Shown here: positions 1-64,000 of the stretch, one piece after another
Numbering within the stretch: position 1 is the stretch's first letter
Layout of the letters: every line of letters begins with the position of its first letter
NCBI GenBank assembly: GCA_012031265.1
Contig: JAAUTY010000005.1
Span: 62,001 to 126,000, forward strand
Source: Spirulinaceae cyanobacterium SM2_1_0
GTDB lineage: Bacteria; Cyanobacteriota; Cyanobacteriia; Cyanobacteriales; Spirulinaceae
Reading direction: 5' to 3'
DNA: 64,000 bases
Position numbers and translations under genes: made by a program
The notes under the pieces: model-generated
What the model saw: the letters and a program-made list of their open reading frames with translations, nothing else
Database searches by the model: none
Told to the model about the DNA's origin: nothing

Positions 1-1257
1 AACCCCGCCCGGACTCAGGGCGAGATCGAGCTGGTGACGGTGATCGTCGATCAGCCCGCCCTCGGCCCCACTCAGTTTCGTGACATCGATGGTCACTGGG
101 CCGCAGATTTTATCAATGCGCTGGCCAGCCAGGGGCTGATTCGCGGCTTTCCCAATGGCAACTTCCAGCCAGAAGGGTCGTTGACACGCGCTGAGTATGC
201 CGCTCTGATCGCGCAGAGCTTCGATCTGCCGCGCCAACTCGGTACGCGCGGCAGCTTCAGCGATGTGCCGGAGTCCTTCTGGGGGGCGACGGCGATCGCC
301 AAAGCGGCGGCGATGGGTTTCATTGCCGGTTTCGGTGACGGGACCTTTCGCCCCCAGCGCAACTTGACGCGCGTGCAGGCGATCGCCTCGCTGATTGGCG
401 GCCTGGGCCTGACGGGCGGTGTGCCAGACTTGCTGCTGTTCTATCGCGATCGCGCCGCCATCCCCAGCTATGCCGTGAATGCCGTGGCGATCGCCACTCA
501 GCACCGCCTAGTGGTGAATCACCCCGAACTGGATCAACTCGAACCCAACCGCGACATCAACCGCGCCGAAATCACCGCGTTCCTCTACCAAGCCCTCGTC
601 GCTACCCAGCGCACCCCTACTCTAGCCTCGCCCTACATCGTCAGCCCTGATCGCTACCTGCCCAGCTTCAGCGACATGACCGCGCATTGGGCCAACGACT
701 TCATCCGCCGCCTCGCCAGCGCCAATCTCGTCAGCGGTTTTGCCGACGGCAGCTTCCAGCCCGACGCCCCAATCAATCGCGCCCAGTATGCGGCGCTGCT
801 TGTGAAGGCACTCAACCCAGCTCCGCTGCGTCCTCCGGCGCGCTTTCTGGATGTGCCCAGTGATTTTTGGGGGGCGGCAGCGATCGACCAGGCCTACCAA
901 GCGGGCTATCTGTCCGGCTTTCCCGACGGCACTTTTCACCCTGAGCAACAGTTAAAGCGGGTTCACCTGATTCTCTCGCTGGCGAATGGTCTGAAATTGC
1001 CCGCCGCTGAGTTGGCAACGCTGACTCTGTATCGCGATCGCGATGCCATCCCGGCCTATGCTGAAGGGGCGATCGCCGCTGCTACCCAAGCCAGAATCGT
1101 CGTCAGCTACCCCGATTCTCGCCAGCTTCAGCCCCGCGAAAATGCCAGCCGCGCTGACGCCGCCGCGATGGTCTACCAGACCCTCGCCTACCAGGGTCAA
1201 ATCAGCCACCTCAATTCGGCCTACATCGCTGGCGAACTAGAGCCGGTCAGTACTTGA
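1..1257 (+). CDS. SLH (S-layer homology) repeat protein, N-terminus outside window
   Basis: The frame is open to base 1, so the gene probably starts before the window; the first in-window start is a GTG at 34. About 400 residues are visible and consist of SLH-like units, recognisable by F-D/R-D-V/I...W...I..L...G...G-F.DG.F.P....R.E/Q. Two blocks of three units (first block near residues 15-190, second near 210-390) resemble each other, with shared FWG, GDGTFRP/PDGTFHP and LYRDR patterns, so the array looks like an internal duplication. SLH domains normally bind cell-wall polymer and in cyanobacteria occur in outer-membrane porins and envelope proteins. No porin barrel is seen in the visible part, and a signal peptide would lie upstream. 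Role inferred: envelope attachment. The downstream gene is convergent. Confidence 0.85.
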   Translation, partial: NPARTQGEIELVTVIVDQPALGPTQFRDIDGHWAADFINALASQGLIRGFPNGNFQPEGSLTRAEYAALIAQSFDLPRQLGTRGSFSDVPESFWGATAIAKAAAMGFIAGFGDGTFRPQRNLTRVQAIASLIGGLGLTGGVPDLLLFYRDRAAIPSYAVNAVAIATQHRLVVNHPELDQLEPNRDINRAEITAFLYQALVATQRTPTLASPYIVSPDRYLPSFSDMTAHWANDFIRRLASANLVSGFADGSFQPDAPINRAQYAALLVKALNPAPLRPPARFLDVPSDFWGAAAIDQAYQAGYLSGFPDGTFHPEQQLKRVHLILSLANGLKLPAAELATLTLYRDRDAIPAYAEGAIAAATQARIVVSYPDSRQLQPRENASRADAAAMVYQTLAYQGQISHLNSAYIAGELEPVST

Positions 1258-1289
1258 AGCGGCCAATACTGCATCGATCTGCACTCATT

Positions 1290-1769
1290 TCAATTTGAGA
1301 GCCGGTGATAGAGTGCGAGGCCGCCGCGATCGCCGCGCTCCAGATGCCATTCACGGTCTAGATAGGTTGTTTGTAGCCAGCCTTTTGCCCAACTCCCCAG
1401 CGGCAGCCCAAAACGCAGCGCGCCCAACTCGACCCGAGCCTGCTTGGCGACGAATTCGAGTCGCTGCTGCGGGGTGTAGGTGGCTTGGCTACGGACGCTG
1501 AGCCATCCCAGCGGGGTTTCGAGCCGATTCTCGAAGTGACCGGTCTCGGGTGTGAAGCACTGCACAACACGCGCCGGAAACCGGCCATTGCCGCTCGTCC
1601 AGATCAGCAACCAACAACCGGCGAGGTCGGTGGCGGTGCCCCGTTGGCGCTGGCGTTCGAGCTGGGCGATCGCCGCCTGTAGTGTCGCTCGGTCGGGAGC
1701 AGGGCCGCTGAGTAGGGATTCTAGAGTGGCGATCGCCGCAGTTGGGGGCGAGGAGTCGAGGTCTGACAT
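1290..1769 (-). CDS. PAP/fibrillin family protein
   Basis: Plastid-lipid-associated protein/fibrillin family, about 159 residues from the ATG at 1769; an in-frame extension to 1832 is possible but adds an unconvincing N-terminus. The N-terminal third is helical and rich in A, L, Q and R. The fibrillin signature L-A-G-C-W-L-L-I-W-T-S follows near residue 48, with a beta-rich remainder. In cyanobacteria these proteins associate with thylakoids and bind lipids or quinones during photo-oxidative stress (family knowledge). No transmembrane segment or signal peptide is visible. It is convergent with the SLH gene and lies just downstream of the dnaJ-like gene on the same strand, with a gap of about 70 bp. 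The family call is fairly firm; the specific role is unknown. Confidence 0.75.
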   Translation of the reverse strand: MSDLDSSPPTAAIATLESLLSGPAPDRATLQAAIAQLERQRQRGTATDLAGCWLLIWTSGNGRFPARVVQCFTPETGHFENRLETPLGWLSVRSQATYTPQQRLEFVAKQARVELGALRFGLPLGSWAKGWLQTTYLDREWHLERGDRGGLALYHRLSN

Positions 1770-1842
1770 GGGTGAGTGCAAGCAGGAGAGGGTTGACCAA
1801 TCTGAGGCAATGAAGGCAATGTCTAAGGGCAATTGCTACCGC

Positions 1843-2898
1843 TCAATCCTCAACCAGCCAATCCTGGCGCGGATTGAAGCGTTCGGTGGCGCGCAGTTTT
1901 TCATACAGCTCGCGCTCTTCGGTGGTCAGCTCGATGGGGATGACCACCGCCAACTCCACCAACTGATCGCCACGCTGACTCTGACCGCGTGGATAGCCTT
2001 TATTCGCCAAGCGCAGGCGCTGACCGGAGCGGACTCCAGGTGGCACATTCATTTTCACAAGGCCGTCCAGCGTGGGCACGGCGATCGCCCCTCCTAGCAC
2101 GGCTTCACTGGGAGTCAGCGGCACGCGACAGAAAATGTCTGACCCCTGCAAGCTGAAAAACTCGTGCGGTTCGAGGGCAATTTTCAAATACAGATTGCCG
2201 CCGTGGAGACCTTGACCCTTGAGACGAATTTTTTGTCCCGCCAGCGTGCCGGGGGGCATATCGACTTCGAGCGATCGCCCATCTTCGAGTCGGATGCGCT
2301 CGCGGCCACCTTTATAAGCTTTTTCCAGCGGCAAGTTCAAGCGGGCTTCGACATCGCGAGGACGTTCTCGCGGCGGTTCGGGTGGGCGGGCTGGACGTGG
2401 GGGCGTGCTCCGAACCGGGGGGCGATCGCGCTTGACCGTACTGCGAGGGCGAGCCTCGACTGTGTAGGCGGTCTTGGTGTTGCCCGGTCGGTAGGCATCC
2501 GGAGCCTTGGCATCGACGCGGGTGCTCGGCTCACGGTTGAGCAGTTGTTCCACAAAGCTATCGAAATCGCGGTATTCGCCGTAGTCGAAGCCATTGCCAT
2601 TGCGACCGTTGCGGCTGGCGGTTTTACGCGCTGCCGCCTGACGCGCGAAGCCGTTTTGTTGCCAGAAACGGGCAAATTGGTCGTATTGCGATCGCCGACT
2701 GTCATCCGAGAGGATTTCGTAAGCTTCGCCAATGTCTTTAAATTTTTCTTCCGCCGCTTTGTCGCCAGGGTTGAGATCGGGGTGATAGCGCCGTGCCAGT
2801 TTGCGAAAGGCGCGTTTGATCTCATCGCTACTAGCGGCCGTCTCGACCTCCAGGATTTCGTAGTAATTGCGGAAGTTTCGCATCGAATTGCGTGCCAT
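1843..2898 (-). CDS. DnaJ-like co-chaperone, zinc-finger-less (CbpA/DnaJ type II)
   Basis: Hsp70 co-chaperone of about 351 residues. A J domain occupies roughly residues 10-75 with the HPD tripeptide in RRYHPDLNPG, which stimulates DnaK ATPase. A low-complexity R/P-rich linker follows, then two beta-rich C-terminal substrate-binding domains (a run containing LEVDMPPGTLAGQKIRLKG, then VPTLDGLVKMNVPPG). The CxxCxGxG zinc-finger module of classical DnaJ is absent, as in CbpA-like or cyanobacterial short DnaJ proteins. ATG 2898 and ATG 2883 are both possible starts. A longer start at 2919 is disfavoured because it lies inside a perfect hairpin (2910-2925). The gene appears monocistronic; heat regulation cannot be judged. 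Confidence 0.88.
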   Translation of the reverse strand: MARNSMRNFRNYYEILEVETAASSDEIKRAFRKLARRYHPDLNPGDKAAEEKFKDIGEAYEILSDDSRRSQYDQFARFWQQNGFARQAAARKTASRNGRNGNGFDYGEYRDFDSFVEQLLNREPSTRVDAKAPDAYRPGNTKTAYTVEARPRSTVKRDRPPVRSTPPRPARPPEPPRERPRDVEARLNLPLEKAYKGGRERIRLEDGRSLEVDMPPGTLAGQKIRLKGQGLHGGNLYLKIALEPHEFFSLQGSDIFCRVPLTPSEAVLGGAIAVPTLDGLVKMNVPPGVRSGQRLRLANKGYPRGQSQRGDQLVELAVVIPIELTTEERELYEKLRATERFNPRQDWLVED

Positions 2899-2909
2899 CA
2901 CCGAAGCAG

Positions 2910-2925
2910 CCCCGACCAATCGGGG
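2910..2925 (-). promoter_or_regulatory. Short perfect hairpin in dnaJ-like leader
   Basis: CCCCGA and TCGGGG form a 6-bp stem around a 4-base loop just upstream of the dnaJ-like start. A -35-like GTTGAC lies next to it on the minus strand. It could be a 5'-UTR element that affects translation; function is inferred only from position. Confidence 0.35.
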
Positions 2926-3156
2926 TCAACTGAACAAATTAACAGTTTAGACTCTACTGTAGCTTTGACTGGAGAGTTCGCGAGCAACCTCAATCGCTTG
3001 CGCCGCTGCTACTCCTCAACCTGTCCTATTGTCCGCTGCGCTCGCCAGTGTGCCGCCGTCACCCCCACAAACGGACTCAGGTTCGCTAACAGCAGCATCG
3101 CGTTCAAGTCCCGCAACTTCAACGTCGGCAACTCAAACAGCAACCGACAGCCGCTT

Positions 3157-5415
3157 CTAGGCGCGAATCTGAGGGCGAAAATTGCGTAGGCGCAGGGCAT
3201 TGGTGACCACGGAGACAGAGCTAAAGGCCATCGCGGCTCCGGCGATCATCGGGTTGAGTAACCAACCGAGCAGCGGGTAGAGGATTCCCGCCGCGATTGG
3301 GATGCTGGCGACGTTGTAAATGAAGGCAAAAAAGAGGTTTTGACGAATATTGCGAATCGTCGCCTGGGAGAGCTGAATCGCGGCGACTAATCCCTGTAAG
3401 TCGCCGGAGATCAGAGTAATGTCGCTGGCGGCGATCGCCACATCTGTCCCGGTGCCAATGGCAATGCCAACATCGGCTTGCGCCAGCGCGGGCGCGTCAT
3501 TGATGCCGTCGCCGACCATGGCGACACATTGACCGGTCGCTTGCAGCGTCGCGATCTGCGCCGCCTTTTGGTCGGGGCGGACTTCTGCAAAGACCTGCGG
3601 AATGCCGACCTCGGCAGCGATCGCTGCCGCTGTGCGGGGATTATCCCCCGTCAGCATCACGACCTGCAAGCCCAGCCGTTTCAGGTTCCGAATCGCGGCG
3701 GCTGAGGTGGGCTTGACGGCATCAGCGATGCCCATGAGCGCTGCCACTTGCCCATCGGCAGCGAGCCAGATCACGGTTTTTCCCTCGCTTTCGAGGCGAT
3801 CGCCCGCCGCCTGCAAGCTGCTGGTCTCGATGCCGCACTCATGCAGCCAGCGCGGTGTGCCGATCTGTACCCAACGATCCATGACCCAGCCTTGCACACC
3901 GCTCCCGGCGATCGCCTCGAAGTCACGAGCCTCCCGCAGCGTCACCGCCTGCGACTGTGCATACTGCACGACCGCCTCGGCGAGGGGATGCTCTGAGTTT
4001 TGTTCCAGAGAGCCAGCGAGTTCAAGTAATCTGAGTTCGTTGCCCGCCGCCGTTCCCTGCACCGTCAAGTAGTCGGTCACGGTCGGTTGACCCTGGGTGA
4101 TCGTGCCGGTTTTGTCCAGAACGAGTGTTTGGATTTTGTGCGCCAGTTCCAGGCTGTCCGCCCCTTTGATCAAAATGCCATACTCCGCCCCCTTGCCAGT
4201 CCCGACCATGATCGAAGTGGGTGTCGCTAGTCCCAACGAGCAAGGACAAGCAATGATCAGCACACTGACCGTCGGGATCACGGCCAGCGTGATTTGGCCG
4301 GTGAAGGCGAACCAGAGGATGAAAGTGAGGAGCGCGATCGCCATCACGGCAGGCACAAACCAGCTCGCGACCTGGTCAGCCAAGCGCTGAATCGGTGCTT
4401 TTGATCCCTGCGCCTGCTGCACCAGCTTGACGATCTGCGCCAAAACCGTGTCCTGACCGACGCGCGTTGCCCGGAATTCAAAGCGACCGGTTTTATTCAG
4501 GGTCGCACCGATGACCTCATCGCCAGCACCTTTGCGAACCGGCAGGCTCTCGCCGGTGACCATCGCCTCGTCCAGCGTCGATTCTCCAGCGATGATCTCG
4601 CCATCTACCGGCACTTTCTCACCCGGCCGCACCAGGATGACATCGCCGACCCTCACTTCAGCAATGGGAATATCCAGCGTCTGACCATCGCGGCGCACGC
4701 GCGCCGTTTTTGCCTGCAAGCCGACTAGCTTGCGAATCGCTGCTGAGGTTTGTTTTTTCGCCCGGTTTTCCAGCCAGCGTCCCAGCAGGATCAGGGCAAT
4801 GATCACGGCCGCGGCTTCAAAATACACATCGGGCTGCAGGCCCTGCGCGGTGAACCATTGGGGATAGAAGGCCGGAAAGAGGGAGTAGAGATAAGCCGTG
4901 CCTGTCCCGACGGCCACGAGCGTATCCATCGTCGCCCTGCGCCGCTGGAGCGACTTCCAGGCGTTGATGAAGAAGCGATCGCCCGCCCAAACCATGATCG
5001 GTGCGGTCAACCCCATCTGTAGCCAGGGATGGTGCAGCCACATCGGGATCAGCGGCAGCGACCAGCCAGTCATCATCGGCAGCGAGCCAATGACGAGAAT
5101 GGCGCTGAGGGTGAGGCTGACCGCGACTTTGCGCCGCAGTTGGCGCTCGGCAGCCTGTTGCTCCCGCTGTTCGGCGGCGTCAGCCGCCGCGAATACGTCG
5201 TCTTGCAGCGGCTGCGCGCTGTAACCGGCGGCCGCAACCGCTGCTTGCATTTCACTGACGCTAATTTTCTGAGCATCGTAGGTCACAACCGCTTGCTCCG
5301 CCCCGAAATTGACGCGGCAGGCGGCGACTCCCGGCACCGCCTTCAGGGCTGCTTCGACATTGTTGACACAAGCCGCACAACTGAGGCCGCGCAGCTTCAA
5401 GGTTTGCTGGTTCAT
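3157..5415 (-). CDS. pacS: Copper-transporting P1B-type ATPase (PacS-like)
   Basis: 752-residue Cu(I) pump. The N-terminus is very close to cyanobacterial PacS and carries a heavy-metal-associated domain with GLSCAAC (CxxC). Eight membrane helices are expected. The transmembrane metal site is CPC ([13 protein letters not shown]), the phosphorylation site is DKTGT, the actuator loop is TGES and the hinge is [10 protein letters not shown]. In cyanobacteria PacS loads copper into the thylakoid lumen for plastocyanin and cytochrome oxidase (family knowledge). The start ATG at 5415 has GGAG six bases upstream and overlaps the stop of the copper chaperone gene by 4 bp, so the two are translationally coupled. 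The operon lies behind a MerR-type operator. A CtaA-type importer is less likely given the PacS-like N-terminus. Confidence 0.93.
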
Positions 5416-5621
5416 GAGTGGCTCCGCTCGGCAACGGTGTAACCGGCTTGGGCGATCGCGCTCTCGATCGCCGCGACTGCGGCAGTACTGACGATGCTGA
5501 CCTGCTTGGTTTTGGGGTCAGCGGTCACCTGCGCGCTCGCATCAACGGCTTGCACGGCTTGAGTGACGTTGGCAACGCAGGCCGAACAGGCCAAATCGGG
5601 GACAGTCAGCAGCAGGGGCAT
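5412..5621 (-). CDS. Copper chaperone, Atx1/CopZ-like HMA domain
   Basis: Single heavy-metal-associated domain of about 69 residues from ATG 5621; ATG 5636 would add five residues. The metal motif is [11 protein letters not shown] (CxxC), followed by a beta-alpha-beta pattern ending in AIAQAGYTV. Such proteins carry Cu(I) in the cytoplasm and hand it to the N-terminal domain of the cognate ATPase, here the overlapping downstream pacS (4-bp overlap). The usual G-M-T/H before the first Cys is replaced by D-L-A. The gene is the first of the operon, directly behind the palindrome at 5660-5677. Confidence 0.85.
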
Positions 5622-5651
5622 GGTCGCAGCGCTCAAATTATAATGCCCCCA

Positions 5652-5682
5652 TTTTGAAGTCTCCAGTCAACTGGAGAGTCAA
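5652..5682 (-). promoter_or_regulatory. MerR-family (CueR-like) operator-promoter of the copper operon
   Basis: On the minus strand a TTGACT -35 box (plus 5677-5682) is followed by a 19-bp spacer and a weak -10, TCAAAA (plus 5652-5657). A perfect 18-bp palindrome (plus 5660-5677, core CTCCAGT-CA-ACTGGAG) fills the spacer. An over-long 19-bp spacer filled by a dyad is the classical layout of MerR-family metal-sensor promoters. The regulator gene is not in this window. A better TATAAT lies nearer the gene but is wrongly spaced from this -35. Confidence 0.7.
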
Positions 5683-5772
5683 GCCCCAATTTTTCGGGGC
5701 GTGCAACGAGCGCGTGAGCGTGGGTTACTGGGGAGAAGCCGCGTGGCTTGTTTTACACTGAGAGATTGACGA

Positions 5773-5780
5773 GCGATCGC
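5773..5780. repeat. HIP1 octamer (example of many through the window)
   Basis: GCGATCGC here is one of a large number of copies spread over coding and intergenic DNA from 1 to about 62.9 kb. It is the highly iterated palindrome of many cyanobacteria and underlies the organism call. It is absent from roughly 63.0-64.0 kb. Confidence 0.9.
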
Positions 5781-5810
5781 CAGTTCCCCCACGACAGGAG
5801 CCACAACGCC

Positions 5811-6203
5811 TTGCAAACCAGTCAAGTGACGGCGGCTGAGTTAGCTGCCCTGGATGACCAACTCTCCAAACGCTTTATCGACCTCGATCCGGCCGGGTAC
5901 TTCATCATCTATCTCGACCGCGAGGCAGGGTTGATCTGCGCCAAGCACTACAGCAACACGATCAACGAGAAAGGCCTGGCCTGTGATCCCGAAACTGGCG
6001 AGCCGCTCTGTGTGCGTGGTGGCGTCCAACGCACCCATACCACTCTCTTCACCGGTCGCACCGCCAAGGAGTTGGGGATGAAAATTACCGAAGCCGCCGA
6101 TCCCTGTCCGGTGACCCGCTACGACCACGCCCTCTATCTCGGTCGCGAGTTTGTGCGCGCGGAGCTGGCGCTGCTCAGCGGGCAGGAGTATGTGCAGGAT
6201 TGA
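5811..6203 (+). CDS. DUF4346 family protein
   Basis: About 130 residues from a TTG start at 5811, chosen because AGGAG lies 10 bases upstream; an ATG at 5748 would add 21 residues unlike the family. The family pattern D-L-D-P-A-G-Y-F-I-I-Y-L-D-R-E is followed by A-K-H-Y-S-N and a C-terminal R-Y-D-H-A-L-Y-L-G-R-E. It is a cyanobacterial conserved family of unknown biochemical function. No membrane segment or signal peptide is visible. The gene is transcribed divergently from the copper operon and stands alone. Confidence 0.7.
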   Translation: MQTSQVTAAELAALDDQLSKRFIDLDPAGYFIIYLDREAGLICAKHYSNTINEKGLACDPETGEPLCVRGGVQRTHTTLFTGRTAKELGMKITEAADPCPVTRYDHALYLGREFVRAELALLSGQEYVQD

Positions 6204-6260
6204 GCGGCTGAGGGTTGATCTGCTCGGAGTGAGCCTTGATTAAGTTCCAAGTTTTGAGTC

Positions 6261-6296
6261 TTGAATTTTGAGTCAGCTCTGCCACTCAAAATTCAA
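6261..6296. repeat. 13-bp inverted repeat, intergenic, terminator-like
   Basis: TTGAATTTTGAGT (6261-6273) and ACTCAAAATTCAA (6284-6296) are perfect inverted copies around a 10-base loop, embedded in more AT-rich related sequence (about 6242-6315). It lies between convergent genes (DUF4346 and CYTH), where a bidirectional terminator is expected. A related AACTCAAAATTC-type stretch lies near 49580, so it may belong to a dispersed intergenic repeat. Confidence 0.55.
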
Positions 6297-6323
6297 AACT
6301 AAGAACTTAAAACTCATCCATTC

Positions 6324-6818
6324 CTAAGTGTGGGCAGGATCGCCTGAAAGTTGTTGTTCCCATTGCGAGAAGGGAAAATCGACGAGGCTGGCGTTGGTGT
6401 AGCGCGGATCGTGGGACACCTCTGGGCCGAGCCAGTCGGGATACTCAAATGTTTGCGTGGTGCTGGTTAGCTCGACCTCGGCGACGATTAGGCCTTGATT
6501 ACGGCCCGCAAACTCGTCAATTTCCCAGACAATCGCGCCCTGCGGCAGACGGTAGCGGGTCTTTTCCAGCGGCGGGCGATCGCCCAGTTGCAGCAATTCT
6601 CGCGCGTCGGTCACCGGAATCTCGTATTCAAATTCCAAGCGGCTCAACCCGACCGCTTTGCTTTTGATCGTCAGGTAGGCGCGATCGCCCGCAATCCGCA
6701 CGCGCACAGTCCGCTCCGGGTCACGGTTGAGATAGCCCTGGCAATAGTAAACGCCGACGGCTCCAGCCCGCCAGCCCTCGCCGCTCACTAAAAATTTGCG
6801 CTCAATCTCAACGGCCAC
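6324..6818 (-). CDS. CYTH domain protein (triphosphate tunnel metalloenzyme)
   Basis: About 164 residues beginning at a GTG (6818) preceded by GAGGAGG; a longer frame to 6914 lacks such a site and would run into the era promoter region. The protein opens with the CYTH hallmark E-I-E-R-K (ExExK). Alternating basic and acidic strands follow (RTVRVRIAGDRAYLTIKS, LEFEYEIP, WEIDEF, LIVAEVEL), forming the tunnel. Family members hydrolyse inorganic triphosphate or cyclise nucleoside triphosphates in the cytoplasm; the small stand-alone form suggests a tripolyphosphatase. It is divergent from era with about 98 bp between them. Confidence 0.85.
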   Translation of the reverse strand: MAVEIERKFLVSGEGWRAGAVGVYYCQGYLNRDPERTVRVRIAGDRAYLTIKSKAVGLSRLEFEYEIPVTDARELLQLGDRPPLEKTRYRLPQGAIVWEIDEFAGRNQGLIVAEVELTSTTQTFEYPDWLGPEVSHDPRYTNASLVDFPFSQWEQQLSGDPAHT

Positions 6819-6916
6819 ACTGACCTCCTCGCTACCAATGGCAAGCTGGCAAACACGCGCGTCAACCGCCATCGAGCCGCGTGCCACAATAGATAGCGTA
6901 CTGCGATCTGCCAACT

Positions 6917-7867
6917 ATGGACGCCGATTCTGCGCCAACGCCTGCTATTCCCCTGATTCCCACCGCACCGCCGGGGTTCAAATCGGGCTTTGTCGCCATT
7001 GTCGGGCGGCCGAATGTCGGTAAATCGACGTTGATGAACTACCTGGTCGGACAGAAGATCGCGATCGTCTCGCCGGTGGCTCAGACGACGCGCAATCGGC
7101 TGCGGGGCATTCTCACCACCGAGGCGGCGCAGGTCATCTTCGTGGATACACCCGGTATCCACAAGCCTCACCATGAGCTGGGCCGGGTACTGGTGCAAAA
7201 TGCGCGCTTGGCGATCAATGTGGTTGATTTAGTTCTGTTCGTGGTTGACAGCAGTGTGCCAGCGGGGGGGGGCGATCGCTTCATCGCCAATTTACTGGCA
7301 AAAACGCCAGTGCCGGTAATCCTAGGCTTGAATAAGGCAGATCGGCAGACGGGAGACGTGGCGGCACTGGATGCGAGTTATCAACAACTGGGTCAGGCGG
7401 GTCAGTGGGAACAGTGCAAGTTCTCAGCTTTGACGGGTGAGGGACTGGATGAATTATTGGCACAAGCGATCGCCCAACTCGAACCCGGTCCCTACTACTA
7501 CCCGCCGGAGCTGGTTACCGACCAGCCAGAGCGTTTCATCATGGGTGAGCTGATCCGCGAGCAGATTTTGCTGCATACGCGCCAGGAGGTGCCGCATTCG
7601 GTGGCGATCGCCATCGAGCGAGTGGAGGAGCAGCCGGAGATCACCCGTGTTCAGGCGGCGATCGCCGTCGAGCGCGCTTCGCAAAAGGGCATCCTGATTG
7701 GCAAGCAGGGCGCAATGCTCAAGACCATCGGCAGCGCTGCCCGCCAGCAAATCCAGAAGTTGATCGCGGGCAAGGTTTACCTAGAACTCTTCGTCAAGGT
7801 CGAAACCCAGTGGCGGCAGTCGCGGCGGCAGCTTGCCGAGTTTGGTTATCGGGTCGAGGAATCATAA
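6917..7867 (+). CDS. era: GTPase Era
   Basis: 316 residues. After a 20-residue extension the GTPase domain shows G1 GRPNVGKST, a switch region with TTRNRLRGI, G3 DTPGIHKPHH and G4 NKAD. A C-terminal type II KH domain includes the glycine loop GILIGKQGAMLK. Era binds the 3' end of 16S rRNA and assists 30S subunit assembly. ATG 6917 is taken as the start; a few N-terminal residues are uncertain. It is convergent with the phosphoesterase gene, with only 7 bases between the stops. Confidence 0.96.
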   Translation: MDADSAPTPAIPLIPTAPPGFKSGFVAIVGRPNVGKSTLMNYLVGQKIAIVSPVAQTTRNRLRGILTTEAAQVIFVDTPGIHKPHHELGRVLVQNARLAINVVDLVLFVVDSSVPAGGGDRFIANLLAKTPVPVILGLNKADRQTGDVAALDASYQQLGQAGQWEQCKFSALTGEGLDELLAQAIAQLEPGPYYYPPELVTDQPERFIMGELIREQILLHTRQEVPHSVAIAIERVEEQPEITRVQAAIAVERASQKGILIGKQGAMLKTIGSAARQQIQKLIAGKVYLELFVKVETQWRQSRRQLAEFGYRVEES

Positions 7868-7874
7868 GTCACAG

Positions 7875-9098
7875 TCACGCCGCGCATTTCGCAGCACCGA
7901 GGCGCTGCTCGCAGGTTGCCTTTTCACTCGCGGTCAGGCTGTTGGGATCGACATCGCGCCGCAGCACGCGCCCGTTGTGACCGAGCAGGAAGCGGGGCAG
8001 GTCTTCGTACTTGATCTCGGCTAACGTCTGCATATCGTAGGTGGTGTAGCGGGTCAGCTCTGGTGTCTCGAAATCGATGTCGATCACGGTCATCGCTTTC
8101 CAGGGCGGCAACTGACTATCCACGAGCGGGCGCGGACCAGAGCCGATAATGCCCATGTGCAAGAGTTGCAGGTTGCCGCTCTTGCCGGGATAGTAGGCGT
8201 GGTGGTGACCACTGATGTAGGTGTGGACGTTGTAGCGTTCGAGTAGGGCGTGCAGTTTGTCGGCATTGTCCATCACATCGCCGGGTTGGTTGCGACCGAC
8301 GGCAACCGCATAGAGCGGCAGGTGACCGAGCAAAATACGGATTTTGGCATTTTGGGCAGCGTCACTGGCGAGCGCTTTTTCCACCCAGGCGAGTTGCTCG
8401 TCGGGGATGTGGCTGGAGGAGCCGTCCCAGGCGAGGAAGAAGATGTCGCCGTACTTGAAGCTGTAGTAGAAGGGGAACTCGTAGCGATCCACAAATTCGA
8501 TGCCGGGGTCGTGGGCAGGATTTTGCCAGTATTCAGCCGCGAGGTCGCGTTCTTTTTGGAAGAGGAATTTGTTGTTGACGCCGAGGGCACTGGAAGCGTC
8601 GTGGTTGCCGACGGTGAACCCGTAGGGCAACTGGGCTTGGCGGAGTGGCGTGCCGACGTGCTCATCGAAGGCGGCCCACATGGCTTTGATTTGGTCAAGA
8701 CCGAGGCTGAGATCCTGTCCCGCCACCATGTCGCCACTACAGACCACCATGTCCGGTTGCCAGAAGGGCAGGAGGGCGATCGCCTTGTCCACTTCGGGGT
8801 CGTAGTCGGTGGAGCCGTAGGCGGCATTGAGGTCGCTGATGACCGCTAGGCGCACGTCGCCGCGCGGCGGATTGTACAGACCATCTGGGCCGACACTGGC
8901 CACGAGCTGTTGCGTCTCGGGCGGCAGCGGTGCGGGGGAGGCAGGCGTTTCCTCGTCGGGGGCGATCACTGTTGCAGGCGGCGCGGCAGGGTCAGTCGCG
9001 GCGGGGGAATCGGAGTCAAGTGCGGCTCTGGTGCAGGACAGACAGAAGGCAACCAGCAAACCGGCGACGAGCAGAGTGAGAAACCGCAGCCAACGCAT
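7875..9098 (-). CDS. Lipoprotein calcineurin-like metallophosphoesterase
   Basis: 407 residues with an N-terminal signal (MRWLRFLTLLVAGLLVAF) ending in a lipobox-like L-S-C near residue 22, so probably membrane-anchored outside the cytoplasm. After a P/A-rich spacer, metal-binding motifs of the calcineurin-like superfamily follow in order: ISDLN (first D; the usual DxH is altered to DLN), CSGDMV (GD), VGNHD (GNHD), GHLPL and SGHHHAYY (GHxH). This gives a two-metal phosphoesterase; the substrate is not predictable. The missing H of DxH is noteworthy but not rare. The gene is a single transcription unit, convergent with era. Confidence 0.85.
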   Translation of the reverse strand: MRWLRFLTLLVAGLLVAFCLSCTRAALDSDSPAATDPAAPPATVIAPDEETPASPAPLPPETQQLVASVGPDGLYNPPRGDVRLAVISDLNAAYGSTDYDPEVDKAIALLPFWQPDMVVCSGDMVAGQDLSLGLDQIKAMWAAFDEHVGTPLRQAQLPYGFTVGNHDASSALGVNNKFLFQKERDLAAEYWQNPAHDPGIEFVDRYEFPFYYSFKYGDIFFLAWDGSSSHIPDEQLAWVEKALASDAAQNAKIRILLGHLPLYAVAVGRNQPGDVMDNADKLHALLERYNVHTYISGHHHAYYPGKSGNLQLLHMGIIGSGPRPLVDSQLPPWKAMTVIDIDFETPELTRYTTYDMQTLAEIKYEDLPRFLLGHNGRVLRRDVDPNSLTASEKATCEQRLGAAKCAA

Positions 9099-9224
9099 AG
9101 GGATTCAGAGACGAGCAGGGAGTAAACAACTTGACGCTGATGCTAGCGCATTGCGACCCGTTTTTAGCGGCGAGATGGTCAGGATGATCCGGGTGACCCA
9201 TTACGGCTGCCGCCCTAATTCCAA

Positions 9225-9503
9225 CTAGCGATCAACCCGCTCGAGCTGCCAAAGGATCTGGTTGCCTTCGCGACGCACCCGCGAAATGACCCAGTTGCGC
9301 CACGACCAATGATCCCCTCGGCTAGTGACCGCGCTCGCATTCACATCCATGAGGTCGGCCAATTCAGAGCTGCTGATCAGGTAACCTTGGTTGGCAATTT
9401 CGTCGGCAATTCGGAGCGTGTCGATCAGATTTTGAAGCTGGCTAACCCGTTCGGCTCGCGACAGTTGATTGTCTTCGGTCGCGATCGCATTCGATTCGCT
9501 CAT
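9225..9503 (-). CDS. Small cyanobacterial helix-turn-helix-like protein
   Basis: About 92 residues from ATG 9503 (a start at 9518 is also possible). The pattern S-S-S-E-L-A-D-L-M-D-V-N-A-S-A-V-T-S-R resembles a helix-turn-helix. It is followed by W-S-W-R-N-W-V-I-S-R-V-R-R-E-G-N-Q-I-L-W-Q-L-E-R. It looks like a conserved small cyanobacterial protein, perhaps DNA-binding; family and role were not recognised. It is separated from the large TPR-CHAT gene downstream in the window by about 120 bp of AT-richer sequence that could carry its promoter. Confidence 0.55.
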   Translation of the reverse strand: MSESNAIATEDNQLSRAERVSQLQNLIDTLRIADEIANQGYLISSSELADLMDVNASAVTSRGDHWSWRNWVISRVRREGNQILWQLERVDR

Positions 9504-9636
9504 AGCGCTGCTAAGCAAGTAGTAATTGACCTGTAACGTATCAAATCTCAGTATATGTAAGTTAACGCTGCTCTGCGATTGAATCTGATAACTCTGCTAC
9601 GGGAACGGGCGAGAGCATCTTGTGAATTGGCGAAAT

Positions 9637-12600
9637 TCAACTCAGCCAGTCGAGATTGCGCGCGGCGATCGCCAGACCCGCCCAATAGTAAGGATTAGCA
9701 TAGGGAGCCTCACCGGTGCTCTGGAGTACAGCCGCCTGCCAGCGCTCAGCCGCCGCTTGGAATTCTGGCGCGAGCTGACCGGGAGCCTCCGTCAATTCAG
9801 CCGCTCGCTCGCGATACCACTGCGCCAAGTCACTGGGCTGGGCGCGCCGCAGCCAGTGCTGTGTCTGTTGCAAGGCTTGCGGCGGTCGCGTGCCGGCCAA
9901 GAAGCGCCGATAGAACTCAACCGTGAGGATGAGGCGGGCTTCGGGATTCAGAGTCCACAGGGCACTGAGCACGTAGCTGACGCCGCGACTGAGCAGGAGC
10001 GTGGCCCAGTCGGGATGATCGGCAGCGGTGGGCTGACCCAGTGGTGTCGCGGGCAGCGTGAAGCTCGCCAAGTAGTAGTCAGCCCAGGGCAGATCGTCCC
10101 AGTCGCGACCGCTGAGGCGCTCATGCTCATTGAGCTGCAAGGCCGACTGCTGGGGGGTGGCGGGGTTATTGGCATAAGCGCCGACGTAGTGCAGCAGGTG
10201 GTGACCATCGGCAAACGCGGTTTTCACTTCGGCGGCGCTAGCCTGGGTGCCTGCCAGATGCGTGAACGTGCCGCAGTATTGACAGACGGCGGCGGCCTCA
10301 ATGTCGGCACCGGCTGGGGCGGGTGGCGGCGTGTTTTCCGGGTCAGCCGTGGCGATGTGGCTGGCTCCCGCGAGGCTGAGGAGTGAGCGATCGCCCGCAA
10401 CGGGCAACGTGCCCGTCGGACGCACCGCCCAGTCGGTCGGCGTTTGCTCTGGCAGCCAAGCTTGATTAGACAGTGCCAGGGGCAGCGCCCCAAGATAGGC
10501 GACAGTCAAATTTTCTGGGAAGAGGGCATGGAGGGGCAGGCCGCGCAACTCTTGGTGGGGCATGAGCAGCACTTTTTCCACGCCTCCCTGCACCAGTTCG
10601 CGGCTGAGGGCATCGAAGTTGAGGATCTCGCCCAGTTGTGCCAGCAAGTCCGACCAGCGCAACAAGTTCGCCGTCGTGGTCATGGTGGTCAGTTGCGCCT
10701 GCCACTGTGCGAGCCAAGCGGTGAGACGCTGACGGCGATCGCGCGCGTCCGCGATCTCATCAATGCTGTTCGCCTCAGCCGCTGGAGCCGGGGCGGCCGC
10801 GACCTCGTTTTCCCCGGTCAGTCCTAGCAACTCCAGCAAAATATCCAGCGAGGCATCACTATCCTGCCGCGCCGAATTGACCCGCGCCCGCAGCGATGGA
10901 CTCAACACGACATTCAAAACCACATTGGGGGTGCGACCGAGGACGATCGGCTCTGATGCGCCGGGATGCACGAGCACCGTGGTCAATGCCGCTGGACTGA
11001 GATGCCAGGTGACGATCGCGGTTCCCGGCGGGCAGAGCTTCTGAATCGACTCCCAGGTCGGCAGGGTCTGCCGCCATTGGGGTTGGTTGAGCAGCCAGGA
11101 GAGCGTCACGGTTTTGCTCCGCACGGTATTCTCCAGTGCCGCGCCAAACTCGCCGAGCTGGACGGCAATATCGACGCCAAACTGGTAAAGGGGAGCCAAG
11201 GTCAAGGCGACTTGGCGCTGGCGTTCAGCGGGCAACTGGCTTTCAGTGAGTAACGCTTGCAACTGTTCTAAGCCCTGCTGCTGGAGGGACTGGGCGGCCT
11301 CAACTTCCTCGAGGCTGAGGTGAACCGCCAGTTGATCCTGAAGCACTTCGAGGTGGGCCAGTGGCTGGCTCTCCGGTTTCAGGGCGGCCAGCGCCTCCTG
11401 GTAATGGTTCAATGCCTGTCGCCAACTGGGGGCGGGATCAGCCTGGGTTTGGCCATAGCGATAGCGGCTGCGGCCGAGTTGCCAGAGGAGCCGACCGCGA
11501 TTTTCCGCCGCGCGATCGCCCGATAAATGTTGTAATCCCTGCTCTAGGCAAGCAATCTCCCCCGCAAAGCCCCGCTGGTTCAGCAGCGGCTCGCTCAGAG
11601 CGATCGCACTCAGCGAAGTGATCAGCAGATCTGGCTGGGTGGACTGTTGCGCCGCCGCGCTGCGTCCCACCCAAAGTTGCCAATTATCAGTTTGCAGTTG
11701 CAGTGCCCGGTCGTAGCTGCCGATGGCGGCTTCTGGCTGGGCCAAGGTCGCCAGTGCTTGACCCCGCCCTGCCCAGGCGGCGACATTGTCGGGTTGCAGG
11801 CGAATCGCTTTGTCGTAGCTAGCGAGGGCGTCTGTCGCGTCGCCTTGTGCAGCCAACACGTCACCGCGTTGTTGCCAGGCGGCGGCCGAGCTGGGCTGTA
11901 GGGCGAGGGCCTGGTCGTAGGCGGCGATCGCCGTCTCGAATTGTCCTTGGGCGGCGAGCACTGTACCGCGACTGCAAAGGGCGGCGGCAAAATCCGGTTT
12001 CAGGCTCAGGGCTTGGTCATAATCAGCGATTGCCGCTGACCAGTCACCGGCCGCCGCCCGTGCCTGACCGCGCTGCCAGAGCAGGGCGGGATCGTTGGGG
12101 CGCAAGGAGAGGGCGCGTTCGTAACCGGCGATCGCCTCACTAGCTCGACCAGCCGCCAACAAGCAAGCACCACGCTGCGCCCAGGCTTCAAGATCATCGG
12201 GTCGCAGTTGCAGGGCACTGTCGTAACTGGCCGCCGCCGCCTCGTAGCGACCGGCTCGCTCCAGACTCGCGGCTTGACCCAGCCAGGCCTTATGAAAGTT
12301 GGGTTGCAGTTCGAGCGCCTTGCCGTAGCTCTCGAGGGCTTCACCCCGGGAACCAACCCGATCCAGGCTGTTGCCGCGACTGTACCAAGCTTTGTAAAAA
12401 TCGGGCTTTAGCTCCAGCACTTGGTTGTAACTGGCGATCGCTTCTTCGTGGCGTTCCAGTTCGTCTAGGGCGAGGCCGCGATTGTACCAGGCTTTGAAAA
12501 AGTCGGGCTTCAGCTCCAGGGCACGGTCGTAGCTGGCGATCGCCTCCTCGTAGCGACCCAAATTTTTCAGCCCCAGGCCGCGATTGCCCCAGGCTTGGTG

Positions 12601-13512
12601 GTAGTCCGGCCGCTGCTCGATCGCTTGCTCCCAACTGGCGATCGCCCCTTCAAAGTCACCAGCCTCGTATTGCTGGACACCGCGATTGAAGGCCTGCTCA
12701 GCAACATCCGGGCTGGAACTCGCCGGGGCCGCATTGGTTTGCCGCTGTTCGATCTGGCGCACCAGTTCCTGGATAATCGCTTGCGGTTCTTGGGTGCTCA
12801 GTCCGAGGCGCTGCGCGACTTGCTGGACTAGATTGTCGTCCTGCTGCAAGCGCACCAGTAGCTCGTCGAGGGAAATGGTTTTGTCGCTGCTGCTAGTTGC
12901 CGTCGCTGCAACGGGTTCGGAGGCGGGTGTGGGCGGTTCTGGCGGAGCGGGCTTCGGAGCAGGCGGTGTCGCTGGGATTGGTGGCGGTGGCGGTGGGGTG
13001 GCTATGGCGGCAGGCAGTGGCGTCGGGGTGGCGGCTGGCGTCGGTTGGCCCAGCGCGGGTTCTGGCTCATTGGCTTCCCAGGTGTCACTGTCGCTGCGAT
13101 CACTCTCCAACAGCATCCGGCCGATCCCGCGAGCTGTTTCGCCGAGGGGCTGCCAGGTGGGGAGTTCCTGAACCTGGTCGCCAAAGGCGATCAGACGTTG
13201 GGCGAGATCGGCGCTGGGGGAGTTCGTAGCTAGAACTTTTGCCCCGTAGCGTTGCAGCCAGGCCAGCCAAGTCTGGGGGCTGCTGCGGTCATCCAGCGCC
13301 ACAAAGAAGCGCTGCACGCGCTCCGGCGACCAGCCATGGGCCACGCCTTCGAGGAGTTGTGAGAAGAGAAACTCGTAGTCGCGCTCCGTGAGTGGTTGCG
13401 CCGCCTCGAACCCTTCTGTTGCAGGGCGATCACTCTCAATCCCCTCTTCGTCCGGCTGGAAGTTGAGGTACTGTTGCGAAAAGTTCTTAAGCCGCTGGAG
13501 CCATTGAGACAT
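9637..13512 (-). CDS. TPR-CHAT protein with degenerate CHAT catalytic pair
   Basis: 1291 residues from ATG 13512, which has AGGAAG upstream; a frame extending to 13680 would intrude into the subtilisin gene. Layout: N-terminal helical region (1-150), a P/A/T-rich linker (about 165-230), at least ten consecutive 34-residue TPR units (about 275-610), a helical region, and a C-terminal CHAT (caspase-like) domain (about 950-1290). The scaffold features P-H-Q-E-L-R-G-L-P-L-H-A-L and a terminal P-Y-Y-W-A-G-L are kept. Where CHAT proteases have H-x-x-x-H-G, this protein reads LHYVGAY, so the catalytic His is Ala. Where they have S-A-C-E-T-G it reads ASFTLPA, so the Cys is Phe. It is probably a catalytically dead scaffold or regulator. 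It lies downstream of the subtilisin on the same strand (113-bp gap). Confidence 0.85.
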   Translation of the reverse strand: MSQWLQRLKNFSQQYLNFQPDEEGIESDRPATEGFEAAQPLTERDYEFLFSQLLEGVAHGWSPERVQRFFVALDDRSSPQTWLAWLQRYGAKVLATNSPSADLAQRLIAFGDQVQELPTWQPLGETARGIGRMLLESDRSDSDTWEANEPEPALGQPTPAATPTPLPAAIATPPPPPPIPATPPAPKPAPPEPPTPASEPVAATATSSSDKTISLDELLVRLQQDDNLVQQVAQRLGLSTQEPQAIIQELVRQIEQRQTNAAPASSSPDVAEQAFNRGVQQYEAGDFEGAIASWEQAIEQRPDYHQAWGNRGLGLKNLGRYEEAIASYDRALELKPDFFKAWYNRGLALDELERHEEAIASYNQVLELKPDFYKAWYSRGNSLDRVGSRGEALESYGKALELQPNFHKAWLGQAASLERAGRYEAAAASYDSALQLRPDDLEAWAQRGACLLAAGRASEAIAGYERALSLRPNDPALLWQRGQARAAAGDWSAAIADYDQALSLKPDFAAALCSRGTVLAAQGQFETAIAAYDQALALQPSSAAAWQQRGDVLAAQGDATDALASYDKAIRLQPDNVAAWAGRGQALATLAQPEAAIGSYDRALQLQTDNWQLWVGRSAAAQQSTQPDLLITSLSAIALSEPLLNQRGFAGEIACLEQGLQHLSGDRAAENRGRLLWQLGRSRYRYGQTQADPAPSWRQALNHYQEALAALKPESQPLAHLEVLQDQLAVHLSLEEVEAAQSLQQQGLEQLQALLTESQLPAERQRQVALTLAPLYQFGVDIAVQLGEFGAALENTVRSKTVTLSWLLNQPQWRQTLPTWESIQKLCPPGTAIVTWHLSPAALTTVLVHPGASEPIVLGRTPNVVLNVVLSPSLRARVNSARQDSDASLDILLELLGLTGENEVAAAPAPAAEANSIDEIADARDRRQRLTAWLAQWQAQLTTMTTTANLLRWSDLLAQLGEILNFDALSRELVQGGVEKVLLMPHQELRGLPLHALFPENLTVAYLGALPLALSNQAWLPEQTPTDWAVRPTGTLPVAGDRSLLSLAGASHIATADPENTPPPAPAGADIEAAAVCQYCGTFTHLAGTQASAAEVKTAFADGHHLLHYVGAYANNPATPQQSALQLNEHERLSGRDWDDLPWADYYLASFTLPATPLGQPTAADHPDWATLLLSRGVSYVLSALWTLNPEARLILTVEFYRRFLAGTRPPQALQQTQHWLRRAQPSDLAQWYRERAAELTEAPGQLAPEFQAAAERWQAAVLQSTGEAPYANPYYWAGLAIAARNLDWLS

Positions 13513-13624
13513 TTTACTTCCTGGTTGCGATCGCCAGAGTCGCCACTGAGTAATTTCGCACTCAATTATAGGGCTAGTCTTTCGCCTGCTGGCAGCGAAT
13601 TCCAGCGCTAGCGCCTGGGCCGGG

Positions 13625-15700
13625 TCAAATGCCGAGATCCAGTGTCCACTGCCGCAGCCGCCCGGTATCTCCCGGCGCACAGTCTACCAGCCAGAGATGC
13701 CAGCGCCCAGCACTGGTCTGACCGAGCCAGCGGCGCAGCACGGGCGTGGTGGTGAGGTTGTAGGTAGCGGTCAAGTGCGTCTGCGTGCCGAGGCTACGAT
13801 TTTGCAGTAGGGCGGTTTCGCCATTCGGTGCTCGCAGGCGGATTTCGAGATCGCCGAGAAAGGTGTGCTCGACGATCACGGTCACCTGGAGGTCGCGCAG
13901 CGGCGCAGCCGTGGTTATTTCGATCGGGCTGGCGATGCCGCGTGGGTCGTTGTCGGGGATGGCGATCGCCACAGTCCGCTCTTCGCGCCGCCGCTGCGTC
14001 GGTTGCGGACTCGCCGTCTGCGCTTGTTGCTGTGCGGCCTTGACAGCTTGGTAAGCATTCACCTTGCCGTAGCCAAACCACTGCGAATGACCACTCTGGT
14101 TGTAGGTGCCGAGTTGCAAGCCGAGCTGGGGATCGCGATCGCGATCCACAATTTTGTCCGCCGTCTGCTGCAAGATCTGTCGCACTTCGGTCGCGGTCAA
14201 ATCCGGATTCACCGACAGCACCAGCGCTGCCACCCCAGCAACCACGGGACAGGCGCTGGATGTACCACCAAAGTTGCGGGTGAAATTGCCCGATTCATAG
14301 CCCAGCGCACCCAACTGGTCGGTGGTAAAGATGCCCAGCCCCGGCAGCCACTGCTGGACAGCGGGGGCGGTGGGAATGAAGCCGGTCTGTTGAAACCACA
14401 TTCCCGGCGGCGCATTATTGCTCGGCGCACAGACCGAGATTTGGTTGCCCCAATTGCTGTAAGCCGACTTTTTGCTTGTGCTCGTACAAGCAGCCACGGC
14501 GATGACATCGGGATGGAGTGCGAAACCGGCGAGCCAATCCGTCGGCCCATTGAGCAAGTTGCGCGGCCACTGTTGTTCGTAGATCGTGCCCTGGATGGGC
14601 CGATTGGCGTTGCCAGCGGCAAAGACGATGACACAACCCTTGCCATTGCGCCCCTGGGTCGCAGCGCGGTTGAGTGCCGCACTCTGCCGCAGCGAGAGCG
14701 GAAAATGCACGGCGGCAGCACCCCAGCTACAGGAGATGACGCTCGCGCCTTTCTGCACCGCCCAGTCGAAGATCTGCTCGACGGCTTGGTCATCTAGAAA
14801 GCCCGTGGTGCGGATCGGCATCAGCGCGCAGCCGGGGGCGACGCCGACGACGCCTTGACCATTTTCTTCGGCCACGGCCACGCCCGCACAGGCGGTACCG
14901 TGGCTTTCTTGATCACTGTCGGGGAGGGGGAGGAAATCGCGTCCTTTGAAGTCCTGCGGCGCGACCAGCTTGCCCTTGCCTTGGAAGTCCGGGTGGTTGA
15001 TATCGATGGCGTCATCGGTGATGGCGACAACGATCGAGCGTTGGCCGCGCGTGATGTCCCAGGCGCGCTCGACATCGATGTGCGAGCCGGGGGCGAGTTC
15101 GGCGCTGCTGCGGTCGTGGTGCAGATACCACTGCTGCGGGTAAAACTCGTCTTGGGGTCGGTAGAGCGAGTCTTGGCGAATCACCACATTCGCCTCGGCA
15201 AGCTGAACGGCTGACGCGGCCAGCAGACGGTTGGCGAGCTTGAGCGGATTCTCGCGTGCCGCTGCCGTCAGCCGATAGACGTAGGCATCGGCTAACCCGG
15301 CGATCGCCCCTGTTTCCTCGAGATGCAGCGCCTCGGTCAATTCCGCTCGCACCCTGGCAGGGGTGTCGCGCGCGAATTGCACCGTGATCTCATCGGTCAG
15401 GTAAACCAGTGTCTCTGGGTTGGCGCGCACCTGATAGACGTGGCTGGCAAAGGCAATGCTGGTCTGCTGGCGGGCCGTCGCCATGGCCACATCCAACTGC
15501 TCCGGCGCAATGCTGATTTCCCACAAATTCACTTGGGGCAAGTGCTGATACTGCTGGTGCGGGATAGCCGCTGGGAAAGCAGCGTCGGGCGGTTCGAGGC
15601 GCAGCGTGAAGCGATCGCCCACCTTAACCAAGACCAATTCTTCGCCGCCGCGTTGCAGCAACAGACCCATGCGTTCTTCCGGTATGCCCGCTGCGCTCAT
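13625..15700 (-). CDS. Subtilisin-like serine peptidase (S8) with C-terminal P-domain-like module
   Basis: 691 residues, no signal peptide. The N-terminal 180 residues form a pro-region-like domain. The catalytic domain shows D229 (VVAITDDAIDINHPDF), H267 (SHGTACAG) and S481 (FGGTSSACPVVAG), with the oxyanion Asn in FAAGNANRP. After a Q/T-rich linker (about 575-600) comes a beta-rich proprotein-convertase P-like domain (HTFLGDLEIRLRAPNG ... GRWHLWLVDCAPGDTG). All catalytic residues are intact. The lack of a signal peptide suggests a cytoplasmic or non-classically exported protease. The following TPR-CHAT gene suggests a functional pair in which an active protease works with a dead caspase-like TPR protein. 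Confidence 0.9.
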   Translation of the reverse strand: MSAAGIPEERMGLLLQRGGEELVLVKVGDRFTLRLEPPDAAFPAAIPHQQYQHLPQVNLWEISIAPEQLDVAMATARQQTSIAFASHVYQVRANPETLVYLTDEITVQFARDTPARVRAELTEALHLEETGAIAGLADAYVYRLTAAARENPLKLANRLLAASAVQLAEANVVIRQDSLYRPQDEFYPQQWYLHHDRSSAELAPGSHIDVERAWDITRGQRSIVVAITDDAIDINHPDFQGKGKLVAPQDFKGRDFLPLPDSDQESHGTACAGVAVAEENGQGVVGVAPGCALMPIRTTGFLDDQAVEQIFDWAVQKGASVISCSWGAAAVHFPLSLRQSAALNRAATQGRNGKGCVIVFAAGNANRPIQGTIYEQQWPRNLLNGPTDWLAGFALHPDVIAVAACTSTSKKSAYSNWGNQISVCAPSNNAPPGMWFQQTGFIPTAPAVQQWLPGLGIFTTDQLGALGYESGNFTRNFGGTSSACPVVAGVAALVLSVNPDLTATEVRQILQQTADKIVDRDRDPQLGLQLGTYNQSGHSQWFGYGKVNAYQAVKAAQQQAQTASPQPTQRRREERTVAIAIPDNDPRGIASPIEITTAAPLRDLQVTVIVEHTFLGDLEIRLRAPNGETALLQNRSLGTQTHLTATYNLTTTPVLRRWLGQTSAGRWHLWLVDCAPGDTGRLRQWTLDLGI

Positions 15701-15855
15701 GTCCGGCGATCCCCTCTCCCACTGGCCAGTAACTTTAATCCTGCACCAATTGTTCCACGAGTCGGCTCGCGCCCAGGTGTTAAAATGCCGTAATGATTTC
15801 GTAACATGGCTAACGAATTCTGTTGTTGTGCTGCGGTTAACCGCTTGGTTCGCTC

Positions 15856-16881
15856 ATGCTATACGTTGCCTCACTTCGTCGCTACAGTATCCTCATGGTT
15901 CTGGCTGGCTTGCTCGTCAGTGTGCTCGCCCCAGCATCGCCTGCCCAAGTGCCGGTTGAGGAGTTTGAGGGCGACCCAATTGAACTGCCCACCTACGAAG
16001 AGCCGTCGATTTCGCGACCCCTGACCCGCGACTCGAGCATCCTCAGTCTGCTGGGGGGTCAGCGCCTGCTCACCGAAGCCGATGGCGCGATCGCTGTGCA
16101 AGATTATGCCAATGCTGAACAGAAGCTCCAGGAGGCGCGCCGCGTCTTCAATCAGCTCTCCAATTTTTACCAGCAACTGTCGAGCACCTTTTCTGGGATT
16201 GACAACCGCATCTCGGACGACCAACGCCGCACGGCGCTGGAGACGGCTCAGTTGCGCGACCAGGCGACCTATGACCTCGCCCTGGTTCACATTGCCCAGA
16301 GTCAGCCCGATCTCGCTGTGCCGCTGCTGATCCAGATCGTCCGCTCTCAGAACCCGACGACGAACCTGGGGCGCGAGTCCTACCAGCGTCTGTTCGAGAT
16401 CGGCTTCGTGGAAGCGCCGCTGCAAGCAATCAGCGACGTTGATCCGGCCAATGGTTTTGGGGGGAGCAGCGATATGCTCCTCAGTCAGGCGGGAGGTGAT
16501 CGCCTGCTGGCGCGCGCTGGCGACGCGATCAGCGCTCAGGACTACACACGCGCCCTCGAACAACTCCAAGAAGCCCGTCAAGTCTTCAACCAACTCTCTA
16601 ATTTCTATCAGGAACTCGCAGGCAGCTTTTCGGGTATCGATGGCAACCTGTCGGAGACGCTGCGACGCAGTGCGCTGCGGACGGCCGAGTCACGAGACGA
16701 AGCTACCTACCAACTGGCGCTCGTTCACCGTGCCCAAGATCAGTCGGAGCTAGCCGTGCCGCTGCTGATTCAGATCGTCCGCTCCCAAAACCCGACCTCG
16801 CCGCTCGGCCGCAAGGCCTATCAGCAGCTCTTTGAGCTGGGTTTTGTCCAGACGCCCTACCCCCGCTACCAAACGAATTGA
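15856..16881 (+). CDS. Secreted protein with two tandem copies of a helical domain
   Basis: 341 residues with an N-terminal signal peptide (hydrophobic core [18 protein letters not shown]). Two copies of a ~120-residue unit follow (about 55-175 and 205-330), each with RLL, an A-x-x-x-DY segment, [31 protein letters not shown] and [14 protein letters not shown]. Copies are highly similar in protein and largely in DNA, indicating a fairly recent internal duplication. The helical pattern is TPR-like. Function unknown; the protein is likely periplasmic or lumenal. The 3' end lies 79 bp before bolA. Confidence 0.75.
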
Positions 16882-16960
16882 ACTTCACCGCGCGGCTAAC
16901 AAGCTTATCGGTACAATTGGGGGATGCAATTATTGTTGCGATCGCACATTGAGAGCACTC

Positions 16961-17215
16961 ATGGTTGATTTGAATTGGGTCGAGGCGGCGATTCGGGCAA
17001 AGCTTCCGGACGCTGATGTCAAAGTCGAAGACTTGACAGGCGGTGGTGACCACCTACAAGCGACGGTCGTATCGGCGACCTTTGAGGGCAAGCCGAAGGT
17101 GAAGCAGCACCAACTCGTCTATAGCGCCCTACGCGAAGCGATGGACTCGGAAGCGATCCATGCCCTCGCTCTGAAAACCTACACCCCCCAAACTTGGCAA
17201 CAGGCCGGTCAATAG
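16961..17215 (+). CDS. bolA: BolA family protein
   Basis: 84 residues from ATG 16961; an open frame extending upstream overlaps the preceding gene and is not part of the protein. The sequence shows the BolA/YrbA pattern: [19 protein letters not shown], then [10 protein letters not shown] and [10 protein letters not shown], with the conserved His of the QHQLVY segment. BolA proteins form [2Fe-2S]-bridged heterodimers with CGFS monothiol glutaredoxins, and that partner is encoded 63 bp downstream on the same strand. Role inferred: iron-sulfur or iron homeostasis, cytoplasmic. Confidence 0.9.
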
Positions 17216-17278
17216 CCCGAAACGGTCGCGTTGCCCAATTCTTCTTGTCGTGTCGTTTATTTTTGAGGACTCAAAATC

Positions 17279-17602
17279 GTGACTCCAGAACTAAAAGAGC
17301 GCCTTGACAGCATCGTCAAGCAAGACAAAATCGTCGTCTTCATGAAGGGCAGCAAGCTCATGCCCCAATGCGGCTTCTCCAACAACGTCGTGCAGATCCT
17401 CAACACGCTCGGCGTGCCGTTCTCGACGGTCGATGTTCTGGAGGACATGGATGTCCGCCAGGGGATCAAGGAGTACTCGGAGTGGCCGACGATTCCCCAA
17501 GTTTATTTGGATGGCGAATTTCTCGGCGGTTCCGACATTTTGATTGAAATGTATCAAAACGGTGAACTTCAAGAAAAGGTTGAGGTTGCGCTGGCCTCCT
17601 AA
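17279..17602 (+). CDS. grxD: Monothiol glutaredoxin, Grx4/CGFS family
   Basis: 107 residues from a GTG start preceded by TTTTGAGGAC. The hallmark C-G-F-S active site lies in MPQCGFSN near residue 33. Other glutaredoxin features are FMKGS with the conserved Lys, W-P-T-I-P-Q-V-Y (cis-Pro, glutathione binding) and [13 protein letters not shown] glutaredoxins carry a glutathione-ligated [2Fe-2S] cluster and deliver it with BolA, which is encoded immediately upstream. A rho-independent-type terminator follows (17639-17665), so bolA-grxD appears to be a two-gene unit. Confidence 0.95.
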
Positions 17603-17638
17603 CCCCAGCGGTAGCCTGAAAACTCAGAATCGCAACTG

Positions 17639-17665
17639 AAGCGCTGTCGGCAAGGCGGCGCTTTT
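17639..17665 (+). terminator. Rho-independent-type terminator after grxD
   Basis: AAGCGC (17639-17644) pairs with GCGCTT (17658-17663) around a 13-base G/C-rich loop, followed by a T run in CTTTTATA. It lies 36 bp downstream of the glutaredoxin stop codon. Confidence 0.65.
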
Positions 17666-17887
17666 ATATGGCGAAATGAGGCTTTGAGATTGCGGATTCC
17701 CAGTCGATTTCCATAGAGGATGCTCAGTTTTAGCCCGCGATCGCGACGCTACCCGGCCCACATCATGACCCGAACCGACCAATTCAGGCAACCAATCCAG
17801 CAACGCTCAGGGCGTTCGGTGATCCCTGCCCGCAAATACGAGGGGTGATCGCCCTAAAATAGGGTCAACCCATTCTCCACCAAGGCG

Positions 17888-18592
17888 ATGGTTCCAACTT
17901 CCCAGACGATCCTTTACCCCGACAGCGATGGCAAACCGATGGCGGATAATACCCGGCAATTCCGCTGGATTGTCACGCTCAAGGAGAATCTTGAGATTCT
18001 CTTTGTGGATCGCGCCGATGTCTTTGTCGCCGGTGACCTGCTCTGGTATCCCGTGGAAGGCGACAACCAAACCAGCCATGCTCCGGATGCGATGGTGATC
18101 TTTGGGCGGCCGAAGGGCGATCGCGGTTCCTATCGCCAGTGGCAAGAAGACGGCATCGCGCCGCAAGTGGTATTTGAAGTGCTTTCTCCCAGCAACAGCC
18201 GCCCCGAAATGGCTGACAAGCGGGACTGGTACTTTCGCTACGGCATCGAGGAGTACTACCAGTATGACCCCGACCGCAACCAGTTGACCGGCGCGCGCCG
18301 GGTTGACGGCAGGGTGGTTGAGATTGCCAATATGCTCGGTTGGGTGAGTCCGCGTCTGGGGATTCGCTTCGAGCTGACCGCTGAGACGCTGGTGGTTTAC
18401 GCGCCGAATGGCGATCGCTTTCTCACCCCGGTTGAACTCGCCGCTGAACGGAACCAAGCGCGCGATCGCGCTGAGCAGGAACGTGCCCGTGCTGAGCAGG
18501 AACGCGCCCGCGCCGACCGCGCTGAAGCTGAACGGGCGATGCTTCTCGATCGCCTCCGTGCCCTGGGGATTGACCCGGAACAGCTCCAGTGA
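17888..18592 (+). CDS. Uma2 family (DUF820) putative endonuclease with coiled-coil tail
   Basis: 234 residues. The Uma2 fold, a PD-(D/E)XK nuclease relative, is visible: V-A-G-D-L-L-W-Y-P, A-P-D-A-M-V-I-F-G (with catalytic-type Asp), then V-V-F-E-V-L-S-P-S-N-S with the E-x-x-S/K element and K-R-D-W-Y-F-R-Y-G-I-E-E-Y-Y. The last 50 residues are an E/R/A-rich coiled coil (repeats of A-E-Q-E-R-A-R). The family is expanded in cyanobacteria, its function is unproven, and nuclease activity is inferred from fold. The gene stands alone. Confidence 0.9.
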   Translation: MVPTSQTILYPDSDGKPMADNTRQFRWIVTLKENLEILFVDRADVFVAGDLLWYPVEGDNQTSHAPDAMVIFGRPKGDRGSYRQWQEDGIAPQVVFEVLSPSNSRPEMADKRDWYFRYGIEEYYQYDPDRNQLTGARRVDGRVVEIANMLGWVSPRLGIRFELTAETLVVYAPNGDRFLTPVELAAERNQARDRAEQERARAEQERARADRAEAERAMLLDRLRALGIDPEQLQ

Positions 18593-18967
18593 CGACTCGC
18601 TCGACCCATCATCGGCAACCGGTAGTGCTGCTAGCTGGCGGGAGAGCTTTCCAGAGATGCGCCGCGATCACCGCAATATTGCTACAATTTGTGGAATTTT
18701 GCCGTAAAAAGCGTTGCCACTCGCCAAGGATGTCGAGATTTTGCCGAAAATCTGTCAGCGAAAAAAATGAAGGGCATAAGGGTAAAGATTCAGTAGGTTA
18801 ACCTAGCTAAAGAGGTGGGCAGTGGGTTCGTTGCGAGTCAGCCCAGAGACCAATCGGGTGAAGCCTGAAGGTCGGCGAACTGCTGACCTTCAGTGACTCT
18901 CAGGCGGTAACCACCAACGGTCTTTTCTCATCAAGCCAAATGGCTCAGGCAACGAGAGGGATTTGGG
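18593..18967. other. Intergenic region with structured leader before histidine kinase
   Basis: 375 bp without a gene. Bases 18680-18790 are AT-richer and could hold the kinase promoter. Bases 18810-18930 are G/C-rich and contain a perfect 9-bp hairpin (listed separately). No known riboswitch class was recognised. Confidence 0.5.
18865..18893 (+). promoter_or_regulatory. 9-bp hairpin in the 5' region of the histidine kinase gene
   Basis: CTGAAGGTC (18865-18873) and GACCTTCAG (18885-18893) pair perfectly around an 11-base loop, about 75 bp before the kinase ATG. The surrounding sequence (GCCTGAAG ... TCAGGCGGTAACCACC) suggests outer pairing too. There is no T tract, so a structured leader is more likely than a terminator. 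Confidence 0.4.
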
Positions 18968-21346
18968 ATGGTTGTGAGTGTTAGTGATATGCGGCTGCTC
19001 GATGGGCTTGCCGATGCCTTCTTTACCCTTGATCCAGCTTGGTGTTTTGTTGCGCTCAATCAAGCCGCCGAAGAGTTCTGGGGGCAGTCCCGCCAACAAC
19101 TCCTCGGACGTTGTATCTGGGACAGTTTTCCGCACCTCCGCGACTCCTACTTCGAGCAAAGTCTCCGCCAAGGCGGCCAGCAGCGGGTTCCAAGCTGTTT
19201 CGAGATCTATCTGAGTCCAGTCCGCAACTGGTACGAGGTACAACTGATGCCTGGCAACGATGTCCTGGCTATCTGTCTGCGCGATATTTCAACCCGGCGG
19301 CAGCTCGAGATCGCCCTGCGCGATCGCGCGCAACTGGCACAGCTTGAGGCGCAAATCAGCCGTACGCTGGCGCAGAAATCGGCAGCAACCGAGGGATTAC
19401 ACCAGTCCAGTCAACTGCTCTGTCGAGGGCTAGGGGCGATCGCCACCGCCATCTGGCTCTACGACGCCCAGAATGATCAGCTTGAATTGCAAACCTCGAC
19501 CCTGACGCCGGCACTCGCGACCGCGGCGGCGATCGCCAATCTTGTTCCGCGTCTCGATCTGTTGACCGTGCCTGTTCTCCGTCCCGACGAACCGCTGCTC
19601 GCTCAGGCGGTGCAGCAGCATCAGGCCAACTGCCAGCCGCTGGCGATCGCCAACAATTCCCCCCTGACTGCCGCCCTGACTGCTGCCACCCAGTTTTGCC
19701 AAGCTCTCGAATTGCCGCAGCTTGAGGTGGCAGGCGTCTGGTTCGCGACTTATCCGCTCTTGCTTGAAGAGCGCCTGTTGGGCATTCTCGGTGTCTGGCT
19801 GGCAACGCCACTAGCAACGCCGGTCGATGAACTCCTAGCCACGGTGGCCTATACGCTAGCGATCGCCATCGACCGGGCCTGGGCACGCGCCGCCCTGCTC
19901 TCCCGCCGCGAAGCCCTCCTATTTCGGCTCGCCAACCAGATCCGCAACTCCCTCGATCTCAACACCATCTTGGGTACAGCCGTGCGGGAAATTCGTACCC
20001 TGCTGCAAGTGGACTGGTGTGGCTACCTCTGGTGCTGGTTCCAGAACGATCAACACTGCCTCACCGTCAGCCATCAGGCAGGCGACATGGCGCTCACAGC
20101 GCTTGATTTGGGTCAGTATTCATCGACCCAATTGAGACCCCTGATCGAGTCGATCGTCAATCAGCAGTTGCTGCGGTGCGATGACTTGGCAGTGGCGCGA
20201 CAGGCGAGCGATCACCAGCCATTGTCCGCTTGGTCGGCATTACTCCAGGAGCTAGACATCCAAGCACTGCTCGTCCTGCCCCTCAAAACCCGCTCTGAAC
20301 AGCTCGGTGCCATCTTCTGCGCCCATCGCGGTCACGCTTACCGCTGGCACGAACGCGATCTGGAGCTGTTGCAGGCGGTCGTCGATCAACTAGCGCTCGC
20401 CATCGACCAGGCAGAACTCTTTGCCAAGACAAATGCCACCGCTCTCGCGGCCCAGACGCAGACCCAGCAACTGCAACGGGCACTCGAAGAGCTGAAACAA
20501 ACGCAATCGCAACTCATCCAGACCGAAAAAATGTCTAGCCTCGGGCAGATGATCGCTGGCATTGCCCACGAAATCAACAACCCGGTCAACTTCATTTCCG
20601 GTAACCTCAGCTACACGGGCGAATACATCGAGGGAGTCTTGCAACTGCTCCGTCTCTATCAAAAGGGCAACCCCAAGCCGTCACCCGAAATCGCCGCTTT
20701 AACCGCAGAAATTGATCTGGATTTCATTCTCGAAGATCTCCCCAAAACGCTCGCGTCGATGCAGATCGGGGCCGAGCGCATTCGCCAGATCGTCATCTCG
20801 TTGCGAAATTTCTCGCGCCTGGATCAGGCGGGTATGAAGCCGGTGGACATTCATGAAGGTCTCGATAGCACCCTGTTGATCCTGCACAATCGCCTCAAAG
20901 CCAAGGCCGGTCAAGCGGAAGTGCAGGTTTACAAAAACTATGGCGATCTGCCGCTGGTGGAGTGCTATGCTGGACAGCTCAACCAGGTATTTATGAACAT
21001 CATCGGCAATGCGGCGGACGCGCTCGAAAACACACCCGAGCCGCATGCCATTAACATCACTACCGCGTTCATCCCGACTGTGGCAACGCCTGCTGACACC
21101 CTGCCGAGCGGCACGGCGCAAATTCGCATTCGGGACAATGGTTCTGGCATGGATAGCACAACGCTCTCTCACATCTTCGATCCCTTCTTTACGACTAAGC
21201 CGGTTGGTAAGGGAACGGGCTTGGGTCTGTCGATTAGTTACCAGATTGTGGTCGAAAAACATCACGGCTGCCTGGAGTGCCATTCCCAGCCCGGCGAGGG
21301 GACGGAATTTATCATCTCCATCCCGACTGTGCTGCAATCCGCCTAA
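18968..21346 (+). CDS. Sensor histidine kinase (PAS-GAF-GAF-HisKA-HATPase)
   Basis: 792 residues, no membrane segment, hence cytosolic. An N-terminal PAS domain (about 5-110) is followed by two GAF-like domains (about 125-300 and 315-485) and a short Gln-rich coiled coil. The dimerisation domain carries the phosphorylated His in GIAHEINNP (about residue 533). The ATPase domain has the N box FMNIIGNAADAL, the D box IRDNGSGM, and GKGTGLGLSIS. The GAF domains lack an obvious chromophore Cys in a bilin context, so the signal is unknown. The gene sits just upstream of cheR and the taxis genes on the same strand (20-bp gap), so it may be co-transcribed with them; no cognate response regulator adjoins directly. 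Confidence 0.9.
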   Translation: MVVSVSDMRLLDGLADAFFTLDPAWCFVALNQAAEEFWGQSRQQLLGRCIWDSFPHLRDSYFEQSLRQGGQQRVPSCFEIYLSPVRNWYEVQLMPGNDVLAICLRDISTRRQLEIALRDRAQLAQLEAQISRTLAQKSAATEGLHQSSQLLCRGLGAIATAIWLYDAQNDQLELQTSTLTPALATAAAIANLVPRLDLLTVPVLRPDEPLLAQAVQQHQANCQPLAIANNSPLTAALTAATQFCQALELPQLEVAGVWFATYPLLLEERLLGILGVWLATPLATPVDELLATVAYTLAIAIDRAWARAALLSRREALLFRLANQIRNSLDLNTILGTAVREIRTLLQVDWCGYLWCWFQNDQHCLTVSHQAGDMALTALDLGQYSSTQLRPLIESIVNQQLLRCDDLAVARQASDHQPLSAWSALLQELDIQALLVLPLKTRSEQLGAIFCAHRGHAYRWHERDLELLQAVVDQLALAIDQAELFAKTNATALAAQTQTQQLQRALEELKQTQSQLIQTEKMSSLGQMIAGIAHEINNPVNFISGNLSYTGEYIEGVLQLLRLYQKGNPKPSPEIAALTAEIDLDFILEDLPKTLASMQIGAERIRQIVISLRNFSRLDQAGMKPVDIHEGLDSTLLILHNRLKAKAGQAEVQVYKNYGDLPLVECYAGQLNQVFMNIIGNAADALENTPEPHAINITTAFIPTVATPADTLPSGTAQIRIRDNGSGMDSTTLSHIFDPFFTTKPVGKGTGLGLSISYQIVVEKHHGCLECHSQPGEGTEFIISIPTVLQSA

Positions 21347-21366
21347 GCCCGCCTCACTCAGCGACG

Positions 21367-22821
21367 ATGCCCTCTCCTTTTTCTCCTCGCTTTGATCGCG
21401 TGACCGCGATCGCCACCCTGATTGCCCAGCGCACCGGCTTGTATATCCGTGAGCAGGATCGTGCCCAGCTCGGACGGCACCTGCAAAGCCGCTGCCGCAC
21501 CCTACGCCTCGCCTCGCTTGCCGCCTATGAGCAACTGCTGGCGGCGGCTACTCCTGCCAGCGATCGCGAGTGGTCGGGGTTGAGCAAGCATTTGAGTAAT
21601 ACCGAGAGCTATTTTTTTCGCGATCGCGGTCAGTTTCAGCTTCTCGAAAAGCACCTGCTGCCAGACTTAATTACTCGCCAGCGTCCGCAGCGGCAGTTGC
21701 GGCTCTGGAGTGCGGGCTGCGCCACGGGCGAAGAACCCTACTCGTTGGCGATCTTGCTCCAGCGTCTCTGGCCGGAGCTGACGCAATGGGACTGCCAGAT
21801 CATCGGCACTGACATCAATCTCGCTGCTCTCGCCCAAGCGCGGCGTGCTCAGTACGGCAACTGGTCGTTTCGCACCCTGTCCGCTGACTACCAGGCGCAA
21901 TATTTTCAAGCCACTGGCGGCAACCAGTACCAGCTTGCTGACGTCGTTCGCCGCTGGGTGAGTTTTTATCCCTTCAATCTCGTGCAGCCGTTGGCGAGCC
22001 AGCCGCAATTGCAGCCGCAATCGTTTGATGTCATCCTCTGCCGCAATGTGTTCATCTACTTTTGCCCCGAGGCGATCGCCCGTGCCCTCGAGAACTTCGC
22101 CCAGGCGCTCCGTCCCGGCGGCTACCTGCTGACCGGCCACGCCGAGTTGTACGGTCAGGAGTTGACCGGCTTCGTGAGTCGTGCCTTGCCCGAGTCGATG
22201 GTCTACCAACGCCGCTCGCCGCGCTCGCCGACCCCAGCTCAGACAGCACCGCCCTTGCCGCCGCTGTCTCCGCCTGCCGGCCCGCTGCGATCACCGACGC
22301 CGATGCCAACCGACGCGGTGCCGGATCTCAAGCGTGAGTTGGCGATCGCCCGTACCGCCTTCGCCAGCAAAGACTACCAGCAAGCGGCCGAACGGGCGGC
22401 CGCGATCCTGGCAAAACATCCCCAAACTTTCGCTGCCTGCGAGCTGCTGGCGCAAATTCATGCCAATGCCGGTGACTACGACCAGGCGACTCACTTTTGC
22501 CAGCAAGCCCTAGACATCCAACCGTTTGCACTCGCTCCCTACTATCTGCTCGCCCAGATCGCCGAAGAACGCCACCAACCGGCGATCGCCAAGACGGTCT
22601 GGAAAAAAATCGTCTACCTCGCCCCGGAGTCGGCCTGGGCCCACTACGAACTCGGCTGGCTCTATGAACGCGAGGGCGATCGCCAGCGCGCCAGCAAGCT
22701 TTACCACACGGCTCAACAATTGCTCGCCGCGCGATCGCCAACCGAGGCGCTAGAATCGGGGATGGATTTGACTGTCGCTGAACTCCAACAAACCCTAGCC
22801 CAAAAGCTGACCGGCTGTTGA
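21367..22821 (+). CDS. cheR: CheR-type protein-glutamate methyltransferase with TPR tail
   Basis: 484 residues from ATG 21367; a longer frame begins inside the preceding gene. The CheR N-terminal helical domain includes S-N-T-E-S-Y-F-F-R-D. The SAM-binding motif is L-W-S-A-G-C-A-T-G-E-E-P-Y-S-L-A-I, and D-V-I-L-C-R-N-V-F-I-Y-F is the CheR signature. After a P/S-rich linker (about 285-320) the C-terminal 150 residues form TPR-like repeats that could bind receptors or scaffold partners. It methylates glutamates of chemoreceptors; the likely substrate is the MCP encoded two genes downstream. cheW follows after 10 bp. No cheB is in view. Confidence 0.93.
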   Translation: MPSPFSPRFDRVTAIATLIAQRTGLYIREQDRAQLGRHLQSRCRTLRLASLAAYEQLLAAATPASDREWSGLSKHLSNTESYFFRDRGQFQLLEKHLLPDLITRQRPQRQLRLWSAGCATGEEPYSLAILLQRLWPELTQWDCQIIGTDINLAALAQARRAQYGNWSFRTLSADYQAQYFQATGGNQYQLADVVRRWVSFYPFNLVQPLASQPQLQPQSFDVILCRNVFIYFCPEAIARALENFAQALRPGGYLLTGHAELYGQELTGFVSRALPESMVYQRRSPRSPTPAQTAPPLPPLSPPAGPLRSPTPMPTDAVPDLKRELAIARTAFASKDYQQAAERAAAILAKHPQTFAACELLAQIHANAGDYDQATHFCQQALDIQPFALAPYYLLAQIAEERHQPAIAKTVWKKIVYLAPESAWAHYELGWLYEREGDRQRASKLYHTAQQLLAARSPTEALESGMDLTVAELQQTLAQKLTGC

Positions 22822-22831
22822 AGGCACGTCT

Positions 22832-23839
22832 ATGAACTCTGTCGCTCCTCCGCCACTGACCGCTGCTACTGACACCTACCTAACGGTCAATCTGGGGGCG
22901 TCGCTTTATGGCATCGACAGTTTGGCGGTTGAGGAAGTCTTGCTGCTGCCGGAGCTGACGCCCCTGGCGATGGCACCGCTGGATTGGGTCGGCGTCGTCA
23001 ATCTGCGCGGGACGCTATTGCCCGTGATTGATTTACATCTCAGTTGGGGATATCAGCCGCTGCCCTACTGCCTGACGGACAATATCGTCGTCCTCAACTG
23101 GCAACAACAGCGGTTGGGTCTGCTTGTCAATCAGGTGCGCGATGTCCGGGTGATCGCCCCGTCCACGATTGAACAACCCCTGCAAGCGACGGCTGGCGAT
23201 CGCCCCGCTGATGGCTTCAGCCAAGGGGTTGCCCGCAGCGACGACGAGATTATCATACTTCTATCGGCCGCGGCCCTCGCGAAACTGGCGGCGGGCCTGG
23301 AGCGTGCCCTCGTCGCTACCCCCGACCTCGCCACCAGTCCAGCGGCAGATCTTGCGGAGCCACGCCGCTTTTGGCCGTCGGCCACGCCCGCCGAACGTGA
23401 GGTTCTACAACGTCGAGCCACTAGCCTGCGCGCGGTTCACACCGATCAGGATAGCCAGGGATTTTTACCGCTGGCGGTGCTGCGTTGGGGTGATGAGGTG
23501 TTTGCGATCGATCTGCGGCTGGTGCGCGAGTTTGCGGAGCTGCGCGCGATCGCCCCGGTTCCCTGCTGCCCGCCCCACATCGTCGGCAATACCAACTTGC
23601 GCGGCGAGATCGTCACCCTGATCGACATCAGCGCTTGGTTACAGTTGCCACTCCGCCCGCGCCCATCCACCCTCAAGGTGGGAATTGTGCAAGTCGATGA
23701 TCTCATCGTCGGTATCTTAGTCGATGAGGTATTGGATGTCTTGCGGCTCGACCCAGCGCAGATTAGCAGTCCCCCGACCGCGCTCAATGTTGGCAGCGAA
23801 GATTATCTTCAGGGTGCGGCTCCCTATGGCGATCGCTGA
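22832..23839 (+). CDS. cheW: Double-CheW-domain coupling protein
   Basis: 335 residues comprising two CheW-like SH3-pair domains (about 15-150 and 205-335) joined by a variable linker. Each copy shows the CheW core: L-Y-G-I-D-S-L-A-V-E-E-V with V-G-V-V-N-L-R-G-T-L-L-P-V-I-D-L, and F-A-I-D-L-R-L-V-R-E with V-G-N-T-N-L-R-G-E-I-V-T-L-I-D-I. CheW couples receptors to CheA, and a double-domain version could bridge two partners. It lies between cheR and mcp. The stop overlaps the ATG of a 21-codon ORF (TGATG). Confidence 0.9.
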   Translation: MNSVAPPPLTAATDTYLTVNLGASLYGIDSLAVEEVLLLPELTPLAMAPLDWVGVVNLRGTLLPVIDLHLSWGYQPLPYCLTDNIVVLNWQQQRLGLLVNQVRDVRVIAPSTIEQPLQATAGDRPADGFSQGVARSDDEIIILLSAAALAKLAAGLERALVATPDLATSPAADLAEPRRFWPSATPAEREVLQRRATSLRAVHTDQDSQGFLPLAVLRWGDEVFAIDLRLVREFAELRAIAPVPCCPPHIVGNTNLRGEIVTLIDISAWLQLPLRPRPSTLKVGIVQVDDLIVGILVDEVLDVLRLDPAQISSPPTALNVGSEDYLQGAAPYGDR

Positions 23840-23904
23840 TGAGCCTACTCGATCTCGCCCAACTGCTGCGCCAGGACAGCCTCGTCGTCGATGATTCTTT
23901 CTAA
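23839..23904 (+). CDS. Possible 21-residue ORF coupled to cheW
   Basis: ATG at 23839 overlaps the cheW stop (TGATG) and reads 21 codons ([21 protein letters not shown]) before TAA. It could be a tiny coupled peptide, a remnant of a once longer gene, or chance. It ends 71 bp before the mcp ATG. Confidence 0.25.
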
Positions 23905-23975
23905 ACTCAAGTTCAAGTGCGGTTGCCCCCAAACCGCTCATCCTTTTTGCCCGCCAACCCCAGGACTTTCCCGCC

Positions 23976-25499
23976 ATGCTAGCCCCCGAAGACATCCAGA
24001 CTGCTCATTCCGAAGCTTACATCGCGTCGTCGTCCAACCGCGCCGGTCGCCAGCAAACCTGGCGCTTGCGTAATTGGATCATTCTCGGCTACTCGATTCC
24101 AGTCACGCTGGCTTTCCTCTCGGCTGCCTTTGTCTACCGCCAGGTGCGATTGGTGCGTGAGGATGTTGACACGATTGTGGAGCAAAACCAGGCCACGGTG
24201 GCGATGAGCATCTTTGCGTTCAATGTGCAGACCATGTCGCGGGCGACGCGTGGCTATCTGCTCGCTCCTAGTCCGGTATCTGAAAACTCCTATCAGACCG
24301 CTCGGGAAACGATCGAGCAGGTGGAAAGCGATCTAGTGGCGCTCCTGAAAGATCCCGCTCAGCAACAAACCTTTACGGAAATTCTGGGCGAGGTGGACGA
24401 GCTGGACGAGGCCGATTCGCGCCTGATCGCTCAGGCACGACGGGGCGATCGCGAGGGAGCGATTGCCGCTTGGGGAACAGAACAGGGGCGGGATCATATT
24501 GAACATCTTGCGGATCTCATCACGCAGTTTTTCGAGCGTGAGCAAGTGATCGTAGACCTTGGTAGCACTGAAACGGCGGCAGCCATGACCAGTCTCAGCC
24601 GCACAGTCTGGGGATCAGCGCTGATCTCGCTGTGCTTTGCGATCACCGTCGGGGCGTGGATCGTGATCACGGTGACCCGGCGCATGAATGCAACGGCTAG
24701 CACGCTCGCGACCTCCACCAACCAGATTGCCGCCACCATCGAGCAACAGGAGCGCACGGCTAGCCAACAAGCCGCCTCGGTGAATGAAACCACAACGACG
24801 ATGGACGAGCTGGGGGCCTCGTCGCGGCAGTCCTCGGAGCAGGCCGATGCGGCCGCCCGCGCCGCCCAGCAGGCCCTCGACCTCGCCGATGGCGGCACAC
24901 GCGCTGTAGACAAAACCCTGACGAGCATGAACGACTTGCGCGACAAGGTTAGCGCGATCGCCACGCAAATCGTCGCGCTCAGCGAGCAGACCAATCAAAT
25001 CGGCAGCATCTCACAACTGGTGTCTGACCTGGCGAATCAAACCAATATGCTGGCGCTCAATGCGGCTGTGGAAGCGGTGCGCGCTGGTGAACATGGCAAA
25101 GGCTTCTCGGTCGTTGCCGCCGAGATTCGCAAGCTGGCCGATCAAAGCAAGCAGTCGGCTCAGAAAATCAGTAACCTGGTCGGCGACATCCAGCGGGCGA
25201 TTGAGTCCACCGTGGCGGTCACCGATGAGGGGACACAGACCGTCGAGAGTGGCGCGGCGATCGCCCAACAAACGGCCGAAGCCTTTGTGGGCGTCGCGGA
25301 TGCGATCAACAACGTCGTGCTCAACAATCAACAAATCTCCCTCAACATTCGCCAGCAAACCACCGCCATTGAGCAAGTGGTTCAGGCGATGAATGCGATC
25401 AACCAGGGGGCAAAAGAAACGGCCTCGGGTATCAGCCAAACAAAATTGGGGACCCAGGCCTTGCAGTCAACGACGGCGAGCCTCACAGAAATGGTGTGA
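23976..25499 (+). CDS. Methyl-accepting chemotaxis protein
   Basis: 507 residues. Transmembrane helix 1 lies at about 33-55, a periplasmic helical-bundle sensor domain at about 56-200, and transmembrane helix 2 at about 208-228, followed by a short HAMP-like linker. The cytoplasmic signalling coiled coil has the hairpin tip [22 protein letters not shown]. It retains [10 protein letters not shown]. Ligand unknown. Context (cheR, cheW upstream; cheA downstream) makes it the cluster's receptor, probably for pilus-based phototaxis or motility as in other cyanobacteria (inference). Confidence 0.93.
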
Positions 25500-25585
25500 C
25501 GGGCGGCGGCGGCGCTGCCAGAGACGCGATGGCAACCGGGTTGCCGCTGAATTGATGATTGTTGACGGCTGATTGACAACAGGCC

Positions 25586-27916
25586 ATGTTCGCCATGTTC
25601 ATTGAAGACGCTGAGCTACGCAGTCTGTTCAAAACCGCGAGCACCGAGCATTTACAAAATCTGGAGGCTGGGTTGCTGCGGCTGGAGCAGCAGCCGGATG
25701 CTCTGGCGCTACTGCCCGATTTGCTCCGGGAAGCCCACAGCCTGAAAGGGGATGCGCGGATGCTCGGCGTCAAGGGCATCGAAACCCTGTCGCATCAGGT
25801 GGAGCATTTTTTGGAGGCGATCGCCCGCCAAGAGCTGACTCTGACCCCGGAACTGAGCGATCGCCTCTACCAAAGCTTCGATGCCATGCGCCAACTGGTA
25901 CAAGAAGCCACGACCGGCGAGCCAAGCAGCATTGATACCTTCCGGGCGCTGGCGAATTTGATGGGAGCGAGCGCCCCCCCCGCATCTTCTCCAATCGAGG
26001 CGGCTGAGGCGAACCCGCCGCATCCCATTACGGCCGCTGAGCTAACCCTAGAACCAGAGACCACCGCCAAGACCGCCGCTCCTGAAACCGCTCCGCCAGC
26101 CGTCACGACAGCGATGGCTGTACCAACGAACGCGGTCGCGACGGGCGATCGCGGCGAGATCGTGTCGGCAACAGCGGGCACAGTCGCACCGGCGCGCACC
26201 CCACCCAGCGGCGAACCCTATCGCATCGAGACGATCCGCGTTGCCACATCCCACCTCGATGACCTGATGACCCAAGCGGGTGAGCTGACGGTGACGAAAA
26301 TTCGCATGGCTCACGTCGCGACGGAGATCGAGCACCTAGCCGCTCTCTGGGAGGAATGGCAAGCGGGGAGCGATCGCGCCGCCCTCACCGAGCGTCTCAC
26401 CACGGCTATACAGCAATTGCGAACCGCGACGGCGGATAATTCGGCACGGCTCGAAGCGATCGCCGGAAATTTAGAGGATCGCATCCGCACCCTGCGCCTC
26501 CTGCCCCTGGCGAATGTTTTCCAGCTTTTTCCCCGCTTGGTTCGCGATCTGGCACGCTCGGAGGCGAAATTGGTCGAGCTGGTCATCGAAGGCGGCGACA
26601 CCAATGCCGACAAGCGCATCCTCGAAGCAATCAAAGACCCGCTGATGCACCTGATCCGCAATGCCATTGACCACGGCATCGAGTCTCCAGGCGATCGCGA
26701 GCGCCAAGGCAAACCGCGCCAGGGCACTGTGAAAGTCGTCGGCTCCCAAACGGCCAGCACAATCATCATCGCCGTCAGCGACGACGGGCGCGGCTTGGAT
26801 CTGGAAAAAATCAAGCAGACCGCCCAAGCTCGCAATCTCTATCGCGCCGAAGAGCTAGCGGCGATGAGCGCCAGCCAGATCTATAACCTCATCTTTCTTC
26901 CCGGTTTCTCGACCCAAACCACCGTAACCACCGTGTCGGGACGCGGCGTGGGCTTGGATGTAGTGCAGAACAATATCGACCGCCTCAAGGGGTCGATCCA
27001 GGTAGAATCGACCCTGGGTCAGGGAACCACCTTTCGCATTCAACTCAGCACCACCCTGGCGACCGCCAATGTATTGTTGGTTGAGGTGCGCGGCCAGACC
27101 TTCGCGCTGCCAGTGGAATTTGTGCAGACGAGTTTGCTGGTGGCGCGGTCGGAAATTTTTACCCTCGAAGGGTGTCAGACGATCGCGATCGCCAGACAAG
27201 CCGTTTCCATCGCCGTGCTCGCGGAACTGTTAGAGCTGCCCGCCGCTGAGACCAGCGAACTGCCCCCAACCAACCGCCGCCCTTGCATCCTCTTGCGCGT
27301 GGGGGGGGCGAGCTTTGGTCTGCTCGTGGACGCCCTGATCGACACGCAAGATGTCATGCTCAAGCCACAGAGCCAACTGCTCAAGCGGGTACGCAATATC
27401 GCGGGGGCGACGATTCTGGGCACCGGTGAGGTTTGCACGATTCTGAATCCGGTTGATCTGCTCCGGTCATTGCAGCGCCAGGGACAAGCCGGGGCACAGT
27501 CACCAGCATTAACGACTACAGAATTGGAAATTGCTACATCGACACCCACAAGCCCGCAAGCCATCCTACTTGTCGAAGACTCCATCGCCATTCGGACGAA
27601 GGAAAAACGCATTCTCGAAGCCGCCGGTTACGAGGTTGTCGCCGCTGTGGATGGCCGCGATGGTCTGAAAAAACTGCCAACGCGCCCTTTTGCCGCCGTG
27701 ATCTCCGATGTCCAGATGCCCAACCTCGACGGCCTCGAACTCACCCGCCGCATCCGCCAGCAGCCGCAATACAACGAGCTGCCGATCATCTTGGTGACGT
27801 CACTCGCCGCTGATGCCGACAAGCGGCGCGGCGTCGAAGCAGGGGCCAATGCTTACATCACCAAGGACAGCTTCAACCGCGAAATTTTGCTCACAACGCT
27901 GCAACGCTTGCTCTAG
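25586..27916 (+). CDS. cheA: CheA-type hybrid histidine kinase with C-terminal receiver
   Basis: 776 residues. An N-terminal HPt domain carries phospho-accepting His 51 in R-E-A-H-S-L-K-G-D-A-R. An A/P/T-rich linker (130-215) is followed by the dimerisation region, then the ATPase with H-L-I-R-N-A-I-D-H-G-I-E, S-D-D-G-R-G-L-D and S-G-R-G-V-G-L-D-V-V. Next is a CheW-like regulatory domain and a receiver (last 125 residues; L-L-V-E-D-S, phospho-Asp in I-S-D-V-Q-M-P). The CheA-REC fusion is common in cyanobacterial taxis operons (PilL/HmpE type). Start ATG 25586 or 25595. Last gene of the cheR-cheW-mcp-cheA run. Confidence 0.94.
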   Translation: MFAMFIEDAELRSLFKTASTEHLQNLEAGLLRLEQQPDALALLPDLLREAHSLKGDARMLGVKGIETLSHQVEHFLEAIARQELTLTPELSDRLYQSFDAMRQLVQEATTGEPSSIDTFRALANLMGASAPPASSPIEAAEANPPHPITAAELTLEPETTAKTAAPETAPPAVTTAMAVPTNAVATGDRGEIVSATAGTVAPARTPPSGEPYRIETIRVATSHLDDLMTQAGELTVTKIRMAHVATEIEHLAALWEEWQAGSDRAALTERLTTAIQQLRTATADNSARLEAIAGNLEDRIRTLRLLPLANVFQLFPRLVRDLARSEAKLVELVIEGGDTNADKRILEAIKDPLMHLIRNAIDHGIESPGDRERQGKPRQGTVKVVGSQTASTIIIAVSDDGRGLDLEKIKQTAQARNLYRAEELAAMSASQIYNLIFLPGFSTQTTVTTVSGRGVGLDVVQNNIDRLKGSIQVESTLGQGTTFRIQLSTTLATANVLLVEVRGQTFALPVEFVQTSLLVARSEIFTLEGCQTIAIARQAVSIAVLAELLELPAAETSELPPTNRRPCILLRVGGASFGLLVDALIDTQDVMLKPQSQLLKRVRNIAGATILGTGEVCTILNPVDLLRSLQRQGQAGAQSPALTTTELEIATSTPTSPQAILLVEDSIAIRTKEKRILEAAGYEVVAAVDGRDGLKKLPTRPFAAVISDVQMPNLDGLELTRRIRQQPQYNELPIILVTSLAADADKRRGVEAGANAYITKDSFNREILLTTLQRLL

Positions 27917-28023
27917 TGGTCTGTCAAGCTCCTGTTGGGTTTTAATGTCCCCCGCATCAAGCCTGACTGAGCAGTGGAGCGGGATTGAACTTTAGCTCCG
28001 GGATCTTACGGTCAATAGCAAAG

Positions 28024-28040
28024 TCCCCAAAATTTGGGGA
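28024..28040. terminator. 17-bp perfect palindrome after cheA, possible terminator
   Basis: TCCCCAAA-A-TTTGGGGA is symmetric around base 28032. It lies 108 bp downstream of the cheA stop. The loop would be tight unless the central A/T pairs open, and no T tract follows, so a protein-binding palindrome is also possible. Confidence 0.35.
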
Positions 28041-28046
28041 GGGATC

Positions 28047-28066
28047 TTCACAACTTTTTCACAACT
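28047..28066 (+). promoter_or_regulatory. Tandem 9-bp direct repeat, 11-bp period
   Basis: TTCACAACT occurs at 28047-28055 and 28058-28066, an 11-bp period (one helical turn) typical of OmpR/PhoB-type response-regulator sites. It is about 170 bp upstream of the degenerate-receiver gene. Binding is inferred from spacing only. Confidence 0.3.
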
Positions 28067-28235
28067 AAGCCCTATCTTAATTGCATGTCTTAACAGTGAC
28101 TTCGGGATTTGAGGGTCAAGATCTTGGTGATTACCCCCTCCTCGCTTGCCGACATCGTGCCTACAGTTGCTAGCAACGCTCTGACTCTCGTTGTTTTCTC
28201 GGTCGGTATTCGCAAAACATTGACGATGTAGTATC

Positions 28236-28676
28236 ATGCTGCCCCCCTCTACCGCTCACTGCATCTACGATCACAGTCCCAGCCAGACCAGCCCCTTAGC
28301 GAAGCGGCGAATCTTGCTGATCGATCCAGAGCGCGACGCTCGCGAAGTGATGCAAACCTGTCTGGAGTTGACCACTGACTGGCAAGTGATGGCCGTGGAT
28401 AACTACCGCGACGGCCTTGAAATTGCTGAAAATCAGCTTGTTCAAGCAATTTTGGTTAGCATTGAGCGGCTGAACTGGGAAGCACAGCTCGTCCTGGCAG
28501 CGTTGCAGAACCGTGCGGCTCGTTGTGGTGTTCCAACCCTGGCGATCGCCGAGCGCGTACACTACTCCGAATCGCAAGCCGCTCGTGCCATTGGTCTGGC
28601 TGGCTGTATCTCGCCACTCAGCGATGGGGTAAGCTTAGGTGAGCAAATCGCGCATTGCCTTGGTTGGTTGGATTGA
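28236..28676 (+). CDS. Degenerate receiver-domain protein
   Basis: 146 residues from ATG 28236. The receiver pattern is visible (R-R-I-L-L-I-D-P-E-R-D-A-R-E-V-M, then V-Q-A-I-L-V-S-I-E-R-L-N-W). The phospho-accepting Asp that normally follows the third strand is Ser in I-L-V-S, and the switch Lys loop is not recognisable. The acidic pair near the N-terminus is reduced to one D plus P-E. It is therefore likely a phosphorylation-independent pseudo-receiver. An intact receiver gene follows after 77 bp; the pair probably arose by duplication. Signalling output unknown. Confidence 0.7.
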   Translation: MLPPSTAHCIYDHSPSQTSPLAKRRILLIDPERDAREVMQTCLELTTDWQVMAVDNYRDGLEIAENQLVQAILVSIERLNWEAQLVLAALQNRAARCGVPTLAIAERVHYSESQAARAIGLAGCISPLSDGVSLGEQIAHCLGWLD

Positions 28677-28753
28677 GGTTATCCTAGTGAGCAGCCAGTC
28701 CCGCCTCTGCCAAACTCCAAGAAGAGCGCGGACTTCAGGCAAAACGGCATTAC

Positions 28754-29134
28754 ATGGCAGCCAAGCGCATTCTAGTCATCGATGATGAAGCAGATATTCG
28801 TGAAGTCGCCCAACTAAGCCTCGAGATCGGTCGCGGCTGGGAAGTGCTCGCCGCCGCCTCCGGGCAAGAAGGCATTGAGCTTGCCGCCACTTGTCAGCCC
28901 GATGCGATCCTGCTGGACGTAATGATGCCGGATATGGATGGACCGACCACCTGGCAGCGGCTGCAACAAAATCCAGCAACCCAGACAATCCCAGTCATTT
29001 TGCTCACGGCAAAAGTTCAGGCGACCGAGCAGCGCGGCTATGCGAAGCTCGGCGTCGCTGCTGTCTTAGCGAAGCCCTTTGACCCCGTGAAGCTCGCTGA
29101 CCTGATTGCCGAGGTGCTGCGTTGGGATAGTTAG
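28754..29134 (+). CDS. Single-domain response regulator (CheY-like)
   Basis: 126 residues forming one receiver domain: acidic pocket R-I-L-V-I-D-D-E-A-D, phospho-Asp in A-I-L-L-D-V-M-M-P-D-M-D-G, switch Thr in L-L-T-A-K and Lys in A-K-P-F-D-P. No output domain, so it acts by protein-protein contact or in a phosphorelay. The nearest kinases are the CheA hybrid and the PAS-GAF kinase upstream; either could be its donor (inference). It is convergent with the pentapeptide gene, with 7 bases between the stops. Confidence 0.92.
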   Translation: MAAKRILVIDDEADIREVAQLSLEIGRGWEVLAAASGQEGIELAATCQPDAILLDVMMPDMDGPTTWQRLQQNPATQTIPVILLTAKVQATEQRGYAKLGVAAVLAKPFDPVKLADLIAEVLRWDS

Positions 29135-29141
29135 CGTGGGG

Positions 29142-29801
29142 TCAATCTTCCTTGGGCAGGCGGGCAGACGACTGAGCTAGGTCAGTGCCAGTAACACAGG
29201 TTCGGTCTAGAGCGGCTCCCGCCCAATTGACCCCGGTTAATTCCGCACAGAGCAAATTAGCGCCGGTCAAATCAGCCCCGGCTAAATTCGCGCCGCGCAG
29301 ATCCGCCTCTTCAAGATTTGCCTCGCTCAGATTCGCCCCCTGCAAATCCGCCTGCGCCAAAATTGCGCCTCGGAGATTGGTGCTGCTGAGATTACTACCG
29401 CGCAAATCTGCGCCGCGTAAATCTGCACCCTGTAGATTTGCTCCAGTTAAGTTCGCTCCCCCCAGTAAAGCCGCAGCCAGCGTTGCTTGGGTCAGCTTCG
29501 CACCCATCAAGTTAGCCCCCCGCAAATTGCTGCCGCGCAAGTCGCTGCGGCTAAGGTCGGCTCGCAAAAAATTTGTGCCCAGAAAACTGGCGCGCAGGTC
29601 AGCCGCTACCAAAGTCGCCCCCAAGCAGTTCGCCCCGTCTAAACAGGCCCCGCGTAGATTCGCGGCTTGCAGTTGGCTGCCCGTCAGCGTTGCACCGGCT
29701 AGGTTGGCTTTTTCGAGCTGAGCCTGCACCAAGTTCTCATCTTCAAGATCGACTCCGGGCAACTGCTTGTGCGTCCCAGACCGGATTGCCGCAATATCCA
29801 T
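29142..29801 (-). CDS. Pentapeptide repeat protein
   Basis: 219 residues from ATG 29801 with AGGA at a good distance. After about 25 residues it consists almost entirely of A(D/N)LxG pentapeptides (for example A-N-L-R-G, A-D-L-R-G, A-N-L-T-G), which form a right-handed quadrilateral beta-helix. There is no signal peptide, so it is probably cytosolic. Pentapeptide proteins are numerous in cyanobacteria; a few mimic DNA, but nothing here points to a specific role. Confidence 0.93.
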   Translation of the reverse strand: MDIAAIRSGTHKQLPGVDLEDENLVQAQLEKANLAGATLTGSQLQAANLRGACLDGANCLGATLVAADLRASFLGTNFLRADLSRSDLRGSNLRGANLMGAKLTQATLAAALLGGANLTGANLQGADLRGADLRGSNLSSTNLRGAILAQADLQGANLSEANLEEADLRGANLAGADLTGANLLCAELTGVNWAGAALDRTCVTGTDLAQSSARLPKED

Positions 29802-29909
29802 CAAAATCCTCGCCGCTCTCCATCCATAGTTCTCATCGGCAACTGAAGTTCACCCACAATCCGCTACGCCCCGATCCTACTATGGCAGCGGCATTTGGCA
29901 ACGCCGTCA

Positions 29910-31268
29910 CTAGCCGCGTGCCGCCGCAAAAACCGCTTCTGGCTCATCAAGCAGCCAAATCCCCGCCGCAATTTTGGGCTGGTCGGTAGGCAGACTCATG
30001 CCTTGCTGCAAGCCCATGACCAAGAGCGCCAGCGCCTCGACCAACTTGGGGTCGAAGGCCGAACCGGCTTTGGCTTGGCAGACGGCTAGAGCAGTGGCGA
30101 AGGGCGCGTCATTACCGGCTTGTTTGTGTTCGGCGATCGCCTGTTGAAAATAGGCCAGCAAAGCGAGAATCCGCGACTCCAGCGGAATCGCATCATAGCT
30201 CAAGCCCTCGGGCTGCCCGCTGCCATCCCAACACTCACTCTGGTGGGTGATGATATTGGTGATCGCCTGTAGGCGAGGCATCGCCCGCATCACAGAAGTC
30301 TTGGGCAAAAGGCCTTGCTGAGCCAGGATCTGCCGCTGCGCCTGTGCTTTGAGATCGCTAGTTATCGTCGTCCCTTGCAACGGTGCCAAGCGATGCAACA
30401 AACCCGCCAATCGCAACCGTTTTAATTGCCAAGCTGGCAAATCCAGTAGTTGCCCCATCACTTCTGCGAGTGCAGCCACCTCCGCCGCCGCCAAGGGATT
30501 ACGGGCATCAGCCTGGTCGATCAACTGCGCCATGCGGAGAAACGCCTGGAGTTCATTAGAAGCCAGATTATCGTCAAGGGCTTGCGCAGCCGTCAACGCT
30601 TCTGTCGTCTGGTGGGTCGCCTGGAGGTAGCTGACCACCTTCATCACCACTGTATTCAGGTCATCGCGCTGGCAGTGATCTGACTCCGTTTGCATCATCG
30701 CGACTCGCGTCGTCAACTGCTGTTGCAATTTGGGATCGTACTGGCCGATATGGGCGATCGCCAGCTCAATAGCCACCTTGACGAGCATCGGCTCAAATGT
30801 CCAAAAGCCATAGAACTTCCGCTCAAGATCATTGTCTGGCTCACCCGCCGGCCCATAGTCAGCCGGCATCAGCTCCTGGCACAACACCATCGCCGCGTAG
30901 GTCGGCGAAAGAATGATTAAATGCCACTCTCGAGCCAGTGGATCATCCGGCGCAATGCTGACCAAAGACACATTGGCTCGGTGCGCGGTCTGCGGCAAGT
31001 CGGCAAAGCCAGAATCACGGGTCGCCATCACGGCAACCTGAGCCGCGCAATCAGCGATCGCCGCGTAGCGTTCAGCCTCCTGCGCGTACCAACGCCCCTG
31101 CTGAAATGCCGAGACCAACAGCGGTTGGCTATCCGTCTCCAGCACAAAATCCTCTAGGGCATGGCACAGCGCCACCAGCGTATTCTTGTAATAGGTGCCA
31201 AAATTCAGCGGTCGCTGCACCGAACGGCGAGCAGCCACTAATTTTTGGAGCAACGAGCCTTCTAGCAT
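29910..31268 (-). CDS. DICT sensory domain protein with degenerate HD-GYP-like C-terminus
   Basis: 452 residues from ATG 31268; an open extension to 31469 overlaps the upstream gene and is unlikely. The N-terminal half resembles the DICT sensory domain found with GGDEF and two-component proteins (T-Y-Y-K-N-T-L-V-A-L-C-H-A-L-E-D-F near residue 22, then Q-G-R-W-Y-A-Q-E-A-E-R-Y). The C-terminal half resembles HD-GYP phosphodiesterases (H-Q-S-E-C-W-D-G-S-G-Q-P-E-G-L), but the expected HD is read as H-R in G-L-L-H-R-L-A. Catalysis is doubtful; a c-di-GMP- or light-related sensor role is inference. The radical SAM gene precedes it by 31 bp on the same strand, so the two likely form an operon. Confidence 0.75.
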   Translation of the reverse strand: MLEGSLLQKLVAARRSVQRPLNFGTYYKNTLVALCHALEDFVLETDSQPLLVSAFQQGRWYAQEAERYAAIADCAAQVAVMATRDSGFADLPQTAHRANVSLVSIAPDDPLAREWHLIILSPTYAAMVLCQELMPADYGPAGEPDNDLERKFYGFWTFEPMLVKVAIELAIAHIGQYDPKLQQQLTTRVAMMQTESDHCQRDDLNTVVMKVVSYLQATHQTTEALTAAQALDDNLASNELQAFLRMAQLIDQADARNPLAAAEVAALAEVMGQLLDLPAWQLKRLRLAGLLHRLAPLQGTTITSDLKAQAQRQILAQQGLLPKTSVMRAMPRLQAITNIITHQSECWDGSGQPEGLSYDAIPLESRILALLAYFQQAIAEHKQAGNDAPFATALAVCQAKAGSAFDPKLVEALALLVMGLQQGMSLPTDQPKIAAGIWLLDEPEAVFAAARG

Positions 31269-31299
31269 AGGTAGAAATCGGTGGAGTGCAAAGTTGAGT

Positions 31300-32883
31300 T
31301 CAGGTAAGCGCGACCAGCTCTTTGCGAAGCGTACCAGTACGCTCCGGTAACGGCGCATTGAGAGCCTCCTCAAGCGGCGCACAACCCAGACGCGCTTCCA
31401 AAATCCGCATGACTTCACGCCCGAAATCATTAGGATCTTGTTGCCAGGCCTGCAAGCAGACCTCGCCAAAGAAAGAGCCTAGCGGCTCAGGGTTCCAGAG
31501 CAACTTACGAGCCGTCCAGGGCATGACACTCATCGGGTTATAACCGACCTTGAGGATGTCATTCTTCAGCGCATAACCCTCCAAGTGCGTATGCGGTTGC
31601 AAGCCGATAAAAAAGATTGCCGGTTCAACCTTATCCTCACCAAAAATCGCTTCCAAAGCGCGGTGATAGGCAATCGTCTGCCGAATCGTCGCCTCAGTCT
31701 CGTCGATCACATTGAACGAGTAATTGACCGAGACCAAATCGTTGTAGCCAGACGCCTTCAGGTCGCGGCAGTTTTGCAGCACCGTGCGGAGGTTGTAGCC
31801 CATCCGCATCTTACGCACTAGCTCCTGAGAGCCACTCGTGATCCCAATCTCAAAATAATTCATCCCGGTCTTGACCATGAGGTCACAGAGTTCCGGAGTT
31901 AGATTGTCAGCGCGAATATAGGCCGCCCAGTGGATGTCATCCAGCCCAGCGTCGAGAATTTTTTGCAGCAGCTCGATCACATCGTCAATAAAGCGGCGGG
32001 CTGGAATAAATTGCGCGTCCGTAAACCAGAAATTGCGCGCCCCGCGCCGATAGAGTTGCTCAATCTCCTTGACGACTTCATCAGCAGGATTGATCCGCAC
32101 TTGCTTGCCTTCGACCACAGTGTAAATGCAGTAGCAGCAGTTGTGCGGGCAACCCCGCTTGGTCTGGACGCCAATATAGAAATCGCCGTCCTGAAGGTAA
32201 TAGTTAAATGCCGGCCAAATTCGCTCAATATAGTCGTAGTCGCAGGCTGTTTTTTCAATCGGCGCGGGAGCTTCGTGAATGAGGCGATCGCGCGGCAGCG
32301 TTTCACCGACGATATAACAGCGCTCCTGCTCCAGGCTGTCCTGACGTAGCAGCTTTTCTAACAGTGCTTCGCCTTCACCGACCGATACAATCGTGCCCCG
32401 GGGCAGCAGCGTCGCCATCTGCTCATAGAAGACACTCACAGCGCCACCGCCCACCACCACCCGCGCCTGGGGGCAATAGCGGCGAGCACGCTTGAGACCG
32501 CGCCGAATCAAACCCTGATTGCGCCAGAGTTCGCCGTAATACGCCGACGCCACCTTTAGACCACCGACCGCGCCCCGCAAGCGCCGCAGGGGGTTTTTGG
32601 CATAGTACAGCTCAAACGCATTCTGCAAGGGGTTCCCAGCACGACCGCCAACCGGCGCATAGATCTGGATGTCTCGCCAAGAGAAAACGAGTAGCGTCGG
32701 CTGGTAGGCATCAATCGCCCGGTCAAGCGTCGCACCGAACTCCAGCGGTGGCACCGTACCCAGGTCAAAGATTTGCTGCTCGACCTCTGGAAAAAGCTTG
32801 TGAACGTGATCGGCTAGGTAAATGACACCGATCGGAAAAATGGGATTGCAGGGGAGGCGGACGTAAAGGATTTTCTCAGTCAT
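31300..32883 (-). CDS. Radical SAM protein, photosystem II high-light acclimation type
   Basis: 527 residues. The N-terminal part resembles a B12-binding-like Rossmann domain (V-V-V-G-G-G-A-V-S-V-F-Y). The radical SAM core carries the [4Fe-4S] motif C-P-H-N-C-C-Y-C (CxxxCxxC) near residue 245, followed by W-F-T-D-A-Q-F-I-P and F-E-I-G-I-T-S-G-S-Q-E-L. The whole sequence matches a strongly conserved cyanobacterial family usually annotated as photosystem II high-light acclimation radical SAM protein; that role is recalled from the family, not shown here. The DICT gene follows in the same direction. A possible promoter with a repeated GGTTAAG lies at 33036-33067. Confidence 0.8.
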   Translation of the reverse strand: MTEKILYVRLPCNPIFPIGVIYLADHVHKLFPEVEQQIFDLGTVPPLEFGATLDRAIDAYQPTLLVFSWRDIQIYAPVGGRAGNPLQNAFELYYAKNPLRRLRGAVGGLKVASAYYGELWRNQGLIRRGLKRARRYCPQARVVVGGGAVSVFYEQMATLLPRGTIVSVGEGEALLEKLLRQDSLEQERCYIVGETLPRDRLIHEAPAPIEKTACDYDYIERIWPAFNYYLQDGDFYIGVQTKRGCPHNCCYCIYTVVEGKQVRINPADEVVKEIEQLYRRGARNFWFTDAQFIPARRFIDDVIELLQKILDAGLDDIHWAAYIRADNLTPELCDLMVKTGMNYFEIGITSGSQELVRKMRMGYNLRTVLQNCRDLKASGYNDLVSVNYSFNVIDETEATIRQTIAYHRALEAIFGEDKVEPAIFFIGLQPHTHLEGYALKNDILKVGYNPMSVMPWTARKLLWNPEPLGSFFGEVCLQAWQQDPNDFGREVMRILEARLGCAPLEEALNAPLPERTGTLRKELVALT

Positions 32884-33035
32884 CAGTCCAATTTTAAATA
32901 CGGATTACAAGCTAGGGACTCATCGTCAGCACGGTCAATGTGCAGTCAGCAACGCAGCTGGGACGCATTCCCAAACCTTTGTCCCGACTGAGCACCAGTA
33001 TCGAGGCTGTCCACTAATTCTGAGAAATTATGACT

Positions 33036-33067
33036 TTTATACACATATCTTAACCTCAAACTTAACC
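33036..33067 (-). promoter_or_regulatory. Candidate promoter/operator of the radical SAM operon
   Basis: On the minus strand GGTTAAG occurs twice with a 12-bp period (plus 33049-33055 and 33061-33067), followed 7 bases later by TATAAA (plus 33036-33041), a possible -10. The layout suits an activator bound at the -35 position. It is not an exact Pho box, which has an 11-bp period. Regulator unknown. Confidence 0.35.
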
Positions 33068-33089
33068 AATAAGCGATCCCCTGGCTGAT

Positions 33090-33212
33090 TTAGGCCGGGG
33101 CAGGGCGGGTGACTCGCCGCTCGCCCAGCGAACCACAGCGGGTAGGCAAATCTAATCCGGGCATTTTGCCCCAGTGACCGCGCAGCAGCTCGGTCAGGCT
33201 GAGATATTTCAT
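33090..33212 (-). CDS. Doubtful 40-residue ORF
   Basis: ATG at 33212 opens a 40-residue frame with an ordered start (MKYLSLTELLRGHWGKMPG) and an Arg-rich end (GERRVTRPAPA). There is no clear ribosome-binding site and no family was recognised. It could be a remnant of a longer gene or chance in GC-rich DNA. Confidence 0.2.
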   Translation of the reverse strand: MKYLSLTELLRGHWGKMPGLDLPTRCGSLGERRVTRPAPA

Positions 33213-33224
33213 CGTGCCATCGCC

Positions 33225-33246
33225 GGGGAGCGCGATCGCCCTCCCC
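33225..33246. repeat. 22-bp inverted repeat centred on a HIP1 octamer
   Basis: GGGGAG and CTCCCC flank C-GCGATCGC-C, so the whole 22 bp form a hairpin or cruciform around the HIP1 palindrome at 33232-33239. It is intergenic and could act as a transcription barrier. Confidence 0.45.
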
Positions 33247-33386
33247 GCGTATTCCTAAGCAGCCCACCCGGGTCACAGTTGAGAAAAATAGGATTGGTAG
33301 TCGTATTTACAGCCATCGGGGATCAGCCAGTGTTAAGTTATTGGGCGTAATAGTAATCGCTGATAGCAGAGGGCCTTAATAACGAT

Positions 33387-33749
33387 ATGGCTCAAATTTT
33401 TGATCCCGTTCCCAGTAGCGCTAGCAATCCCGTTCTTTGTTGCTACGTCAATGCTACTAGCCAGATTCAGGTTGCTCGGATTACGAATATCGATAATTGG
33501 TATTTTGAAAGAGTCGTTTTTCCAGGGCAGCGTCTAGTTTTCGAGGCTCTGCCAGACGCGCTTTTAGAGATACATTCCGGCATGATGGCGAGCGCGATCC
33601 TCTCGGATACAATCCCCTGCGAGCGCTTACGGATCGATGGCGACAGTGGTAGCAGTGAGATTGGCATAGCGCCCCCTACCGCGAGGGGATCTGACCACTC
33701 ACTATCTCTAGATGGCGATATAACAGCATTGGTCGCGGCTGCCTGCTAA
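33387..33749 (+). CDS. DUF1830 family protein
   Basis: 120 residues. The N-terminal 80 residues match the cyanobacteria-specific DUF1830 family, with L-C-C-Y-V-N-A-T-S-Q-I-Q-V-A-R-I-T, W-Y-F-E-R-V-V-F-P-G-Q-R-L-V-F-E-A and S-D-T-I-P-C-E-R-L. The C-terminal tail is S/A/G-rich and variable. It is a soluble beta-rich protein of unknown function. Single gene; an 8-bp stem hairpin lies about 80 bp downstream. Confidence 0.88.
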   Translation: MAQIFDPVPSSASNPVLCCYVNATSQIQVARITNIDNWYFERVVFPGQRLVFEALPDALLEIHSGMMASAILSDTIPCERLRIDGDSGSSEIGIAPPTARGSDHSLSLDGDITALVAAAC

Positions 33750-34245
33750 GGCACGAGCTAGCATTGGATGGCAAGTCAACACGTTGAGCCACCCTAGTCG
33801 TTTTTGCTAAAGCACTGGAGCAAGGTGTCTAGAGGCTGCCCTTCACAGCAGCCTCACTGTTGTTGGCTGAAGAAGTGGCGACCATCAGCATCTAGGCTCA
33901 GAAAAGACTAGCGCAACTTCATAAGTAGGCGCTCAAACAACTTCCGAGGGTGAGTTAGTTTTGGCTAGTGCTGTCCCCGGTCAACCAACAGGCTTTGACC
34001 AAGCAATCACTGACTTAAAATTGGATTTTGTAACCTTAACAGCGCTGATCAAGCCTGGGACTGAGATAGGCAGCTTCAATAGGTAGCCGGATCACGGGTC
34101 TTGATGCCCCCGCGAATACCCAATTGTCAAGTCTCAGTCGCCGCGCTTCGCATCGCAGCCAGACCTACGGAAGACCACGCCTGAGGTTACACTTTGTTCC
34201 AACTGCTGTCGTCATCAGCCTGCTCATCAATTCGCCAAACTTGCT
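33750..34245. other. Intergenic region, no gene seen
   Basis: 496 bp. Apart from the hairpin at 33832-33855 nothing was recognised: no ORF with a usable start, no tRNA and no known riboswitch. Composition is slightly less GC-rich than the coding neighbours. Confidence 0.5.
33832..33855. terminator. 8-bp hairpin downstream of DUF1830
   Basis: GAGGCTGC (33832-33839) and GCAGCCTC (33848-33855) form a perfect stem with an 8-base loop. There is no T tract after it, so terminator function is tentative. Confidence 0.4.
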
Positions 34246-34740
34246 GTGAATCGCTCCGGTCTTCTGAGTGTCATCCTTGGCATCCTGCTGCTCGGCGGGT
34301 GTCGTGGCCTCTGGGTCACGCCTCAGGAACTCACCGGCGGCCTTAATACCGGTGCGCCAGAACTAGATCCCGCCTACAGCAGCGATGGACGCTATCTCGC
34401 TTTTGCCTCCGACCGCGAGGGGCGGCGTGACATCTACTTATTTGACCTGCAAGCCCGTCGTCTGATCCCACTCCCCAACCTCAACCGGCGCAATTCGGCT
34501 CAGGAACAACCGGCTCTGAGTGCCGATGGTCGTTACATCGCCTACGTCTCCAGCGAGCGGGGCAAGCCGGACGTGCTCGTCTATGATCGCCAGACCCAGC
34601 GCTCGGAGCTGCTCACGGCGAACATCCGGGGAGCAGCCCGCCAACCGACGATCAGCGGTGACGGCCGCCGCATTGCCTTCCAAACTTCGCAATCCGGACA
34701 GTGGAATATTGCCACGGTAGAGCGGCCGGCGGCTCCGTGA
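34246..34740 (+). CDS. TolB/PD40-type beta-propeller lipoprotein
   Basis: 164 residues from a GTG start. A signal peptide with lipobox L-L-G-G-C ends near residue 19. Three PD40-like blades follow, each with D/E-x-x-P-A/T-x-S-x-D-G-R-x-I/L-A-F/Y: PAYSSDGRYLAFASDREG, PALSADGRYIAYVSSERG and PTISGDGRRIAFQTSQSG. This resembles the propeller of TolB but is much shorter than TolB (about 430 residues) and lacks its N-terminal domain. Probably an outer- or plasma-membrane lipoprotein of unknown role. ftsQ follows about 280 bp downstream. Confidence 0.85.
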   Translation: MNRSGLLSVILGILLLGGCRGLWVTPQELTGGLNTGAPELDPAYSSDGRYLAFASDREGRRDIYLFDLQARRLIPLPNLNRRNSAQEQPALSADGRYIAYVSSERGKPDVLVYDRQTQRSELLTANIRGAARQPTISGDGRRIAFQTSQSGQWNIATVERPAAP

Positions 34741-35018
34741 ATGACCTGCCAGTCCTAGCCTATCTGCTCGCTCCCGCCGTTTGACCTCATGCCAACCGGG
34801 AGCGAATCGGGCAACGGGCGGATTTCTGGGGCAACTGGATCTAAACCTCAGCAACTTGGGCTATTATGCTGGGTAATTTGTCGCTCCAAATCTGCCTGAT
34901 GCCTAGCAGCGTCTGGAATTCGCCGCATCAGGTTCCAGAATGTTGAGCGAATCAGACGGGTCAAACTGGCAGTCCCACCCGGACTTCTCTCCCTTTGCAA
35001 CGCGATTAGGAAGCGTCA

Positions 35019-35831
35019 ATGTCCAGCATTGCCTCGGTCTCTCCGGCTGATCTGAAATCTCGGCGGCAAAAACTCAAGCGCCGTCGCCAACTCCGTATCT
35101 TGCAGGCGATTTGGCGATCGCTCCTCGTGGGCAGTCTCATTGGCAGCACCATCTGGATCAGCACACGACCGGCTTGGACCATCCGCCATGCCGACCAGAT
35201 TGATATCGAAGGCAACGAGTTGCTGGATGCCGCCACGATTCGCTCTTTGATCCCCATTGACTATCCTCAGCGCTTGTTCCAGCTCCAGCCCCAAGTGCTG
35301 AGCGAGCAAATCGCGGCTAACGTGCCGATCGCTGAAGCAACGGTCACTCGCAAGCTCTTGCCGCCTGGACTGACGATCACCGTCCAAGAGCGTCAGCCGG
35401 TTGCCGTTGCCTTGATCGAGGGCGAGCCAGATGAGGCCGGTCACAAGCAGACAACTGTTGGCCTAGTAGATGAGCAGGGCGTCTGGCTGCCGCGAGAACA
35501 CTATGCTGCCCTCGAAGCCAGCGCCAAATCACCCAAACTCGTGGTTGTTGGCTTGGACGCGGCCTATCGCGATTATTGGGCTGATCTGTATGAGGCCGTC
35601 AGCCAAGCGCGGCTGGAAATTTTTGAAATCGATCTCCGCGATCCCAATAATCTCTTGCTCGAGACCGAACTGGGTCTGGTTCATTTGGGGGCTTATTCAC
35701 GCCACCAGTTCCCCGAACAGTTAGAAGTCCTCGCCCAAATGCGCGAACTACCAACCCATATCGAGAGCGATCGCATCGCCTACATTGACCTAAAAGTTCC
35801 TCAGTCTCCGTCCATTCAGTTGCGTCAGTAA
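35019..35831 (+). CDS. ftsQ: Cell division protein FtsQ
   Basis: 270 residues with AGGAAG ahead of ATG 35019. An R/K-rich cytoplasmic N-terminus and a single transmembrane helix (about 33-50) precede a POTRA domain beginning D-Q-I-D-I-E-G-N-E-L-L-D and an FtsQ beta domain (V-Q-E-R-Q-P-V-A-V-A, then W-L-P-R and the C-terminal I-D-L-K-V-P). FtsQ links early and late divisome proteins in the periplasm. ftsZ follows after 208 bp, the usual cyanobacterial order. Sequence is divergent but the architecture and neighbour are diagnostic. Confidence 0.9.
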   Translation: MSSIASVSPADLKSRRQKLKRRRQLRILQAIWRSLLVGSLIGSTIWISTRPAWTIRHADQIDIEGNELLDAATIRSLIPIDYPQRLFQLQPQVLSEQIAANVPIAEATVTRKLLPPGLTITVQERQPVAVALIEGEPDEAGHKQTTVGLVDEQGVWLPREHYAALEASAKSPKLVVVGLDAAYRDYWADLYEAVSQARLEIFEIDLRDPNNLLLETELGLVHLGAYSRHQFPEQLEVLAQMRELPTHIESDRIAYIDLKVPQSPSIQLRQ

Positions 35832-36039
35832 CTGTGCTGGCAATTTCTGCGGTTCAGCTTGCGATTCTGGCAGACCGTGCTAAAGTTTGGTGAGGCAAAG
35901 ACAGTTAGGTTGATCGATTAGAGATTGCGCGATTGTTATTTGCCAATGCTGTTGGTTCTGCTGAGGGCACAATTGTTGTTCTAAGCAGTGAAGGCCGAAC
36001 ATTCAATCATCCGCATTTGCCTGCCGCCACCTTTGAGAA

Positions 36040-37392
36040 ATGACACAAGATAGTAAACTAGGGCATACCTATAGCAGTGCCGCTGAGCAGGCGAATCTAG
36101 CCACGCTCGCTGAAGGCGAGCTGGCTAGCGGCAGCACTGCTTTGTCCCTGTCACCGCGTCGCGAGCAGGGTTCATTTCCGGTAGAAGAGGTTAGGAGTAG
36201 TCACGTCGTGCCAGGTAACGTCGCCAAAATTAAAGTCATCGGTGTTGGTGGCGGTGGTTGCAATGCCGTCAATCGCATGATCGCCAGTAATGTGACTGGC
36301 GTTGAGTTCTGGTCAATCAATACGGACTCTCAAGCACTTGAGCAGGCTACTGCATCCAAGCGAATCCAGCTCGGTCAGAAGCTGACGCGCGGCCTTGGGG
36401 CTGGGGGTAATCCGGCAATTGGTCAAAAGGCAGCGGAAGAGTCGCGCGACGAGATCGCTCATGCTCTCGAAGACACAGACCTTGTTTTCATCACATCCGG
36501 CATGGGCGGCGGCACGGGTACCGGTGCTTCCTCCGTCGTCGCTGAGATCGCTAAGGAGATGGGCTGCTTGACTGTTGGCATCGTCACCCGTCCCTTCACC
36601 TTTGAGGGGCGTCGCCGTGCCGCTCAGGCTGAGGAAGGAATCGCAGCGCTTCAGGGTCGCGTTGACACCTTGATCGTGATTCCCAATAACAAACTCCTCT
36701 CCGTCATCTCACCCGAGACGCCCGTTCAGCAAGCTTTCATGGTGGCGGATGACATTCTTCGCCAGGGCGTTCAAGGCATCTCGGATATCATCGTCATCCC
36801 CGGCTTGGTGAATGTTGATTTTGCTGACGTGCGCGCAGTCATGGCGGATGCTGGCTCTGCATTGATGGGCATTGGTACTGGCTCCGGTAAGTCTCGCGCT
36901 CGGGAAGCGGCGACCTCTGCTATTTCCTCGCCGCTGCTTGAATCTTCGATCGAGGGCGCGAAGGGGATCGTCTTCAACATTACCGGTGGCTCCGATCTGA
37001 CCCTGCATGAAGTGAACACGGCGGCTGAAACCATCTACGAGGTGGTCGATCCCAACGCGAACATCATCTTCGGCGCAGTCATTGATGAAACCATGCAGGG
37101 TGAAGTGCAAATCACGGTCATCGCCACGGGTTTTTCGGGTGAGCCGGGTAAAGCGCCCGCTACCTCGACACGTACCAGCGTCAAGCCATCCCGCCCGCCG
37201 CTGAATGTTCCCACCCCGACGGCAGTACCGCGATCGACGATGGCCAGCACAGCGCCTCGAGTCACTGCTCCCCAGCCGCAAGTGCGAACTCAGTCCCTAG
37301 TCACTGCCGATGAGTCGGCTCTCAAGGATAGCGGGAACAATGGCTTGGACATTCCTGAGTTTCTACAGCGCCGTCGCTTTCCGCGTCGCTAG
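36040..37392 (+). CDS. ftsZ: Cell division GTPase FtsZ
   Basis: 450 residues. After a variable 60-residue N-terminus comes the tubulin-like GTPase: [19 protein letters not shown], the signature loop [10 protein letters not shown], and the T7 synergy loop with [11 protein letters not shown]-rich linker (about 365-435) ends in the conserved C-terminal peptide [10 protein letters not shown] that binds membrane tethers. It forms the cytokinetic Z-ring at the membrane. The 208-bp upstream gap probably carries a dedicated promoter. thiD follows closely. Confidence 0.98.
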
Positions 37393-37413
37393 CTGCTCGG
37401 TTTGCCTGTGAGC

Positions 37414-38217
37414 ATGATGACTCCGGCTGTCGCTCTCACCATTGCAGGTTCTGATAGCGGTGGTGGGGCTGGCATTCAGGCTGATCTGCGAACATTTGCC
37501 TTCCACCGTGTCCATGGCACCAGCGCTTTGACCTGTGTGACGGCTCAGAATACGTTGGGCGTGAGTCAAGTCGTGGCACTCTCGCCCGAGATGGTCTCTG
37601 CTCAGCTCGAGGCGATCGCCAGTGACATCGGGGTTCAAGCTGTCAAGACCGGGATGCTGCTGAATCGCGAGATTACCCAAATGGTCGCCACGCAGGTCAA
37701 AAAGCTCCGCCTACAACCATTGGTCGTCGATCCGGTTATGGTCTCACGAACGGGTGCCCAACTGCTCGACGATACGGCGATCGCTGCTCTCCGGGACGAA
37801 CTGCTCCCCCTCGCTACCGTTGTGACCCCCAATCGCTACGAAGCTCAGATCCTCAGCCAGCGTGAAATCACAACCCTGGCTGATATGGAAGCGGCCGCTC
37901 GGTCGATTTATGATCAAGGCGTTCCTGCCGTGCTCATCAAAGGTGGTGGTCTGCGTGGTGAACTGTGCGGCGTCGATGTTTGGTTCGCGGGCGATCGCCC
38001 CGAAATCCTAAAAACGGCCTACATCGACACGCCCCACACCCACGGCACCGGCTGCACACTCTCGGCGGCGATCGCGGCCAACCTCGCTCTCGGCACAGAT
38101 TTGTTCCCCGCAGTTCAGAGAGCAAAGCTTTACGTCACCCAAGCGCTCGAGCACAGCCTCGCGATCGGCAGCGGCAGCGGCCCTGTCGGGCATTTCTTCC
38201 CGCTGCTCACGCCCTAA
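37414..38217 (+). CDS. thiD: Hydroxymethylpyrimidine/phosphomethylpyrimidine kinase ThiD
   Basis: 267 residues from ATG 37414; TTG 37402 and GTG 37408 are alternative starts. Ribokinase-like fold with A-L-T-I-A-G-S-D-S-G-G-G-A-G-I-Q-A-D-L near the start, substrate-binding V-K-T-G-M-L, V-V-D-P-V-M-V-S and the C-terminal ATP/anion loop D-T-P-H-T-H-G-T-G-C-T-L-S-A-A-I-A. It phosphorylates HMP and HMP-P in thiamine pyrophosphate synthesis, in the cytoplasm. It lies about 20 bp after ftsZ, so co-transcription is plausible. No TPP riboswitch was seen. Confidence 0.95.
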   Translation: MMTPAVALTIAGSDSGGGAGIQADLRTFAFHRVHGTSALTCVTAQNTLGVSQVVALSPEMVSAQLEAIASDIGVQAVKTGMLLNREITQMVATQVKKLRLQPLVVDPVMVSRTGAQLLDDTAIAALRDELLPLATVVTPNRYEAQILSQREITTLADMEAAARSIYDQGVPAVLIKGGGLRGELCGVDVWFAGDRPEILKTAYIDTPHTHGTGCTLSAAIAANLALGTDLFPAVQRAKLYVTQALEHSLAIGSGSGPVGHFFPLLTP

Positions 38218-38298
38218 CCCATTCAGGTTCACCCGCCGACCCCCGTGGCAACCACAACAATCTGAGCTACATTGCTCCTATCGCCCAACGCGCTGCCC

Positions 38299-38853
38299 AT
38301 GTCCAACCCCCGCGCTACTCACTCAACCGCCGCTTCGACGAGTCAAAACGGCCACCAACGTTCGGCGGTTCCGATCAGCGTCTACCGCGAACTTGCCGCT
38401 GAATTGCAAACGGCCCGTGCAGAAATTGCTGACCTCAAAAAGCAAAATCAGCAGCTTTTATCCCGCAACCAGCGCCTGCGGCAAGAAACTGACAAGCTGG
38501 CGATCGCTTTCAACAATCTCCAGCGGCTTAATGCCGAATCCGACGATTACGGTCAGCCCACATCCCCGGGGGCAGAAACTCGCTCCAACCCAACTCCAGC
38601 CACACCATTCAGAGCAGCACCAGAATTTAGTACACCGGAAAATTCAGCCGACTACCCTTTTCCCGACCATCCCTCCGAACCACTCGTCGGTGAAATTCCC
38701 GCCAGCCCTTCCCCAAACCGAGGTCTGACCAGCAGTGGCGATGTCAGCGGCTGGCTGATTGGCATTGCCATTACCCTGATTGCCTTCACCACCTTTGGCA
38801 TCGCCTTCCTGACCGTCCGGCCACTCCTGACCAACAGTGGCAGCGATGACTAG
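38299..38853 (+). CDS. Coiled-coil protein with C-terminal membrane anchor
   Basis: 184 residues from ATG 38299; an upstream in-frame ATG at 38272 is possible. A coiled coil spans about residues 28-75 (L-A-A-E-L-Q-T-A-R-A-E-I-A-D-L-K-K-Q-N-Q). An S/T/P-rich disordered linker follows, and a single transmembrane helix lies at about 150-175 (G-W-L-I-G-I-A-I-T-L-I-A-F-T). The protein is tail-anchored with the coiled coil in the cytoplasm (inferred). Resembles cyanobacterial conserved hypotheticals; function unknown. The GNAT gene follows after 8 bp. Confidence 0.7.
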   Translation: MSNPRATHSTAASTSQNGHQRSAVPISVYRELAAELQTARAEIADLKKQNQQLLSRNQRLRQETDKLAIAFNNLQRLNAESDDYGQPTSPGAETRSNPTPATPFRAAPEFSTPENSADYPFPDHPSEPLVGEIPASPSPNRGLTSSGDVSGWLIGIAITLIAFTTFGIAFLTVRPLLTNSGSDD

Positions 38854-38861
38854 CGGTACTC

Positions 38862-39359
38862 GTGCTCATCCGCCACGCGACTGAAGCTGACCTAGCGGCC
38901 ATTGTCGCGATTTACAACCAAGCGATTCCGGGACGCCTCGCCACGGCTGACACAGAAGCGATCACCATTGAGAGCCGCCGCACCTGGTTCACAACCCATC
39001 AGCCTGACCGCTACCCTCTATGGCTGGCTACGACCGCTGAGCATCAACCCAGTGGCTGGCTCAGCCTCCAAGCCTTCTACGGCCGACCCGCCTATCGGGC
39101 TACCGCTGAAGTGAGCCTCTACGTTGCCACCGACCAGCAGCGGCAGGGGGTTGGACATGCTCTGCTCACCCACGCGATCGCCCAGAGTCCTGCTCTGGGT
39201 TTGCGAACTCTCCTCGCCTTCATCTTTGCTCACAATACGGCGAGTCTGCGGTTGTTTGAGCAATTCCAGTTCCTCGAACGGGGCTATTTGCCACAAGTTG
39301 CGGAGCTAGACGGCCAAGAACGTGATCTCATGATCTTGGCGCGTCGCTTGCAATTCTGA
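38862..39359 (+). CDS. GNAT N-acetyltransferase (phosphinothricin-acetyltransferase-like)
   Basis: 165 residues from a GTG start. GNAT motifs: N-terminal I-R-H-A-T-E-A-D-L-A-A-I-V-A-I-Y-N-Q, strand V-S-L-Y-V, acetyl-CoA pyrophosphate loop Q-Q-R-Q-G-V-G-H-A-L-L, and the late motif A-F-I-F-A-H-N-T-A-S-L-R-L-F-E-Q-F. The overall pattern is that of the Pat/MnaT/YncA subgroup, which acetylates small amino-acid-like compounds such as methionine sulfone or sulfoximine. The substrate here is not known. Close coupling to the preceding coiled-coil gene suggests co-transcription. Confidence 0.88.
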   Translation: MLIRHATEADLAAIVAIYNQAIPGRLATADTEAITIESRRTWFTTHQPDRYPLWLATTAEHQPSGWLSLQAFYGRPAYRATAEVSLYVATDQQRQGVGHALLTHAIAQSPALGLRTLLAFIFAHNTASLRLFEQFQFLERGYLPQVAELDGQERDLMILARRLQF

Positions 39360-39537
39360 TGGCACCCTGCCCACGCCTTGACTCAGAAAATTCCAGCACT
39401 TGATGAACAAGGCTCTCGCTAGAACATGATTCTGAATAATCCAGAGATGATTCTAAAGCGAACCCGGATGCGATCGCTCACCATCGTTAAGATACAGAGT
39501 GAGAACTGGATCTTATCGCTGGGCGATCGCCAACACA

Positions 39538-41160
39538 ATGAACATCCTCTGGTTTCGGCGTGACCTCCGACTCGCTGACAACGCAAGTGTCGCCGCCGCC
39601 TGCCAAGGTGCTGAGCCGGTTTTCCCCTGCTTTGTCATCGATCCTTGGTTTTACCAACATCCGGAAATCGGCGCGGCGCGGGTGCGCTTTCTCTTTGAGT
39701 CTCTGGCGGCGTTGGATGCCAACCTGCGATCGCGAGGCAGTCAACTTTACATTTTTCACGGGAATACGCTGGAAATCCTGCAAGATTTAACCCACCAGCT
39801 CTGCGACCAGGGGCGATCGCCCACCCTCTACTTCAACCGCGACGGGCAGGCGATCTATGGGCGCGACCGGGATCGTGCGATCCTGAAATTTTATCGGGAA
39901 CTGAAATTACCCGTTCAGCTAGGTCTCAATACCTTCATCCAAACCCAGGGCGATCGCCGCGAAACCTGGCATCGGGACTACTACGACTACCAGCACCAAC
40001 CCTGTCACCCGGCACCTGAACGCATCAACACCCCGGCCCTAGACTTGAACCTGCCCCAGTTGACCCTGGCTGAGCTGTATCAGCAGTACAGTCGGTTTTT
40101 CAACAACTCGGAGACTCTATTTTGTGGTGGCGAACCGGAGGCGATCGCGACGCTCGATTCCTTTCTCCAGCAGCGTTTCTGGGGCTACCACTGGAAACTC
40201 TCACGGCCCTGGCTCGCCCAACAGGGAGCGACCTCACACCTATCGCCCCACCTGATGTTTGGCACGATTTCCTGCCGCACTGTCTACCAGCAGGCGAAAG
40301 CACGGGCACAAGCCTTAGACAATCCCAAAGCCACCTTTGCCCTCAAAGCCTTTCGCGATCGCCTGCGCTGGCATGACAGCTTCACGCAACGCTTCCACTA
40401 TCATCCAGAGTTGGGTGAGCAAAATCGCTTCGCGGAATTTGACGAACTCTATACCCCCGAACCGCTCGACGGTCAGAAACTGGACTGGTTTATCGCTTGG
40501 CAGCAAGGGTTGACCGGTTTTCCATTGGTAGATGCCAGTATGCGCCAGCTTCAGCAGATGGGCTGGCTGAACTTTCGGATGCGGGCGATGTGTGCGACGT
40601 TTTTGACCATCAACTGCGGCATCTCCTGGCACCACGGCGCGCGCCACTACATGAATTGCCTGGTGGATGGGGATGTTGCCATCGATCACTGGCAATGGCA
40701 GATGCAAGCCGGGGTTACCAACCCGATGTCAGGCAACTTGCGGATTTATAATCCGACCAAAAATCTGCGCGATCGCGATGAGGATCTTCAGTTTGTTCAC
40801 GACTGGTTGCCCGAACTGCGCGGTTTTACTTTGGACGAGGTGTTGCAGCAGGTCTATTGGCGGGAGAGTCACTATCCCCTGCCGATGCTAGATTGGGCGG
40901 CGACGCGGCGGGTAAATGGCAAGCGAGTGTCACAGTTGCGCGATCGCGTGCAGGCGCGCTTACGCGCTGAGGGTGGTGCGGAGCTGGAGGAGGCGATCGC
41001 TAGCCACCAGGTTGTGAAGAAATATTGGCAAAACAGCCATCAGCGCTACCGTGATAGTCAGCAACAATCTGACCGCGCTAAGGTGAAGAGCAAAAACCCC
41101 AGACCCCTACAATGCGATACCAACAACTCGGCGATAGTGACCTCGAAGTCTCCGAACTGA
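39538..41160 (+). CDS. phr: Photolyase/cryptochrome family flavoprotein
   Basis: 540 residues from ATG 39538. N-terminal photolyase-type Rossmann domain (N-I-L-W-F-R-R-D-L-R-L-A-D-N) and C-terminal helical FAD domain with W-H-D-S-F-T-Q-R, F-P-L-V-D-A-S-M-R-Q-L, W-L-N-F-R-M-R and D-G-D-V-A-I-D-H-W-Q-W-Q-M-Q-A-G. This fits a light-driven cyclobutane-dimer repair enzyme or a related cryptochrome; the two are not separable here. The last 49 bp overlap the next gene in another frame. The C-terminal 45 residues are low-complexity (Q/S/K/N), possibly an extension read into the overlap. Confidence 0.88.
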   Translation: MNILWFRRDLRLADNASVAAACQGAEPVFPCFVIDPWFYQHPEIGAARVRFLFESLAALDANLRSRGSQLYIFHGNTLEILQDLTHQLCDQGRSPTLYFNRDGQAIYGRDRDRAILKFYRELKLPVQLGLNTFIQTQGDRRETWHRDYYDYQHQPCHPAPERINTPALDLNLPQLTLAELYQQYSRFFNNSETLFCGGEPEAIATLDSFLQQRFWGYHWKLSRPWLAQQGATSHLSPHLMFGTISCRTVYQQAKARAQALDNPKATFALKAFRDRLRWHDSFTQRFHYHPELGEQNRFAEFDELYTPEPLDGQKLDWFIAWQQGLTGFPLVDASMRQLQQMGWLNFRMRAMCATFLTINCGISWHHGARHYMNCLVDGDVAIDHWQWQMQAGVTNPMSGNLRIYNPTKNLRDRDEDLQFVHDWLPELRGFTLDEVLQQVYWRESHYPLPMLDWAATRRVNGKRVSQLRDRVQARLRAEGGAELEEAIASHQVVKKYWQNSHQRYRDSQQQSDRAKVKSKNPRPLQCDTNNSAIVTSKSPN

Positions 41161-42152
41161 GCCTTGGCACCATGACCTTTGGGCAACAAAACTCGCTCGC
41201 AGATGCTAAGGCACAATTGGATTTTGCTGTGGCGGCGGGGATCAATTGCATCGACACCGCCGAGATGTATCCGGTTCCAGCACGGGCTGAAACTCAGGGC
41301 AAAACCGAGGAATTCATCGGCGCTTGGCTGGCGGAACAGGAGCGCGATCGCCTCATCCTCGCGACCAAAATCACCGGCCCCACCCCACGAATGCCCTGGA
41401 TTCGTGGCGCTAACCGCCGCCTCGATCGCGCCAACCTCGAACGTGCGCTCCACGATAGCTTGCGCCGTCTGCAAACGGACTACATCGACCTGTATCAAAT
41501 TCACTGGCCCGACCGCTATGTGCCCCTCTTTGGTGCTCCCGACTACGACCCAGCGCACGAACGCGAGAGTGTACCGATCCAGGCTCAGCTCGAAGTCCTC
41601 GCCGAGTTTGTGCAAGCCGGGAAGATTTGCTACATCGGCCTCAGCAATGAAACGCCCTGGGGGGTCAGCGAGTTTTGCCGCCTAGCGGCGCAATTCAACC
41701 TGCCCAAAATCGTCTCGATTCAGAATGCCTACAGCCTCACCAATCGCGTTTTTGAAATCCATCTCGCCGAAACCTGCCACCATTGCCAAGTCGGTCTGCT
41801 GACCTATAGCTCCCTCGCCTTCGGTCTGCTCACCGGCAAATATCTCGGTGGCAATCAGCCCGTGGGGGCGCGGCTGACCGAGTTCTCGAGTTTTGGGGCG
41901 CGCTACCAGAAGCCGAATATGACCGAGGCTGTGCAAGCCTATGCGGAGGTCGCCCGTAAATATGATCTGCGACTGGCGCAGCTCGCACTGGCTTTTGCGC
42001 GATCGCGCTGGTTTGTCAGTAGCGTTATCGTTGGGGCGACGAGTCTACCGCAGTTGCAGGAAAACCTCAGCGCTGTTGATATTGAGCTGACGGACGAGAT
42101 ATTGGCTGATATCAATGCCGTTCAGGCTCGCTACCCCAACCCGGTGCCGTAG
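41112..42152 (+). CDS. Aldo/keto reductase (Tas-like)
   Basis: 346 residues. AKR TIM barrel with M-T-F-G-Q-Q-N, catalytic Asp and Tyr in I-D-T-A-E-M-Y, Lys in I-L-A-T-K-I and His in Y-Q-I-H-W-P-D-R. NADPH-binding residues appear late in V-I-V-G-A-T-S-L-P-Q-L. The length and the long loop (R-Y-V-P-L-F-G) resemble the Tas/YghZ-type family; substrate unknown. The start ATG lies within the photolyase 3' end (49-bp overlap), so the two are probably translationally linked. Confidence 0.93.
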   Translation: MRYQQLGDSDLEVSELSLGTMTFGQQNSLADAKAQLDFAVAAGINCIDTAEMYPVPARAETQGKTEEFIGAWLAEQERDRLILATKITGPTPRMPWIRGANRRLDRANLERALHDSLRRLQTDYIDLYQIHWPDRYVPLFGAPDYDPAHERESVPIQAQLEVLAEFVQAGKICYIGLSNETPWGVSEFCRLAAQFNLPKIVSIQNAYSLTNRVFEIHLAETCHHCQVGLLTYSSLAFGLLTGKYLGGNQPVGARLTEFSSFGARYQKPNMTEAVQAYAEVARKYDLRLAQLALAFARSRWFVSSVIVGATSLPQLQENLSAVDIELTDEILADINAVQARYPNPVP

Positions 42153-42230
42153 GTTGCGGGGGCGGCTGAAAAATTTCACGATATTCTGAAGACGCAGAGT
42201 TCAATATAGAGCAGCAGCGTGGTAACAGCG

Positions 42231-42962
42231 ATGGAACAGGCGGCGGCAGTGACCGCTGGACGCGGTTATGTCTTGATTCCTGGGCTGCTGAGCGCTCGAG
42301 AGGCAGAGCGGGCGCGATCGCACATTCTCGAACAGGTGGCGCGATCGCCCAGTCGTGACCAGCGCCAGCGGCTCTACGGTTTGATTTACCAAGACCCGCT
42401 GTTTGCCGAGCTGGTCGTGCAGCCGCAGGTGCTGGCGGTTGTCGAGCAGATTCTGGGTCGCGATATTGTTCTCGGCGGTTTTTCGGCCCACGTTTTGCAT
42501 CCTGGTGCTGGTCGCATGGGGATTCATGTTGATTATCCCTACTGGGCGATGCCCGCCCCGTTTCCGGCGCAGCCGATTTTGGAAATTCAGGCGATTTGGT
42601 TGCTGGAAGACTTTACTCCTGATAATGGCGCGCCCTACTTTGTCCCCGAGAGCCAGAAGTGGTGTTGTCCGCCGGAGCCAGAAAAATTCGCCGCCCACGC
42701 TGAGCAAATTACCGGCCCGGCTGGTTCAGTGCTGCTATCCCACGGCCTCGCTTGGCACGACACGTCCGAGAATCGCAGCCGCCAGCCGCGTGTCTCGCTG
42801 CTGGGCAACTACACGCCCAAATTTGTGCAGCCGCTGGAGGACAACTGCTACGGTTTTGAGCCAGCCGCCGCCGAGAAATTCAGTCCTCGCTTGCAGCAAT
42901 TGCTCCGCTTCAATCGGAAACCCAGTCGTGAGCCAGTGTATCCGCTTTGGGAGAGGCTTTGA
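42231..42962 (+). CDS. Phytanoyl-CoA dioxygenase (PhyH) family oxygenase
   Basis: 243 residues from ATG 42231; GTG 42219 is also possible. Fe(II)/2-oxoglutarate oxygenase fold: G-Y-V-L-I-P-G-L-L-S-A-R-E-A-E-R at the start, iron-binding H-x-D in G-I-H-V-D-Y-P-Y-W, distal His in S-H-G-L-A-W-H-D-T-S-E-N, and the 2-oxoglutarate Arg in Q-P-R-V-S-L-L-G-N-Y. Members hydroxylate diverse small molecules; the substrate here is unknown. It stands apart from its neighbours, with gaps of about 80 and 110 bp. Confidence 0.85.
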   Translation: MEQAAAVTAGRGYVLIPGLLSAREAERARSHILEQVARSPSRDQRQRLYGLIYQDPLFAELVVQPQVLAVVEQILGRDIVLGGFSAHVLHPGAGRMGIHVDYPYWAMPAPFPAQPILEIQAIWLLEDFTPDNGAPYFVPESQKWCCPPEPEKFAAHAEQITGPAGSVLLSHGLAWHDTSENRSRQPRVSLLGNYTPKFVQPLEDNCYGFEPAAAEKFSPRLQQLLRFNRKPSREPVYPLWERL

Positions 42963-43075
42963 GGCCGGTCTGGTGCCGCAAACGGTAGGATTGCGGTGGG
43001 AAACGAGCCGCGATCGCCGCTGACCCGGCATCATGGTAGAAAACATTCAATGCGAGAAATACGAGGGGTATTGCG

Positions 43076-43441
43076 ATGAGCCGGACGACCAAATCATTGT
43101 TGGCGCTAATGGCCGTGGTATTGAGCGGTCTGCTGATTGGCATCCTCTGGGTATTGGGTTCGCCCGCGTCTTCCTCCGGTTTTCCGATCCAGCCGCAGGT
43201 TACTGGCGTCGTGCAGGCGGAGCGAGTGGCGGATAGCGATCGCCTGCAAGCCGTCATCGACTGTCTGCCTGCGGAACTGGCGATCAAGAGCGACCAAACC
43301 CGCCGTGAGCGCCTCGACCAAGCCTTGGCAGAAATGGGCAATGACCAGCTCGAGCGGGTGCTGGCACTGACCGACACGCCACAGCTCAGCGAGGCAGAAA
43401 CCAAGTTGCGGGCTTGCCTCCAGGCGCATGGGGTTCTGTGA
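43076..43441 (+). CDS. Small membrane-anchored or secreted protein
   Basis: 121 residues. The N-terminus is a signal peptide or anchor (K-S-L-L-A-L-M-A-V-V-L-S-G-L-L-I-G-I-L-W-V). The remainder is soluble, mostly helical and acidic, with two cysteines (D-C-L-P-A-E-L and R-A-C-L-Q-A-H). No family was recognised. It sits 9 bp before the region leading into the GGDEF gene on the same strand and may be its partner. Confidence 0.6.
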   Translation: MSRTTKSLLALMAVVLSGLLIGILWVLGSPASSSGFPIQPQVTGVVQAERVADSDRLQAVIDCLPAELAIKSDQTRRERLDQALAEMGNDQLERVLALTDTPQLSEAETKLRACLQAHGVL

Positions 43442-43492
43442 GATTTTGGGGTGCAGGGTATTGGCTGGTTCACTTGTCTCCAGTGCAATTTC

Positions 43493-44356
43493 ATGCAGCA
43501 GCGAATCTTCCAGTTTTTAGATCGTCTCTCACCGCTGTGGCTGTGGGTGCTCAGTATTGTGCTTTGCCTCAGCATTTGGGCAGTGGATCGCAGGATTCGG
43601 ATCGACTTGGTCTTTTCGATCTTCTACTTGCTACCCGTCGCAACGATGAGCTGGTTTCTGGGTTGGTGGCAGGGTCTGGTGACCGCTCTGCTCTGTACAC
43701 TGTTCATGCTGAACGCGGATCTCCATATCCAAGTGGATCGTGATTTTGTTCGCCTGCTCCCTTACTGGAATGCAGGGGTGCGGCTGGCATCTTTCACCAT
43801 CTTCAGTCTTCTCTTTTTTGCCCTGCGGCAATCCTATGAGCGAGAGTATCTTCTGGCTCGGCGGGATGGACTGACCAATCTACTCAATAGTCGCTCCTTC
43901 CTGGAGATACTCGCCAGCGAGTTGCAGCGAGCACGTCGGCAGGATTATTCTTTGACGCTTGCCTACATGGACTTGGATAACTTCAAGCAGGTCAATGATC
44001 ACCAAGGTCATGCGGCGGGGGATCAGCTTCTGCAAGTGATCGCTCACACACTCCTGCAACAACTCCGATGCACAGACTACGTGGCGCGTCTCGGCGGGGA
44101 TGAGTTTGCCATACTGCTGGTGGACACTGACGAGGAGCAAGCCTTACTGGTATTGCAGCGCTTGCATACTCAACTCCAGAAGTGCGTCTACACCCAAGCT
44201 CCGGTCATCAGCTTCAGTATCGGGGCTGTGAGTTGCCGGCAATCAGACTGCTCAGCCGACGAACTGGTGAATCGTGCTGATGCGCTCATGTATCAGGTCA
44301 AACGCGCGGGCAAAAATGCGGTTGTCTGCCAGACCTTGGTTCCGCAACTTCGGTAG
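43493..44356 (+). CDS. Membrane-bound diguanylate cyclase (GGDEF)
   Basis: 287 residues from ATG 43493; the frame is open back to 43451, but this ATG directly precedes the membrane domain. Three or four N-terminal membrane helices (about 12-35, 45-70, 85-110) form an unclassified sensor. The GGDEF domain follows: R-R-D-G-L-T-N-L-L-N-S-R-S-F, M-D-L-D-N-F-K-Q-V-N-D, the active site R-L-G-G-D-E-F-A-I-L and A-D-A-L-M-Y-Q-V-K-R. It synthesises c-di-GMP. No RxxD inhibitory site is clear. The degenerate HD-GYP gene elsewhere in the window may relate to the same second messenger. Confidence 0.92.
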   Translation: MQQRIFQFLDRLSPLWLWVLSIVLCLSIWAVDRRIRIDLVFSIFYLLPVATMSWFLGWWQGLVTALLCTLFMLNADLHIQVDRDFVRLLPYWNAGVRLASFTIFSLLFFALRQSYEREYLLARRDGLTNLLNSRSFLEILASELQRARRQDYSLTLAYMDLDNFKQVNDHQGHAAGDQLLQVIAHTLLQQLRCTDYVARLGGDEFAILLVDTDEEQALLVLQRLHTQLQKCVYTQAPVISFSIGAVSCRQSDCSADELVNRADALMYQVKRAGKNAVVCQTLVPQLR

Positions 44357-44474
44357 TCCAGTGGGTTGCCGGTTGCAACATCAGTCGTAATCCTTGTATC
44401 TGGTGACTCCAGTCAGCCGCTCATGGTGGGGACTCCGCCTGAACCCGGAATTTTCAATCTGAAACTGACTCGAT

Positions 44475-45398
44475 ATGCTTGGGCTAAAACGCTGGTGGAT
44501 CTACCAACGCGAACGCTTTCCGGTGCTGAAGCATGGGTTGCTGGTTGCTGTTTTTAGCAGCGCGGCCGTGAGCCATTCAGCGCTGTTGCGGCAGGCGCAA
44601 CCGCAACCCGCGAGTCTGCTAGTTGCCTGCGCTGTCATCTTTTGCAGCTTTCTGCAACTCCGCATCGCCGACGAGTTCAAGGACTACGCAGAGGACTGCC
44701 GCTACCGGCCCTACCGGCCGCTGCCTCGGGGCCTGATTCGGCGGTGGGAACTAGCCGGGCTGGGGGTGCTGACATTGGTGCTGCAACTGCTGCTGTCGCT
44801 GAGCTTAGGTGTCCAATTGGCGATCGCCCTCAGTCTGGTCTGGCTTTACCTGGCGGCGATGAGCCTTGAATTTGGCGTGCCGGCCTGGCTAAAGGCGCAT
44901 CTGGCGGTCTATATGCTCAGCCACTTGGCGATCGTGCCGCTGATCGCCTTCTACGGTATGGCCTGTGATTGGTTGGTTGCTGGCGATGCGCGGCCGTCTG
45001 GCAGTCTCTGGTTTCTGCTGGCGAGCGCCGCCAGTGGGGCGGTGATCGAGTTTGGCCGCAAGATTCGTGCCCCCGCCGCTGAGGAGCCAGGGGTCGAGAC
45101 CTACAGTGCTCGCTGGGGCCGGGGTCGTGCTGTAGCGGTTTGGATGGGTGCATTGATGCTGGCGGCGATCGCGGCCCTAGGGGCTGCCAGCCAAATTCGC
45201 GCGTTGCTCCTCGTCGCGCCGCTCGTGATTTTGTTGGTCAGTATTGCCGGTTGCCTCGCTTGGCGGTTTTGGCAGCACCCCGATCGTTCACCGGCCGGAA
45301 TTTTAGAAACACTAGCCGCCATCTGGACACTCACCGTCTATCTCAGCCTCGGCCCCTTGCCGGTGCTTCTGCGAGCGGGATTTTTAGGCGGCTTTTAG
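44475..45398 (+). CDS. UbiA-family prenyltransferase
   Basis: 307 residues, seven to nine membrane helices. The first aspartate-rich motif is R-I-A-D-E-F-K-D-Y-A-E-D-C with the following R-Y-R-P-Y-R-P-L-P-R-G. A second polar loop is E-F-G-R-K-I-R-A-P-A-A-E-E-P-G-V-E-T-Y-S. UbiA enzymes attach isoprenoid chains to aromatic or similar acceptors within the membrane. The motif departs from NDxxDxxxD, so the acceptor is unclear; relatives serve tocopherol, quinone or chlorophyll pathways. Gaps on both sides exceed 100 bp. Confidence 0.8.
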   Translation: MLGLKRWWIYQRERFPVLKHGLLVAVFSSAAVSHSALLRQAQPQPASLLVACAVIFCSFLQLRIADEFKDYAEDCRYRPYRPLPRGLIRRWELAGLGVLTLVLQLLLSLSLGVQLAIALSLVWLYLAAMSLEFGVPAWLKAHLAVYMLSHLAIVPLIAFYGMACDWLVAGDARPSGSLWFLLASAASGAVIEFGRKIRAPAAEEPGVETYSARWGRGRAVAVWMGALMLAAIAALGAASQIRALLLVAPLVILLVSIAGCLAWRFWQHPDRSPAGILETLAAIWTLTVYLSLGPLPVLLRAGFLGGF

Positions 45399-45545
45399 AA
45401 CATGGACGCCGCCATCATTGCCGACTTGTTTTGTGCCAATGCTGAAGCGTCAGGCGGGTCGCGAGCCATCGCGCCGAGTTGGCCCACGCATACCCGGACT
45501 GCCGCGATCGCAGTACCCTAGGAAAAACGCGGCTGTTCGTTCAGC

Positions 45546-47633
45546 ATGGCTGATTCCCATTCGACGATCCTCAATCTTCCACATCTGTCTGACGTTGCGG
45601 CTTGTGCCCAACGCAGTCCCGTGGGTAAACGCTTGCCTGACGCCCTCTACGTCCATATCAGCGCGATCGCCCAGCTTGACCCGATTTTGCAAATCTGCGA
45701 TCGCCTCGCTCGCCCGTATCTCGATCCCCAGTTTGTGCCAACCCTGGTCAAATTCAGCTTCGCGAAGCCGCAGTTGTCCTACCTCGCCTATCCTGACTTC
45801 GACGCTGACCCCCATCCGGCTCTGCAAGCTAGCATTCAGATCGATTGGCAGCAGGGCGAGATCGGCTACCGCGACTACAGCGAGACCGCGAATCCCCCCG
45901 TCCTCCACCGCAAGGAAACCTTCGTCAGTGCTGACTACCCGCGCTATCACGACTTCCAGCATCTGAGTCGTCAGCAAGAAGCGTTGGGCTTGCTCAATGA
46001 CTCGCGTCGCATCGGTTCTCGACTGAGTTGGGAGCAGCGCTTAGTCGCGCGCGGCTTGGAACTGCATGACCATGCGCTGGCCTGCCCTTTACGTCAGGTT
46101 GCTACTACCGCCAAGCCGGCAATCGAGCGCCACAAGGCCGCGATCGCCCGTCCCGACCTCTCGAAGCCGACGCGGCTCGCACTGGAAGCCGGTTTGCTGC
46201 CTGCCGGAACCACATTTTTCGACTACGGTTGCGGCCATGGCAGCGACGCCCGGTTGCTGCAACAACGCGGCTGCCAGACCAGCGGCTGGGATCCCTACTA
46301 TCAGCCCGACACGCCCCACCAAGCCGCGCAGGTGGTGAATCTCGGCTATGTCATTAATGTCATCGAAGACCCGGCGGAGCGCCGTGCGGCTTTGGTGCAA
46401 GCGTGGGATTTAGCTACAGAAGTGCTCATTGTCGCCGCGCAGGTTCTGGTGAGTGACCGGGCAAACGGCCTGCTCGCCTACGGCGACGGCATCATCACCA
46501 GCCGCAACACATTTCAGAAATACTACGACCAGGAGGAGTTGAAGGCCTACATCGACCAAATCCTGGGGGTCGATGCGATCCCGATGGCGCTTGGTATCTA
46601 CGTCGTTTTCCGCGACGCGGCGCGGGCTGAGAGCTTCCGCGCCTCCCGTTTCCGCTCCCGTGCCACGACGCCGCGCGTGCGGCTCAGTGTCAAGCGCTTT
46701 GAGGATTATCGCGAGCTGCTCGCACCGCTGATGGACTTCTACACCGAACGCGGTCGCTTGCCCGCCAAGGAGGAGCTGGCCGCTGAAGTCTTTGCGCCAG
46801 CCAGTGCTGAATTTGGCAATCTCAAGCGCGCTTTCCAGGTTGTCCTGCAAGCGACTGATGCCGAGGAGTGGGAGGCGATCGCCGAAAAACGCCGTTATGA
46901 CCTGCTCGTGTACCTGGCGCTGAGCCGTTTCGACCGCCGCCCCAAGTTTCGCGATCTGGCTCCGCCTATCCAAAAAGACATCAAGGCGCTGCTCGGTCAA
47001 TATCCCGAGGCTTCCATCGCCGCCGATTTGCTCTTGACTAGTCTGGGCAATCAGGAGGCCATTGCTGAACGCTGCCGTCAGAGCGCACTCGGTCAGCAGC
47101 GCCCCCATTCGCTCTGGGTTCACGTCAGCATTCTCGATCAGCTTGACCCCTTGCTGCGACTGTATGAAGGTTGCGCCGCGCAGGTGTTTGGTCGTCCGGA
47201 TACGGCAACATTGGTGAAGTTGCACGCCAACAAGCCGCAGATTACTTACCTCGAATTTCCAGGATTTGACTGCTTGCCGCATCCGCCGCTGCGCTCGAGT
47301 ATGCGGATCGACCTGCGCCAGCAGCAGGTTCATTATCGCGACTATTGCCACCACGACGATCCGCCGCTGCTGCACCAAAAGGAGCAGGCGATCGCCCCCG
47401 ACTACCCGCTCTACGCCAAGTTCGCGAAGCTCAGCCAGCAGGAGCGCAACTGGGGCTTGCTGGACGATCTGCCCGCGATTTTCAGTCAGAGTGGCTGGTT
47501 GCGCTGCCTCGAGACGCACTGCGCCGCGCTGAAAGGCCATCGCGTCGTCTGGCGGCAGGATGCGGAGCCGGAGCGAGTCAAGCAGCAGCGGGCACTGGTG
47601 CGATCGCGCCAAGCCTCAAATCTCGCCAGCTAG
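45546..47633 (+). CDS. DNA phosphorothioation-associated methyltransferase-family protein with duplicated flanking domain
   Basis: 695 residues. The core (about 185-400) matches the family named DNA phosphorothioation-associated putative methyltransferase: R-H-K-A-A-I-A-R, the SAM motif F-D-Y-G-C-G-H-G (226-232), G-W-D-P, V-V-N-L-G-Y-V-I-N-V-I-E-D-P and T-F-Q-K-Y-Y-D-Q-E-E-L. A ~160-residue domain lies before it (about 30-175) and a clear second copy after it (about 500-670). The copies share L-Y/W-V-H-I/V-S, Q-L-D-P-I/L-L, T-L-V-K, K-P-Q-x-x-Y-L, Y-R-D-Y and a lone L-H-x-K-E. The family is a marker of Dnd loci; its biochemical role is not established. The gene faces the BREX-like train, and its 3' end overlaps the M15-like gene by 18 bp. 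Confidence 0.85.
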   Translation: MADSHSTILNLPHLSDVAACAQRSPVGKRLPDALYVHISAIAQLDPILQICDRLARPYLDPQFVPTLVKFSFAKPQLSYLAYPDFDADPHPALQASIQIDWQQGEIGYRDYSETANPPVLHRKETFVSADYPRYHDFQHLSRQQEALGLLNDSRRIGSRLSWEQRLVARGLELHDHALACPLRQVATTAKPAIERHKAAIARPDLSKPTRLALEAGLLPAGTTFFDYGCGHGSDARLLQQRGCQTSGWDPYYQPDTPHQAAQVVNLGYVINVIEDPAERRAALVQAWDLATEVLIVAAQVLVSDRANGLLAYGDGIITSRNTFQKYYDQEELKAYIDQILGVDAIPMALGIYVVFRDAARAESFRASRFRSRATTPRVRLSVKRFEDYRELLAPLMDFYTERGRLPAKEELAAEVFAPASAEFGNLKRAFQVVLQATDAEEWEAIAEKRRYDLLVYLALSRFDRRPKFRDLAPPIQKDIKALLGQYPEASIAADLLLTSLGNQEAIAERCRQSALGQQRPHSLWVHVSILDQLDPLLRLYEGCAAQVFGRPDTATLVKLHANKPQITYLEFPGFDCLPHPPLRSSMRIDLRQQQVHYRDYCHHDDPPLLHQKEQAIAPDYPLYAKFAKLSQQERNWGLLDDLPAIFSQSGWLRCLETHCAALKGHRVVWRQDAEPERVKQQRALVRSRQASNLAS

Positions 47634-48200
47634 CTGCCGCCAGCGATCGAGTCCCCGCTGGGTTGGCGTACCCCGGTCTGTAAAAGTCCAAATCGCACGC
47701 TTGTGTTGCGGGCCGTAGCTGAGATGGATCGGACGCTCGGGGCTGTAGAAGTAGAGCGAGTCGAAGGGGAGGCGGGTCGCTAAGATCCAATCGACGAGGC
47801 GATCGCTCCGCGTTTGTCGGATCAAAAAGTCACAAGCCGCCCCGCCGCGTAGGCAGAAGTACCGATCATTCCGATTCTTCTCCGCGGCCATGTGCTGGTC
47901 GCGACTCGGATCGACGCGCCCGTACTTGCGACCGGTGATCGGGTCTTTGCGGTTCAGAAACCGCTTGAGATCCATGGAGCAAAACCCATAGGTGAGTTGA
48001 AATTGGTCGGCCCCGTAGCGATCAATAATTGGCGCGAGCAAGACTGAGCAGAGGACTTGGATCGCCGCCAGCGACTCATCCCAGTTGCGGGGATAGGGAT
48101 CGATCTGCGCTGAAAACTGCTGGTAGGTCTGGGTGCAGGTGCAGAAATCGGTGAGGGTCAGATGCTGACACAGTTGGATCGAGTCGGGACTAGCTGGCAT
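47616..48200 (-). CDS. Putative M15-like zinc peptidase in Dnd-type context
   Basis: 194 residues from ATG 48200, 7 bp after the desulfurase stop. Possible zinc ligands appear in the order His 103 (D-Q-H-M), Asp 124 (G-A-A-C-D-F) and His 159 (P-I-H-L-S-Y-G), resembling peptidase M15 (D-Ala-D-Ala carboxypeptidase or phage endolysin type), although the first His-Asp spacing is longer than usual. There is no signal peptide, which is odd for a cell-wall enzyme. A cytoplasmic role in the defence locus is therefore considered. The family call is tentative. It is co-directional with the desulfurase and likely translationally coupled. Confidence 0.6.
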   Translation of the reverse strand: MPASPDSIQLCQHLTLTDFCTCTQTYQQFSAQIDPYPRNWDESLAAIQVLCSVLLAPIIDRYGADQFQLTYGFCSMDLKRFLNRKDPITGRKYGRVDPSRDQHMAAEKNRNDRYFCLRGGAACDFLIRQTRSDRLVDWILATRLPFDSLYFYSPERPIHLSYGPQHKRAIWTFTDRGTPTQRGLDRWRQLAGEI

Positions 48201-48207
48201 CGCATCC

Positions 48208-49371
48208 TCAAGCAGATTGAAGCACAGCGCGGATCTGGCTGACGGCTGCCGCCAGCAGATCGGCGGCGCGGTCGATCTCAGCGTCGGTGGTAAATTTGCC
48301 AAGACCGAGGCGCAGTGCGCCTTCGATCGTCGCGTCGGGCAGGTGCATGGCACGCAGGACGTGGGAGGGCATTTCGACACCAGAAGCGCAGGCGGAGCCG
48401 GTGGAGATGGCGAGCGGGTGGCGTAGGCGGGCGGTGACGGCGCTGTTGGGGATGTCGGGAATCGAAATGTGCAGATTGCCCGCGAGGCAGTGGTCGCGAT
48501 CGCCGTTGACTTGCAAGCCGGGGATGCGTGCTTGGAGCAGAGTTTGCAGGCGATCGCGCTGCTGAGCGATCCGCGCTTCGTCCTGCGCCATCTCCGCCAA
48601 GCGCCAGCGACAAGCTTCGCCGAGACCCACGATACCGGGCAGATTGAGAGTGCCGGGGCGCAAGCCCTGCTGCTGACCGCCGCCATAGAACAGGGGCGCG
48701 AGCTGTTGGTCGCGGCGGACGATGAGGGCACCGACGCCCTGGGGGCCGTACAGCTTGTGGGCGGAGCAGGCCAGCAAAGCAACGCCCCAGCCGTCAAAGT
48801 CAAGCGGGATTTTCCCGACGGCTTGGGCGGCGTCGCAGAGGTAGGCGACGCCGTGGCGGTTGGCGATCGCGGCGATCTCGCGCACCGGATAGACGGTGCC
48901 GACTTCGTTGTTGGCCGCCATGACGCAGAGGAGATCAAGACCAGCGGCGCAAAGGGTTTCGATTTCGCCAAGGTCGAGCTGGGCGCGATTGTTAACGGGG
49001 ATTTCGGTCAGTTCAATGCGGCCTTGCTGAGCGAGGGCGCGGCCGGTGGCGAGAACCGCGTCGTGCTCGACGGTGGTACAGGCAACGCGGGCGATTTTGC
49101 CTTGACTGGCGAGGTGGTTGACTTTGCCCTGGATCGCGAGGTTGAGGCTTTCGGTCGCGCCAGCGGTAAAAAGGATGTCGCGGGGGCGGCAGTGGAGCAG
49201 GGTGGCGATCGGTTGGCGGGCGGTTTTGATCGCGGTGGCGGCGCGATCGCCAACCTCGTGATCAACACTACTGGCGTTGCCAAACTCAGCTGTCATCGCT
49301 GCCTGGACACGCGCAGCAACGCGGGGATCGGTGGGGGTGGTGGCGTGATAGTCGAGGTAGATAGGGGTCAC
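48208..49371 (-). CDS. Cysteine desulfurase, DndA/IscS type
   Basis: 387 residues, class V PLP-dependent fold. PLP-binding His 103 (T-V-E-H-D-A-V) and Schiff-base Lys 206 (S-A-H-K-L-Y-G-P), catalytic Cys 328 in S-T-G-S-A-C-A-S-G, and conserved H-A-T-T-P near the start. It removes sulfur from cysteine as a protein persulfide. The catalytic loop is IscS/DndA-like rather than SufS-like. Genomic position, downstream of brxL and beside a phosphorothioation-associated gene, argues for a DndA role supplying sulfur to the PAPS-reductase-like protein (63555-64000). A housekeeping NifS/IscS role cannot be excluded. A 71-codon ORF upstream overlaps its ATG by 4 bp. Confidence 0.9.
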   Translation of the reverse strand: MTPIYLDYHATTPTDPRVAARVQAAMTAEFGNASSVDHEVGDRAATAIKTARQPIATLLHCRPRDILFTAGATESLNLAIQGKVNHLASQGKIARVACTTVEHDAVLATGRALAQQGRIELTEIPVNNRAQLDLGEIETLCAAGLDLLCVMAANNEVGTVYPVREIAAIANRHGVAYLCDAAQAVGKIPLDFDGWGVALLACSAHKLYGPQGVGALIVRRDQQLAPLFYGGGQQQGLRPGTLNLPGIVGLGEACRWRLAEMAQDEARIAQQRDRLQTLLQARIPGLQVNGDRDHCLAGNLHISIPDIPNSAVTARLRHPLAISTGSACASGVEMPSHVLRAMHLPDATIEGALRLGLGKFTTDAEIDRAADLLAAAVSQIRAVLQSA

Positions 49372-49583
49372 GGCTTGCTGTTGAGGGAGGCATCGAGATT
49401 TTCAGCGCAGTCAGGGGGGGCCGAGATTTTGATTTGCTTGAGGCGTGAGAGTCGGGAGCTGGTCGCTGGAGGCTCGGCATCTGGGGCGATCGCGGTGTCT
49501 TCAGCCGCTAGTACAAGGCGGCGGAAATGAGATGCCCATTCAAGATCCGTAGGATGCCCGTACTGTCTGCACTCATCACTCAA
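49368..49583 (-). CDS. Possible 71-residue ORF coupled to the desulfurase
   Basis: ATG at 49583 to a stop overlapping the desulfurase start by 4 bp. The product has an ordered N-terminal part (H-P-T-D-L-E-W-A-S-H-F-R-R-L-V-L-A-A-E-D-T) and a P/S-rich tail. No family was recognised. The 4-bp overlap suits translational coupling, but the N-terminal half may be intergenic read-through. The remaining 153 bp up to brxL contain an AACTCAAAATTC-type element resembling the repeat at 6261-6315 and nothing else recognised. Confidence 0.3.
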   Translation of the reverse strand: MSDECRQYGHPTDLEWASHFRRLVLAAEDTAIAPDAEPPATSSRLSRLKQIKISAPPDCAENLDASLNSKP

Positions 49584-49735
49584 AACTCAGAACTCAAAAT
49601 TCCGCGTAGCGGTACTAGTGGGGTCTGGTCGTCTGGAGCGGCAAGCAAGATGACGCGAACCGCTTTCCCCGTGTCAGAATTGAGCTGTTGTAGCAGAGTG
49701 ACGCGAGGACAACAACTAAGTCTGAAATTTTATGC

Positions 49736-51193
49736 TCAACAAACATCGACAAGGATTTCGGCACCGAGAGGCTTAAACTCTTCATCGAGATGATACAGCG
49801 AATTGCGAATCGCTTGCCGCATTTCGACAGCGGGCTGGAGGCAGTCGCGTTGATAGTCAGCGAGGGTCAGTTCGAGATGTGGGTAGAGCAGTTTGAGGAA
49901 ACCGGCGGCGGATTTGAGGATGGCGTTTTGGTCGCGGATGTTGGCAGTCTGGTTGAATTGACTGTGGGTTTGAGCGTAGGCATAGAAGCGGTTGTCACGG
50001 CGGAGAGCAAGCAGAACTTCGCCAAAAAAATCCATTTTTAGCCCGACCTGATGAGCTATCATCTCGCGCTGAAACTTGGGAATTTTCCAGCCGGGAATGA
50101 CGCCAGCCAGCCGGTCGATGAAAGCCGTTTCTGAGAGAAAATCGGGGAGGTTGGCAAAGAGGTTGTCAGGGGAGCGCGGTTGCAGATGGGTATTTAAGTC
50201 AATATTCGCCAGCATCACCAGCGAGCAATCGCTGCTGATGTCGGCGAAACCAGCACGGTTGTAACGGCCGTTTGCAAGGTAGTTTTTCAATGGGCCGATC
50301 ACTTCGTCAGGGTTGTCGAAGGTGAGACTTTGGACTTCATCGAGCACAACAACATCGTGACGGCCGAGTAGACCGACTTCTTTGGTTTTGCCATTGATAA
50401 AAAGTTGCGCCGGTGTCGTTTTACCGCCACTGATCACGGCAACTTTGTTGCTGATATTTTCAAAGATGAAGCTTTTGCCCGTGCCTTTGGGGGCCAGTTC
50501 GACAACGTGATAATTGGCTTCGACAAGTGGTAGCAAGCGGGCGAGAACCCAGGACTTCGCTTCGCTGCTGTAAGCGGGGTGGTCGGGATTGAAGCCCATC
50601 GAACAGAGCAGCAGATCGCGCCAGGCTTCTAGGCTGAATTGGGCGCGACAGCGGGCATAGTCGTTCAGGTCAATGACCGAGCATTGAAAGGGATCAAAGT
50701 CGATCACTTCTAGTTTGCCGCTGGGCAGCATGGAGAGGCTGATTTTGCCCCAGATTCCCTGGCGGAGGAGCGATTTATGGCGCTGAATCAGATCGGTAGG
50801 AATCGCACAATCGTCAAAATTGAGGACGGGAATTTTTGCTTTGGGGTCGGGGATGGCCTCACCTTTGGCACTCAGTTTCACCCGCACTTGCATCAGAGCA
50901 ATGAGCTTACGAACTTCGCCCTGGGTGAGATCAAAGAGAATGACATTGCCATCATCTTTGCGCGGTAGGGCTTTGCTCACGAAGCTGTTGACTTTGGTCA
51001 GTTCGTCGTGGTTCAGTGGGCCGCAGCCGGGGACGATTTTATCGAGCAGCCACTCAGCGACGAAGCTGGGAACACCGATAGCATTGAGACCGCTGGAGGG
51101 TAGGCGGGTTTTGTCGATTGCTAACGTTCCGAAGACATGGCGGATGCGATCGCTATCGTAAGTTTCAGAAGCCGCGAAATTAGAGGAAGTCAT
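49736..51193 (-). CDS. brxL: BrxL-type AAA protein lacking the Lon protease domain
   Basis: 485 residues from ATG 51193; an in-frame TTG at 51205 is possible. The N-terminal region has the BrxL pattern (V-P-S-F-V-A-E-W-L-L-D-K-I, then L-L-R-Q-G-I-W-G-K-I). The AAA+ core follows with Walker A A-P-K-G-T-G-K-S and Walker B V-V-V-L-D-E. The sequence stops after V-E-M-R-Q-A-I-R-N-S-L, the point where full-length BrxL (about 680 residues) continues into a Lon-like protease domain. No remnant of that domain was seen downstream. BrxL is a BREX effector that forms DNA-binding rings (family knowledge). The start overlaps the PglZ-fusion stop by 14 bp, so translation is coupled. Confidence 0.8.
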   Translation of the reverse strand: MTSSNFAASETYDSDRIRHVFGTLAIDKTRLPSSGLNAIGVPSFVAEWLLDKIVPGCGPLNHDELTKVNSFVSKALPRKDDGNVILFDLTQGEVRKLIALMQVRVKLSAKGEAIPDPKAKIPVLNFDDCAIPTDLIQRHKSLLRQGIWGKISLSMLPSGKLEVIDFDPFQCSVIDLNDYARCRAQFSLEAWRDLLLCSMGFNPDHPAYSSEAKSWVLARLLPLVEANYHVVELAPKGTGKSFIFENISNKVAVISGGKTTPAQLFINGKTKEVGLLGRHDVVVLDEVQSLTFDNPDEVIGPLKNYLANGRYNRAGFADISSDCSLVMLANIDLNTHLQPRSPDNLFANLPDFLSETAFIDRLAGVIPGWKIPKFQREMIAHQVGLKMDFFGEVLLALRRDNRFYAYAQTHSQFNQTANIRDQNAILKSAAGFLKLLYPHLELTLADYQRDCLQPAVEMRQAIRNSLYHLDEEFKPLGAEILVDVC

Positions 51194-54100
51194 CCAGATT
51201 CTCAATGCCGCTGCTAAATATTTGTTCGATGGTTATGGCCGATTCTGCACTGAGTTCGGTCTTGGCAGGGCGATCGCCGGGATAGCAAAAACTCAGTCGC
51301 CCGCTCAGTCTCAGTTGCTTGCTGTCGTGTCCGATCGGAAGTTCTGGGCATTGTTCTAGGGAGAGTTTTGTTGACCAAGATTGATGAGCCGGGATGCGGT
51401 CGGCAAGCGGCTGTCCGGTTCTAAAGGCGGGCAGTTCCTCAATCTGGAGCGCGAGATCGCTGAGAGCGACGGGGTTGGTATTGTTAATCGTAACGGTGAG
51501 TTCACCCCTGGCTCGGGGTTTGCCCGTGCCGGTGACGGTGATGAAGACGGGCAGGCGCTGAACCTGACGACTCAGGACAGAGACGCCGACGACGACTTCT
51601 TCGGGAAACAGACCGCCGTGGGGGCCGATGGCGCTACGGTCGGTGGCGTAGGTGTAGGCGTTGAGGTAGCCGCAGCCTTTGATGACGCTGATGTCGTGGG
51701 GAAGGCCGAAACGTTGGGGATCGAGATAGACGAAACCCGGTGCCTCGGTGCAGCCGAGAATCATGCGACCTTTGCACTCCTGGGCCTCAGGTGGTGGGCT
51801 AATCTGCGGTGTTTTGCCCAGCATCTGACCGTGATCGCTGGCGATGATGACTTGCAGGCGCTCGGGTTCAGGATACTGGTTAAAGCAGTGGTCAATACTT
51901 TTGACAATGCCTTCGAGGACGTGCGATCGCTTCACCAAATCCAAACTTTGCCAATCATTATGACTGTGATAGAGTTCGTCCAATTCCACTGTATCCCAGC
52001 AATAGATTGCGTATTTTTTGCAGGCTAAATCTTTGTGGAGTTGGCGAACTTGGCGATCGCTATAGCGGCGACCCTTGGGATAGTCAAACCCTTTCGCGAC
52101 ATCACCAGTCCAGGTGGAATGGTTGGGCAATTGTTGGGCGTAGAGGCTCCATTTTGCATACTCCGTTTTGGTCGGCAGGATGCTGAAGCGAGGGGCGAGA
52201 TCGTCGGTGAGTTGCAGTTGACCAGATTGCGTGAGGTGGTCGAGCAATTCTTGGTGGTCGAGCCAGCCTAAGCCATCGACAACCACCCAGAGAATGGGGT
52301 GTGATTGGCTCTGATCGCGCACCAGACTACCGACGCTGTAGTTGAGCCGGGAGCGATCAACCGGCTCGTGGGTGAGGGCGGGATAGTTTTGGAACAGCCA
52401 GTCAGCGAAGCTCTCGGCGAGGCGATCGCTCTGTCGCTCGTCCATCGGTGCTTGCTGGACGGCGATCTCCCAGCGGCGGTAGGGGAGGTACTGCTGGGTC
52501 GCCCAGGCGAGGGCGGTGTCGGGGTCGGCGTCGGGGCTGAGGGGCGCGGGCTGGGGCGGGGCTTGGTGGCGTTGGAGGTCGCGTTTTTGGTCGGGGCTGA
52601 GGTAGGCGCGCAGTTTGGTTTGGCGATCGCGGGTGATCCACTGCGGGCGGGTCAGGAGAACTTGGCAGGCTTGCGCGGCGATGCGGTCAGCGCCAGGGAG
52701 TTGGGCGAGGTTGAGTGGGTCGAGATCGCTGAAACCAGTGCGGTAGAAGCGATCGCGCCAGTAGGTGTCAAATTCCTGACTCAGGCAGTCAGGAACCGGC
52801 AGCGGGTAGGAACCGAGGTCAGGGATAGGGGGCGCAGCGATGCCCAGCCAGCGTCGCAGGGTGTCCAATTTGGTCGCGGGCTGGTAGTAGGGTACGAGTG
52901 GATGGTGGGCGTGCTGGCGGTACCAAGCCTGTTCGAGGGGGCGAGCGTCTTCGGGCAGTTGTAGGGTCAGCCAAGTAGCAAGCTGCTCAGGACTCGGCTC
53001 GGCAAGCCACAAAGCGGGATCGCTGTCGCTGAGATCGGCGAGCAGACGGGCGACGGGGCGGTCGGGGTAGCGGGCGAGAGCGCTAGCGAGGGCGAGGATT
53101 TGCTCGTCGTTCCAGGTGTCGGGAATGAGGTCGTCGCCGAGGTCGTCGGCGATCGCGGCGCGAGGTGCTTCTAGGGTCTCGAAGTCGCTGCGTTTGCGCG
53201 CGTGCAACCAGGCCGCGGCCCACTCGCAGGGACGCTGGCCGGCAATCCAGTAGGGGGAATTGCTGCGGTCGAACTTCTCGAGGAATTCGACTTCGCTGCG
53301 AATGGCGATGTAGCCGCTGGGGATCGGGTAGACGCCGGAAGGATCGAGGACGATCGGGCGATCGGGGTCGGGTTTGGCAGGGGGTTGGTGGGTGAGGTAG
53401 CTGAAGAGGCTGGTGCGATCGTCTTGCCGGGATGCTTGGCGATCGCGGGTAGGGGTTGGGGGCGCGCTAACGACTGGTTGCGGTGTGGGCTGGGTGTTGA
53501 GGACGGGTGCGGGTTCGGGGGTGGGTTCAGGCTCGGGCTCGGCAACGGGTGTGGGTTGCGGCTCGGGCTTCGGCTCGATGTCGAGGATGGGAACGGGTGC
53601 GGGTTGCGGTTCCGGGGCGATCGCCGGAGCCTGACTCGCTTCCAGGGCATCGAGAAATGCCTCGGCATTGGCGAAGCGGTCGGCGCGCTTGGGGGCGATC
53701 GCTTTGAGCATCACCGCGACCAGAGCCTCGCTCAACTCGTCAGGATTCTCAACAAATTGGCGCGGATCAGGAGCGAGTTGATTGCGGGGTGGTTCCGGCG
53801 CGTCGAAGGGATAGCGGCCGGTTACGCATTCATAAACTGTCAGACTAAGGGCGTAGAGATCGCGATCGATTTTGCCGCTTTTGCTGGCGTTGCGCACCTT
53901 GAATTTTGGCGGCATATAGCGACGTGTCCCGGCGCTTTCGTCATAGTCGCTATCGTCAGAAATGGCGATATTAAAGTCAATAATCTTGACGCCTTGTTCG
54001 GTCAGAAATAAATTTTCGGGCTTGATGTCCTGGTGATAGATGCCGTGGTCGTGAATGTGGGCGAGACCTGCGGCCGTTTGTTGGGCGATTCGGATGCTGT

Positions 54101-55838
54101 CATCGATCGAGAGCGAGCCATCGGCGATCGCGGCATCAACCGTTTTTCCATCGATGAATTCTAACAGCAGATAGGGCGTGCCATCTCGCAGTTGGTCAGC
54201 ATGGATAAAATCAACAATGTGAGGATGTTTTGAGACCTTAAGCAACGGTTTCAGTTCTTGCTTGAGGCGCTCGACAGTTGAGTAGCGATCACTGACGACC
54301 AACTTGAGCACCTGTGATTTGTCGTAGAGTCCGTTGAATACTTTGTAAGCAACGGCAAAGCTACCAGGCTGACCCAATCGTTCTTCAACACGGTAGTTTT
54401 CGTCAATCACATGACCGACTGGCAAGTTCCTCAGGTCGAGCCGCTTTTGCTCGTCAAGAAACTCCGTGAGTTTGTGAAGGGCTTCGTCGGCGCTAGCGTG
54501 GCGATTTTCGGGTTCCAGAGCGCAGAGTTTTTGCAACCAGCTATCGAAGCTTGCCGCGAGATTGGGGTTAATTTCCGAAGCGGGCTTAGGAAAGATCGCA
54601 TGACAATCATCCAACTCCTCAACATCTCGAAAAGCCGGTTTGCCGACGAGTAATTCATAGAAAATTGCACCGGCTGCAAACAGATCGGATTTTTGGCTGG
54701 CGCGACCAGGATTGTTGTGGACTTCGGGGGCTTGATAAATGGCGTCGGCTTCAAGATACGCCGCAATCTCACCGGCGATCGTCCCTTGGCGATGACCGAT
54801 GCGCGCATAGTCGAATTTGGTCAGTAGCGTGCGGCCGCTGTCGTCTACAAGAATCGTGTCGGGAGTAAGGTTGCGGTGAATAATGTCGTGACGATGGAGA
54901 TGGCGGAGGGCGTCTAAAATCTCCTCAATAATGCGGCGCTTGCGATCAAGCTTGAGGCCGCTTTGTCGCCCATATTGACGCAGTGATTGAGCAGAAACGT
55001 CATCCGTGACAATGATCCAACTATCTTCTGATTGTGATTGAAAACAGTGGGTAACGTTGAGAATGTTGGCGTGTTCGGGGAGTTTTCGCAGGGCTAAAAA
55101 AGCCGTGCCGATTAACTGGCGCTCGGCAGCTTGTTCTTCGGGACTAGCGTAGAGGTTGCTGGGATAAACACGCAGACGCACCTTGGCTTCTGCGCCCAGA
55201 ACATTGTGATGAGCGCGATATTCGGTGTAGCGATCGCTCCGATCCAGCTCTTTGATAACCTGCCACTCGCCATAACAGGGGCTGCGTTTAGGAGCCGCTT
55301 TGCCACAGATCGCCCGCCGCACGAGGGGCTTCAATTCACGAATATCCTGGAGGCGGCCCTGGGGAATGAAATCGCGGCGGTTGAAGTGGTCGGCGCAGCG
55401 ATCGCGAGCGTAGATCACGTAAGGTCGATCGAGACCCTGCGCGTCATCCAAGCTGGCATCGTCCGCCATCATCATCACGGCAGGGTGAACATGGACTTTG
55501 TGGAGCGGGCGGGTGCGATCGAGATCGCTGATCGTGCTGCTCAGAGCTTTGGCGTTCGCCCGGAGTTTGGCAACAGGCGAGTGGAAAGGCTCGCGACGAT
55601 CGGGATACCAGCGCGAGCCACTCACCTCGACATGACCGCGAGTGCCTTTGACATCAACGACAAAAACGCATTGCGGGCCGATGATCACCATATCAATCTC
55701 GAAGACTTCGCGCTCGTTGCGGCGGATTTCGAGGTTATGGATAATCTCAAACTCGTCGGATAGGTTGCCCTTTAAATAGAGAATGGCATCACTCTCGGCT
55801 TCATTTTCAGGTTTAGCAATAGGATGTACTTTAGCCAT
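51180..55838 (-). CDS. NERD-pseudokinase-kinase-PglZ fusion (PglW-PglZ-like)
   Basis: 1552 residues. NERD domain (about 11-130; F-E-I-D-M-V-I-I-G and V-V-D-V-K-G-T). Kinase-like domain 1 (195-462) has H-R-N instead of HRD (321-323) and D-Y-A instead of DFG (343-345), so it is a pseudokinase. Kinase domain 2 (482-735) keeps Lys 512 (V-L-K-L-V), H-Q-D (602-604) with K-P-E-N, and D-F-N (621-623), and looks active. A P/E-rich linker (737-800) and an unassigned region (820-1130) precede the PglZ alkaline-phosphatase-like domain (about 1183-1420): V-V-V-D-G-L-G, S-D-H-G and G-P-H-G-G-L-F-P-E-E. NERD plus Ser/Thr kinase is the PglW layout. GGAGG lies six bases before ATG 55838, and the gene overlaps brxC by 8 bp. 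Seen in cyanobacteria as a fusion here; rarity elsewhere not checked. Confidence 0.88.
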   Translation of the reverse strand: MAKVHPIAKPENEAESDAILYLKGNLSDEFEIIHNLEIRRNEREVFEIDMVIIGPQCVFVVDVKGTRGHVEVSGSRWYPDRREPFHSPVAKLRANAKALSSTISDLDRTRPLHKVHVHPAVMMMADDASLDDAQGLDRPYVIYARDRCADHFNRRDFIPQGRLQDIRELKPLVRRAICGKAAPKRSPCYGEWQVIKELDRSDRYTEYRAHHNVLGAEAKVRLRVYPSNLYASPEEQAAERQLIGTAFLALRKLPEHANILNVTHCFQSQSEDSWIIVTDDVSAQSLRQYGRQSGLKLDRKRRIIEEILDALRHLHRHDIIHRNLTPDTILVDDSGRTLLTKFDYARIGHRQGTIAGEIAAYLEADAIYQAPEVHNNPGRASQKSDLFAAGAIFYELLVGKPAFRDVEELDDCHAIFPKPASEINPNLAASFDSWLQKLCALEPENRHASADEALHKLTEFLDEQKRLDLRNLPVGHVIDENYRVEERLGQPGSFAVAYKVFNGLYDKSQVLKLVVSDRYSTVERLKQELKPLLKVSKHPHIVDFIHADQLRDGTPYLLLEFIDGKTVDAAIADGSLSIDDSIRIAQQTAAGLAHIHDHGIYHQDIKPENLFLTEQGVKIIDFNIAISDDSDYDESAGTRRYMPPKFKVRNASKSGKIDRDLYALSLTVYECVTGRYPFDAPEPPRNQLAPDPRQFVENPDELSEALVAVMLKAIAPKRADRFANAEAFLDALEASQAPAIAPEPQPAPVPILDIEPKPEPQPTPVAEPEPEPTPEPAPVLNTQPTPQPVVSAPPTPTRDRQASRQDDRTSLFSYLTHQPPAKPDPDRPIVLDPSGVYPIPSGYIAIRSEVEFLEKFDRSNSPYWIAGQRPCEWAAAWLHARKRSDFETLEAPRAAIADDLGDDLIPDTWNDEQILALASALARYPDRPVARLLADLSDSDPALWLAEPSPEQLATWLTLQLPEDARPLEQAWYRQHAHHPLVPYYQPATKLDTLRRWLGIAAPPIPDLGSYPLPVPDCLSQEFDTYWRDRFYRTGFSDLDPLNLAQLPGADRIAAQACQVLLTRPQWITRDRQTKLRAYLSPDQKRDLQRHQAPPQPAPLSPDADPDTALAWATQQYLPYRRWEIAVQQAPMDERQSDRLAESFADWLFQNYPALTHEPVDRSRLNYSVGSLVRDQSQSHPILWVVVDGLGWLDHQELLDHLTQSGQLQLTDDLAPRFSILPTKTEYAKWSLYAQQLPNHSTWTGDVAKGFDYPKGRRYSDRQVRQLHKDLACKKYAIYCWDTVELDELYHSHNDWQSLDLVKRSHVLEGIVKSIDHCFNQYPEPERLQVIIASDHGQMLGKTPQISPPPEAQECKGRMILGCTEAPGFVYLDPQRFGLPHDISVIKGCGYLNAYTYATDRSAIGPHGGLFPEEVVVGVSVLSRQVQRLPVFITVTGTGKPRARGELTVTINNTNPVALSDLALQIEELPAFRTGQPLADRIPAHQSWSTKLSLEQCPELPIGHDSKQLRLSGRLSFCYPGDRPAKTELSAESAITIEQIFSSGIENLDDFL

Positions 55839-58800
55839 CGGCTACCTCCGTCGTTTTGCCGAGGTATTGTTTGAGTTCGGTGTAAAGCTCCTCGCGCTGG
55901 ACGCGGTGCAGTTGTTGGAACAGTAGGCGAATTTGGCTGGCTTTGTCTTTGGCTTGTTCGTCCTGGCAGAGATCGATCACTCGCTCCAGGGTGCCTCTCA
56001 GTTCTGTGGTGAGATAGTCTTGATGCTGGCTCTGCTGCTGGTGAATTGTTTTGAGTAGTTCGATGGCGATCGCCAGCTTCTCGTGGTCATTGCTGGTGCG
56101 GTAAATTCTAGAAGCTTCTTGACCGAGTGTTTTGATCCAGGCATCAGCCGCTTGGCGCTTCTGCTCGTAGAGTTGCTGATTGGTTGTGTCGATCTCTTTG
56201 AGTTTGGCCGTGTAGATGTCTTCGAGGTCGGGGGAGCAGTCGGGGAGATTTTTGTGCCAGCGGGTGAGGCGATCGCGCAACTCCTGGCATTTTTCCAGCG
56301 TGGTTGGTGCGGTGCTGTCGAGCAGTTGGTAGAGGTCGAGGACGCGCTCGGCGTCTGCGCTCAGGGTTTGGAAGCGCTCGGCGAGTGGCGAATCCTTGTA
56401 GACATCCTCTCGCTTGAGGAGTTTCTTTTGCAGGTTTTTGGCGCTGCGGGTGTCGCTGACTTGGTCAAGTTCTTGCTCGAACTGGATCAGTGCTTGCTCA
56501 AAGGTTTGCTGTGTGTCCGCGAGTTTTTGGCGGATCTCGGCGAGGGCGGCTTGACCGCGATCGCAGTCGTGCAACGACACCTGCTCGAGCAAGTCGCGGA
56601 TCTCTTGACACTGGACGATGCTGCGGCATTGGCGGCTGCGGGTGGCGAGATCGGCGAGGGTGTTCAGGTCGGCGAGGCGGTGGCGAATCGGATCGCCGAG
56701 GGTCTGGTAGGCCTCGAGCTGGCTGGAGCCTTGGAAGATGTAGGCTTTGCCGTTGTAGTCGAGTTGGAGTTGGGTGAGGGCGTCGAGGGCGGTGACTTGA
56801 GCGAGGCGATCGCGCCAGTCCTGCAACTGCCGCTGGTAGCCTGCGATTTTGGTTTGGAGGTCTTGTTGGATGGCGGCGATTTCTTTTTGGTAGGGGTCGG
56901 GGTTGTGGAGCTGGGCGCGGCGCTGCTCGATGTCGGCGAGGGCATCGTCGCAGAGTTGCAGTGTGTTGAGCTTTTTGCTGGCTTTGTAGGCGCGGATCGC
57001 CTGCATGGTTTGCTTGTCTGCGGCGTCGCGTTTGCCCTGTTCGATTTGCCGCTCAATCTCCTCGCGACGAGCCGCGAGATCCGCTAGGGTGCGCTCGAGC
57101 TGGTCGCGGAGGTCAGCGAAATCGTCGTCGTTGACGAGGTCGCGAGCCGAGTTGAGGCGCTGTTGTTGGGTGTTGCAGTCGTTGAGGCTGCTGACGGTGC
57201 GATCGCAAATTTGCCCGAAGCGCTGGGCGAGCAGCGATCGCCCTTCGGTCTGTTTCGCTTGCAGTTTCTCGCCATAAGAATTAGCAAGTTCAGTATTATC
57301 CGTCTCAGGCAAGTCTAGATCGGCAAGTTCTTGATAAACCTTGAAGATTTCCGGCATTTTCCCAAAGGGCAGATCGCGGATGCGCTGGATTTTTTGTTGG
57401 GCGATATTGAGAACTTCTAGGAAGGGGTTGATGCCGGATGGCGGCGGTTCGCGATCGCGATCGCCGTCAGTGGGGTTAACGATCGTTTTGTCGAGTTTGG
57501 CTTGGAGCTGTTTGAGGCGATCGCCATAGCTGGGCTCCGTGTAGCGCCGGCTCTGCGTGGTGATGACCTTAACCAATTCCAGTGCTTGTTCTGTGGAGGT
57601 CGCGCTATCCGCTTGGCTTTCCCAGGCATCGACTTGATCGAGCAGTTCGCGGTGATTCAGATCGAGGTCTTGGCGGATTTTTTGGACTTCGCTGGCGGCC
57701 GGGCTGTCGGCGGGGATTTTCGCGCTCAGGGGGTCGATTTGCTGACAGGCCTTGGCGTAGTCCTGTTGGGTGAAGTAGTTGGGGAGTTGAGCGGCCTGAC
57801 GGATTTGGGTTAGATCCTGCTCAATTTGTTCAGCTTGGCGGAAGCCCTGGCGGCAGCGCTGGGCGACTTGTTGGGCGTAGTTGAGGCTGGTGGCGAGGTC
57901 GTCGGGGAGGCTGGCGGTGGCTGTCACTTGCTCAAGGGCAACTTGCAAGTCTCGGAGATAAGCATTGCAGGCATCGAGGTCGGGGAGGCTGTCGCTGCGC
58001 TCGCTGAGTTGGTCGATGCTGTTGCGGATGCGGTTGAGGACACTAGTTTGGGCGGTGGTCTGGCGATCGCGCTGCTCCGGACTCGGCCGCACACTGACGA
58101 CCTCGGCGCGCATCTCGATCGGAGGCAGTTGCGCCTGCAAGGTGGGGTAGACGGCGAGCAAGTTGGCGAGGGGCGCGGGATCGGGCAGGGCTTCGGCCTT
58201 TTCAACTGGCTTGAACCACTGGCGGATTTTGTTGAGTTCGGCGGCGATCGCGTCGCGATTGGCTTCGGCATCGAGCCGCTCGGAGGTCTCGGTCTCGCTG
58301 GGTTCGCGGGCGAGGAAGCGGTTGAGGGCGTCGTGGTAGGCCTCGGCCTCGGGGAAGCTGGCCGGGAACGGGGGCGACGGCGGCAGAACCGGGCGCTGGC
58401 GGCGGATCAGGCTGGCTTTGTGCGCGAGTATCCAGGTGCGGACGAAATCGACGGGCTTGCCGAGGATGTCGGTTTTGGCCCATACAGGGAGCGCTTGGGT
58501 GGCGATCGTAACCTTTTCGCCGCGCCTGAATTTGATTTGGGGCGGGCCTTTGAGGGCGACTTCGCGGTGGCGATCGGCTAGCCAGGCGGCGAGCAGGACG
58601 GTGAAGGTGTATTCGTTGTAGCCGTAGGGCGGGCTGCTGAGGCGCTGCCAGAGTCTGGCGAGGGGGATGGTTTTCTGCCTCGCCGTTGAGGTCAGCGAGG
58701 CGGGAGAGTTCGGCCCAGGCGTCGCGGACTGCTTCTTGCTGGGGCTCCTGGAAGCGGTAGCGGTCGGAGGTCTTGTGGAAGAGTCGCCAGGTGGAGCAGA

Positions 58801-61257
58801 AGACTTGATCGAGGATCGTCTGGTACGACCGATCGGGCAAGCTGTGGGTGGGGAGTTCGCCCGCGAAGAGTTGGCGGGCAATGAAACCGGTCACCTTGGA
58901 ACCCGTGTTGTGACCGGAGCCCATCTGGCTCATACCGCCGACGGGGGGCACGAAGGGGTAGAGTTCGGTGAGGAGGGCGCTGATGTAGCGGGCGGGGTTG
59001 TGTTGTTCTTGGGCGGGGACTTTCGCTTGGACGCGGCAGTGGTGGGTGCAGTTTTCTGGCTGGACGAGGCGCTGGAGGGTGGTGTCGAGTTCGCCGCGCC
59101 AGCGTTTGAGGAGTTGTTGGTAGGCTTCGCCCCAGAGGCGGCGATCGCCCGGGTCTTTTTTCTGAAGCAGTTGGATCTTGCAGAGCAGGTTGCCGAGGGG
59201 GCCGACTTCTTCGGTGGGAATGGCGGCGACGAGATGATTTTTGAGGGGGGAGTGGGCTAATTTTTCCTCAATGCTGTGGCGCAAGTCTTGCAGTTCGGCT
59301 TGGTCGGTCGCGAGGACATAGGCGAGCAGGCCGCGACTCTCGAGGGATTTCAGTTCAGTATCGCTTTGCAGTTTGGACAGGAACTCACTAATGCTGTAAA
59401 AACGCTGTTCAAATTGCCAATCGTCATAGGCAAGTTGCCGCTCGCTGATGAAGGGTTCGGCGGCGAGGCGCTCGCTCTTGAGATACTGACTGACGCGACC
59501 CTGACAGTATTGCACGAGGCGCTCGAACAGGTCGCTAGGCTCGGGCTGGTTGACTAACTCGCTAAATTCCTCGTCGATCGCTTTTTCGAGTTCGTTGGGA
59601 TTGATGCCCTCGAAGAAAGCGTAAGTTTTCGTTGCTTTTTGGTAGTAAATAATCTGGCGATTTTCCTCGAGGCTCTTGAGGGCAGCATCGAGGCGGGAGC
59701 GGGAGAGGCCGGTGAGGGCGGCGAGGATTTCTTGGTGGTTTTGGGTATCTTTTTGGCAAGCTTGCCTTCGCTGTGGTGGTAGAGGAAAAGGGCTTGGGCA
59801 ACGGTTAGCTCATCGGGATTATCGGCGTTTTCTAGTTGGGCGAAGGAGCGGTGATGGATGGAGTCATCGGGAATTTTGATAAAAGCCTTAACGAGCTTGA
59901 CGGGATAGAAATAGTTCAGCTTGCCATTGATTTCGATGTCCTCATCGAGGAAGGGAACGAGGTGATTGCCGAGAAATTGGATGACGCTGCGATCTTGCGT
60001 CAAGGGGAGATTGGCGAGCAGGCCTGCGGTGATGGGGTGTAAGGGGAAGCAACCCAGGGCGAGATGGGTGTGGAATTGGTCAAATGGCCAGCCGCGTTCG
60101 CGATAGGTCCTGAGGTGCGATTCGTAGGCGCTGCGGGCTTCGGCGCGGAGGGTGTCGCTCCATTTTTGCTGGAAGGCTGGCCAGGGGGCGGGTTGGGCGC
60201 GGATCAGGCTGTCGAGGACGAGTTCGAGGCTGGAAACGGGTTCGTATTTGCAATCTTGGAGGCGCGAGGTGATTTTGCCGTAGCGATCGCCTGCGGTAGC
60301 GCTGACATCTCTTCTTTTGCCAGGATCGATCTGGGTAAAGCTGAGCAGGGCAATTTTGCTGGGGTTATTTTTGCAGACGTTGGTGATGTTTTGTAGGGCA
60401 GTGCCGCCCGCAGCTTCTTCGTCGGCGATCCAGGTTTGTAGGTAGTAGTTGAGTTCGTCGAAGAGGATGAGGATGCCCTGGAAGCGGGGAGCGTCGCCGC
60501 GACAGAGCTGGTGGATTAGGTCGGTGAGGATTTTTTCAATATCGATGCTGTCTTGGAAGTCGATCGGGAAGCCGTTGTTGAATGCGCGGGAGAGGTCGCG
60601 GACGGTGCGGATGGCGCTGGTGTCGGCGTTGCGGAGCAGCTCGAGCAGACCGGGGAGGTCGCCGCCGGGGGCGTTGTTTTGCGCGAGCCAGGTGTTGGCG
60701 CGCGCGACTTGCTCGGGGCTGAGGCTGGTGAGGTATTGCTGGGGCGGCTCGCAGATGTTGACGGCGGCGGCGTCGGGGACGCCGGCTTGCTCGAGAGCGT
60801 GGAGGGTGGCTTGCAGGAAGTTTTTGCGGAGGTCACCGCCGCGATCGCCACTGATACAAATGACCAGATGCTGGCGATCGCTATAGGCCCGTAAGCCTTC
60901 GACTAGACCAGGATTGCGGCTGGCAACGGCGCTCTCGACCTGGTGGAGGATACCCTGGACTTCGGGGGAGTCGCCAGGTTGAGCAAAGTAGTTGGCGACG
61001 GCGATCGCGAAGTGCGATTTGCCTTTGCCGTAGCCCTGGATCATCAGGTGGACATTGGGGCTGGTGACGCTGTGATAGCTGCGGCGCAGGCTGTCGAGGA
61101 TGCCAGCGGTGGAGTCAGTCTGCTTTTCGTGGATGTAGTTAAAGATGAAGCCTTCGCAGAGTTCGCGGTTGGTCTCGGGCTCGTCAAGCATCAAGAAGTT
61201 GACGGAGCTGCGGAGGATGCCTTTTTGGTTGACTTCGATCAGGTCGCGGAGGAGCAT
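55831..61257 (-). CDS. brxC: BrxC/PglY-type BREX ATPase, two apparent compensating frameshifts
   Basis: About 1808 residues if both shifts are corrected. The first frame (61257 to about 59752) holds the P-loop ATPase: Walker A G-Y-G-K-G-K-S (75-81), Walker B L-I-L-F-D-E (263-268) and the BrxC-like D-P-G-K-R-R. Near 59750-59754 (a run of five A in the coding strand) sense continues in the -1 frame (K-D-T-Q-N-H-Q-E-I-L-A-A-L-T). Near 58665-58690 sense returns to the original frame (K-T-I-P-L-A-R-L-W-Q-R-L). The shifts cancel, and the intervening ~1.07 kb is clearly protein-like. The C-terminal 1000 residues are mostly coiled coil. BrxC is the central ATPase of BREX. Either assembly errors or real indels; see findings. 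Neighbours: BrxF-like gene 48 bp upstream, PglZ fusion overlapping by 8 bp. Confidence 0.85.
58665..58690 (-). other. Apparent frameshift point 2 in brxC
   Basis: Coding strand passes from ...CTCAACGGCGAGG to CAGAAAACCATC..., with sense shifting back by one base to the frame used before point 1. Removing one base around the GGCGAGGCAG stretch restores continuity. Confidence 0.65.
59750..59754 (-). other. Apparent -1 frameshift point 1 in brxC
   Basis: Coding strand reads GCC-AAA-AAG-ATA in the upstream frame, with meaningful sequence resuming in the -1 frame. A missing A in the run would restore one frame. The heptamer C-AAA-AAG differs from the efficient bacterial slippery site A-AAA-AAG at the first base. 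Confidence 0.7.
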
Positions 61258-61305
61258 AGCCGTGATTTGGAGTAGGGTGAGGGTTGGGCGGGGGTCGGCG
61301 GCAGC

Positions 61306-61743
61306 TTAGGCGAATGCTAAGCGGCGCTGGGCGGGCCAGTCTTTGGGGGCGAGGGCGGGTGGCAGGACGATCCAGAGGCGGCAGGGGAGTTTGCGGGTTT
61401 GCTGGAGGTTGCTCCAGAGGAGTTTGAGGTTGCCACCACTGGGGCGGACGCGCAGGTAGGTGAGCAGCCAGTCGAAGTCTTCGAGCAGGATCAGGGGACG
61501 GGTGGTGCGATCGCACATCGCTTTCAAGGCGGCGAGTTCGCGATCGAGGTAGGCATCGAGGTTAAGGAATTTGCTGCCGGAGTCGAGCCGCTGGAGGAGG
61601 TCGTCGCGGTAGCTAAGGCGATCGCCATTGACATAGCTGGCGAGCTTATTCAGCTCAAGGTCGCGGGGCGCATCCCAGAGCAGCAGGTGGATTTGGTTGG
61701 CGGGTTCGGCGCGGTGGAGTTCGGGCAGGGGGGTAGGGAGCAT
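61306..61743 (-). CDS. Small BrxF-like protein of the BREX locus
   Basis: 145 residues from ATG 61743. Alternating hydrophobic strands (I-H-L-L-L-W-D-A-P, R-P-L-I-L-L-E-D-F-D-W-L-L and C-R-L-W-I-V-L-P-P) suggest a small P-loop-like fold with a Walker-B-like L-I-L-L-E-D, but no Walker A is visible. Size and place before brxC recall BrxF of type 3 BREX; this is tentative. Stop-to-start gaps are 48 bp to brxC and 19 bp to the DUF4007 gene upstream, so it is in the same operon. Confidence 0.6.
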   Translation of the reverse strand: MLPTPLPELHRAEPANQIHLLLWDAPRDLELNKLASYVNGDRLSYRDDLLQRLDSGSKFLNLDAYLDRELAALKAMCDRTTRPLILLEDFDWLLTYLRVRPSGGNLKLLWSNLQQTRKLPCRLWIVLPPALAPKDWPAQRRLAFA

Positions 61744-61762
61744 TATGGGACTCCGGTACGGT

Positions 61763-62587
61763 TTAGGCTTGGTAGGCTTGGTCGAGCAGCTCGAGAGGGT
61801 CGCTCCAGCGGGGGACGATCTGGCTGGGCGAGTCGCGGCTGAGTTGTGCGATCGGGCCGCGGGTTTCGAGGTCGTTGAGGTGGGGCTGGATTTGTTCGGG
61901 CCATAGGCTGAGGATGGGGGCGATGCCGTAGGGTTGGTTGAGGATGGTTTCGGTGAGTTGGCAGGTTTGGCCGGGGTAGTCGCGCTGCCAGAGTTTGGCG
62001 AGGAAGTAGCCGATCAGGTATGGGTTGGGGAGGCTGGGGTTTTGGGTGGAGTAGCTGTTGCCGCTGAAGGTGAGGTATTGGCAACCTTTGAGGGCTTGGG
62101 GCTCGGTGTAGGCGCGCAGGAGATATTTGAAGTTTTTGGCGAGCAGTTTGGGGCTGTCATCGAAAATGTCGCTGCTAGCTTGGGTGAGTTGGTCGGCGGT
62201 GAAGTCGGTGTGGCGGGGGGCGAAGTCGTAGACGAACCAGGTCCAGCCGCCCCAGTCGGCGGGATCGTCGGGGGGCTGGGCGAGGCTGTTGCTACCGAAG
62301 CTGAGGTAGAAGTGCATCAGCCAGTCGGTGATGAGGGAGTCAAGATAAGGATCGTGACGCAGGACGATTTCGCCTTCGGGGCTGAGGCGTTTGTTGGCGA
62401 TGAGACCAGCGCGGGCAGCCCAGCTTTGTACCGGCCCAATTTTCCTATTCCCCAGCCCTGTTCGCACTAGCAAATTATCGGGTGAGTCTTTCAGCCCTAC
62501 TTCGCTAGATGCTGCATTCAGCACTTTACGCACATCCTCTTTCTTGAGGGCGAATGTCGTGTGAAAACCTAGCTGTAGCTTTGGCAT
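61763..62587 (-). CDS. DUF4007 family protein, copy A
   Basis: 274 residues. DUF4007 pattern: F-H-T-T-F-A-L-K-K-E-D-V-R-K-V-L-N, V-R-T-G-L-G-N-R-K-I, L-S-P-E-G-E-I-V-L-R-H-D-P, then W-L-M-H-F-Y-L-S-F and the C-terminal W-S-D-P-L-E-L-L-D-Q-A-Y-Q-A. The family travels with PAPS-reductase-like DndC/BrxP proteins; a DNA-binding helix-turn-helix is likely in the C-terminal half (inference). A paralogue follows upstream in the transcript (62639-63487). The two are about 55-60 percent identical in protein by eye, much higher in the C-terminal third. GC-rich like the host. Confidence 0.85.
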   Translation of the reverse strand: MPKLQLGFHTTFALKKEDVRKVLNAASSEVGLKDSPDNLLVRTGLGNRKIGPVQSWAARAGLIANKRLSPEGEIVLRHDPYLDSLITDWLMHFYLSFGSNSLAQPPDDPADWGGWTWFVYDFAPRHTDFTADQLTQASSDIFDDSPKLLAKNFKYLLRAYTEPQALKGCQYLTFSGNSYSTQNPSLPNPYLIGYFLAKLWQRDYPGQTCQLTETILNQPYGIAPILSLWPEQIQPHLNDLETRGPIAQLSRDSPSQIVPRWSDPLELLDQAYQA

Positions 62588-62895
62588 GGGACTAGGGACA
62601 GTGAGTTAAGGGTTGTTCAGACAAAACCAGTTCAAAAATTAGGCTTGGTAGGCTTGGTCGAGCAGCTCGAGGGGGTCGCTCCAGCGGGGGATGATCTGAA
62701 AGGGGGAAACTTCGCGGCGCTGGCTGATGATGCCGTAGGTTTCGAGTTGGTTGAGGTGGGGTTGGAGTTGGTTGGGGGAGAGGCCGAGGACGGGGGCGAG
62801 GCCGTAGGGTTGGTTGAGGATGGTTTCGGTGAGTTGGGAGGTTTGGCCGGGGTAGTCGCGCTGCCAGAGTTTGGCGAGGCAGTAGCCGATCAGGC
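61763..62895. repeat. Direct repeat: 3' parts of the two DUF4007 genes
   Basis: Segments 61763-62018 and 62639-62895 carry long stretches of near-identical DNA; the 94 bp at 61925-62018 and 62801-62894 differ at only a few positions by eye. Such repeats favour recombination, copy-number change and assembly collapse. Confidence 0.75.
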
Positions 62896-63487
62896 GTGGG
62901 TTGGGGAGGTCGGGGTGTTGCGTAGAGTATTGATCGCCGCTGATAGTAATGTATTGACAACCTTTTAAAGCATGGGGTTCAGTATAGGCTCGCAGGAGAA
63001 TTTTGAAGTTTTTAGTTAAGTTCCTGAGATTATCATCAAAAATAGCGGTACTAGTTTGACCAAGTTCCTCCAAGGTAAAAGTAGTATAACGAGGGACAAA
63101 CTTATAAACAAACCAAGTCCAGCCGCCCCATTCAGCAGGATTAGTTGGGGGTGTAGGCAGCTTTTTATTTCCAGCGCTAAAGTCCTTGTCCCCAAAGCTG
63201 ATATGGAAGTGCATCAGCCAATCAGTAACGAGAGAATTGAGATTAGGGTCATGACGCAAGATAATTTCGCCTTCAGGGCTGAGTTGTCCACCTGAAATCA
63301 GCCCGGAGCGCGTTGCCCAGCTACGAATTGGACTGACTTTCTGGTTGCCTAAACCTGTCCGAAGCTGTAGGTTCTCGTGCGAACCAAGATTGCCCTCTTC
63401 TAGTGCAACGTTGAGCACTTTGAGCACGTCCTCTTTTTTGAGCGCAAAAGTTCCATGGAAACTTATCTTCGGTTTCGGTTTTTGCAT
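62639..63487 (-). CDS. DUF4007 family protein, copy B (AT-rich 5' part, GC-rich 3' part)
   Basis: 282 residues with the same layout as copy A: F-H-G-T-F-A-L-K-K-E-D-V-L-K-V-L-N, L-R-T-G-L-G-N-Q-K-V, L-S-P-E-G-E-I-I-L-R-H-D-P, W-L-M-H-F-H-I-S-F, ending in the identical W-S-D-P-L-E-L-L-D-Q-A-Y-Q-A. DNA coding the first ~175 residues (about 62960-63487) is AT-rich and free of HIP1. The rest is GC-rich and nearly identical to copy A (for example 62801-62894 against 61925-62018). This mosaic points to duplication or conversion between the copies. Next in the transcript is copy A after 51 bp. Confidence 0.85.
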   Translation of the reverse strand: MQKPKPKISFHGTFALKKEDVLKVLNVALEEGNLGSHENLQLRTGLGNQKVSPIRSWATRSGLISGGQLSPEGEIILRHDPNLNSLVTDWLMHFHISFGDKDFSAGNKKLPTPPTNPAEWGGWTWFVYKFVPRYTTFTLEELGQTSTAIFDDNLRNLTKNFKILLRAYTEPHALKGCQYITISGDQYSTQHPDLPNPRLIGYCLAKLWQRDYPGQTSQLTETILNQPYGLAPVLGLSPNQLQPHLNQLETYGIISQRREVSPFQIIPRWSDPLELLDQAYQA

Positions 63488-63554
63488 ACAGCAACATCCA
63501 ATTCAGTTTATAAAAGTTCGATCGGCATAGAACCGCTATTAGTTTCGAGGCAAA

Positions 63555-64000
63555 CTAGGCATGACACATTAAGCAAGGCAAGTCCATATCATCTCCATCC
63601 TCACTTAAAACATCCTCGAGAAGAGTAGCGAGAGGTTTGTTGCTTTTATCCTCTGCAAGTTGCTTGTTCTCCATAGCAGTGCGGTGATTTTCTAAAATTT
63701 CGTCTTTCCGAGCCAGAAGCTCAGTTAAACTCTCTCCTTGCACCCAGGTATACCCACGCGCCTGAGCACTTCTCTCATAATCGAGCGCCTTCTGGAACAG
63801 ATCCGGATGTCTTTCGGACAACATGATCCACTCATACTTACGCTGATAGAAACAGAAAAAACATCCAGAACGACTGCGCCACTCGTAATATTTCGGTAAT
63901 CCTATGCCGCTCTCCTCTAATAGTCGGAAAATGTCATCTTTCACTAATCCATGCTCTTTAAAGGGAAATACAGGCTTGATATTGGGCCTTCGTGATATAT
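63555..64000 (-). CDS. brxP: PAPS-reductase-like protein (BrxP/DndC type), C-terminal part
   Basis: The frame is open to the window end; about 147 C-terminal residues are visible and the N-terminus lies beyond base 64000. The stretch P-V-F-P-F-K-E-H-G-L-V-K-D-D-I-F, G-I-G-L-P-K-Y-Y-E-W-R-S and the cysteine motif S-R-S-G-C-F-F-C-F-Y-Q match the C-terminal part of DndC/BrxP-type proteins, where such cysteines bind an iron-sulfur cluster. It ends with L-P-C-L-M-C-H-A. These proteins activate DNA sulfur incorporation or related chemistry. First visible gene of the BREX-like operon. AT-rich relative to the window, suggesting recent transfer. Confidence 0.8.
   Translation of the reverse strand, partial: ISRRPNIKPVFPFKEHGLVKDDIFRLLEESGIGLPKYYEWRSRSGCFFCFYQRKYEWIMLSERHPDLFQKALDYERSAQARGYTWVQGESLTELLARKDEILENHRTAMENKQLAEDKSNKPLATLLEDVLSEDGDDMDLPCLMCHA

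What the first reader, a model, noticed from the sequence alone, without database searches (positions are those of the whole stretch)
61763..63487. Tandem DUF4007 genes with mosaic composition
The 3' parts of both copies are nearly identical and GC-rich; the 5' part of copy B, and the BrxP end beside it, are AT-rich and lack HIP1. This suggests duplication followed by gene conversion, or a recent second arrival recombining with an ameliorated resident copy. N-terminal divergence with C-terminal identity hints at different target recognition with a shared partner surface.
Basis: partly seen in the sequence, partly recalled or inferred. Interest (0 to 1): 0.6.

Follow-up and report, generated by a model that had tools for sequence, protein, structure and literature searches.

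The report
Hybrid recognition gene at defence-swap site
In a cyanobacterium's phage-defence locus, one of two neighbouring DNA-recognition genes is a splice of an AT-rich front half and a back half shared with its neighbour, and the assembly shows a different defence module occupying the same site, which suggests that such loci swap their weapons by recombining inside or beside this gene.

Summary
The two genes are tandem SspB-like DUF4007 genes in a cyanobacterial phosphorothioate/BREX-type-4-like locus. Copy B is a mosaic. Its silent-site identity to copy A steps from 45/110 to 65/70 codons at window 62920 (permutation P 5e-5), and its own GC3 steps from 0.43 to 0.84 at 62917. A structure model (pLDDT 93; SspB crystal Z 20.9) puts this step at the border between a FokI-like N-terminal part (1-186) and a C-terminal winged helix (187-274). 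The 3' parts are not simply near-identical: residues 222-259 of A (recognition helix and wing) have left the family consensus, while B keeps it. A and B are sisters in both half-gene trees, so a distant arrival is not needed. Across about 40 loci the C-terminal part tracks downstream brxC; the N-terminal part may track upstream sspD (14 loci, weak). Pseudanabaena loci show a similar junction. The assembly also has a two-arm bubble: contig C3 carries SspFGH-Mrr between the same two 127-bp anchors. Best reading: B is a recombination hybrid left by effector-module exchange at a phosphorothioate locus. New variant of a known kind.

The parts
61763..62587 (-). DUF4007-A (274 aa), SspB-like; its C-terminal winged helix departs from the family consensus at residues 222-259
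   Evidence: PF13182 39.8 bits; AF2 model pLDDT 92.8, Z 20.9 to SspB 6juf; A ranks 2nd lowest of 49 for consensus match in residues 223-259
62639..63487 (-). DUF4007-B (282 aa), mosaic gene
   Evidence: PF13182 38.1 bits; breakpoint analyses
62921..63487 (-). AT-rich 5' part of B (codons 1-189, FokI-like recognition part)
   Evidence: GC3 0.43, silent identity to A 45/110
62639..62920 (-). GC-rich 3' part of B (codons ~190-282, C-terminal winged helix), shares silent sites with A
   Evidence: GC3 0.84, silent identity 65/70
61763..62044 (-). corresponding 3' part of A (residues 182-274)
63555..64000 (-). sspD/brxP (PAPS-reductase-like), continues past the window to near the contig end; AT-rich (GC 0.44)
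   Evidence: PADLOC SspD 361.6 bits for the full protein from L010; GC 0.44
61306..61743 (-). small ORF conserved between DUF4007 and brxC in nearly all related loci; no Pfam or NCBIfam family
55831..61257 (-). brxC-like ATPase, one ORF of about 1300-1850 aa in most relatives, here split by two frame changes near 59750 and 58677
   Evidence: tblastn of four intact relatives; weak PADLOC SspC match
51180..55838 (-). NERD - double kinase - PglZ-like fusion (1552 aa)
   Evidence: NERD and Pkinase; NF033442 PglW and weak BREX PglZ matches
49736..51205 (-). brxL
   Evidence: TIGR02688 over its cut-off; PF13337
48208..49371 (-). sspA/dndA-like cysteine desulfurase
   Evidence: PADLOC SspA 424 bits
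49544..49670 (.). left 127-bp junction, identical to contig C3:1-127; overlaps a ~111-bp dispersed repeat at 49508-49618

Best explanation
DUF4007 here is an SspB/BrxA-type DNA-recognition subunit. It has a FokI-like N-terminal recognition part and a C-terminal winged helix, and it is the first gene of a BREX-like effector module (DUF4007, small ORF, brxC, kinase-pglZ, brxL). That module sits between phosphorothioate genes (sspD on one side, sspA on the other). Recombination inside DUF4007 joined an AT-rich segment (sspD plus the N-terminal ~189 codons of B) to the resident C-terminal part at the domain border. This made hybrid B and left the old resident copy A beside it. B keeps the family-type C-terminal winged helix; A's has since drifted. 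Shown: the mosaic, the coincident breakpoints, the domain border, the sister relation in both halves, and A's departure from consensus. Inferred: that the AT-rich part came in from outside, that B took over the docking job with the resident BrxC side and relieved A of constraint, and that the junction is a by-product of effector-module exchange at this site, of which the SspFGH arm in contig C3 is another instance.
For: Silent-site break at 62920 and GC3 break at 62917, found separately. Silent identity exceeds codon-usage nulls. B's GC3 step is an outlier in the family. The model matches SspB over its full length (Z 20.9, 261 residues), FokI over 7-186, and single winged helices over 187-274. 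In the C-half tree, branch lengths are A 0.33 and B 0.05; in the N-half tree, A 0.23 and B 0.30. Of the 15 differences in residues 223-259, B has a family-like residue and A an odd one in 8, the reverse in 1. The C half tracks downstream genes. A similar junction occurs in Pseudanabaena (G227 against G208, G264, G232): the first ~125 residues are 94-100% identical and the rest 31-46%, with SspD 97-99.6% identical upstream and, in G208, brxC 44% identical downstream. C3:1-127 and C3:11431-11557 are identical to window 49544-49670 and to the contig end beyond the window, and both flanks beyond the anchors occur once; the C3 arm encodes SspF, SspG, SspH and an Mrr-like nuclease.
Against: The two half-gene tree conflicts tested in other species were not significant by AU test (p 0.28 and 0.07). 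The link of the N half with SspD rests on 14 loci, with a bootstrap interval that includes zero. Codon bias in the GC-rich tract makes dS, and thus the age of the event, unreliable. No donor genome for the AT-rich segment was found. brxC is frame-broken, so the system may not be active at all. The link of the C half with brxC could be physical linkage alone, without functional coevolution.
Confidence: 0.55

Rival explanations
1. Old tandem paralogues with simple gene conversion: A and B arose by an old duplication in this lineage, and a later conversion tract copied the 3' end of A onto B, with no import of foreign DNA and no module exchange.
For: A and B are sisters in both halves; the shared tract runs to the stop codon with a 33-nt exact run, and the spacers after A and B show no evident likeness.
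Against: It does not explain why B's 5' part and sspD share one AT-rich composition that starts where the identity to A ends, nor the junctions in other genomes.
Confidence: 0.3
2. Convergent codon usage: the two 3' parts look alike only because both use the same few GC-ending codons, and there was no recent shared DNA.
For: Expected codon identity under local usage is already 0.77-0.79, and columns 237-267 do not exceed it.
Against: In columns 191-236, 37 of 37 codons are identical against 30.3 expected (P 0.0005, most conservative null), and the breakpoints in composition and identity coincide.
Confidence: 0.07
3. Assembly artefact: B is a chimera of two strains' DUF4007 genes made by the assembler.
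For: The locus is one arm of an assembly bubble, so two haplotypes may be mixed.
Against: The longest exact A-B match is 41 nt, well under the 127-base overlaps seen at the contig ends, so an assembler had no evident reason to join there.
Confidence: 0.06
4. Decaying locus: the frame-broken brxC and the drifting copy A show that the whole module is dying, and the mosaic has no functional meaning. This can be true together with the best explanation for the origin of B.
For: Two frame changes in brxC; high dN/dS between A and B in the 3' part (0.83, 95% CI 0.43-1.66, against 0.06-0.34 in 42 family pairs), though codon bias inflates it.
Against: The other genes of the module are open, and B's C-terminal part stays close to the A-B stem (branch 0.05).
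Confidence: 0.35

Closest known systems
BREX type 4 (phosphorothioate-based BREX; PMC12839542)
   Same: PAPS-reductase-like protein, DUF4007, BrxC-like ATPase, PglZ, BrxL and a cysteine desulfurase in one locus.
   Different: sspD and DUF4007 are separate genes, where a fusion is frequent in the published set; sspD fits the SspD model far better than the BrxP model; PglZ is fused to a NERD-double-kinase part; DUF4007 is duplicated and mosaic.
SspABCD with SspE or SspFGH (PMC8092258)
   Same: SspA and SspD at the locus; SspB-SspC elsewhere in the genome (contig C7); SspFGH on the alternative arm; SspE beside the BREX-like module in L061.
   Different: The window arm has a BREX-like effector module in place of SspE or SspFGH.
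SspB nickase (6juf/6lb9) and BrxA
   Same: Full-length fold match to SspB (Z 20.9); DUF4007 and BrxA are reported to share this fold (PMC12839542, PMC9240713).
   Different: About 17% identity to SspB; nickase residues were not tested; tandem mosaic copies.
Variable defence locus of Streptococcus suis (PMC5398294)
   Same: Different defence modules exchanged at one chromosomal site.
   Different: No phosphorothioate or BREX genes there, and no in-gene hybrid reported in the passages read.

Membership tests
DUF4007 / SspB-BrxA-like recognition subunit | PF13182 match over the gathering cut-off | tested here: met
   39.8 and 38.1 bits against 27
DUF4007 / SspB-BrxA-like recognition subunit | Triple winged-helix fold like SspB | tested here: met
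   pLDDT 92.8; Z 20.9, 261 residues aligned to 6juf
SspB nickase | DNA-nicking activity and catalytic residues | not tested
   Residues were not mapped; no assay possible
BREX type 4 | PglZ | tested here: inconclusive
   Weak BREX PglZ matches at 1109-1239, under the cut-off; a homologous fusion in G060 (L058) matches PADLOC PglZ at 99 bits
BREX type 4 | BrxL | tested here: met
   TIGR02688 432 bits against 329
BREX type 4 | BrxC-like ATPase, intact | tested here: inconclusive
   Homologous to full-length relatives, but split by two frame changes
BREX type 4 | BrxP-type PAPS reductase | tested here: not met
   SspD model 361.6 bits; BrxP model 42.7 bits and partial
BREX type 4 | Phosphorothioate modification of host DNA | not testable with these tools
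   Needs chemistry or suitable sequencing data
Ssp phosphorothioate system | SspA, SspB, SspC and SspD in the genome | tested here: met
   SspA, SspD, SspB and SspC on C7

The most novel reading that the evidence does not exclude
The phosphorothioate locus is an effector-exchange site in which sspD and sspA stay in place while BREX-like, SspFGH-Mrr or HNH/PDC-M26 modules replace one another. DUF4007 acts as a two-part adaptor whose halves are re-paired by crossover near the domain border, and both alternatives coexist in the sequenced culture.
Probability: 0.3. Interest if true: 0.72.

Novelty: new variant of a known kind. Interest (0 to 1): 0.52.

Why it matters
How a DNA-modification system changes its restriction partner without harming the cell is an open question. 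A recognition subunit whose N-terminal half goes with the modification side and whose C-terminal half goes with the effector side would give a concrete, testable answer. The locus also offers natural hybrids and, in one assembly, two alternative effector modules between the same anchors.

Tried and rejected
HIP1 density as a marker of foreign DNA: A lacks HIP1 too, so it was dropped. A distant donor for B: not supported, as A and B are sisters in both trees. Viral contigs: no relative of A found. Solved structures by sequence alone: only a weak hit to an unrelated entry; the fold search succeeded. AU tests for half-gene conflicts in other species: not significant, so those conflicts are not used as proof. 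dN/dS as a measure of relaxed selection: kept only as a hint because of codon bias. The BREX type 4 gut-microbiome paper (PMC12914056) is not held. A search of the held library for DUF4007 found three papers; I found no report of mosaic DUF4007 genes in the passages read, which does not show that none exists.

Full report
What is there. The finding lies in a cyanobacterial genome of 5.03 Mb in 149 contigs; the window is C133:62001-126000, and the contig ends 438 bases past the window. Two intact DUF4007 genes lie in tandem on the minus strand, A at 61763-62587 and B at 62639-63487. Upstream is an SspD-type PAPS reductase. Downstream are a small ORF, a brxC-like gene, a NERD-kinase-PglZ fusion, brxL and sspA.

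Is the mosaic real? Yes. In codon columns 1-186, pS is 0.83 and pN 0.20; in columns 187-283, pS is 0.17 and pN 0.15. A scan of silent codons puts the break at window 62920 (A residue 182; support interval 167-186) with permutation P 5e-5. A separate scan of B's GC3 puts it at 62917 (0.43 to 0.84). GC over the whole stretch changes at 62922/62923. Forty-seven other sequences of the family have no comparable step (mean +0.07, sd 0.07; B +0.39). Because codon usage in the GC-rich tract is extreme, I tested the silent identity against the tracts' own usage. It still exceeds chance (P 0.003; columns 191-236, 37 of 37 identical, P 0.0005), but columns 237-267 do not. So recent shared DNA is shown for the first part of the tract, is likely for the last 16 codons, and is not shown in between.

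What the protein is. The AlphaFold model of A has pLDDT 92.8. It matches the SspB crystal structure over its full length (Z 20.9), FokI over residues 7-186, and single winged helices over 187-274. The mosaic break thus lies at the border between the FokI-like part and the C-terminal winged helix. Published work relates SspB, BrxA, DndG and the FokI recognition domain, and treats DUF4007 as the BrxA-like part of type 4 BREX (PMC10853773, PMC9240713, PMC12839542).

Which copy changed. In residues 223-259, which hold the recognition helix and wing of the C-terminal domain, A and B differ at 15 residues; at 8 of them B has a family-like residue and A an odd one, and the reverse holds at 1. In the C-half tree the A branch is 0.33 and the B branch 0.05; in the N-half tree they are 0.23 and 0.30. 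The other tandem pair found, in Tildeniella nuda (L095), also has one copy that departs from consensus in this block. The two lowest-ranked sequences of 49 in that block are these two tandem members; this is a post-hoc observation on two cases.

Origin. A and B are sisters in both half-gene trees (99/97 and 100/100), so neither half needs a distant donor. Their N-terminal identity, 64%, is somewhat above the between-species level, which fits either an old duplication or import from a near, unsampled relative. I could not separate the two. The AT-rich composition that B's 5' part shares with sspD favours import.

The wider locus. In about 45 cyanobacterial loci the order sspD - DUF4007 - small ORF - brxC - pglZ - brxL - sspA recurs in whole or part, nearly always with one DUF4007 of this type next to brxC. 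Distances in the C-terminal part follow those of the small ORF and brxC (r 0.82 and 0.81) better than those in the N-terminal part do (0.59 and 0.60), with bootstrap intervals that exclude zero (38 loci). The reverse holds for sspD (0.72 for N, 0.46 for C), but on 14 loci with an interval that includes zero. In Pseudanabaena, loci with near-identical SspD and DUF4007 N-termini diverge abruptly about 38 nt after the WGGW codons in G227 (residue ~125, so not at the same place as in B) and carry different downstream genes. AU tests of tree conflict were not significant.

The assembly bubble. The contig end beyond the window is identical over 127 bp to C3:11431-11557, and C3:1-127 is identical to window 49544-49670. 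The flanking DNA beyond each anchor occurs only once apart from short dispersed repeats and distant paralogues. Both overlaps are exactly 127 bp, which is what a graph assembler with k = 127 would leave; that k is inferred from the overlaps. The simplest reading is two alternative arms at one site: the BREX-like module in the window and, on C3, a frame-broken sspD, an Mrr-like nuclease and SspF, SspG and SspH. Mixed strains, differing chromosome copies within a polyploid cell, or a lost connecting contig would all give this graph.

Limits. brxC has two frame changes (near 59750 and 58677), so the module may be inactive or the sequence may contain errors. The age of the recombination cannot be dated. 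Function is inferred from fold and neighbours; no activity was tested.

Noticed in passing
window 49544-49670 and contig end beyond 64000; locus L050 1-11557: Contig C3 is an alternative path between two exact 127-bp anchors: SspH-SspG-SspF-Mrr-sspD in place of the BREX-like module.
   Followed up: partly
window 55831-61257: The brxC-like gene is split by two compensating frame changes near 59750 and 58677; most relatives have one open frame.
   Followed up: partly
L050 10696-11492: A second sspD in the same genome is frame-broken; its first ~130 bp (5' end and upstream) equal those of the window's sspD, and the rest is about 70-73% identical at DNA level.
   Followed up: partly
L051 4236-8778: A separate sspB-sspC pair on contig C7, away from the window locus.
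   Followed up: partly
window 49508-49618: A ~111-bp dispersed repeat with some 40 near-identical copies in the genome lies at the left edge of the exchanged module.
   Followed up: no
L096 11274-16655: In Pseudanabaena a DUF4007 gene is followed by an HNH-type protein and PDC-M26A/B-like genes in place of brxC, then sspA.
   Followed up: partly
L095 9016-10927: Tildeniella nuda has an independent tandem DUF4007 pair; one copy departs from consensus in the C-terminal winged helix, and its brxC appears fragmentary.
   Followed up: partly
window 51180-55838: NERD nuclease, double kinase and PglZ-like parts are fused in one 1552-aa protein.
   Followed up: no
L061 7719-9953: In Nostoc sp. 106C an SspE gene lies between sspD and DUF4007, so two effector types share one locus.
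   Followed up: no
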